From assembly GCA_016187495.1 (NCBI GenBank), contig JACPJP010000031.1:1-38034 (forward strand): a stretch of DNA of 38,034 bases, read 5' to 3'. Made by a program: the position numbers and the translations under genes. The notes beneath the pieces are model-generated. The model searched no databases. It worked only from the letters and a program-made list of their open reading frames with translations, and was not told where the DNA came from. This DNA comes from Candidatus Woesearchaeota archaeon. Lineage in GTDB: Archaea; Nanobdellota; Nanobdellia; Woesearchaeales; GW2011-AR4. This document shows positions 1 to 38,034 of this stretch, one piece after another (position 1 is the stretch's first letter; every line of letters starts with the position of its first letter).

Positions 1-781
1 AATAATAATTTCCAAGATAGCCATCAAAAAATGCAGAATAATTATTTATAAGGTTATATTTTTTAATTTGATTGATTAAATGCTTCCCTAAGGTATCATC
101 AATTGCAGTAATGGACCATCTTGTCGGAACTAATTTCCTGCTCTTTCCTATTCCCAATGTTCCAACACTTAAAATCCTTGACAAAAAATTTTCGTCAAAA
201 TCGTTTTTATACAAATAGATTAATGCATCATTCGCCTTTAAGTCTGCATCATAATGAACTTTCTGTACTTTAGTATCTATTTTAGGATTTTCCGTCAGCT
301 TTGCCTTTTTTAATGCAGCATAAGGCCCTGTTGGAGCCATAAAATTGTCGTAGTTTACCCTAAATTTAGGCTTATCTTTTAGGTTAATATCAATATCTGT
401 TGGCTTAGAAGCCATGCTTATTTCCTGGTTTAATTCTAAAAATTTATTCTTTTGCTTTACACTTATTTTTTCCCTTGAATTGATTAATGAAGAACGTAAC
501 TCAACTATTTTTGGTATCTGAAAATTATTGTACGACCAGTATTTTGGCGCGTCATAAAGCCATGTTTCATTAGTTTCTTCCGGCGGAGCAAGAATTCCTA
601 GGTTGATGTAAGGGTAGCCGTACCTCCCTATAAAAGGGGCAACGCCTTCTGTCGAGAAATTTTCCTTTACAATAAGGCTTTTCATCTTAATTTGAGAATA
701 AGCCTTGGTGCAGATGGGGCAGTTTATGTTGCCGCAATTAAATAATGGGTGGTTTTTTGGGTTATATCCAGGAAGATGCAT
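1..781 (-). CDS. nreA: NreA-like archaeal DNA repair protein, 5' part of gene (runs off the left edge)
   Basis: My own translation of the minus strand: MHLPGYNPKNHPLFNCGNINCPICTKAYSQIKMKSLIVKENFSTEGVAPFIGRYGYPYINLGILAPPEETNETWLYDAPKYW..., open to position 1. CxxxxCxxC zinc motif and GRxGYPxxNxGxLxPP are typical of Nre. Absent from the ORF track because no stop lies in the window. Confidence 0.8.
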   Translation of the reverse strand, partial: MHLPGYNPKNHPLFNCGNINCPICTKAYSQIKMKSLIVKENFSTEGVAPFIGRYGYPYINLGILAPPEETNETWLYDAPKYWSYNNFQIPKIVELRSSLINSREKISVKQKNKFLELNQEISMASKPTDIDINLKDKPKFRVNYDNFMAPTGPYAALKKAKLTENPKIDTKVQKVHYDADLKANDALIYLYKNDFDENFLSRILSVGTLGIGKSRKLVPTRWSITAIDDTLGKHLINQIKKYNLINNYSAFFDGYLGNYY

Positions 782-839
782 AATTAAGGTAAAGAATTTG
801 GTGAATTTAAAGTTTATGAAACCAAAACTAAAAATTATC

Positions 840-1208
840 CTAAAAATCCCCTTTTGCAGAATCGTTAAGTATCTTTTGCGCGGTAAACTCCTCATATTTT
901 CTCAGGCTGCTCTTTCCGCAGTAAGGGCAGAATGGCTTGAAGTTAGCCTTGTAATGGAATTTATACCTGCAGTGCGTGCATATTACCAAAATGGGCTTAT
1001 TCAAAATAGTTCCTGATGTCGAACTGGGATTAGAATATTCGTATGACTGCTTCTCTTTGATAGCAACTTGCTCCTGCTGCTTTTTCTTATACACCTTATT
1101 GAAGCATTCAATACATATTAGCTTTTTGCCGTCTTGTGCATACCTCATTTTAGCAGAGGGAAATTCCAGCTTGCATAATGAGCAGGTGTATAAAACAGGT
1201 TTTTCCAT
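840..1208 (-). CDS. Small zinc-ribbon protein with several CxxC pairs
   Basis: ORF 122 aa; CSLC, CIEC, CTHC, CPYC motifs. Confidence 0.7.
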   Translation of the reverse strand: MEKPVLYTCSLCKLEFPSAKMRYAQDGKKLICIECFNKVYKKKQQEQVAIKEKQSYEYSNPSSTSGTILNKPILVICTHCRYKFHYKANFKPFCPYCGKSSLRKYEEFTAQKILNDSAKGDF

Positions 1209-1214
1209 AAAGCC

Positions 1215-1550
1215 TTACCTCTTGTTCCCGAAGTAGAACATTTTTTCTACTGCAACATCTTTTGGATTAATGTTATCATGTGTTGTCCTCGCGCTCTCGC
1301 TGCTGGCAGAACGTCTGCTTTCAGCATATGCATAATTTACTTGTGCATTTACTTGTGCAGGCGCTTGAACGCCGCTCCTCTTCAATTCCTTAACATCTTC
1401 CTGAAGCAAGGTTAATGATTCCTTTATTTTAAGAACCTCGGCCATCAGCTTTTTGCTTGCATTGTCCAGCATAACTTCAAATTTTTTCTCTATCAAATAG
1501 CTGTTGCCGAAGTTGCTGCTAGCTATGCCATTTAAGATTTGCTGCTCCAT
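1215..1550 (-). CDS. Hypothetical protein, helical/low complexity
   Basis: ORF 111 aa, tightly packed with neighbouring minus-strand ORFs. Confidence 0.6.
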   Translation of the reverse strand: MEQQILNGIASSNFGNSYLIEKKFEVMLDNASKKLMAEVLKIKESLTLLQEDVKELKRSGVQAPAQVNAQVNYAYAESRRSASSESARTTHDNINPKDVAVEKMFYFGNKR

Positions 1551-1556
1551 CTTGCC

Positions 1557-2291
1557 TCACTCTTTGAAGTTTTCCTTTATGAAACTGGACATTGTTTCAT
1601 TGCCCGCTAATTGATACGCTTCAAGGGCTTTTGAGACGTCCTCTTCCTTCATGCACATGTCCCCAACCGTATTGAGCTTTTCTTTATCTCCCGCAAGTTC
1701 AAATGCTTTTATAGCATAATCATATCTTTTTTCCTTTACGCATGCGTTTCCAAGCCCTACCAACATGGTTTTGTCTTTCACAGCTGAAAATATCTCAAAA
1801 GCATGCTCAAATCGGTATTTGCTTAGGCATTGCTCCCCTACCTCAAGAAGGTGGTTGCTATCGCCTAAAGCTAAAAATGCACTCAACGCAGGCTCAAGCC
1901 TTCCATCGTTAAGGCATTTCCTGCCCAGCTCAAGCAGCTTTTCTTTATTTCCAGTAAGTTTGTAGACTTCTATTGCATTGTTGAACTGCATCAGCTTCTC
2001 ATAGTCTTTTCCAGCCTCATTCAGCTTTTCCCTGTTTTCCGCAAGGATAAAAGCCTTTACAGCATCATTTAAGTTGCCCTTTCTCCTATAAGCTTCTCCC
2101 ATCTCAGTCAGTATAGTAAACCTAATATCGTCAGAAAACATAGATAAGTTTAAGCTTTCTATGCCCTTTTTCAGCAGTGCTGGCAGCATTTTTCCAAATT
2201 TTGAAGTTTCTGCTTGCGGGCTTAATAAGCTTGCATTGCTGTCCGCTATATCATTAACCATCTTTTTTACGATTTTTTCATCAGTTTCCAT
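1557..2291 (-). CDS. Helical (TPR-like) repeat protein
   Basis: ORF 244 aa with repeated ...A.KAFELAGDKEKL..VG..C... units. Confidence 0.7.
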   Translation of the reverse strand: METDEKIVKKMVNDIADSNASLLSPQAETSKFGKMLPALLKKGIESLNLSMFSDDIRFTILTEMGEAYRRKGNLNDAVKAFILAENREKLNEAGKDYEKLMQFNNAIEVYKLTGNKEKLLELGRKCLNDGRLEPALSAFLALGDSNHLLEVGEQCLSKYRFEHAFEIFSAVKDKTMLVGLGNACVKEKRYDYAIKAFELAGDKEKLNTVGDMCMKEEDVSKALEAYQLAGNETMSSFIKENFKE

Positions 2292-2560
2292 AATCTCGCC
2301 CTCTTTTTCTTTTGTTTTTTATTAGTTTGCACTACACTATCTCCTTTAAAGAGAAAGTAGCCTTACTTGAGCAAAGCGCTGTAGATGAGCTAGTATTTAA
2401 ATTTATCTTTTTTGTAGACTAGTTTACATATTCGTATATTGGAATTTTGTATGGAATTCCCATTAAGTTAGTTTTCAGTTACAAAGTGCTGGGAAAATTT
2501 CGTTCCGAAAAGTAAAATTTTCGTTTCCAATAAATCTCTGCGTGAGCAGACTACCTTTTA

Positions 2561-2575
2561 GAGTTTGGGGCTCCT
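2561..2575 (+). repeat. 15-bp inverted repeat, left copy (GAGTTTGGGGCTCCT)
   Basis: Exact reverse complement of 3290-3304. Confidence 0.9.
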
Positions 2576-2624
2576 GTTATTAGAGTATAAACTTTATAGT
2601 AGTAAAAACCAAAAGATTTAAATA

Positions 2625-3272
2625 ATGATAACTTACAATCATATTATGGCAGATGAACAATTGGCTTTTTTGAAAGAATACCCAAAAGGGATTTATAGAG
2701 TTCAATTCCTTACTACTTTAGAAAATGAAAAGTTATCAGAAAGAGATGAGACTAGATTTAGAAGGGATTTAGAGTATCTAACACAACATCAAGGAGAACG
2801 ACTTATTCAAACCCCCGATGAATTCTTCCAAAGATGGTTAAATGGTCGCAGTGATAGAAAACCAGATTTATCTCAATATGTTGGCTGTAAGGGTTTTGAA
2901 TTACAGATGCCTCAAGTTAGAATTCAAAGATTTGAAGAGGGAAGAACTTTTGGAAGGATTGAAGGATTGGTAATTGCTTCAGATTTTGGTTATTCTGGTG
3001 ATTTTGGAGAAAGCATAGTTTTTGCCATTAATCATATTCCATCGCAAAGAGTTTTGACTTATCATGACGAAGATGGACAAAAAATAAAGAGAGATCCTTC
3101 AGGAAGAAAGCAATTAACCCATGAACCTATTTATCAATTTGGAGGTCCACCTGAAGAATTTCCTTTTGCATCACTAAATCCTTTGAAATCTGCTGGTTAC
3201 ACATGGACACTAATCAATGTAACACCTAAAGAAGTATATGATGCGTTAAAAAAGATAGGTTTTGTTTGGTAG
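2625..3272 (+). CDS. Hypothetical protein of unknown function
   Basis: ORF 215 aa lying alone between 15-bp inverted repeats; translation may start at the internal ATG (MADEQLAF...). Confidence 0.65.
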   Translation: MITYNHIMADEQLAFLKEYPKGIYRVQFLTTLENEKLSERDETRFRRDLEYLTQHQGERLIQTPDEFFQRWLNGRSDRKPDLSQYVGCKGFELQMPQVRIQRFEEGRTFGRIEGLVIASDFGYSGDFGESIVFAINHIPSQRVLTYHDEDGQKIKRDPSGRKQLTHEPIYQFGGPPEEFPFASLNPLKSAGYTWTLINVTPKEVYDALKKIGFVW

Positions 3273-3289
3273 ATTTGTTCAAATAAAGT

Positions 3290-3304
3290 AGGAGCCCCAA
3301 ACTC
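3290..3304 (-). repeat. 15-bp inverted repeat, right copy (AGGAGCCCCAAACTC)
   Basis: Exact reverse complement of 2561-2575. Confidence 0.9.
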
Positions 3305-3398
3305 GTTCTCTTAGAAAAATGGAAATTTTATTGAGTTTAACTAAAATTTCACTAATTTAGCATCCACCTTTAAATATAAGTATAAACTTTCTTGGTAA

Positions 3399-4427
3399 AT
3401 GCTTACCCAAAAACAGTTGCAACAGATTAAAGACGAACTGGACAACTGCCAAAACCCCTTGTTCTTCTTTGATGACGACCCTGACGGGCTATGCGCCTTT
3501 CTTTTGCTTTACCGCTACAAAAAGGAAGGCCACGGCTTTGTTGTAAAAACTCACCCTAAACTGGATGCGCAATACGCGCCAAAGATAGACTCTTATGATA
3601 CAGACAAAGTTTTTGTTCTTGACGTGGCAAATCTAGAGCAGGATTTTATTGATGCTTCAAAAGTGCCTATAATATGGATAGACCACCATGGGCCTTATGA
3701 AAGGAACAGTGTAAGGTACTTTAACCCGAGGCTAAATAAAAAAGATGCAAATATTCCAACAACTTATTTGTGCTATAAAGCTGTTGATCAAAATATGTGG
3801 ATTGCAATGACGGGTTGCATCGCTGATTACTACATGCCTGATTTTTTTAATGAATTTGAGGAAAAATACCCTGATTTATCAAATGGCAAAAAAACAATCG
3901 GGGATTTATATTTTAACAGCAAAATAGGCATTTTAATCAAAACATTTTCCTTCTGCTTAAAGGGAAAAACAAGCGAGGTAATGAAGTGCATGAAAGTGCT
4001 GACAAGAATCCAAAGCCCTTACGAAATCCTTAACCAGGAGACTGCACAAGGCAAATTTATCTATAAGCGATACGAAAAGATAAATAAATTATATGAAAGC
4101 CTATTGAATGACGCGATTAAAAATGTCAGCAAAGAAAAAATTCTTGTGTACACGTATTCTGACGACAAAATGAGCTTTACTGGCGATCTGGCAAATGAGT
4201 TGCTTAATAAATACCCTGATAAAATAATAATAGTTGGGAGAAAGAAGGAAGATGAGGTAAGAATGAGTATAAGAAGCAGGGGCATTATAATACCTCAAAT
4301 ATTAGAAAAGTCCTTGTCCGGATTAGAGGGCTATGGCGGAGGCCATGAATATGCATGCGGCGCAAATGTAAAACAAGATGACTTTAATGAATTTATATAT
4401 AGAATGAAAGCAAATCTAAATCTTTAG
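3399..4427 (+). CDS. DHH-family phosphoesterase (RecJ/GAN-like)
   Basis: DDDPDG, WIDHHGP and GYGGGHEYACGA motifs. Confidence 0.85.
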   Translation: MLTQKQLQQIKDELDNCQNPLFFFDDDPDGLCAFLLLYRYKKEGHGFVVKTHPKLDAQYAPKIDSYDTDKVFVLDVANLEQDFIDASKVPIIWIDHHGPYERNSVRYFNPRLNKKDANIPTTYLCYKAVDQNMWIAMTGCIADYYMPDFFNEFEEKYPDLSNGKKTIGDLYFNSKIGILIKTFSFCLKGKTSEVMKCMKVLTRIQSPYEILNQETAQGKFIYKRYEKINKLYESLLNDAIKNVSKEKILVYTYSDDKMSFTGDLANELLNKYPDKIIIVGRKKEDEVRMSIRSRGIIIPQILEKSLSGLEGYGGGHEYACGANVKQDDFNEFIYRMKANLNL

Positions 4428-4932
4428 CCTCTCGTTAATCATATTTGCGATAATGTCCTTCTTGTCCTTCAGGCTTTGCCTTTTCATGTAAACCTCAAGG
4501 TTTTCTTTCTTAACCCTGAAATTGATTCTTGCAACCTTCTCATTTATCTTGTTCAATCTGTTGAGCACCATGCTAAGTTTCCCTTCCATGCTTCTTGGGA
4601 CTGAAATAACAAGCATCTTATCGTAGGTATCATTAAGATAAAACAGCTTGCTGCCGCCAAAAGTCTTCTGCTCGCCTCTTATCATCTGCAGCAATATTTC
4701 GCTTCTGCTTACATCCCTGCTTAAAGATGTTATAACAGCCTCTTTATAGGCCTTGTTGTTTATCAGGTTAAGCTCTATTGCATCATTGTTGGAATTAATG
4801 TCCTTCAAGAATTCCTTGAAAACATATTCTGCATTTACATCCCTGAAGTTGATGTATTCAATTGAATTAACGCTTCTATTAATATCAATATGAGAAACAG
4901 GATTCTTGTAAACAGGACCTTCTTCGCCCATC
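4416..4932 (-). CDS. Hypothetical protein
   Basis: ORF; start moved to the internal ATG (MGEEGPVYKNP...) because the upstream part of the tracked ORF translates border repeats. Confidence 0.6.
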
Positions 4933-4993
4933 CAACACCCCCAAATATGGCATAAGGCATATTTAGGTATATAAGCGTTTCGGTATTTTAAGC

Positions 4994-5054
4994 TTTGCCT
5001 CATAAGTCCACTTTTTAGCTTACTATTGGGGCAGACTATTGACTTTTGAGGCAA
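4994..5054. repeat. Left cluster of 12-mer repeats (consensus ACTTWTGRGGCA)
   Basis: ACTTATGAGGCA (minus, about 4997-5009), ACTATTGGGGCA (plus, about 5022-5033), ACTTTTGAGGCA (plus, about 5042-5053); related to the cluster at 10880-10935. Confidence 0.7.
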
Positions 5055-5089
5055 AAATTTAAATAAGGAGTTTAATCTTATATTTGACT

Positions 5090-5251
5090 ATGGCAACTCA
5101 ACTTTGTCCAGAATGTAAATGGGAATCCAAAGAAGAAGATACACAAGCATACAGAATTTGTCCCGCTTGTGGATTTGATGCACAAGAAATGCGTAACCCG
5201 TCTGATGTTCTACCTTTTAAAGCAGTAGTTAAGAAGAAAAATCAGGGTTAA
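5090..5251 (+). CDS. Small zinc-ribbon protein, 53 aa
   Basis: Own translation: MATQLCPECKWESKEEDTQAYRICPACGFDAQEMRNPSDVLPFKAVVKKKNQG*; CPEC...CPAC; below the ORF-track length limit. Confidence 0.65.
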   Translation: MATQLCPECKWESKEEDTQAYRICPACGFDAQEMRNPSDVLPFKAVVKKKNQG

Positions 5252-6344
5252 TCCCTAACTCGTGCATTTCTTGGATTACAACGCAGATGTTATGGCAGAT
5301 AACTTTGCATAAAACCTCATTAACCTGTGCTGACCACTTCTTGCTCCTTACTGAATCGCCGAACTTTGATTTAATCATGTGAACGCTTGTTTCGGCGTTG
5401 CTTCTGGAGTGAAAATGCTCTAAAAACTGCTCGTTGTTAAGCTGGAAGTAATAAAACATTTTCTTCCAGATTGCCCCATTCCTATTGGCTTGGTTATTGC
5501 TCTTAAATGGAATGAAAGGCACAGACCCTTTGCTGTCTATCAGTTCCAGATTATCTTGGCTCAAATACGCCTTGTCCGCCGATACTTCTTCCATCTTGAA
5601 ATTCTCGGCAGTTTCATTAACTAATGCTTTTAGCTCTGGGCTGTCATTGTCAAATTCAGAAGTTATTGAAACGCTTGTTATTGTGTTGGTCTTAACGCCC
5701 GTCATAAAATGGCACTTAACCCACCTTCTTGATGAAATTTCCTTGCCATGCTTGAAAGAATACCATCTTTGAAAGTTTGAAGTCCCAAATCCTGTGCTGT
5801 CTATGGCAAACTTTGTTTCAACGCTTCTTAATGGCAAAGAAGTTATAGCCACCATGTTAGCCAATAAGGGGGTTAATTCTTTCTTCTGAAAATACCTGAA
5901 CATACTATTATAGGGTATTTTCTGCTCTGCAAAGCCATTGTCTTTTGCTATCTCCAAATCTGTTGAAAAACGCCTTCCAGAAAAGGTTGAATAAACTTTG
6001 AACACCATTGAATAAATTGTATCTCCTATATTGTTGGAAGGTCTGCCAAATTCATAGGTTTTATTGTTTATTCTGCTTGTTATATCAGCCAACAGCTTCA
6101 TAAAAATTTCTTTCTCTTTTTGCTGTGCAAGATTGTAGTTTTTCCAATCCTGTGAATAGGTTTTCCTTACTGTCTGGGTTATTGTTATGTTGCCTTCTTG
6201 GTCTATTTGCTTGGTTACTATAAACTCAACAGCCCAGATATGTTTGCACTTGCAGTTTCTTAACTTTTCGGTTTTTACTATCCTTGATGTTTTGGCTATC
6301 TCATAGCCCCTTTGTTTCCTTACTTCAATTTGTTCTTGTTGCAT
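5229..6344 (-). mobile_element. DDE transposase (IS5/IS4-like)
   Basis: 371 aa; ...FAIDSTGF..., ...VSADKAYLS..., ...SRSNAETSVHMIKSKFGDSVRSK... fit a DDE catalytic triad. Confidence 0.8.
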
Positions 6345-6371
6345 TTTTATTACCTCATTGATTATTTATTT

Positions 6372-6544
6372 ACTTTTATACGTATACTTATGAAAGTAAA
6401 GCAAGTATATAAACCTTTCTATTTTTTACTTATAAAGGTAATATTTTATAAGTATACTTCTAAACATACCTTATTTAAATGATGTTTATATAAAGGGTAT
6501 TTTTAAAAGAAAAGATTTATATATGAGTGATACTTATAAAAGTA
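6372..6544. promoter_or_regulatory. Operator-like array of about six copies of TACTTATAAAAGTA
   Basis: TACTTTTATACGTA 6372-6385; TACTTATGAAAGTA 6386-6399; TACTTATAAAGGTA 6428-6441; TATTTTATAAGTA 6443-6455 (inverse); TACTTCTAAACATA 6456-6469; TACTTATAAAAGTA 6531-6544. TATA-like TTTATATA near 6516-6523. Confidence 0.7.
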
Positions 6545-6547
6545 AAA

Positions 6548-6730
6548 ATGAACGAAAAATATATAATAAAAAAAGAAGTGAACGCCTTTAAGTGTCTGCG
6601 TTGTGGGCATGAATGGATACCCAGAGTTAGCATGGCAGAGCTAACAGGGACAATAAAAGAGAAGCCGAGAATTTGCCCAAATTGCAAATCTGCTTATTGG
6701 GATTTAGAAAAGAAGAAAAAGAAAAAATAA
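6548..6730 (+). CDS. Small zinc-ribbon protein, first gene of the R-M operon
   Basis: MNEKYIIKKEVNAFKCLRCGHEW...PRICPNCKSAYWDLEKKK; CLRC...CPNC; start revised from the tracked 6527. Confidence 0.7.
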   Translation: MNEKYIIKKEVNAFKCLRCGHEWIPRVSMAELTGTIKEKPRICPNCKSAYWDLEKKKKKK

Positions 6731-6734
6731 AAGA

Positions 6735-8741
6735 ATGGCTAAAAAAAAGAAAAGGGAAGCACTTACTGTAACAAGATTAATCAATGAGGTTTTAGTGGGT
6801 CAATTAAGCATACCTCTACGGCAGATAGTCAATGATACTTCGTTCTCAAAATATACTGGGTCTGAAAGACCAGACATCCTTATTTCAGAATTTGAATTTG
6901 ATGGAACAAATGAAGAGCAGTTCATAAAAAATCTTGTAGGATATTCAGAAGTAAAAGACGAATGCACCTTTAATGATACAGATTGGAAGGATGCAATAAA
7001 ACAAGGGAAAGGTAAATCAAAGAAATTGGGTTTGCCATATTTTATAGTAACTAATTGTAAGAAATCTGTTTTTTACAATTCTGAAACTGGCAAAGAAATC
7101 ACTTTAAATAAGAATCCAATAAGGGAATTTCAGACGATAGATATACTTCGTTTAATTAAGAATAGATTAAAAAAAGACAAAAAACTGGATAATATTCAGA
7201 CTAATGTCGATTCAATTTCAACAATTTCGGAAGCTATTTTTAATAAGAAATTATGGGAATTAGCTGGGATATACAGAGGAATCAATTTTAAAGATAACAT
7301 TGAGAAAATTGATTTTACGATAGGGTTTGTTTCTCTTGAATTTTTTGAAGAAAAGGAAATAATTGACAACAATAAGGACAATAGTAAAATCTACTGGTCT
7401 AATTGTGTTGATGATAATTCTGAAAAATTAGTTGGCAACCTTTCACAATACATAAAGAGGCTCGAAAATGAAACTGAATTTAAAGAATTTCAGAATTTAA
7501 TGGAATCTGTAAGAATTTTGATTACTGGAGAGCGTGGGAAACCTGCATTAGTAGATAAGGATGATGTTCAAAGGATTTATGAGATAATTGATTCAATGCG
7601 ACCCTTGCATGGATGTGGTTTTGATTTATTTGGTGCTGTCTATGAAATGTTTGCATCATCCAAAGAGAAAAAAGATTTTGGAGAATATTTCACTAAAAGG
7701 CACTATGCCCACATATTTGCTAAACTTTTACTCAAAAGTGAACAATATTACAATAAAGAAAGAGAATTTACAATTTTAGACCCTGCTTGTGGAACTGGCG
7801 GATTCCTCACAGAGAGTTTTAAAGTTTTGAAAAATAATTATGAAAAATCAGGGACTTACAATAAAGAAGCAAAGAAATTTCTTGAAAAGAAATGCTTTTA
7901 TGGAATTGATGTAAGAGAAGAAAATATCTCACGCACAAAGCTGAATATGTTTCTTGTTGGAGACGGACATACTAATATGCTTGATGATAATAGTCTTAAA
8001 CCCAAAAAGGAATGGTATAAATCAAAATATGATTATGTGATAACCAATCCCCCATATGGTAGCGGTGTAATTAAGGCAGAAACAACAAGCATTTCAAGCA
8101 ACAGAACAGAAATTGCTTTTTTGTGTAAGATAATAAATATACTTAAAATAGGCGGAAGAGCATGTGTTATAACACCTGATGGGGTTCTTGAAAATCCAAC
8201 ATTTGATTCATTTAGAAAGGAATTGCTTGAAAAATGTAATATTGATGCAATAGTTAGTTTGCCTAAATTTGCATTTGCACCTTACACAAAAGAAAAGACT
8301 TATGCCTTATTTTTTACAAAGAGAAGTGAAGTAATTACCAAGCCTCAAAAAGAATCAATCTGGATGTATATTATCGACAATGACGGATTAGCAAATTCGG
8401 ATAAGAGATTCCAAACAAAACTGCGAAATAATAGGAACGGCTGGATGCATGATGAAATTTCTGGATGGGTTAGCACGGATGGAGAGGAAATGACTGGCAT
8501 ATTAGAAGAAAGATGGTTAAAGTATGAAGATTCAAAAAACAATGGGACTGAATGGATAGATGAAAAAGGCATAACAATAAGATTAAGAAAAGCTGGATTT
8601 ATTAAAATTTTAGATATAATAAATGACAAAGACCACAGCTTTTTACCAGAATATTATTTGAGAAAAGCTGAACCTCATTTTATAGAATTAAGTGATTTGA
8701 AAAAAGAAATAAAAAAAATATCCTCTTACTTTGAAAAATGA
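6735..8741 (+). CDS. Restriction-modification subunit: N-terminal PD-(D/E)xK-like nuclease domain fused to an N6-adenine DNA methyltransferase (BcgIA/type IIG-like, HsdM-related)
   Basis: N-terminus ERPDILI (P46-D47) ... YSEVKD (E72xK74) ... GLPYFIVTN; MTase motif I DPACGTGGFL and motif IV NPPYG. Confidence 0.85.
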   Translation: MAKKKKREALTVTRLINEVLVGQLSIPLRQIVNDTSFSKYTGSERPDILISEFEFDGTNEEQFIKNLVGYSEVKDECTFNDTDWKDAIKQGKGKSKKLGLPYFIVTNCKKSVFYNSETGKEITLNKNPIREFQTIDILRLIKNRLKKDKKLDNIQTNVDSISTISEAIFNKKLWELAGIYRGINFKDNIEKIDFTIGFVSLEFFEEKEIIDNNKDNSKIYWSNCVDDNSEKLVGNLSQYIKRLENETEFKEFQNLMESVRILITGERGKPALVDKDDVQRIYEIIDSMRPLHGCGFDLFGAVYEMFASSKEKKDFGEYFTKRHYAHIFAKLLLKSEQYYNKEREFTILDPACGTGGFLTESFKVLKNNYEKSGTYNKEAKKFLEKKCFYGIDVREENISRTKLNMFLVGDGHTNMLDDNSLKPKKEWYKSKYDYVITNPPYGSGVIKAETTSISSNRTEIAFLCKIINILKIGGRACVITPDGVLENPTFDSFRKELLEKCNIDAIVSLPKFAFAPYTKEKTYALFFTKRSEVITKPQKESIWMYIIDNDGLANSDKRFQTKLRNNRNGWMHDEISGWVSTDGEEMTGILEERWLKYEDSKNNGTEWIDEKGITIRLRKAGFIKILDIINDKDHSFLPEYYLRKAEPHFIELSDLKKEIKKISSYFEK

Positions 8742-9697
8742 GTCTATACAAAAAATATCAAGCCAAAGATATTCCGATAAACGAAGTTATTGATTATATG
8801 AGTGGAAATTCTGGACTTACAGAAGAGTTTATTTATCAGCAATCCCAAAAAAAAGGGAAGAGATATGTTGTTCTTTCAAGTTCCACAGAAGAAGATACGA
8901 AAATGGGAGAAATACCCATGTGCCAAATTAATGATAAGCCCTTGAAGGTCTTTGATAATAAGGAAGGTTTGTTAGTCATAAGAAATGGAAATGCAGGAAC
9001 AACAAAGTATCTTCCAAAGGGGGATTACACAATTAATGACCATGCTTATATCCTATTTATGAAGGAAAATTGCCCTCATAAAATTAATCTCAAATGGTTA
9101 AGTATACAATACAAAGACGATTTCCTGTCCTATGCTTCCAGTTCCGATAATGGCACATGGAACATGGTTATTGATTATATGAGTGGAAATTCTGGACTTA
9201 CAGAAGAGTTTATTTACAAAAAAACACAATACAAAAATATGGAATATGCTGTATTGGCGAGTTCAGAAGAACACCGCATTGTAGGTTATTTGCCTATGTG
9301 CGAGATAAATGGGAAACCTTTGAAAGTGTTTAAAGATAAAGAGGGATTATTTGTTATTAGAAAGGGTAAGGCAGGAAAAACGAGAACCTTGAACTCTGGA
9401 AAATATACCATAAATGAAGATGTTTATATCCTATTTGTGAAGGAAAATTGCCCTCATAAAATTAATCTCAAATGGTTAAGTATACAATACAAAGACGATT
9501 TCCTGTCCTATGCTTCCAGTTCCGATAATGGCACATGGAACATGACTGGATTCTTCAAGAATGTGATTATAGATATTCCAGACCATAATGAGCAGATGGA
9601 AATAGTCAGAGAATATGAGGCTCTTGAAGCAAAAGATGGCATATTAAGAGATATTCAAGATAAAATCAAAGAAATAGCTATGAAGAGTTTTGCTTGA
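8738..9697 (+). CDS. hsdS: Specificity (S) subunit with two tandem TRD copies
   Basis: GNSGLTEEFIY motif twice; NCPHKINLKWLSIQYKDDFLSYASSSDNGTWNM twice; C-terminal P..NEQMEIV..Y..L; ATGA overlap with the upstream gene. Confidence 0.85.
   Translation: MSLYKKYQAKDIPINEVIDYMSGNSGLTEEFIYQQSQKKGKRYVVLSSSTEEDTKMGEIPMCQINDKPLKVFDNKEGLLVIRNGNAGTTKYLPKGDYTINDHAYILFMKENCPHKINLKWLSIQYKDDFLSYASSSDNGTWNMVIDYMSGNSGLTEEFIYKKTQYKNMEYAVLASSEEHRIVGYLPMCEINGKPLKVFKDKEGLFVIRKGKAGKTRTLNSGKYTINEDVYILFVKENCPHKINLKWLSIQYKDDFLSYASSSDNGTWNMTGFFKNVIIDIPDHNEQMEIVREYEALEAKDGILRDIQDKIKEIAMKSFA
8786..8835 (+). repeat. 50-nt identical block, copy 1, at the start of TRD1
   Basis: Identical to 9167-9216. Confidence 0.9.
9051..9166 (+). 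repeat. 116-nt block, copy 1, at the end of TRD1
   Basis: One mismatch to 9429-9544. Confidence 0.9.
9167..9216 (+). repeat. 50-nt identical block, copy 2, at the start of TRD2
   Basis: Identical to 8786-8835. Confidence 0.9.
9429..9544 (+). repeat. 116-nt block, copy 2, at the end of TRD2
   Basis: One mismatch to 9051-9166. Confidence 0.9.
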
Positions 9698-9707
9698 ATT
9701 ATTTTAC

Positions 9708-9893
9708 CTATTTCTTAAATAGGGGGCAAACCTTACAAACATCAGCCACAAAATCTGACTTAATTTCTTCTGGGCAATCTGGAAAAGTTCCTCTGCAATA
9801 GGGGTATTTTGTGCTTCTTTGAAATCTATCTTGCTGTTTAGCCCATTTAGGTATTATTACAGGGGCTTTTTTATGGCTTGGAGCTGAACCCAT
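9708..9893 (-). CDS. Small cysteine-containing hypothetical protein
   Basis: 61 aa, four Cys; adjacent to the next minus-strand ORF. Confidence 0.5.
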   Translation of the reverse strand: MGSAPSHKKAPVIIPKWAKQQDRFQRSTKYPYCRGTFPDCPEEIKSDFVADVCKVCPLFKK

Positions 9894-9895
9894 TG

Positions 9896-10294
9896 TTATT
9901 GTCTACTAATAAAATCTTTTAGTTCTTGTGCTTGTCTTGTGTATTGCTCATTGCTGTCAATCACTAAATCTGGTTTAACTTTGGAATTAATAAAATCATC
10001 AATCCTTTGAGCATCATGCCTTTTTCTCCTTAAATAAACAACTTTCACAATATGACCACCTGATTTTAGCATATTCAAGGGGTTGATTATACAATCTTTG
10101 CCTATCTGTGTTTTCCTTGTTTTTATTGTAAAAGCCATCACAACTGTAAAATCGCTGATAGACTTGCGTATAGCTATTTTTGCTATGTAATTAAGAAATT
10201 TGTCAATTCGCCTGTTAACGTCATTAAAATTGCAATAGGCACTTTTCTCTTGTGGGGAAGAATTATATACGAAAATCAGCTTATTGTTAATCAA
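9896..10294 (-). CDS. Hypothetical protein
   Basis: 132 aa ORF. Confidence 0.6.
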   Translation of the reverse strand: MINNKLIFVYNSSPQEKSAYCNFNDVNRRIDKFLNYIAKIAIRKSISDFTVVMAFTIKTRKTQIGKDCIINPLNMLKSGGHIVKVVYLRRKRHDAQRIDDFINSKVKPDLVIDSNEQYTRQAQELKDFISRQ

Positions 10295-10429
10295 AAATTT
10301 ATTTACTCCTCGTTTTAGTTTATGTCCGCACCAAGTCCTATAAGCAAAGTCAGTTTAATTGTCATAAAGAGCATGATTTTAGCATATCTTTATATCTTTA
10401 ATTATTATCAAGAATATATATTAAAGAAA

Positions 10430-10606
10430 ATGGACACCCACCTGCTTAAAATCTTGGAAGAAGAAACAGCAAAAGAGAAAGCCAAGAAGAAAAAGAAGCC
10501 TTCTTTAGAACTTAAAAAAGAGAAAGGGTTGGCTTATTATTCTGGCTGGGGCAAAGGCAAACCTATTATGGAAGAAAAGACGGAAAAGCAGTCGAAACTA
10601 AAATGA
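10430..10606 (+). CDS. Lysine-rich small hypothetical protein
   Basis: MDTHLLKILEEETAKEKAKKKKKPSLELKKEKGLAYYSGWGKGKPIMEEKTEKQSKLK; start revised from 10322, whose upstream part looks like promoter sequence. Confidence 0.55.
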   Translation: MDTHLLKILEEETAKEKAKKKKKPSLELKKEKGLAYYSGWGKGKPIMEEKTEKQSKLK

Positions 10607-10878
10607 AAAAATCAAAAAAAGAGGATTGGTATAACCTTGCACAGATTTTAGCAATAATCTCTGGAACATTTATTATTGGAGCTGGTATCTATACAAGTTT
10701 ATCAGCAAATTATTTTAATCTTATATTAATAAATAACCTTAATTCAATTGAACTAAACCAGATGTTTGGAGATTTGGTCAATACTTTCTTCAAAAAATCT
10801 AATAATCTCTTTTTTATTGGTATTTTCTTTATATTTTGTTCAATTGGTTCATGGATTAAGGGTTATTATACAAGATAG
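10603..10878 (+). CDS. Small membrane protein, about 2 TM segments
   Basis: 91 aa, hydrophobic stretches; ATGA overlap with the upstream ORF. Confidence 0.6.
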   Translation: MKKSKKEDWYNLAQILAIISGTFIIGAGIYTSLSANYFNLILINNLNSIELNQMFGDLVNTFFKKSNNLFFIGIFFIFCSIGSWIKGYYTR

Positions 10879-10879
10879 C

Positions 10880-10935
10880 CACTTTTGAGGCAGAATCAGG
10901 ACTTTTGGGGCAAGTGGCAGTTTTAAGGCAAAGCC
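10880..10935 (+). repeat. Right cluster of three 12-mer repeats
   Basis: ACTTTTGAGGCA, ACTTTTGGGGCA and AGTTTTAAGGCA at about 20-bp spacing; matches the left cluster near 4994-5054. Confidence 0.7.
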
Positions 10936-10994
10936 GGTATTTTATAGTTGGTTAGTATCATGAAGTTAATTCTATTAGATACATTAAATTAATC

Positions 10995-11147
10995 TGCCTT
11001 CGGCAAATTTACTGCTCGGCGTCGCTTTTCTGTCATATCGCGACGCCTCACCTAACAATTGCAATAAAATTATTATTATAACTAGGCGAGGCAAAATTTA
11101 TTGGCAGGAAAAATTTTGCCGAGCACGAGATTATGTGCCGAAGGCAC
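10995..11147. repeat. Nested-palindrome intergenic element
   Basis: TGCCTTCGGCA 10995-11005 / TGCCGAAGGCA 11136-11146; TGCTCGGC 11013-11020 / GCCGAGCA 11118-11125; GGCGTCGC 11018-11025 / GCGACGCC 11040-11047; GCCTCACCTA 11045-11054 / TAGGCGAGGC 11083-11092 (one mismatch); GGCAAAATTT 11090-11099 / AAATTTTGCC 11111-11120. Confidence 0.85.
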
Positions 11148-11251
11148 GGCTTAAATTTCAAATCTAGTTTAAAGAATGGTTGTCCAATTGTTTGTACCCA
11201 TAATTAAAAATAATTAAATATATAAACAAAATAAAAATCTAATTGTTTTAT

Positions 11252-11365
11252 GCGTCGGTGGTCTAATGGCTATGACTCGGGCCTTCCAAGCCCGGTGTCC
11301 GGGTTCGAAGCAGCTTTTTTACTTATACGGAATTAAGAAAGCTGGCGAAATTCCCGGCCGACGCA
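11252..11365 (+). tRNA. tRNA-Gly(TCC) with a 42-nt T-loop intron (11310-11351)
   Basis: Acceptor GCGTCGG/CCGACGC+A; anticodon arm CGGGC-CTTCCAA-GCCCG; T stem CCGGG/CCCGG with loop TTCGAA|T split by the intron; BHB helix TTCG/CGAA with 3-nt bulges AAG and ATT. Confidence 0.88.
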
Positions 11366-11377
11366 TTTTATCTTAAA

Positions 11378-11824
11378 ATGCCGGAAATGCAAACAATCCT
11401 AATCTTTGCCTGGGTATGGGCTGCTATGACAGCCAACGGCTTCTGGGAAGCCTATGTTGAAGGCAAGCATGCATGGGCAGAAGCCAAGCTAGGTTGGAAG
11501 ATAAGGACAAAAAAATATGTCTGGCTCACAGCATACCATTTCTGGCTCTTTATGGTTATGTGGCCTTTGCTTATAACCCTCCCATTGGTAATTTTTGGCT
11601 TTGATTTAAGGATTCTTGGAATCTTGTTGAGCGCATTTTTCATCGGCCTTATTGTCGAAGATTTTACATGGTTTATTGTAAATCCGGTTTTTGATTCTAA
11701 GCATTTTAATTCAAAATATGTAAAGTGGTACCCTTGGGTCAAAATAGGAAAATTTGAAATCCCTTTATATTACATTGTAAATATATCCATAGCTATGTTT
11801 TCATGGTATTTTTTCTGGAGATGA
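11378..11824 (+). CDS. Integral membrane protein of unknown function
   Basis: 148 aa, several hydrophobic segments. Confidence 0.7.
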   Translation: MPEMQTILIFAWVWAAMTANGFWEAYVEGKHAWAEAKLGWKIRTKKYVWLTAYHFWLFMVMWPLLITLPLVIFGFDLRILGILLSAFFIGLIVEDFTWFIVNPVFDSKHFNSKYVKWYPWVKIGKFEIPLYYIVNISIAMFSWYFFWR

Positions 11825-11832
11825 AGTAATAA

Positions 11833-12528
11833 ATGCTCAGCATAATAATTCCAACATTAAATGAGGAAAGGTATTTGCCAAAAATTCTGGATAGCATAAA
11901 AAAGCAGAATTTTAAGGATTATGAAATTATTGTTGCTGACTTTAATTCAAAGGACAAAACAAGACAGATCGCAAAAAAATACGGCTGCAGGATAACAAAA
12001 GGAGGATTGCCTGCAGCTGCGAGAAATAACGGAGCTAAAGTTGCGAAAGGGGATATACTGTTTTTCATAGATGCAGACTGCATTGTTAAAAAATTCTTTT
12101 TACAAAAATCCTTAAATGAAATAAAAAACAAAAACCTTGATGCTGCAGGCTGCTGTGCACGACCGCTAAGCAATAAAGCAATAGATAACATTGTATTTGC
12201 ATTTTTTAACTTTTGGATTTGCATAGCACAGTTTTTTTACCCTAACGCAGCCTTTGGCATATTTTGCAAAAAAGATTTGCATCGGAAAATCAAGGGCTTT
12301 GACGAGACTATAAAACTTTCAGAGGACATGGACTATGCCAAGCGTGCTGGCAAATATGGAAGATTCAGAATCCTAAAGGGTGTGAAAATTTATGCTTCGG
12401 TAAGGAGGTTTGAGGAGGAAGGAAGATTAGGATTGATTGTAAAATTATTTTTGTCTGGTTGTTATAGGCTGCTTTTTGGAGAAATTAAGACTAACATGTT
12501 TAAGTATGGATTTGGGCATGAAAAATAG
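11833..12528 (+). CDS. Family 2 glycosyltransferase
   Basis: MLSIIIPTLNEERYLPKILDSI...DYEIIVADFNSKDKT...ILFIDADC. Confidence 0.85.
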   Translation: MLSIIIPTLNEERYLPKILDSIKKQNFKDYEIIVADFNSKDKTRQIAKKYGCRITKGGLPAAARNNGAKVAKGDILFFIDADCIVKKFFLQKSLNEIKNKNLDAAGCCARPLSNKAIDNIVFAFFNFWICIAQFFYPNAAFGIFCKKDLHRKIKGFDETIKLSEDMDYAKRAGKYGRFRILKGVKIYASVRRFEEEGRLGLIVKLFLSGCYRLLFGEIKTNMFKYGFGHEK

Positions 12529-12566
12529 CAACAAGCTTTCTAAAACTGGTTAATTCCTCAGATAGG

Positions 12567-13817
12567 TTAATGACGGTCCTTGGCCACTCGCATAGCCTCG
12601 ACGTAGACTGACTCAAGCCTTTTCATACTCCTTTCAAGTTCGCATTTTTGCGCTATTTTGACTCCTTGCCTGCCAAAATGCGGAATTCTGGATTTGTTTT
12701 TTATAATCTCTATTACTGCTTCTGAAAAACTTTCAGCACTATATGGCTCAGCTAAATAGCCATTTACGCCGTCCTTGACAATGTCGGGAACTGCATACTT
12801 TCTTGCGGCAATGACGGGGGTGCCGGATGCAAGGGCCTCAAGTATAGACATCCCCAATGTTTCCATTGTAGAGGCCGTTACAAACACATCAGTTTTCCTG
12901 TATATTTTCTTTAGTGCATCGCCATAAAGTTCTCCTGTAAATATTATTTTTGATTCAAGACCATACCTTTTTACTATTCCCTTTAAATATTTCCTCGCCG
13001 GGCCGTCTCCAACTATTTTAAGTGAAAAATCGATGCCTCTTTTGTCAAGAATTTGGAATGCTTTAATGATTATATCTATATTCTTCTCAAATGAGAGCCT
13101 GCCAACATAGACAAAGGATAGGTTTTCGGCATGCTTATATGATTTTTTAGGATAAAATTTTTTGAGACTGACCCCGCAGCACACATGGTATATCGCATTA
13201 TGCCTCAGTTTACTTTTAAGCAAATTTGCTATAGATTCTGAAGGTGCGATGATTATATCGCATTTTTTGTACATCTTCAGGGAAATGTACCAAAGAAGCC
13301 TTTTTAGCCTGCTGCTATCTTTTGGCTTTTTTCTGAATTTTTCCTTTTTGAAAAGAGTGTATAATTTTCCTACCAATTTATTTAGCCCAAGTATGTTGCC
13401 TAACGAAATATAATCGGTCTGCTCGGATATCAGGGTATGGTATGTTCCGATTAATGGTACATGCAATTTTCTGGCAGCTAGAATCCCAAGCAAGCCGACG
13501 ATGCCAGGTGAATGTATATGGATTATATCCGGATGGAAATACTTAAGTTCTTTAAATATTTTTTTTGGCCGCGCTATGGCTATTTTGACTTCCTTGTAAG
13601 TGTGCAAGTGTATGGAGTGAAGCCTGAAAATTTTGACATTTTTGCCAAAATATTTTTCTTTTTGCTTCCCATAGGTGGGGCAAAATACAATAATATTATG
13701 GTTTTTTCTTGAGAAATAATCAATCGAGTTATTAAGAAAAGTTACAATCCCGTCTATTTTAGGATGGAACGTGTCTGTAAAGTGGGCTATTCTAAGGTCT
13801 TTTTGGCTAGATGTCAT
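12567..13817 (-). CDS. Family 4 glycosyltransferase
   Basis: HFTDTFHPKIDGIVTFL..., SFVYVGRLSFEKNIDIIIKAF, VTASTMETLGMSILEALASGTPVIA. Confidence 0.88.
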   Translation of the reverse strand: MTSSQKDLRIAHFTDTFHPKIDGIVTFLNNSIDYFSRKNHNIIVFCPTYGKQKEKYFGKNVKIFRLHSIHLHTYKEVKIAIARPKKIFKELKYFHPDIIHIHSPGIVGLLGILAARKLHVPLIGTYHTLISEQTDYISLGNILGLNKLVGKLYTLFKKEKFRKKPKDSSRLKRLLWYISLKMYKKCDIIIAPSESIANLLKSKLRHNAIYHVCCGVSLKKFYPKKSYKHAENLSFVYVGRLSFEKNIDIIIKAFQILDKRGIDFSLKIVGDGPARKYLKGIVKRYGLESKIIFTGELYGDALKKIYRKTDVFVTASTMETLGMSILEALASGTPVIAARKYAVPDIVKDGVNGYLAEPYSAESFSEAVIEIIKNKSRIPHFGRQGVKIAQKCELERSMKRLESVYVEAMRVAKDRH

Positions 13818-13840
13818 TTTTTAACTTCCATTCAAGAATT

Positions 13841-14611
13841 TTAACGTCTGGCTTTAATCATTCCGGTTCCAAACATCCTCCTAAAAAGCGTATTCCTACT
13901 TATTTCCACTTTGAATCCATTATTTTCTAAGTAGTCTTTTAATTCGATGTGATTGTGTGCACTATCTAAATAGTTATGGTATTCTAAAACTATTTTATCT
14001 ACCTTTCTTATAACTGGGGCAGGAGTGTTTAATAGGGCATCATATTCTGCCCCTTCCGCATCGATTTTAAGATAATTTATTTTTTTTAAATTATTTATTT
14101 TAAAAATATCGCTAAGTGTGGTAGATTTAACTTTTGTGACTTTTTTGGAGTCTGTGCTGTATATAGAATGCCCGCCATTGTTCAGTTTTGAAGCAAAAAA
14201 GTCTATATAGCCTCTTTTTCCAGTAACTGCTAAATTCGATACAAAAACATTATGTAAATTGTTGAGAGCATTATTTTTTTTAAGTATTTCATAATTTTCT
14301 TTGTCTGGCTCGTATGCAAAAATACTTCCATTGGTTGCGTTCTTAGCGGCAAGAACTGAAAATGCGCCAATGTTAGCGCCAATATCAACAACTACATCAT
14401 CTTTTTTGATATTAAAATCTTCAGCAATGTACGAATTTGTTTTCCACACTTCCATCAGAATCATTTTATCACTTGTATTGACCCTTAATTTGAATTTGGC
14501 TTTGCCGTCAACATTGTGAATAACTGTTTTTTTGTTCCAGTCCCCTAGATAAAAAAGAGAGTATACAGGCTTTAATCCAAAGTTATATAGCAAACCTTTT
14601 AATTTCATCAA
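13841..14611 (-). CDS. FkbM-family methyltransferase
   Basis: VVDIGANIGAFSVLAAK...VFAYEPDKENYEILKKN...YLKIDAEGAE. Confidence 0.85.
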   Translation of the reverse strand: MMKLKGLLYNFGLKPVYSLFYLGDWNKKTVIHNVDGKAKFKLRVNTSDKMILMEVWKTNSYIAEDFNIKKDDVVVDIGANIGAFSVLAAKNATNGSIFAYEPDKENYEILKKNNALNNLHNVFVSNLAVTGKRGYIDFFASKLNNGGHSIYSTDSKKVTKVKSTTLSDIFKINNLKKINYLKIDAEGAEYDALLNTPAPVIRKVDKIVLEYHNYLDSAHNHIELKDYLENNGFKVEISRNTLFRRMFGTGMIKARR

Positions 14612-17600
14612 TCAAACCCTCAAGCTAACCACTTGCGAAATGCCATGCTCATTCATCGAAACCCCGTACAGGTTGTCAGCTTCCGATATTACAGCATCAT
14701 TGTGGCTCATTATTATATACTGCGCGTTATTTGAATACTGCCTTATGAGTTTTGCAAATTTCTCGGAATTGTGCTTGTCGAGTGCTGCATCTACCTCATC
14801 CAGAATATAAAAGGATGCGGGCTCATGCTCCTGTATTGCAAATATGAATGCTAAAGCGGTCATAGTCTTTTCCCCTCCGGATAAGCTTCTTATATCCAAA
14901 AATTTGCTTCCCGTTATCTTGACGTTAATCCTTACTCCAGCTTCAAACGGGTTTTCCTCATTTTCTATCACAAGGTTGGCTTCTCCTTTTGTGGTAAGCA
15001 ATGAGAAAAATTTCTTGAAGGTGTCATTTACCACATTAAAGACTTTCATAAAGAGGTCTTTTTTCTTGCTCTCTATCTCATTCATCATTTTAAGCACATC
15101 TTCCTTTTCCTTTCCAAGCCTGTCTTTTTTTTCGACTAATTCATTATATTGTTTTTCAACTTCCTCATAAATTTCCAAGGCGCGCATATTTACAGAGCCT
15201 ATCTGCTCCCTCATGCTCTCAAATTTCCTTATATCGCTTTTAAGCTGCTCCTCATCCTTGCTTAAATCCAGCTTAACGCCTTCGTACTGCTGGAATTGCA
15301 TGTTAAGTCCAGAAAGGACAGATTCAAGCTCTGCATGCTTCAGGGAAAGGGTATTTGACCTTACTTCAACTTTCCTGCTTTCATCCTGCTTGTTGTTAAC
15401 AGCAGCAAGGTTTCTTTGTATTTCCTTGTCTATTTCTGACCTTTTGTGGAACAAGCCCTTGAATTTTGCATAGAAATCTTGGGCAAGGGCCTCTTTCTCT
15501 GCCAGCTCCGACTCTTTTCCTTTTACAACTGCTGCAAGCTCTTTCAGCTCTTTATTAAAGTCCTCATAATCCTTGTCAAGCTGCTTTATTATCTTGTCTG
15601 TCTTTTCCAGCTCGCTCTTGTATATGCTTTCTGACTGCATGTCTATATTCTTTATTTCAGAGTCTATTCTTATCAAGTTCTCATCCAGCTCCTTGAGCTT
15701 TTCCTCGAAAGCGTTAAGTTCTGCTATTAAAGTTGGATTGCTTAATTGCGCTATGCTGTTCCTTAATTTCTGCTTCTCCGTTTTAATTGCAGCAAGCTCG
15801 GAATTCAGAGAATTGGTCTTTTCCACTACAAGCCTCATTTTTTCGTCAATTTCTTTTGCATGCTTTTCAAGAGCTGATTTTTTCTCTTCATTAGCTTCTA
15901 AATCAGTTGCTTCAAGGTGCAAAGACTTCTCAAGATTTATTATTTCCCCTTCCATGGATGCTTTTTTTGTCCTCAAGTTAGATATAAGCTGCTCATTTTC
16001 TGTTCTTACAGTTTCAAGTTCATCAATTGTTTTTCTGAGCTTCCCTATCTCATTTTCCAGTTTTTCAATCTCCTTTTCAATATCCTCTTCCTTAAATCCC
16101 ATGCTGTGCTTCCTCTTTAATCTAAAGCCTCCATGCATTGCCCCACTTTTTTCAGCTACATCTCCATCCAGCGTAACAAACTTCGCATCACCTATGCCCA
16201 ATCTCCTAGCAACATCAATATTATCAACCACGATAGTATCGGAAAAAACATGCTCAAACACTTTTTTGAATTTGCTGTCAAAAGAAATAAGATCAAGCGC
16301 AAGTCCATGGCTGCCGTTTGCCTTAGAAAGCCTCTCAATGCTTTCTTTAGTAGGTGATGATTTTAATTTGTTTAATGGAAATAATGTAACCACGCCAAGC
16401 TTATGCTCCTTTAGGTACTTTATGCATTCTGATGCTATCTTGTCATCCTCTACAACAATACTCTTTAATTTCTGCCCTGCTGCAATTTCCAAAGCCAGTG
16501 AATATTTTGAGCTTACGTTTCCGAGTTCTGCAACGGTCCCATAAATTCCCTGCTTGCTGGCTTTAAGCTCCAAAATTCTTTTAACCGCGATGTCTGAGTA
16601 GCTCATTTCCCTTGTGCTTGCCTGTTTTGCATTTAGCTTTGCAAGCTCCTCATCTTCATCAAATATTTTTTTCCTTGTTGTGGAAAGCCTTACAGCAATT
16701 GCAGAGTCTTCCTCAAGCTTCTTGTTCAGCTCCAGCGTGGCTTTTTTGAACTCATCTCTTTTGTTTTTTGCTTCTTCCAGCTTTTTCTTGTTTTCTTTCT
16801 CAACATCCAAGACTTTTTTCATCTGTGCATCTATAGTTTCCATATCGTGCATAATCGCGTCTTTTTCCCGTATGAGATTGTGCTGCTGCTCCCTTGCTGC
16901 CTGAACTTCCTTCTGCAACTCCTCTGATTTTTTGTCTATCTCAGCAACCTCCTTCTCAATATCAGCAATGTTCTCCAATTTGTGCTTTCCTCTGAACTCA
17001 TGTATTTTTTTTGTTATTAATGCTCTTTCTTTCTGCTTTGCGTTAATGTCGCTTTGCATATTCTTCTTGTCTTCCTCAAGCTGCTTTATTTTTCCCTCAA
17101 CATCTTTTATGCTGCTTTGCAGGTCAATTTTCCTCTTACTAATTCTTTCAATCTCATTCCTTATTGTGTCTACCCTTGAGTTCTTTTTTGTTATGTCAAT
17201 CTTTAGTTCCTCAACTTGCCTATTAAGCTGGACCTGCTCGACATTGCCTTTCTGCTCTATGTCCCTGGAAATTTGCTCTATCTGGGCTCTTTTTTCTTCA
17301 TTTAATTTTTTAAAATTGTCAATTTGGCCATTTATCTTCTGCAGCTCTGCATTTGTTTCATCGAGTTTCTGCCTTAATTCCAATTTTTCCTTTTCCTTTT
17401 TATCTATCTGCAATTTAAGGTAAGAAGCCTGGTTTGTGCGTATTCTGTCATTCATCTCCTTATACTTCAATGCCTGGTCTCGGTCTTTCTTCAGCTCTTT
17501 AAGGTATGTGTTCCTTTCCGTAAGCACTATTTCCGTTTCCTTTAATCTTTCATCAACTTTCTGCAGCTCCAACAGAGCCTTGTGCTTCTTTTCCTCATAA

Positions 17601-18154
17601 ACAGAAATTCCAGCTATCTCTCCTATAAGCTCTCTTCTTTGGTCAGGATGCATCTCAACGAATTTTATTATGTCGCCCTGCAGAATTATGTTGTAGCCAT
17701 CGGGATTTATCTTTGCAATTGACAATAATTCAAGAATTTCCTGCCTTGTCCTTGTCTCATCATTTATCTTATAGACAGATTGTCCATTCTGCCTTACGAT
17801 TCTTGTAATCTTAACCTCGGAATCTTCAGTTGGAAAAGTCTTTTTGCCGTTGTCAAAGTATAGGGAAACTTCCCCTGATTTTGCGGGCTTTTTTAATTTT
17901 CCCCCATTGTATATTAGGTTAGAGGCTTTCTCCGCGCGCATTGACTTTGAGGAGCTTTTGCCCAAAACAAAGCTCAATGCATCTAAAATGTTCGACTTGC
18001 CCGCGCCATTTGGCCCTATGACGCAGTTATAAGATGGGGAAAAAGGTATTTCTGTATGCTTTGCAAAGCTCTTGAAGCCGCTCAGCACAATTCTGCTTAT
18101 CCTTGTCCCTTTTTGCTGTTGAATAGCTACCTGCTCCTGTGTTTGCCCTTCCAT
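14612..18154 (-). CDS. smc: Chromosome segregation protein SMC
   Basis: 1180 aa; GPNGAGKSNILDALSFVLG Walker A, coiled coils, hinge, LSGGEKTMTALAFIFAI, YILDEVDAALD. Confidence 0.95.
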   Translation of the reverse strand: MEGQTQEQVAIQQQKGTRISRIVLSGFKSFAKHTEIPFSPSYNCVIGPNGAGKSNILDALSFVLGKSSSKSMRAEKASNLIYNGGKLKKPAKSGEVSLYFDNGKKTFPTEDSEVKITRIVRQNGQSVYKINDETRTRQEILELLSIAKINPDGYNIILQGDIIKFVEMHPDQRRELIGEIAGISVYEEKKHKALLELQKVDERLKETEIVLTERNTYLKELKKDRDQALKYKEMNDRIRTNQASYLKLQIDKKEKEKLELRQKLDETNAELQKINGQIDNFKKLNEEKRAQIEQISRDIEQKGNVEQVQLNRQVEELKIDITKKNSRVDTIRNEIERISKRKIDLQSSIKDVEGKIKQLEEDKKNMQSDINAKQKERALITKKIHEFRGKHKLENIADIEKEVAEIDKKSEELQKEVQAAREQQHNLIREKDAIMHDMETIDAQMKKVLDVEKENKKKLEEAKNKRDEFKKATLELNKKLEEDSAIAVRLSTTRKKIFDEDEELAKLNAKQASTREMSYSDIAVKRILELKASKQGIYGTVAELGNVSSKYSLALEIAAGQKLKSIVVEDDKIASECIKYLKEHKLGVVTLFPLNKLKSSPTKESIERLSKANGSHGLALDLISFDSKFKKVFEHVFSDTIVVDNIDVARRLGIGDAKFVTLDGDVAEKSGAMHGGFRLKRKHSMGFKEEDIEKEIEKLENEIGKLRKTIDELETVRTENEQLISNLRTKKASMEGEIINLEKSLHLEATDLEANEEKKSALEKHAKEIDEKMRLVVEKTNSLNSELAAIKTEKQKLRNSIAQLSNPTLIAELNAFEEKLKELDENLIRIDSEIKNIDMQSESIYKSELEKTDKIIKQLDKDYEDFNKELKELAAVVKGKESELAEKEALAQDFYAKFKGLFHKRSEIDKEIQRNLAAVNNKQDESRKVEVRSNTLSLKHAELESVLSGLNMQFQQYEGVKLDLSKDEEQLKSDIRKFESMREQIGSVNMRALEIYEEVEKQYNELVEKKDRLGKEKEDVLKMMNEIESKKKDLFMKVFNVVNDTFKKFFSLLTTKGEANLVIENEENPFEAGVRINVKITGSKFLDIRSLSGGEKTMTALAFIFAIQEHEPASFYILDEVDAALDKHNSEKFAKLIRQYSNNAQYIIMSHNDAVISEADNLYGVSMNEHGISQVVSLRV

Positions 18155-18290
18155 GATGAAAAATTCGTATGCTGATTATATATAAAAGTTTTGAAAAAGT
18201 CCCTCTTTTTCAAATACTTAGAAAACTTTGTTTTCCGCTGGTTTTCAATTTTAAGGGGTTTTACATGCTATCCAATAGTATTAATATACA

Positions 18291-18941
18291 TCAATTACGC
18301 CCTATGGATTGGACATAGGTCTGATGGGGGTATTCAAAAATTCGTATCTGAGAAAGAAGATTTGGAGGCAGGTCTTCTTCCATTACCAAATGCAGTGGTT
18401 TCAATGCTACAAACGCCCTGCTAGCTGCAATACGGTCATTAATTGTTAATCCATCTTGTCTTTGAATAATTAGTCCCAAGACTTCACTAAATTGTTGAAT
18501 AGCTTCCGCAATTCTATGGTATTTTCTAAGCGCATCGCCTAAATTAGCATGTTGAAGCGGTATGTCGGGCTCAAGCTCAATTGCTTTTTTAAAATCCCTT
18601 ATAGCCTCATCATATCTCCCTAAATTGTATAATTCAACACCCCTATTGTTATATAAACTTGCATCTCCCGGATTTAATCTAATTGCTTCATTATAATCGA
18701 AAAGTGCGCTTCCATGCCTACCTAATTGGCTGTACGCATTTGCTCTGCCAATAAGGGCATTTATTGAATCGGGATTAATATTAAGAACAACACTATACCC
18801 AATTACTAATGCTTCAGATGGAAGCAAATTTGTAAGTTTGCTTCCTATGCTATGCCCTTTTTCAACTAAATTAGCTAACATAGAATTTGTAGGTGCGCTT
18901 CCTATCAACCCATGCCATCTTTCAACTAGATTATCTAACAT
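18291..18941 (-). CDS. TPR-repeat protein
   Basis: 216 aa; LYNNRGVELYNLGRYDEAIRDFKKAIELEPD. Confidence 0.8.
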   Translation of the reverse strand: MLDNLVERWHGLIGSAPTNSMLANLVEKGHSIGSKLTNLLPSEALVIGYSVVLNINPDSINALIGRANAYSQLGRHGSALFDYNEAIRLNPGDASLYNNRGVELYNLGRYDEAIRDFKKAIELEPDIPLQHANLGDALRKYHRIAEAIQQFSEVLGLIIQRQDGLTINDRIAASRAFVALKPLHLVMEEDLPPNLLSQIRIFEYPHQTYVQSIGRN

Positions 18942-18986
18942 AGAACTAGGAACTCAGTTGGGTTTTTAAAGTTTACTTTGTGACAA

Positions 18987-20165
18987 TTATTGTGCCTGAA
19001 CTTTAGCTTCCATGCCCTTCATGCCCCACGTCAATAATGGAGGAGCTATAAATGTGGTAAGCATTATGACTACAACCAGCAACGCATAAAGCGAAGGCTC
19101 TATTATTTTATTTGTCAGCCCAAATGCCACAAAAATAATTCCAACCTCGCCTCTTGGAATCATGCCAAGCCCTATAACAAGCTTCTTTGCCTGAACTTTT
19201 AATGCTGCAAATCCAGCTAAAATTTTCCCTAAGACTGCAATAAAAAACAGAATAAGCAAAGGCCCTAAAATAGCAGTGTTGGCCAAAGTCTTGACATCCA
19301 TAAGCATTCCCGCGTTGACAAAAAATATTGGAACAAAGACATCGGCTAATGGCTTTATCCTTTCCATTATATGGTCTTTATCCTCTCTTGTTTCTAAAAT
19401 TAAGCCAGCGGCAAATGCCCCTACTATTGTAGCCAGGCCAATCCAGTTAGCGATGTAAGCAAGGCCAAATGCAAATACTATCGCGGTTATTGCATAAGTC
19501 CTCTTAACCTCAAGCTTCTTAGTTAATTTAAGCAAATAAGGAGCAATTTTAATGCCTAAATAAATAGAGCCTGCCAAAAACAAGACAGAGAATAATGAGA
19601 TTTTTCCAATATTGAACAATGAAACTTTTCCAAATTCAACAATGCCTGCAAGGACGGACAAAATAATTAATCCTAAAACATCATCAATGACAGCTGCCCC
19701 TAATATGACTTTTCCCTCATTAGAATCGATTGCATTTTTTTCAGAAAATATCCTCATTGTAACTCCAACGCTTGTTGCAGTTAAAGTTGCTCCTACAAAC
19801 AAGGAGATTAGCGTAGAATAACCTAGCATTTGAAACAAAACAAATCCCATAAAAAAAGGCAATATGACTCCTACAAAAGCGACTAAAGTGGATGCTAATC
19901 CAACTTTAAGCAATTTGTAGATATTTGATTCCAAGCCCACTTCAAAAAGTAATATTATAACTCCAAATTCGGCTAAAAATGTAAAAATTTCCTTTACTTC
20001 TGGAGTTATAATGTTAAATAAGCTTGCTCCCAAGAACATCCCGGCTATAAGCTCGCCTAAAACCGCTGACTGTTTAAAGCGATGGCATATCCAGCCTGCT
20101 ATTTTTGCAGATATTATAATTATAAGAAACTTCAGCAGTATTTCTCCGATAAGATGGGTTTCCAT
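18987..20165 (-). CDS. Cation:proton antiporter (CPA2 family, NapA/KefB-like)
   Basis: 392 aa, about 12 TM; GVGLESNIYKL-, GAAVIDDVLGLIIL-, GMIPRGEVGIIFV-like motifs. Confidence 0.85.
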   Translation of the reverse strand: METHLIGEILLKFLIIIISAKIAGWICHRFKQSAVLGELIAGMFLGASLFNIITPEVKEIFTFLAEFGVIILLFEVGLESNIYKLLKVGLASTLVAFVGVILPFFMGFVLFQMLGYSTLISLFVGATLTATSVGVTMRIFSEKNAIDSNEGKVILGAAVIDDVLGLIILSVLAGIVEFGKVSLFNIGKISLFSVLFLAGSIYLGIKIAPYLLKLTKKLEVKRTYAITAIVFAFGLAYIANWIGLATIVGAFAAGLILETREDKDHIMERIKPLADVFVPIFFVNAGMLMDVKTLANTAILGPLLILFFIAVLGKILAGFAALKVQAKKLVIGLGMIPRGEVGIIFVAFGLTNKIIEPSLYALLVVVIMLTTFIAPPLLTWGMKGMEAKVQAQ

Positions 20166-20167
20166 TT

Positions 20168-21016
20168 TTAATTGAGGTATTTTTTATGTGCTTTTAAATA
20201 TCTTCTAATAAAATAATTGACAAAATAATTTTCGTCCTTATTAAGCGCATGGTAGTATTGCTTTCTTTTTTTGTATTCTATGATAAGTATAGGGTAATTG
20301 CTTTTTCTTAATATATAAGCTATAATTAATCTTCCAATCCTGCCATTGCCGTCCCCAAAAGGATGTATTTTTTCAAACTTGTAGTGGGCTCTTGCAGCAA
20401 ATTCAACGGCATTTATTGTTTTTTTATTATCAGCATGCCATTTAAAAAAACCCCTTATTAATTTGTCTAAATCCTGCCAGTCTGGTGCAATATAATCTCC
20501 AATTTTTACAAGATAATCACGAATCTTTCCTGCAATATCCAGCTTGGTATCACAAAATATTTCCTTGTGCCATTGCAGTAATTTTTTATATGACAATTCT
20601 TCTTTTTCATTCAGCATATCAAAAAAAACTTTGGAATGGTTTATCGTTTCCTGCACATCCCTTAAAGGCTTATTTGGCGATATTTTCCTTTTGATTATAT
20701 ATTCTGTTTCCTCCAGCGTTAGTGTAGAGCCTTCTATCGCATTTGTATTGTAGGTAAACTCAATTGAGAAGTCAATTAAGATTTCCTTTTTGATGGAATC
20801 TGGATAATGCACCCATTCCTTCTGAAAATTCTTTTTTATTTTATTCAGCTTTTTAAAAAGGTCTTCCCGCATGCATTCTCTCAGAAATTTTTCCTTTATT
20901 GCTTCAATGTTTTCTGGGATTTCCTTGCCAATATACCTTTCCCTATGGATAACTCTCCCCTTTGACCTGAAAGAATATGAAAGGTAATAGTAATTTTTGC
21001 GCTTTACCAGGTTCAT
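20168..21016 (-). CDS. Fic-domain protein
   Basis: HPFGDGNGRIGRL Fic motif. Confidence 0.88.
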   Translation of the reverse strand: MNLVKRKNYYYLSYSFRSKGRVIHRERYIGKEIPENIEAIKEKFLRECMREDLFKKLNKIKKNFQKEWVHYPDSIKKEILIDFSIEFTYNTNAIEGSTLTLEETEYIIKRKISPNKPLRDVQETINHSKVFFDMLNEKEELSYKKLLQWHKEIFCDTKLDIAGKIRDYLVKIGDYIAPDWQDLDKLIRGFFKWHADNKKTINAVEFAARAHYKFEKIHPFGDGNGRIGRLIIAYILRKSNYPILIIEYKKRKQYYHALNKDENYFVNYFIRRYLKAHKKYLN

Positions 21017-21087
21017 AATAAATAGGTACAGTTACATTTATTTAAATTTTATGGTTTTTAAGAAAAATGTAACTATAGGAGAAATAC

Positions 21088-21717
21088 CTACGCTGCAGCT
21101 TCTGCCTTAGCTTTAATCCGTTTTAATCTGAAAATATTCTCCCTTTCCATTTCCTCAAGCCTCAGCCGGATAAAACTCGAAACACTCTGCAGCCTCGGCA
21201 TAACAACAAATTCAAGCGCATTAACCCTTCTTTTTGTCTTTTCAATTTCGTTAAGAAGCTTTCTCATTGAAGTTTCAACTTCTGCTGCTAATAATATTTT
21301 CTCAACAACCCTTTCATAAGAAGCAGCAGCCTCATCTATTGCAGAGGAATTATAAACTCCATACCCCCTTTCCATGAAAGCTTTCTTTATCTCAGAGATT
21401 TCTATCTTCGGAACTTTGACGCCCATTATATTTTTCGCTGCAAGCTTTATTTCCCTAATCTCTGGGATTGCCATTGCGACGGATTTGACTTTTAAATCTC
21501 CCTCAATAGTTCTTGCGACATTGATTTTTCCCAAAGCGATTTTGTACTCTTCTACTAATTCCTGCCTTAGCGTCTTTGCTTTTTTCAAAATTTCAAAGAA
21601 TTCAAGGATTAATCCATCCCTTTTCTTCTTCAGCAAGCTGTGGCCGGATTTAGCTAGCTTTATTTGTTTTTTTACCTTTAATAGTTCGCTTCTGGTAGGT
21701 TTTACGTCTTGAGGCAT
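21088..21717 (-). CDS. atpD: A/V-type ATP synthase subunit D
   Basis: PTRSELLKVKKQIKLAKSGHSLLKKKRDGLI; TKRRVNALEFVVMPRL. Confidence 0.93.
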   Translation of the reverse strand: MPQDVKPTRSELLKVKKQIKLAKSGHSLLKKKRDGLILEFFEILKKAKTLRQELVEEYKIALGKINVARTIEGDLKVKSVAMAIPEIREIKLAAKNIMGVKVPKIEISEIKKAFMERGYGVYNSSAIDEAAASYERVVEKILLAAEVETSMRKLLNEIEKTKRRVNALEFVVMPRLQSVSSFIRLRLEEMERENIFRLKRIKAKAEAAA

Positions 21718-21720
21718 TTT

Positions 21721-22257
21721 TTATGAGTTTGTAAATAATATTTCTGCTTTGTAGCTTTTCCCGTCTTCTGAATTTTCAACAAGGCCGGCAAAAATGGTTA
21801 TATTTCCTTGCACATCGCCTTTTAGAGTTTTTTGCTTTTCTGGGATTAGCCTTAAAAGCAGTTCATATTGGTTTTTAATCCAATCTTTGATATTGCCTTT
21901 TAATGATTTTGTAGGTTGATATGCAAACTGTTGAGCTATTGATCCTAAATCTTTTTTAAGATGTGGCCCAAAATGCCCGTAACCCGTATTTAACGCGCCT
22001 ATTGCAGCGCAAACCTCATGTCCATGAACAGTTCCATAATGGCCAAAAACACCCCATGCATTAATTCCTTTTGCCTGCAATCCCAGCTCCAAAGATGCTG
22101 GAACAATTATTCCAGATGCTTTAGTTACCAAATGGGCGTAATCTGTTAAATTCAATATATCCCTATGGAATGGCGTGTTATATGGATCCTCGCATGAGAA
22201 TATTCCAACTTTTTTGCCTTGGCCTATCAGATTTTTGATGTATTGTATTGCTTCCAT
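21721..22257 (-). CDS. Hypothetical protein, possibly beta-carbonic-anhydrase-like fold
   Basis: GIFSCEDPYNTPF...KASGIIVPASLELGLQAKGINAWGVFGHYGTVHGHEVCAAIGAL weakly resembles the CxDxR...SLEYAV...GHxxCG layout. Confidence 0.4.
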   Translation of the reverse strand: MEAIQYIKNLIGQGKKVGIFSCEDPYNTPFHRDILNLTDYAHLVTKASGIIVPASLELGLQAKGINAWGVFGHYGTVHGHEVCAAIGALNTGYGHFGPHLKKDLGSIAQQFAYQPTKSLKGNIKDWIKNQYELLLRLIPEKQKTLKGDVQGNITIFAGLVENSEDGKSYKAEILFTNS

Positions 22258-22300
22258 TTTTTTATTTTTAATAAATGTTTATTAATTGTTATCCTATTGG

Positions 22301-22459
22301 GGTTGGTGCGAAATTCTCGCTTACGCTCGGGTTGCCGTCGTTCGCACTTAATGTATTTTGTGAAGGTTGACATCCCCGTAAGGGACGTCCCCCTGTCAAC
22401 GCAATGTTTAGATATAAGGTGCTCACATCTTGACGGCAACCTTCAATTTCGCACCAACC
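22301..22459. repeat. Nested-palindrome intergenic element with 15-bp terminal inverted repeats
   Basis: GGTTGGTGCGAAATT 22301-22315 / AATTTCGCACCAACC 22445-22459; GGTTGCCGTC 22330-22339 / GACGGCAACC 22432-22441; GTTGACA 22366-22372 / TGTCAAC 22394-22400; GGGACGTCCC palindrome 22382-22391. Confidence 0.85.
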
Positions 22460-22501
22460 TCTACTTTATTGGAAATTAAAATTGATTTTTTGTTATTGTA
22501 T

Positions 22502-23887
22502 CTATTTTGCCACTTTTTCTTCTTGACTTTGGTAATGCTTCTTCCTTAATTCTGGGCTTATCCTTGTAAGCTCGTTCTCTGGAAGGATGCCAAGCAATTT
22601 CCAACCCAAATCCAATGTCTCGGAAATGCTCCTGTCTTCATCTTTTTTTTGCGCGACAAATTTCTTTTCGTATTCATCTGCAAATTTAAGGTATTTTTTG
22701 TCTCTCTCGCTCAAAGCTTCTTCCCCAACGATTGCAACCAATCCTCGTAAATCGCGACCTTCAGCATAAGCAGCATATAGCTGGTCAGACACCTGCTTGT
22801 GGTCTTCCCTTGTCTTTTCTTTCCCAATGCCAAGGTTCATTAACCTGCTTAATGACGGCAATACATCATTTGGTGGATAAATACCTTTTCTATGAAGCTC
22901 CCTTGAAACAACAATCTGCCCTTCGGTTATGTAGCCAGTTAAGTCCGGAATTGGATGGGTTATATCGTCTCCTACCATTGTCAAAATAGGCAGCTGCGTT
23001 ACAGAGCCTTTCCTTCCCTTTATAACTCCAGCTCTTTCGTAAATGGTAGCAAGATCTGTGTACATATATCCTGGATAGCCTCTCCTTCCAGGTATTTCCT
23101 CTCTTGCGGCTCCGATTTCCCTTAATGATTCACAATAATTTGTCATGTCTGTCAAAATTACCAACACGTGGGCATCATGCTCATAAGCGAAATATTCTGC
23201 AGCAGTTAATGCCATCCTTGGAGTTACAAGCCTCTCAACAGCTGGGTCATTCGCAAGGTTTAGGAAAACAACGCTTCTTTCCAAAGCCCCTGTTCTTTTA
23301 AAGTCGTTGATGAAATACTGCGCTTCCTCGTTTGTTATGCCCATGGCTGCAAAAATAACAACAAAATTCTCATTTTTGCCTATAACTTTAGCTTGTCTAG
23401 CAATCTGTAATGCCATCTCATTATGCGGCAATCCAGAGCCGGAAAATAATGGCAGTTTTTGCCCCCTAACTAATGTGTTCATTGCATCTATGGCAGAAAT
23501 TCCTGTCTGTATAAAATCGTGAGGGCTTGCTCTTGAAAACGGATTAATTGCTGCTCCGCCTATATCTAATTTTTTTTCCGGAATAACCTCAGGGCCGTTA
23601 TCAATCGGCTTTCCAGAACCGCTAAGAACCCGACCAAGCATATCCTTTGAAACGCTTAATTTTAAAGTGTCGCCTAAAAACTTAACTCGCGTATCAACAT
23701 CTATGCCAGAAGTGCCTTCGAACACCTGCACAACAACGATATCATCGCTTGTGTCCAAAACCTGCCCGTTTTTTATTGTTCCATCAGGCAATGCTATTTT
23801 TACAATATCAGCATACCCTATAGGCTCTGTTTTCTCAACGAAAATTAAAGGCCCTGCAACCCGGCTTATGGTTTTATACTCTTTCAT
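22502..23887 (-). CDS. atpB: A/V-type ATP synthase subunit B
   Basis: 461 aa; [54 protein letters not shown]. Confidence 0.95.
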
Positions 23888-23961
23888 TTTTAAGTAACCC
23901 CTCGTAATTCAGTTATTTTTTATTATTAATTTATTTTTTAATGAAAATTATTTATTGCGCC

Positions 23962-25701
23962 CTACACTTTTAATTCCCTCTCAACACTGCCCATTACCTC
24001 TTTCAGCAAATTATCATAGCTCTTTACAAATTTTATTTCTGAAAGCCTGTCTTTTGATTTTGTCGTTAAAATCTTCTCTGCCCTCATGCCGCTGTCTAAA
24101 GCGCTATTCATAAATTTTGAGATTTTTAGTATAGAGACCATAATGTCATGTGTCTTTTTCATGTCGCAGAACGTATCAACATCATGATAGGCATTCTGCT
24201 GCAGCAAAACTTCCCTAATCAAGCGTGCAATAGCTAAAGTAATCTGCTGCCTTTCAGGCAATGCGTCTGAACCGACAAGCTGCACAATTTCCAATAATTT
24301 TTCTTCTTCTTGCAAAATACCCATCATTTCCCTTACAAGCTGCTGCCAGTCAGAAGCAACATTATTAGCATACCATTCTTTTAAAGTATCTGGGTAGAGA
24401 GAATAAGATGTCAGCCAGTTAATAGACGGGAAGTGCCTTCTTTGCGCTAATTTAGCGTCTAAAGCCCAAAAAACTTTTGTAACTCTTAGAGTGCTTTGTG
24501 TTACAGGCTCTGAAAAATCTCCACCAGGAGGGCTTACTGCCCCGATTATTGAAACCGAGCCTTCTTTTTCTGTTCCGAAAGGAATAACGCGGCCAGCTCT
24601 TTCATAGAATTGCGCTAATCTTGTGCTTAAGTAAGCGGGATAGCCTTCTTCTCCGGGCATTTCTTCCAATCTTGAAGAAATTTCCCTCATAGCTTCTGCC
24701 CATCTGCTTGTGGAGTCTGCCATTAACGCAACAGAATAACCCATATCGCGATAATATTCTGCAATTGTGACTCCAGTATAAATTGAAGCTTCTCTTGCTG
24801 CAACCGGCATATTTGATGTATTTGCAATTAAAACTGTGCGGTTCATCAATGGCTTTCCAGATTTCGGGTCTGTAAGCTCAGGAAATTCTGATAGAACTTC
24901 AGTCATCTCATTTCCCCTTTCTCCGCAACCAACATAAACGATAATATCTGCATCTGACCATTTTGCTAATTGTTGCTGGCCTACTGTCTTGCCGCTCCCA
25001 AACGGACCAGGTATAGCTGCAACGCCCCCTTTTGCTATTGGAAATAATGAGTCAATAGTCCTTTGCCCAGTGATTAAAGGCATTTCCGGAATTAGCTTGG
25101 CTTTAACTGGCCTTTGAACCCTAACCGGCCAATTATGCTTTAACCTTACCTCGAATCCATTATCTAATTTTCCAATAACATCATTGACAGTAAACTTTCC
25201 GGAATTTATTTCGGAAATTTTTCCCTTTTGGTTTGGAGGAACTAATATTTTGTGCTTAATTCCTGGAGTTTCCTCAACCTCTCCAATAATGCTGCCACCG
25301 GAAACTGTATCCCCTTTTTTTGCAGTTGCCTTAAATTCCCATTTTTTTGTTTGATCAAGCCCAGGAGCATCTACTCCTCTTTTGATAAAGTCCCCCATCT
25401 GTTTGATAAGCACTGGCAAAGGCCTTTGTATTCCGTCATAAATGCTTGTTAATAAACCAGGTCCAAGCTCAACCTTCAGAGGCTCACCAGTATTGGTTAC
25501 TGGCTCTCCAGGCTTTATCCCGGAAGTGTCCTCATAAACCTGAATTATAACCTTGTCTCCGGAAATCTGGATAACCTCGCCCATTAATTTTTCGTTTCCT
25601 ACCCTGCAAACATCATACATCCTGGGCTTAATTCCCTTGGCCACAACAACCGGGCCTGCAATTCTGTATAAAACTCCCTTTTCCATCTTATTGTCCTCCA
25701 A
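23962..25701 (-). CDS. atpA: A/V-type ATP synthase subunit A (catalytic)
   Basis: [17 protein letters not shown] Walker [32 protein letters not shown]. Confidence 0.96.
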
Positions 25702-25726
25702 TATTAATTTGATTGCGAATTTTATT

Positions 25727-25969
25727 TTACTTGTGCACTTTTTTATTGCCAGTATGCTCCTTAAAATCCAAGGCTAAATGCTTAAAGCTGACCTTTAGTT
25801 CTGTCAAATCATTGCTTATTGCCATAACCTTGAATAACAAGCCAGTTACTAACGCAGTTAAAATGTTAAATTCAGCAGGGCTGTTGCCAAAGATTTTCCA
25901 AATCAGCAAAATCACGCCAATAACAATAAATGTCCAAGCCGCAATATTAAACAATTGAGTTTTATTCAT
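25727..25969 (-). CDS. Small membrane protein inside the ATP synthase operon
   Basis: 80 aa, two hydrophobic segments; start overlaps the upstream stop (ATGA). Confidence 0.65.
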
Positions 25970-26079
25970 TCAAATCCCTTGCCAGTTATTAATGAGTACA
26001 CAAAAATAAATATTAACACAGTTATAACTATCCAAAAAACAATGTTTTCTAAATTTTTGTTCTTTATTTTCATTTCCAT
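25966..26079 (-). CDS. Single-TM microprotein inside the ATP synthase operon
   Basis: Own translation: [37 protein letters not shown]; overlaps atpF upstream and the 80-aa ORF downstream (ATGA). Confidence 0.65.
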   Translation of the reverse strand: MEMKIKNKNLENIVFWIVITVLIFIFVYSLITGKGFE

Positions 26080-26369
26080 AAATCAACACCTATAGATTTC
26101 TTAATCAGCCTCTTCAATGAATCCTGCTCTATTTTGGTAGAAACTGGAATGAAAACAGGGTCAACAGAATCCTCTACATCAATCCTTTCATGCTTGTCAA
26201 GATTTTCCATTATTTTTTCATCAATTATGACGACACCGTGTTCCTTTTTTTCTTTCAATTTATTAATATCCTTTAATGGATTATTGCTTGCCTCTATTGT
26301 GTCTTTTATTCCAGCTAATTGAAACCCGACAATGAATTCATTGCTCCCTAATACTACGGTTTTTACCAT
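26070..26369 (-). CDS. atpF: A/V-type ATP synthase subunit F
   Basis: 99 aa; LGSNEFIVGFQLAGI...VVIIDEKIMENLD...PVFIPV. Confidence 0.88.
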   Translation of the reverse strand: MVKTVVLGSNEFIVGFQLAGIKDTIEASNNPLKDINKLKEKKEHGVVIIDEKIMENLDKHERIDVEDSVDPVFIPVSTKIEQDSLKRLIKKSIGVDLWK

Positions 26370-26399
26370 TTTTAGCCCATGTTCTCATTAACCATGCTC

Positions 26400-26810
26400 C
26401 TATGGATCATAAGGGACATATTGTAGCATTAAACTAAATTCATTATTTAAAATTTTTTCAATTAATAATCTTAGCCTTGCCCTAGTAACCACATACATGC
26501 CATTTGCATTATACTCTTCAAAATTGTGTACAGCTATCTTAAATAAATATGTTGGCAAATCGTTAGGTTCTACTCCAATTTGACTAGTCTCAATTCCACT
26601 TATAATCTTGTCACGTAAACTTCTTAGTTTTTGTCTTTCCGCAAAACTCCTTTCCATCCATAGAACAACATTGTCAACGGTAATTTGACCATTCTCCTGA
26701 ACTTCAATGACTATTGCAGCTTGATTTAGGTATTGTCTCACTAAATTATCCAGGACCGAATTATTTCGGATTTGGGTTAATATATCTAACTGATTATCAG
26801 TATTTACCAT
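26400..26810 (-). CDS. Hypothetical protein between atpC and atpF
   Basis: 136 aa ORF; directly follows atpC. Confidence 0.6.
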   Translation of the reverse strand: MVNTDNQLDILTQIRNNSVLDNLVRQYLNQAAIVIEVQENGQITVDNVVLWMERSFAERQKLRSLRDKIISGIETSQIGVEPNDLPTYLFKIAVHNFEEYNANGMYVVTRARLRLLIEKILNNEFSLMLQYVPYDP

Positions 26811-27881
26811 CTAAAACACCATCTGCTTTTCAATAAATTCCTCATTTAATCCCAGCTGCTTGCCTTTTATCAGTATCCTTAAATTCCTTATTTCAACATC
26901 TTTAGCGAGCATAAATCCAAGTATTATATCAACAGATAATGGATGCTGGTGCAATAACAAGCTTGATTGCTTCAATAAGTATTTGTATAATTCAGTCTCC
27001 AAAGTTATCAAAGAGCCCGTATTTTTGAAATCTTCAACTCCTTTATCTATTGCTTTTTTATATTGAATCTCTTCCAAAACATTGATTAATGCATCGAAAT
27101 CGTCCAACTCTGACATTTTTGTAATCTTTGGGTTTATTAAGCCGCGGGCAGTAATGATAAATTCCCCTGCATTCTCAATTTTCGATTTTTTCAGCCTTAG
27201 CAAGGTCAATATGTCCATTATCTCGACTTCCATGACCAAAAACCTCCTGAATAATGCCCCTTCCTGAGGCAATAATTTCGAAAATTCCACTAAATTGTTA
27301 AAATAAGCCCTGTCCAAAGAATTTTCAATCAAAGCCAAGCTGTTCTTTTCCTTCAGATAAGTTAATCCTTTCTCCAACAATGAAAAGCTTACAATCCGGT
27401 TATTTTTCAAAACCTGCTCAATGGAATCTTTTTTAATGAGTTCATGCTGAAATTCCCTGCTTAATGTTCCGGCTGATGTTACTGAATTGAAAACCTCTTT
27501 TTCGGGGGCATTTGTGAACTTTCCCCTTATTATTGTCTTAATATCTTCAATATCCTTCCTTTTTGCATATTCCCTTACAACTAAACCAAGCTCTTTCGGA
27601 GAAATTTTAATCAGTTTCTTGAAAGTGTAAGCAAGGTTCTTGTTCAAGGCCAACTCCAACAAGTCTGCGCCTGAGTGGCTAGAGGCTAATTCACTAATCT
27701 CTTTTTTGTAGTTCGACTCCTGCATGAATTTTGCAATCTCATTAAATCCCATCTTGAGCATCTTGTGGTAGTCTTCTTTGCTAAATAGCAGGGATTTCAT
27801 TACTGCAGTCCTTACATAAGTATAAGGATACTTCCCAAGATTCAGATTTTCCTGCTTGTATTTAAGTTGCATCTTATTCAA
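26811..27881 (-). CDS. atpC: A/V-type ATP synthase subunit C
   Basis: YPYTYVRTAVMKSLLFSKEDYHKMLKMG; LGFMLAKDVEIRNLRILIKGK. Confidence 0.92.
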   Translation of the reverse strand: MNKMQLKYKQENLNLGKYPYTYVRTAVMKSLLFSKEDYHKMLKMGFNEIAKFMQESNYKKEISELASSHSGADLLELALNKNLAYTFKKLIKISPKELGLVVREYAKRKDIEDIKTIIRGKFTNAPEKEVFNSVTSAGTLSREFQHELIKKDSIEQVLKNNRIVSFSLLEKGLTYLKEKNSLALIENSLDRAYFNNLVEFSKLLPQEGALFRRFLVMEVEIMDILTLLRLKKSKIENAGEFIITARGLINPKITKMSELDDFDALINVLEEIQYKKAIDKGVEDFKNTGSLITLETELYKYLLKQSSLLLHQHPLSVDIILGFMLAKDVEIRNLRILIKGKQLGLNEEFIEKQMVF

Positions 27882-28419
27882 ATAAAATCTGGTTTATGTT
27901 TTGCAATTCATTTTCCTTAATAGCCTGCAGCAAGGCATCAAAACTGTAGTCCACTCTTACCGTCCCGTCATTGTTTTCAGCTATTATGCCGCCAATTATG
28001 CCAGCAGATTCTGCCTTAAATCCTTTAACCATGCTTGCATCATTTTTGTTGCAATAAACTTTAGCTACTTCAATGTCATTCTTTGCCTTTTCAAGCAGAT
28101 TATTGATGTATGCTTCCCTTTTTTTCCCGCTCAATTTCTCAACTCTTTTCCTTGCTTCCTCAAAGACGCTTTCTATAACATCTTTCTTCGCTTCCAGAAT
28201 CATTTTTTTGCTTTCCAGCTCTGCTGATGCGGTTTCCTGCCTCTTCATAGTTTCGATAAGCTTCTTTGCCTCTGCCTCGGTTTTTTCCCTAAAGGCAGCA
28301 ACCTTGATTTCAGCTTCTTTCATTATCCTCTCAGCTTCCTTTTTAGCTTCCGCTAGCAAAGCCTCTTCCTGCTCTTTTGCATTTGCAAGTATTTCGCCCT
28401 TTACAGCTTCCAGCCCCAT
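27874..28419 (-). CDS. atpE: A/V-type ATP synthase subunit E
   Basis: 181 aa, N-terminal helix rich in A/E/K; C-terminal GGIIAENNDGTVRVDYSFDALL. Confidence 0.9.
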   Translation of the reverse strand: MGLEAVKGEILANAKEQEEALLAEAKKEAERIMKEAEIKVAAFREKTEAEAKKLIETMKRQETASAELESKKMILEAKKDVIESVFEEARKRVEKLSGKKREAYINNLLEKAKNDIEVAKVYCNKNDASMVKGFKAESAGIIGGIIAENNDGTVRVDYSFDALLQAIKENELQNINQILFE

Positions 28420-28426
28420 TTTCTTC

Positions 28427-28654
28427 TTATCCTGCCAAGTTAAGGATTAATATTGCAACTACTAGGCCGAAAATTACCAGCGTTTCAGGTATGACTGTAA
28501 AGATAAGCCCCTTACCAAACATCTCTTCCTTTTCCGCTATAGCGCCTATTGCCGCAGCGCCTATCTCCTTTTCCGCAATTCCGGCAGCAAGCGCGCTTAA
28601 TCCGACTGCAAGGCCAGAACCTATTGCAATCAAACCAACTCCTTCAATTGCCAT
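28427..28654 (-). CDS. atpK: A/V-type ATP synthase subunit K (proteolipid)
   Basis: 75 aa, two TM hairpin; GLIFTVIPETLVIFGLVVAILIL. Confidence 0.92.
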   Translation of the reverse strand: MAIEGVGLIAIGSGLAVGLSALAAGIAEKEIGAAAIGAIAEKEEMFGKGLIFTVIPETLVIFGLVVAILILNLAG

Positions 28655-28971
28655 TTTATTTTTACCTCCGTTAATTTTATTTTCAATAGTTTTTTAATTT
28701 TAAATTATTGTTTATTTTTTATTATTCCTAGTTTGAATTGTTTTTATTTCATTAATTTTAATAACTCTTATTTTATTGATTTGATAATTTCTTATTAATT
28801 TCTTTTATTTTTAATTTATTTTAATATTAACCCTTGTATTCTTTATTTGTTGTTTTTCCCTTATTGCAACAATTTTAGTCCATCCCACATTGGATGGCTA
28901 CTTATTCTGTTTTTGTTGCTTAAATGGAAAAATTTTAATTTTTTATCATTGAAATTCCATTATTGCGCTTA

Positions 28972-30843
28972 TCATTGTTCCTTTGCCCCAAATGGCTTGT
29001 ATTTCTCAGCTCCGCCTTCAAAAAACTTTGAAAAAAACTCGACATAATGCAGCCTTAATGAATGCAAAAAGCTGCCAAATAATCCTAATACAATGTTTAA
29101 GACATGCCCTATTAGCAATACCAAAATTCCTGCAAATATTAAAAATCCGCCTTCATGGAAAAAGCCTTCTGCCATCTCATTCACAACGATAGCTATTGAT
29201 ACTGACGATAAGCCAATAGCCATAAGTCGCAGATAAGACAAGGTATTCGTCAATATTGTCGGTATCTCAATAATACCTCTTATGCCTTCTCCCTTGTAGA
29301 GCATTGCAGCAGATACTGCAAAAAATGCCCATCCGATCAATGATGGAATTGCAATAATGCCCGTATATGACAACACCAATAATAATATTCCAATTTCCAG
29401 CACAAACCAGGAAGCTTTTTCAAATATCGCATGCTTTAATCCATGGGCTTTAAGCACATTGAAAAACCCTGCTGCAAGCCCCCAGTTTACATGTATTACT
29501 CCAATTGCTATGGATATATACATTAATTCAAAAACACTATGGCTCCTGCTGAGCAAATGGGGTATATTAAAATTTCCTACCTCTTCCAAACCAAAAAATT
29601 CCCCGTATATGAAACCAAAGAAAATTGATGATAGTGACGACAGCAGCAATACATTAAACAATGCAGCTCCTTTTGGCATTCTCTTTTTTAGGAAGTAAAA
29701 TAAGGCAAAGCTAACTACTCCATATCCAAAGTCTCCAAGCATAAATCCAAAGAAAATAGGGTAGGTGAGAAACATAAAAAATGTCGGATCTATCTCCCTG
29801 TAAGTCGGCAGTGAGTACATATTGATGAAAAACTCAAATGGTTTTGAATATTTTTCATTTTTCAGCTTTATTGGAACCTTATCGCCTAATTTTGCATGTT
29901 CTGAATGGATAAATATTTTATTTTTGCCTGCTTTGTTCAGGTTTTCTATCGCGCTGTTTAGCTGCTCAGCAGGGACCCACCCCTTGATCAGGAAAGCGCC
30001 TTTTGTTGCTGCAAACTTCAATGGGGCTTCGGCTTTCTCAAGCTCATTGCTTAGAAATTCTTCTGCTGCAAGAAGAAAATTCTTGTTTTCGTATGTGAGC
30101 TTTTCCAGCCTGTTGATAGCCCTTTCTTTTGCATAATCCAGCTTCTGCAGTTGCAATTCTATTTTTTTTATCGATTCGGAAGCGCTTACGCTGCGGTCTA
30201 GCATATTATTGTTGCTAAAACTAGATAAGTTTGCATGTATAAAACCCGTTTTTTGGAGAATGTTAGCTGCGTATTCCTTTTTTCCTATCTCCACAAACAA
30301 GGCAATAAATATTTTTTTATCTGCAGGGCTTTGAAACACCTCAAACTTTTCTGTTTCCTCTGACAAAGAGTCCCTTAAGTATGAAATGTCATAGCTATCC
30401 TGCACATAGCCCATAAATATCGCGAGAGAATTATAGGGCTCAAAAGATTCCAGGGGAAGGCTTATACCAGCTAGAAGATTTAATTCGGCAAATATCGCAA
30501 GATTTTTTGATCTTAGCTCTTCTATCCCACTAATCTCCCGGTTGTTCCTGCTGACAGCTTCGCTGATTTCATTAGCTTTCTTTTCAATTCCAAATATATC
30601 AATAATTGGATAGTTAGCATCTGACTCTTTTATTCCCATGGAATTAATCGATGCCCTTATTTTAACAATTATTTCAGAAAGTTTAGCTGCAGTCTCCATC
30701 GGCTGGCCTATGTCTGCCAACTCATTTTTTGAATGCTCAACTATATGGAGGATTTTGAGCTGATGCAGCTCATTAACTACATTTTCCTGCACTTTTTTTG
30801 GCCCCGTCACTAGGATTTTGCTCATTTCATAAGGCTTAAGCAT
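28972..30843 (-). CDS. atpI: A/V-type ATP synthase subunit I
   Basis: 623 aa; FMLGDFGYGVVSFALF, NTLSYLRLMAIGLSSVSIA, LHYVEFFSKFFEGGAEKYKPF. Confidence 0.95.
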   Translation of the reverse strand: MLKPYEMSKILVTGPKKVQENVVNELHQLKILHIVEHSKNELADIGQPMETAAKLSEIIVKIRASINSMGIKESDANYPIIDIFGIEKKANEISEAVSRNNREISGIEELRSKNLAIFAELNLLAGISLPLESFEPYNSLAIFMGYVQDSYDISYLRDSLSEETEKFEVFQSPADKKIFIALFVEIGKKEYAANILQKTGFIHANLSSFSNNNMLDRSVSASESIKKIELQLQKLDYAKERAINRLEKLTYENKNFLLAAEEFLSNELEKAEAPLKFAATKGAFLIKGWVPAEQLNSAIENLNKAGKNKIFIHSEHAKLGDKVPIKLKNEKYSKPFEFFINMYSLPTYREIDPTFFMFLTYPIFFGFMLGDFGYGVVSFALFYFLKKRMPKGAALFNVLLLSSLSSIFFGFIYGEFFGLEEVGNFNIPHLLSRSHSVFELMYISIAIGVIHVNWGLAAGFFNVLKAHGLKHAIFEKASWFVLEIGILLLVLSYTGIIAIPSLIGWAFFAVSAAMLYKGEGIRGIIEIPTILTNTLSYLRLMAIGLSSVSIAIVVNEMAEGFFHEGGFLIFAGILVLLIGHVLNIVLGLFGSFLHSLRLHYVEFFSKFFEGGAEKYKPFGAKEQ

Positions 30844-31172
30844 TATATCATCTCCTCAAATTTTTTCATCACAAAATCAACTGCTATCTCAATGTTTTTT
30901 TCTGCTTTTGCCTTCAGCTGCTTTACTGATTTATTGCTTTCCTGGAGCTTTTCATTGCGCAAGGAAGCTGCTTTTTCCCTTAATGCTGAAAGCTTTTCCT
31001 CCTGCTCCATTATTATTTTTTCCTTGCTGTCAGAAATAGCCTTTAAGGAGTCCTTTTTTGCTTTTTCGATTATTTTTTGCTTTTCTGCTTCTGTTTTTTT
31101 CAGTATACTCTCTGCTTCTTCTTCGGAAGCCCTAATCTCTTTCAGAACCTCTGCTTCTTTTGCAAGCTGCAT
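30843..31172 (-). CDS. atpH: A/V-type ATP synthase subunit H (AhaH-like)
   Basis: 109 aa coiled coil, first in operon, directly before atpI. Confidence 0.8.
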   Translation of the reverse strand: MQLAKEAEVLKEIRASEEEAESILKKTEAEKQKIIEKAKKDSLKAISDSKEKIIMEQEEKLSALREKAASLRNEKLQESNKSVKQLKAKAEKNIEIAVDFVMKKFEEMI

Positions 31173-31250
31173 TTTACGCGGTGGATATATAGCTTATATA
31201 AAATTTTTGCATATTTGCTCTTTTTAAGACAAATGCTCTATGAAAAGCAT

Positions 31251-32123
31251 TTAGTTTTCAATCCTTAATGTTACCATCCAGTCCATTACAACATCGCTGA
31301 TATTTGTGAGGTTAGCAAGGATATGCGACATATCAATAGCTTTTTGGTCTTTTGTAGGGGATATTTTTATATTAGAAACACATCTTGCAAATTTCATTGC
31401 CTGCTCCTGGTCAAGCTTCGAGGGATCGTGCAGGACATCCTGGAGTATCTCAATAGGCTTGGTGATATTATCCAGAAATTTCTGGTCTTTGGGGTCGAAA
31501 CAAATCAGCGTGTCAACCACCCTTTCCAGTTCTCTTGAGATTATGGATATGTAATACAACTCAATGCTCGTAAGCTTGGTTGTCTTGCCCATGGTTAAAG
31601 AGCCTATAACAGCCTTGTCTATAAGCATCTTGCTCCTGTCAATCTCATCCTCATATTTCTCAATCAGGTTTTTATCATAATTTTTGCCTATGATAATTAT
31701 CAAGTTCTTTATTTTCCTTAACATTGTCCTAAGCAGCGAGCTTGGGTCAGAGACAGTTACAGTTCCTTCCGAAGTTATTTGCTTCTTGTCTATCTCAACA
31801 GACTCCAAACTAATAAGCCTTTTTTGATTGATAAGCTTGGTAAAGTCCACTTCCTTGTCCATGAGTATCTCAAATGAAGAAACAGGATGTATATAGGAAG
31901 AAACAACGAGCTTGTGTATGATTTCAGGATCCTCTTCTGAAATTGTAAACTTTAGGTGCTTAGGCTTTTTTTCCGTAATGTCTGGAGAAATGACTAAAGT
32001 TCCATCGCTATTGTTAATTATGCTTACTTTTGATTTTGATGTTATGCCATGCTCCCTGCACCATGATGTAGGAAGGTATAGGTAATGCATATCCCCTGTT
32101 TTTTGTATATTCCTTATCTCCAT
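31251..32123 (-). CDS. AbrB/PhoU-type phosphate uptake regulator
   Basis: MEIRNIQKTGDMHYLYLPTSWCREHGITSKSKVSI (SpoVT/AbrB-like) plus PhoU-like helical C-terminus. Confidence 0.8.
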   Translation of the reverse strand: MEIRNIQKTGDMHYLYLPTSWCREHGITSKSKVSIINNSDGTLVISPDITEKKPKHLKFTISEEDPEIIHKLVVSSYIHPVSSFEILMDKEVDFTKLINQKRLISLESVEIDKKQITSEGTVTVSDPSSLLRTMLRKIKNLIIIIGKNYDKNLIEKYEDEIDRSKMLIDKAVIGSLTMGKTTKLTSIELYYISIISRELERVVDTLICFDPKDQKFLDNITKPIEILQDVLHDPSKLDQEQAMKFARCVSNIKISPTKDQKAIDMSHILANLTNISDVVMDWMVTLRIEN

Positions 32124-32287
32124 CTATATAGGGAGTAAATAGTTGGTATATATAAATATTATTGTTGCATAAAGGTATTTTTTAAAAAACAAGTATATCC
32201 CATATACTATATATTTTATAAGAAAAAGGCTTTTATAGTTATTGATTTTAGAGATTAAATATTCTGGTAAATATAGGAGGTAAACAT

Positions 32288-32698
32288 ATGAGGGTAAAGG
32301 AAATAATGCATCACGTTGTAAAAATCCCTTTTTGGTCAAGCGTTTCAGAAGCTGCAAGAATAATGGACGAAAAGTCTATAGGATCCGTCCTTATAGAAGA
32401 AAATGGAAGAGTTATCGGCATAATGACGGAAAAGGATATTCTGCGCAAAATCGTAGCTAAAGGCAAAAATCCAGATAAAGTCAAGGTAAAGGATATAATG
32501 AATGATCCCGTAATAACCATAGATGCGAATGAAGATATATTGGAAGCAAGCAAAATTATGGACGAGAAACGGATTAGGAGGCTGATTGTTGTTGAGAACG
32601 GGCAGATTGCAGGCAAGATTACTGCCAATAGCATCTCAAGGAATTTAAAGTATATGATAGTTAGGGAGCCTCAAGTTTATACTAGGATGGAATATTAA
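32288..32698 (+). CDS. Tandem CBS-domain protein
   Basis: VSEAARIMDEKSIGSVLIEENGRVIGIMTEKDILRK ... DILEASKIMDEKRIRRLIVVENGQIAG. Confidence 0.9.
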   Translation: MRVKEIMHHVVKIPFWSSVSEAARIMDEKSIGSVLIEENGRVIGIMTEKDILRKIVAKGKNPDKVKVKDIMNDPVITIDANEDILEASKIMDEKRIRRLIVVENGQIAGKITANSISRNLKYMIVREPQVYTRMEY

Positions 32699-32743
32699 AA
32701 ACAATAAACTTTATTATTTAGATGGCTTTTTCTTGATTTTCGT

Positions 32744-32887
32744 GCGCCAGTAGCTCAGCTTGGATACTTCAAAATCCTTTTGAAGCCTAAAAGAGCGAAA
32801 GGTTCCTAACCTTTAGGCCGGGAGTTCGAAACAGCTTTTTTGCATAAAGCAAAATCAAAGAAGCTAACGAAAGTCTTCCCTGGCGCG
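32744..32887 (+). tRNA. tRNA-Arg(CCT) with two introns: D-loop (32766-32791, 26 nt) and T-loop (32831-32873, 43 nt)
   Basis: Acceptor GCGCCAG/CTGGCGC+G; D stem GCTC/GAGC, spliced loop AGCTTGGATA; anticodon arm AAAGG-TTCCTAA-CCTTT; T stem GGGAG/CTTCC, spliced loop TTCGAA|T; BHB helix TTCG/CGAA with bulges AAA and AGT. Confidence 0.85.
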
Positions 32888-32901
32888 TTTTTGATTTTAA
32901 A

Positions 32902-33759
32902 ATGACCCTCTCACTAGGAATCTTATTTGGAATCATTGCAATGCTTGGCTGGGGCTTTTCTGATTTTTTCGCTGCAATGGCTGCGAGAAAAACAAGCGTG
33001 ATTAAAACATTAATCTGGAGCCAGATAGTTGGGACATTAATTCTTATTCCAGCATTATTATTTTTCAGATTTCCGGATATTTCATTTAATTATTTAATGC
33101 TTATTTTAATTGGAGCTTTCCTGAACATCATTGCCTTGCTTGCATTCTATAAGGGATTACAAGTCGGAAATGTGTCCGTCATCAGCCCAATTTCGTCTGC
33201 TTATGCTGCTATAACTGTGGTTTTAAGCCTGATTTTTTTGAATGAAAAGCTGAATGCTTTGCAGGCAGCAGGCATTAGCTTATCTATTTTAGGCACAATT
33301 TTGGCATCATTCAAACTAAGGGATTTAATGAAATTAAAGCTGGAAAATATTGTAAGCGGCGTGAGGTATGGCCTTATCGCAATGCTTAGCTGGGGAATAG
33401 CTTTTGTTTTTATAGGCATATTAGTAAAAAATCTTGGGTGGCTTTTTCCTCCATTGCTGATTAAAACAGCAGGCATTTTTTATATATTAGCCTATGCAGG
33501 CACGGCAAAGAAAAACATTTCATTTCCAAAAAATGCTGCATTGATTGTAGCCCTCATAGGTATTCTAGAAACCATCGGCTTTTTATCTATAGGGGCTGGC
33601 ATAAGCTTTGAGCAAACATCAATAGTGGTTCCTGTTAGTTCCACATATGCGCTGATGACGGTAATCCTGGCGCAGATATTTTTCAAAGAGGTAATTGAGG
33701 TAAACCAGAAAATAGGGGTTGCTGCTGTTTTATTGGGATTGGTTTTGCTGGCTATTTGA
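32902..33759 (+). CDS. EamA/DMT-superfamily transporter
   Basis: 285 aa, about 10 TM in two EamA repeats (GISLSILGTILASF; GVAAVLLGLVLLAI). Confidence 0.88.
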   Translation: MTLSLGILFGIIAMLGWGFSDFFAAMAARKTSVIKTLIWSQIVGTLILIPALLFFRFPDISFNYLMLILIGAFLNIIALLAFYKGLQVGNVSVISPISSAYAAITVVLSLIFLNEKLNALQAAGISLSILGTILASFKLRDLMKLKLENIVSGVRYGLIAMLSWGIAFVFIGILVKNLGWLFPPLLIKTAGIFYILAYAGTAKKNISFPKNAALIVALIGILETIGFLSIGAGISFEQTSIVVPVSSTYALMTVILAQIFFKEVIEVNQKIGVAAVLLGLVLLAI

Positions 33760-34320
33760 TTAAACGATTTCCCCTTTTCTTAATATTGGAAACAATTCAT
33801 AACTTTGCGTTTCATAGAATAAATCCCATGTTGATAAAAATTCGTCAAACTCGATTTTTTTGCTAAGAGGCACCAAAACAACAGTTCTTGATAAAACTTT
33901 TCCTTTTGTGTCCTTTAAAATGCGCTTAATGCCCCTTGTAAACTGAACTTTTTGCACTGGCTTAAGCTTTTTTAGGGAATATTTGTAAAGAACAACTGGC
34001 TCTAATCTATAAATTTCGAACAAAAACTTATGTTTCCTAACACTAAAACCCTCCCTTATTAAAACTGCCCACAATTGGCTGTATATTGAATCAACTATTT
34101 CTATGTCTGCATTTATTAGGATTGATTTTATACCCTCTTTAATCTTTATTGCATCAGCTTGGCTTTTCATCAACAAAGCTATATCAATGTCTTTAGGCTC
34201 CAATTTACCCTTGACAAAAGAGCCGAACAAAACAATATCTTCTAATGCTTTGTATTCACTCAATAGCTTTCTTAATTTCTTCAGGCAGCTCTGAAATTTC
34301 TCTGATTTTTTTAATTCCAT
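33760..34320 (-). CDS. MNT-type nucleotidyltransferase
   Basis: FGSFVKGKLEPKDIDIALL: GS..DxD nucleotidyltransferase motif; start uncertain because of overlap with the HEPN ORF. Confidence 0.75.
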   Translation of the reverse strand: MELKKSEKFQSCLKKLRKLLSEYKALEDIVLFGSFVKGKLEPKDIDIALLMKSQADAIKIKEGIKSILINADIEIVDSIYSQLWAVLIREGFSVRKHKFLFEIYRLEPVVLYKYSLKKLKPVQKVQFTRGIKRILKDTKGKVLSRTVVLVPLSKKIEFDEFLSTWDLFYETQSYELFPILRKGEIV

Positions 34321-34624
34321 CTTTAATGTCCTCGCAAGTCTCTTTTAATATTGGTTTTGAATAAGAATCTGTGTACTTATCAAAAATTTCATCTGCTATA
34401 ATATAGACATCTTTGAAGTACTGCTCCAAAATCCTGAACCTCTCAGTATGGTTTTTCGGCAGCTTGCTCAATTTGTTCTGTATGAGTATATCGCACGCAG
34501 CGAATAGGGCCTTGGAGAACAGTATAGCTGAGTTCTTGTACCTGCCTTTGCTTAATTCGTCATTTGCCCCATTATACTCTTCCAAGAAGGTTTGCACCAA
34601 TTCGTCTGCCATCTTAACATGCAT
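34256..34624 (-). CDS. HEPN-like protein, partner of the nucleotidyltransferase
   Basis: 122 aa all-helical: SKGRYKNSAILFSKALFAACDILI...; paired upstream of an MNT gene. Confidence 0.7.
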   Translation of the reverse strand: MHVKMADELVQTFLEEYNGANDELSKGRYKNSAILFSKALFAACDILIQNKLSKLPKNHTERFRILEQYFKDVYIIADEIFDKYTDSYSKPILKETCEDIKDGIKKIREISELPEEIKKAIE

Positions 34625-34772
34625 AGTGCCAGTTATTTATAAATATTTTGTTTTTTATTAAAAATTAAGTGCTATTTAATGTTCTATGTTAATAAGCAAC
34701 ATATTGTTTTTCGTTAACAAAGAAAGCCTTGTTATTGTCATTTGTTAATTACTAATATTGTACAATCTTAGC

Positions 34773-34834
34773 GAGCAAAACCTGGAGATAGGATTATTGC
34801 TGTTTTAACTGGATTGGTTTTGCTGGCTATTTGA
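34773..34834 (+). pseudogene. Duplicated 3' remnant of the EamA gene
   Basis: 34799-34834 matches 33724-33759 at 33 of 36 positions; last 24 nt identical including the TGA. Confidence 0.75.
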
Positions 34835-36260
34835 GATATTTTCTTAACAACTCCATTATTTTTTTCCCTTCTATTTTTCCCCTATGCTTGTCCATAAGAA
34901 TCCCCATATAAGCGCCAATGTTAAGTCCTTTTTTCTTTTCCAATAGCTCTTTTATTTCCTTTTCCAGATCTTCCAAAGAAACACCTGCAAATTCCTCAAG
35001 CTTTATCTTTTCATTCCTTATTTTTTTAATTAACAAATCTATAATCGCTTCTTTTGCTATTCTCCCTTGGTTTAGGTAATTGAGTATTTCATCAAAATGC
35101 TCATTTTCTATTTTTGAAATATCCTCCTTAAACCTTGCCTTTATCTCCTTTGGAATGCTGATTAATGCGTGCGCTATTAATTGCGGCTCCAGCTTATTGT
35201 ATTTTTTTACCAATTCCTCAAATAGCTCATTCCCTATCAATTCTTTTGCCAGCTCTTTTGCTATTTTGTATTTATCTTCAAATTCCTCTGTTTTATGCGC
35301 TATTAGTTTTGGCAATTCCTTTTTTAGTTTTTCAACGTATTTTTTGTCCACTTTAATGCGCGTAACATCTGTTTCAGGGTATAATCTTGCTGCTCCGGGC
35401 AATGGCCTCAGGAAAGAGGTTGTAAAGTCTGGCTCTGCTTTTCTTACCTCCCTAGTTAATTTTTTCCCTTCGTTTATTGCACTTAGCTGCCTGCGTATTT
35501 CATGCTCAATGACTTTGGGTATGCTCCTTAAGTCTTGAAAGCCCTTTATTTCTGTCCTTGCCCCTTTTTCTACAGAAACATTAACATCCTGCCTTATTGT
35601 GCCTAATCCCCTTTTTACTCCTTCTACACTTCTTAAAACCATTCCTATGTAAGCTGCTGTTTCTTTTGCATGCTCGTTGTTTTTTATGTTGGAATCTGTA
35701 GCTATTTCTATCAAAGGTATCCCTAACCTGTCTAATCTGTATCTTGCATAGTTATTTTTTTCTTCCAGCTTTTGCGCTGCCTCTTCTTCCAAGCATATTG
35801 TAGGTATTCCTACCCTGCCTAAAGAAGTATTGATATAGCCATCTGTAGCAACTAAAGCAGTTCTTTGGAATCCAGAAACATTAGATCCATCAACAACTGT
35901 TTTCCTCATTATCTGGATTTCATCAACGATTTTTGCATTTAATAATAAAGCTAATTTCAATGTTGTTTCTAAAGCTTCGTTGTTTAGCTGATGCGGAGGC
36001 TCCTCATCATATTCAACCAAGCAAGTATCTTGAGAGTCGGCTTCGTAAATGAATTTTTTCCCTTTCTGCATCTCGTGCTTTGCCGCTATGTCTATTTCTC
36101 CAGTCTCTCCTGCTACAGCCCTTAATCTTCTTTCAAACTTCACATCCGGCTCTGAATCGGAATTAATGGTAGGGCAGCTGCAGAATAATTTTTTGCCTTC
36201 AAGCTGCTGGTGAATTTCCAGGCCGCATCTGAAGCCAAGCTTTTGATAGTCTAGTTCCAT
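34827..36260 (-). CDS. gatE: Glu-tRNA(Gln) amidotransferase subunit E, short form
   Basis: LGFRCGLEIHQQLEGKKLFCSCPT; LRPLPGAARLYPETDV; C-terminal helical/tail domain. Confidence 0.88.
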   Translation of the reverse strand: MELDYQKLGFRCGLEIHQQLEGKKLFCSCPTINSDSEPDVKFERRLRAVAGETGEIDIAAKHEMQKGKKFIYEADSQDTCLVEYDEEPPHQLNNEALETTLKLALLLNAKIVDEIQIMRKTVVDGSNVSGFQRTALVATDGYINTSLGRVGIPTICLEEEAAQKLEEKNNYARYRLDRLGIPLIEIATDSNIKNNEHAKETAAYIGMVLRSVEGVKRGLGTIRQDVNVSVEKGARTEIKGFQDLRSIPKVIEHEIRRQLSAINEGKKLTREVRKAEPDFTTSFLRPLPGAARLYPETDVTRIKVDKKYVEKLKKELPKLIAHKTEEFEDKYKIAKELAKELIGNELFEELVKKYNKLEPQLIAHALISIPKEIKARFKEDISKIENEHFDEILNYLNQGRIAKEAIIDLLIKKIRNEKIKLEEFAGVSLEDLEKEIKELLEKKKGLNIGAYMGILMDKHRGKIEGKKIMELLRKYLK

Positions 36261-36276
36261 AGAATTAGGCTAGGTA

Positions 36277-36963
36277 TTATTGTTTAAATAGGTTTTTATT
36301 TTTGTATTCCCCCTTCTTTTTTTCTTCTACTTGCTTCATAACTATTTCAAAAAGATCGTCTAATACTTTCTGAGGTATATCCACCTTCATTTCTCTTTTT
36401 AGATCCTCTAGAAAACAGCCTAATTCAAAAGCCGCTTTATCTTTGCCTAGATCGATTTGGTTTTTAGCTTCTTCTGCAAGCAATTCCCACTTAATCTTCC
36501 CAAGACCAATTATTTTTCTTGCATCGTCCTTGTCTTTTAACCTATCAGTTGCACATTTCATTAAAATTATGTCATGAGGATCGGCTATTTTAAGCATTAA
36601 ATTTTCTCCAAATTGGTGTATACTCTCTGCCCTTTTTTGCATATTTTCAGAAAATACAAAATCTATAACATTGACGACGAATAAATCAAACCTATTATCA
36701 TTTAGCTTTAACATTTCCGGCTGGTTTCTTCTTTCTCTGTAAACTTTTATTGCATCAATCTCTCTGTAACCTAATGGTTTAATAGCTTCTTTGAAAGTAT
36801 CTTTATCCTTTTCATTTTCAAATACTAGGTCGATATCTAATGTGGAATCTTTAATTCCTAAAAACATCATTGCTGTGCCACCAATGGCATATGCTGTTAC
36901 CTTTTTATTTAGCATTCCTGCTATGTTTAAGAATAACTTTTGCTGTTCGTCTATGGTTATCAC
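36277..36963 (-). CDS. Nucleotidyltransferase-fold protein (AbiEii/DUF6036-like)
   Basis: AYAIGGTAMMFLGIKDSTLDIDLVF: GG...DxD motif. Confidence 0.75.
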   Translation of the reverse strand: MITIDEQQKLFLNIAGMLNKKVTAYAIGGTAMMFLGIKDSTLDIDLVFENEKDKDTFKEAIKPLGYREIDAIKVYRERRNQPEMLKLNDNRFDLFVVNVIDFVFSENMQKRAESIHQFGENLMLKIADPHDIILMKCATDRLKDKDDARKIIGLGKIKWELLAEEAKNQIDLGKDKAAFELGCFLEDLKREMKVDIPQKVLDDLFEIVMKQVEEKKKGEYKNKNLFKQ

Positions 36964-37580
36964 TTATAATCACTCAAATCGTTTTTATTAAATGGCAAAT
37001 AAATTTTCCATGTTTTTTCTATATACCTAAAATCCTTTGACATTAAGCCAGGGATGGTATACTCAAAATTATAATCTTTATTTGGTAAAGCGTTGTTTCT
37101 GAACCTATCATGCATCCTTCTTACTCTCATAATTTTTTTTGCTAGATCATATAATGCCCCGACTTGCCTTTCTATCCTATTTTTCTTTGCTAATTGGTAA
37201 AGCTCGCTCCAATTAGTTATTTTTTTGAATAATGCCAATGACGCCAATACTGTCCTTAAACTTCCGGTTTTAATTGAATAAACCAAAGTTTCTTCTAAAC
37301 TTGGATTCTTTCCGTATATCTTATATGTTATTGGAGTTGCAATTTTAACCGGGGAATACCGGTTTATTATTTCAAAATAGCTAGTTCCCTTAAGCTTATT
37401 CTCAAATGATATGCTATACACTCTCTTGTTGTCGCTTAACCGCTTTGTTTTGACATACCCTTCTTTTCTTAAACGAAATAAATAGTAAATAGTTTTAGGC
37501 TTATTTGTTTTTAATATATTGCTAGCTGAATCGATAGTTTGTACACCTTCTAGCCTTTTAAGCAATATTTCAGTTTCCAT
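36960..37580 (-). CDS. Winged-helix protein, putative AbiEi-like partner/regulator
   Basis: N-terminal HTH-like (ASNILKTNKPKTIYYLFRLRKEGYVKTKRLSDNKRVYSI); ATGA overlap with the downstream nucleotidyltransferase. Confidence 0.65.
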   Translation of the reverse strand: METEILLKRLEGVQTIDSASNILKTNKPKTIYYLFRLRKEGYVKTKRLSDNKRVYSISFENKLKGTSYFEIINRYSPVKIATPITYKIYGKNPSLEETLVYSIKTGSLRTVLASLALFKKITNWSELYQLAKKNRIERQVGALYDLAKKIMRVRRMHDRFRNNALPNKDYNFEYTIPGLMSKDFRYIEKTWKIYLPFNKNDLSDYK

Positions 37581-37582
37581 TG

Positions 37583-37646
37583 GTTAAATGTAGATATAAC
37601 TAATATATAAACTTTTCTATTTTTAGGTAAATAAAGTTAAATGTAG
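37583..37646. repeat. 11-bp direct repeat GTTAAATGTAG upstream of the AbiE-like operon
   Basis: Copies at 37583-37593 and 37636-37646, flanking a TATA-like stretch. Confidence 0.75.
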
Positions 37647-37824
37647 CTCTAAAAATATATAAATAAAGTACCTTATGGTAGTGCTTTAGGGCTCGCTTGT
37701 GAGAGAAACCTTTGCGGACTTTAGTCCGCAGTAGTTCACTAAACTCAATGACGATGGGAGAATTTATAGGGCATTTTTAGCCTTATTAATGGGGAAGGGT
37801 TTTATATGGTTTTTAGGAAATTTA

Positions 37825-38034
37825 TTAAGAGTTTATATTTGGCTTATAATCGTCAAAATGCTTTATGCAGAAGTTGATAAGCTTAATGTATAATTTTTTG
37901 TTCTTCTTAATTTGTTCTTTTTCTTCTTTAGTATCATCTTGAAATTCACATAAGCATAGCTCTTCAAGCTCTTCGTCTAAGACTTCCCAGTCAAAACGGT
38001 TGCTTAAATATGCTGCATATCCATCAGAGTTAGC
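37825..38034 (-). CDS. Hypothetical protein, 3' part of gene (runs off the right edge)
   Basis: Own translation: ...ANSDGYAAYLSNRFDWEVLDEELEELCLCEFQDDTKEEKEQIKKNKKLYIKLINFCIKHFDDYKPNINS*, open to 38034. Confidence 0.6.
   Translation of the reverse strand, partial: ANSDGYAAYLSNRFDWEVLDEELEELCLCEFQDDTKEEKEQIKKNKKLYIKLINFCIKHFDDYKPNINS

Follow-up and report, generated by a model that had tools for sequence, protein, structure and literature searches.

The window, by which we mean the whole 38,034-nt stretch of DNA analysed here, belongs to a Woesearchaeota assembly of 778 kb that is 67% complete (G000). Positions 32744-32887 on its plus strand form a complete tRNA-Arg(CCT) gene with two inserts, one in the D loop and one in the T loop (Table 1). 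The acceptor stem GCGCCAG/CTGGCGC has seven Watson-Crick pairs, and every stem of the gene is intact. An earlier note on this DNA had placed the inserts at 32766-32791 and 32831-32873, and sequence reading bears these limits out to the base. ARAGORN, and Rfam at its gathering score, detected zero tRNAs in the window; the Rfam tRNA model matched the central part of the gene only, with 15 bits. Unconstrained folding of the whole 143-nt precursor gave the acceptor, D, and T stems together with both intron hairpins (z = -3.2), and one of 200 shuffles folded as well.

Table 1. Coordinates of the predicted tRNA introns and putative rtcB introns, with the parts of the tRNA-Arg(CCT) gene
Feature	Position	Strand	Basis or remark
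Acceptor stem 5' strand GCGCCAG	window 32744-32750	+	pairs with 32880-32886
D stem 5' strand GCTC	window 32753-32756	+	sequence reading
D-loop 5' exon part AGCTTGGAT (A14 to 20a)	window 32757-32765	+	intron-less relatives have AGCTTGGATA
Predicted D-loop intron, 26 nt, ACTTCAAAATCCTTTTGAAGCCTAAA	window 32766-32791	+	sequence, orthologues, folding
Own helix of D-loop intron	window 32767-32774 with 32778-32785	+	
H helix, D-loop site	window 32760-32763 with 32786-32789 or 32787-32790	+	
A21 and D stem 3' strand GAGC	window 32792-32796	+	sequence reading
Anticodon arm AAAGG-TTCCTAA-CCTTT	window 32798-32814	+	anticodon CCT at 32805-32807
Variable loop AGGCC	window 32815-32819	+	sequence reading
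T stem 5' strand GGGAG and T-loop 5' exon part TTCGAA	window 32820-32830	+	
Predicted T-loop intron at 59/60 (after position 59), 43 nt	window 32831-32873	+	sequence, folding, covariation; one of four similar introns
H helix, T-loop site, TTCG with CGAA	window 32825-32828 with 32868-32871	+	3' bulge AG/T, slash at the cut
T60 and T stem 3' strand CTTCC	window 32874-32879	+	sequence reading
Acceptor stem 3' strand CTGGCGC and discriminator G73	window 32880-32887	+	
tRNA-Gly(TCC), second interrupted tRNA of the window	window 11252-11364	+	
Predicted T-loop intron of tRNA-Gly(TCC), 42 nt	window 11310-11351	+	same family; one of four similar introns
tRNA with similar T-loop intron	starts at G000 C14:1056		one of four similar introns
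tRNA with similar T-loop intron	starts at G000 C14:2312		one of four similar introns
Putative rtcB intron, 32 nt	G000 C1:5307-5338	-	removal restores frame
Putative rtcB intron, 31 nt	G000 C1:5192-5222	-	removal restores frame
rtcB site between DGH and WGYG			G003, G017, G019, G033; G000 with S
rtcB site between HWGY and GFP			G010, G021, G023, G026, G028, G031
rtcB site between GGI and GFD, 12 nt			G019, G021
rtcB site between GFD and INC			G000; TTCG/CGAA, by sequence reading
rtcB site between GFDI and NC			G017; G026 has the same insert, preceding exon partly missing

At both sites, the 3' end of the insert can pair with the preceding exon in a four-base helix, called H here, with the cuts two bases outside it. 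In the T loop this arrangement is exact: the helix TTCG/CGAA and a 3' bulge of exactly 3 nt (AGT) stand as first described. The second three-base bulge does not, because C32832 faces A and the 5' side becomes AAAC opposite AA; in most relatives, 3 nt face 0 or 1 there. In the D loop, both cuts lie 2 nt from the proposed helix TTGG/CCTA with its one mismatch, but RNAfold prefers the mismatch-free UUGG/CUAA, and H therefore forms with either one mismatch or a register shift of one base. Relatives with TTGG/CCAA at this site likewise have their cuts 2 nt off the helix. A shifted cut for the D-loop intron, preferred by an automatic parser, was rejected, as the orthologues decide for 32766-32791. 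Both sites are imperfect, with a C-A mismatch beside the 5' bulge of the T loop and no exon helix directly adjoining the 3' site of the D loop. The strict hBHBh' substrate, proposed earlier for the T-loop site, thus fits neither site, the T-loop site being 4 by 2 nt on its 5' side and the D-loop site having no adjacent exon helix, and both window sites are filed as relaxed BHB.

A search of public genomes with an anticodon-arm pattern returned 56 loci, mostly from Woesearchaeota and Pacearchaeota MAGs. Of these, 48 were parsable archaeal copies, whose intron classes were assigned by reading the printed gaps: 17 are intron-less, 11 have an intron in the D loop only, three at 53/54 only, and nine at 59/60 only, while seven combine the D loop with 53/54 and one combines it with 59/60. 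Two introns outside the anticodon loop of a single tRNA, which the earlier note regarded as uncommon, are therefore common in this clade (8/48). The nearest relative with two introns (L102/L142), from another genus, has a D-loop intron and a T-loop intron, and the two ends of the latter are almost those of the window's T-loop intron. Removing the two inserts from the window gene was expected to yield a normal tRNA, and intron-less orthologues (L133, L126, L107) have exactly the restored loops, AGCTTGGATA and TTCGAAT; L133 reads GCGCCGG TA GCTC AGCTTGGATA GAGC ... GGGGG TTCGAAT CCTCC CCGGCGC. Because intron-less homologues have these D and T loops, chance is excluded.

Several Arg(CCT) loci showed peculiarities of their own. 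In two Woesearchaeota MAGs (L129, L159), the D-loop intron is about 195 nt long and contains large internal inverted repeats. At L144 (JACPMS010000078.1, around 2003-2130), an inverted copy of the 5' half of the gene, with a D-loop intron, lies downstream of the 5' part, and is either a true inverted duplication or an assembly hairpin. The 3' end of the gene, CCTCGCAGGCGCG, recurs some 50-60 nt downstream at L108 (G006) and L109 (G014), as if something had been inserted at the tRNA end. Finally, L132 (PBQF01000006.1), labelled Parcubacteria, has a T-loop intron identical to that of the woesearchaeal L158 and is probably a mislabelled archaeal MAG.

The pairing between exon and intron recurs across T-loop inserts. 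Among 51 inserts gathered from relatives with no condition placed on the intron sequence, 49 are perfectly complementary to T54-T55-C56-R57 over four bases placed exactly six bases ahead of the 3' splice site, a share that may be somewhat inflated, as part of the sample was collected with a model (R1) that contains H. The same complement sought 1-4 bases away from this register occurred in 0 or 1 of the 51. The base opposite position 57 follows the exon: it is T in all 26 inserts with A57, and among the 25 with G57 it is C in 18, T in six (a G-U pair), and unpaired in one. Copies found through the anticodon arm alone show the same H pattern, with two exceptions (L114, L145). In a 12-sequence alignment, pairing within the three helices is 92% versus 72% in shuffles, the covariation is 0.555 versus 0.185, and all slid structures score below the proposed one.

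Interrupted tRNA genes are not confined to Arg(CCT). An intron-aware search combined with a BHB-rule parser resolved 18 tRNA genes in G000, one of them (on C16) poorly parsed, with about 28 introns, and Leu(GAG) is the sole parsed gene that has none. Nearly every tRNA gene found in this genome is interrupted, many of them twice, and Rfam places five tRNAs over its cut-off. As a reference, 0.84 introns per tRNA are reported for Thermoproteales and 71 introns in 46 genes for Pyrobaculum calidifontis (tRNAscan-SE 2.0 paper, PMC8450103). A model search of G000 gave eight T-loop introns, and four of 41-43 nt, in tRNAs of differing identity, resemble each other, with a shared CAGCTTTTTT start and an AAGCT...GAAA end (Table 1). 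The congener G001 has two related T-loop introns of 76 nt in two other tRNAs, and T-loop introns of the window type were found in 61 of 100 relatives and, in a sample of 149 genomes from the phylum, in 52. With just five tRNAs of G000 over the Rfam cut-off, the tRNA sets of Woesearchaeota MAGs may be badly under-counted by standard tools. A second CCT tRNA was sought in the 67%-complete assembly and none was found, the window gene being the only one, and AGG is the most frequent Arg codon of the assembly (2794/5900).

These observations make it very probable that a working tRNA-Arg(CCT) is encoded here and that its gene is interrupted by two archaeal BHB introns, at 20a/21 and 59/60. This had been the central proposal of the earlier note, and it is upheld by the intron-less and singly interrupted orthologues, by the covariation between exon and intron, and by the single CCT tRNA of the assembly. 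One could instead imagine a tRNA pseudogene in decay that has picked up random insertions, with the working gene for Arg(CCT) in the missing third of the genome, as the assembly is only 67% complete and the gene escapes standard tRNA finders. We regard this as very improbable: the stems are all intact, the inserts lie at sites common to orthologues and retain compensatory pairing, the genomes of the family have a single Arg(CCT) each, which is often interrupted, and nearly all other tRNAs of G000 are interrupted as well. Even less credence can be given to inserts of another kind, either self-splicing group I introns or insertions at the DNA level. Woesearchaeal rRNA is known to contain group I introns (PMC6125680), but these require a catalytic core of hundreds of nucleotides, far above the 26 and 43 nt found here; Rfam gives no match at gathering score in the window, and the BHB register is kept in nearly all of the T-loop inserts.

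From the anatomy of the gene, its orthologues, the covariation, the related introns, and the presence of the genes for EndA in the genus and for RtcB in G000 itself, we infer a course of cleavage, ligation, and copying. In the precursor, the 3' ends of the introns would pair with conserved exon bases to form the four-base H helix, TTGG with G18G19 being the exon partner in the D loop and T54-T55-C56-R57 in the T loop, while the rest of each intron would fold into its own hairpin. EndA would then cut on either side of H at a distance of two bases, and RtcB would join the exons into a normal 74-nt tRNA, to which CCA would be added afterwards. Because H uses bases that occur in almost every tRNA, such introns could occupy many tRNA genes and could probably be copied between them. 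The reliance of T-loop introns on near-universal tRNA bases makes the spread of BHB introns testable. A different origin, with the same mechanism, would be that both inserts are ancient and were inherited by Arg(CCT) alone without copying between tRNAs; the Arg(CCT) gene of G009 (L102), from another genus, does have a window-like T-loop intron at the same site, in agreement with vertical inheritance of this gene's intron. We find this doubtful, although it deserves more weight than the two readings above, since very similar introns lie in Val, Ile-type, Gly, and Arg tRNAs of G000 and in other tRNAs of the congener. Resemblance between introns of different tRNAs within a genome, by which transposition was recognized in Thermoproteales, is thus seen in both G000 and G001, and the likeness to that intron transposition (PMC4090602, PMC4033280) also argues for the copying of introns between tRNA genes.

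EndA was not found in the 67%-complete assembly of G000; four of five congeners have it, as do 57 of 58 near-complete relatives. Searches with both EndA Pfam domains gave one gene per genome, besides fragments, duplicates, and sub-threshold hits. The woesearchaeal protein has about 190 aa and comprises complete N and C domains; it conserves Tyr, His, and Lys, as expected for the catalytic triad. Its best structural match is the alpha subunit of Nanoarchaeum equitans (3iey_A), the alpha4 enzyme of M. jannaschii being among the best, and its C-terminal VDDE aligns to the VDAD of the alpha4 enzyme. The EndA of A. pernix has nine additional residues after YG and ahead of the next strand (vekprgadf), including the Lys-Pro-Arg that belongs to the crenarchaeal specificity loop (PMC12397907), and none of the nine is found in the aligned woesearchaeal EndA. 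A heteromeric or epsilon2-like endonuclease had been expected for this genome, and the relatives speak against it, with one EndA gene, no insert corresponding to the crenarchaeal loop, and neither a second subunit nor a fused three-unit EndA found among the near-complete ones.

According to a review (PMC6379350), efficient cleavage of relaxed BHB motifs is limited to (alpha-beta)2 and epsilon2 enzymes, and alpha4 enzymes have a narrow specificity. If they are spliced, the D-loop introns would be an exception to this rule on enzyme types, or they would depend on an unrecognised partner or loop. It is possible that the BHB introns are real and the enzyme is nevertheless heteromeric, the EndA found here acting together with a diverged beta subunit, as in Nanoarchaeum. 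The top rank of 3iey_A among the structural matches and the enzyme types normally required at relaxed sites (PMC6379350, PMC12397907) agree with such a partner, which we still consider unlikely: across the order, the two EndA Pfam domains match one gene per genome, the rest being fragments, duplicates, and noise; the woesearchaeal EndA recognises the N. equitans beta chain at 1e-12, so that a similar beta subunit should have shown; and the VDDE aligned with the alpha4 VDAD is retained. Whether a simple EndA lacking a specificity loop can cut relaxed BHB motifs, which would contradict the accepted view that intron diversity goes with enzyme type, is testable with single proteins and short transcripts.

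The sole ligase gene found in G000 is rtcB (C1:4028-5404, minus strand), and it is interrupted by stops. It appears to carry two short BHB-type introns, as judged from its reading frame: without the two inserts (Table 1) it would encode an uninterrupted RtcB of 487 aa, and the unspliced frame stops after about 77 codons. The rtcB gene of the congener G001 is uninterrupted. Within the family, inserts occupy five neighbouring sites within a strongly conserved stretch of RtcB, DGHWGYGFPIGG...GGIGFDINCG; homologous sites lie in L265/L292, L286-L288, L290, L297, and L300-L303. With cuts two bases outside a four-base helix, the conserved RtcB sequence is regained at all five sites; H has three of four pairs at the site between DGH and WGYG, where pairing is 100% with three compensated pairs (five genomes), and four pairs at the other sites. 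In a 2020 paper, cbf5 and one 5' UTR were the only mRNAs known to have BHB introns (PMC7714728), and a case in rtcB was not found in the open-access literature. BHB introns in archaeal coding sequences thus form a very short list, to which those of rtcB would be added, in this case in the ligase itself; if they are real, the RtcB ligase would depend on its own activity.

A search for further BHB introns in coding genes of G000 gave 402 candidates. No count of mRNA introns is claimed, because these candidates look mostly like gene borders and the top-scoring one is an intact transporter. Other irregularities of rtcB were seen among the relatives. At L304 (G011) and L305 (G034), a long in-frame insertion in this conserved region of rtcB, near model position 50, is probably an intein and lies in an open reading frame of about 1000 aa. 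At L302 (G026), the part VAAFD...SPGG is missing from the exon between the two introns, through a deletion, an assembly error, or the decay of a dying gene. Four genomes that are at least 90% complete (G025, G040, G042, G047) gave no RtcB match, with EndA present in all four; possible reasons are a gap in the assembly, another ligase, or an rtcB gene that is heavily interrupted.

Taken as a whole, we lean slightly towards a DPANN lineage with an expanded economy of BHB introns, in which EndA would be encoded by a single gene without the known devices for broad specificity and the RtcB mRNA would be spliced by RtcB, a self-dependent and possibly regulatory loop. The intron positions and the BHB mechanism are of known kinds, already found in other archaea; what is new is their extent in Woesearchaeota, the simple EndA, and the putative introns in the ligase mRNA.

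The closest parallel is found in Thermoproteales (Pyrobaculum and relatives), which share the positions 20/21, 53/54, and 59/60 (PMC4090602), the BHB logic, the presence of at least two introns per gene, and similar introns across different tRNAs. However, they belong to another phylum than the DPANN Woesearchaeota and use an (alpha-beta)2 enzyme with the crenarchaeal loop, whereas the relatives of G000 have a single gene for an EndA without this loop. ARMAN (Micrarchaeota) are DPANN archaea as well and have relaxed BHB introns outside the anticodon, but their EndA is an epsilon2 fusion of three units, in contrast to the unfused woesearchaeal protein. Nanoarchaeum equitans provides the nearest solved EndA in its alpha subunit, although this chain, at 154 aa, is shorter and its alignment starts only inside the N domain, and neither its beta subunit nor its split tRNA halves were found in the woesearchaeal case. 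Finally, the cbf5 pre-mRNA intron of Crenarchaeota is, like those proposed for rtcB, a BHB intron in a coding sequence. In Woesearchaeota, however, the interrupted gene encodes the very RNA ligase that serves the splicing pathway; up to two introns are seen in one gene, and the family has five sites in all.
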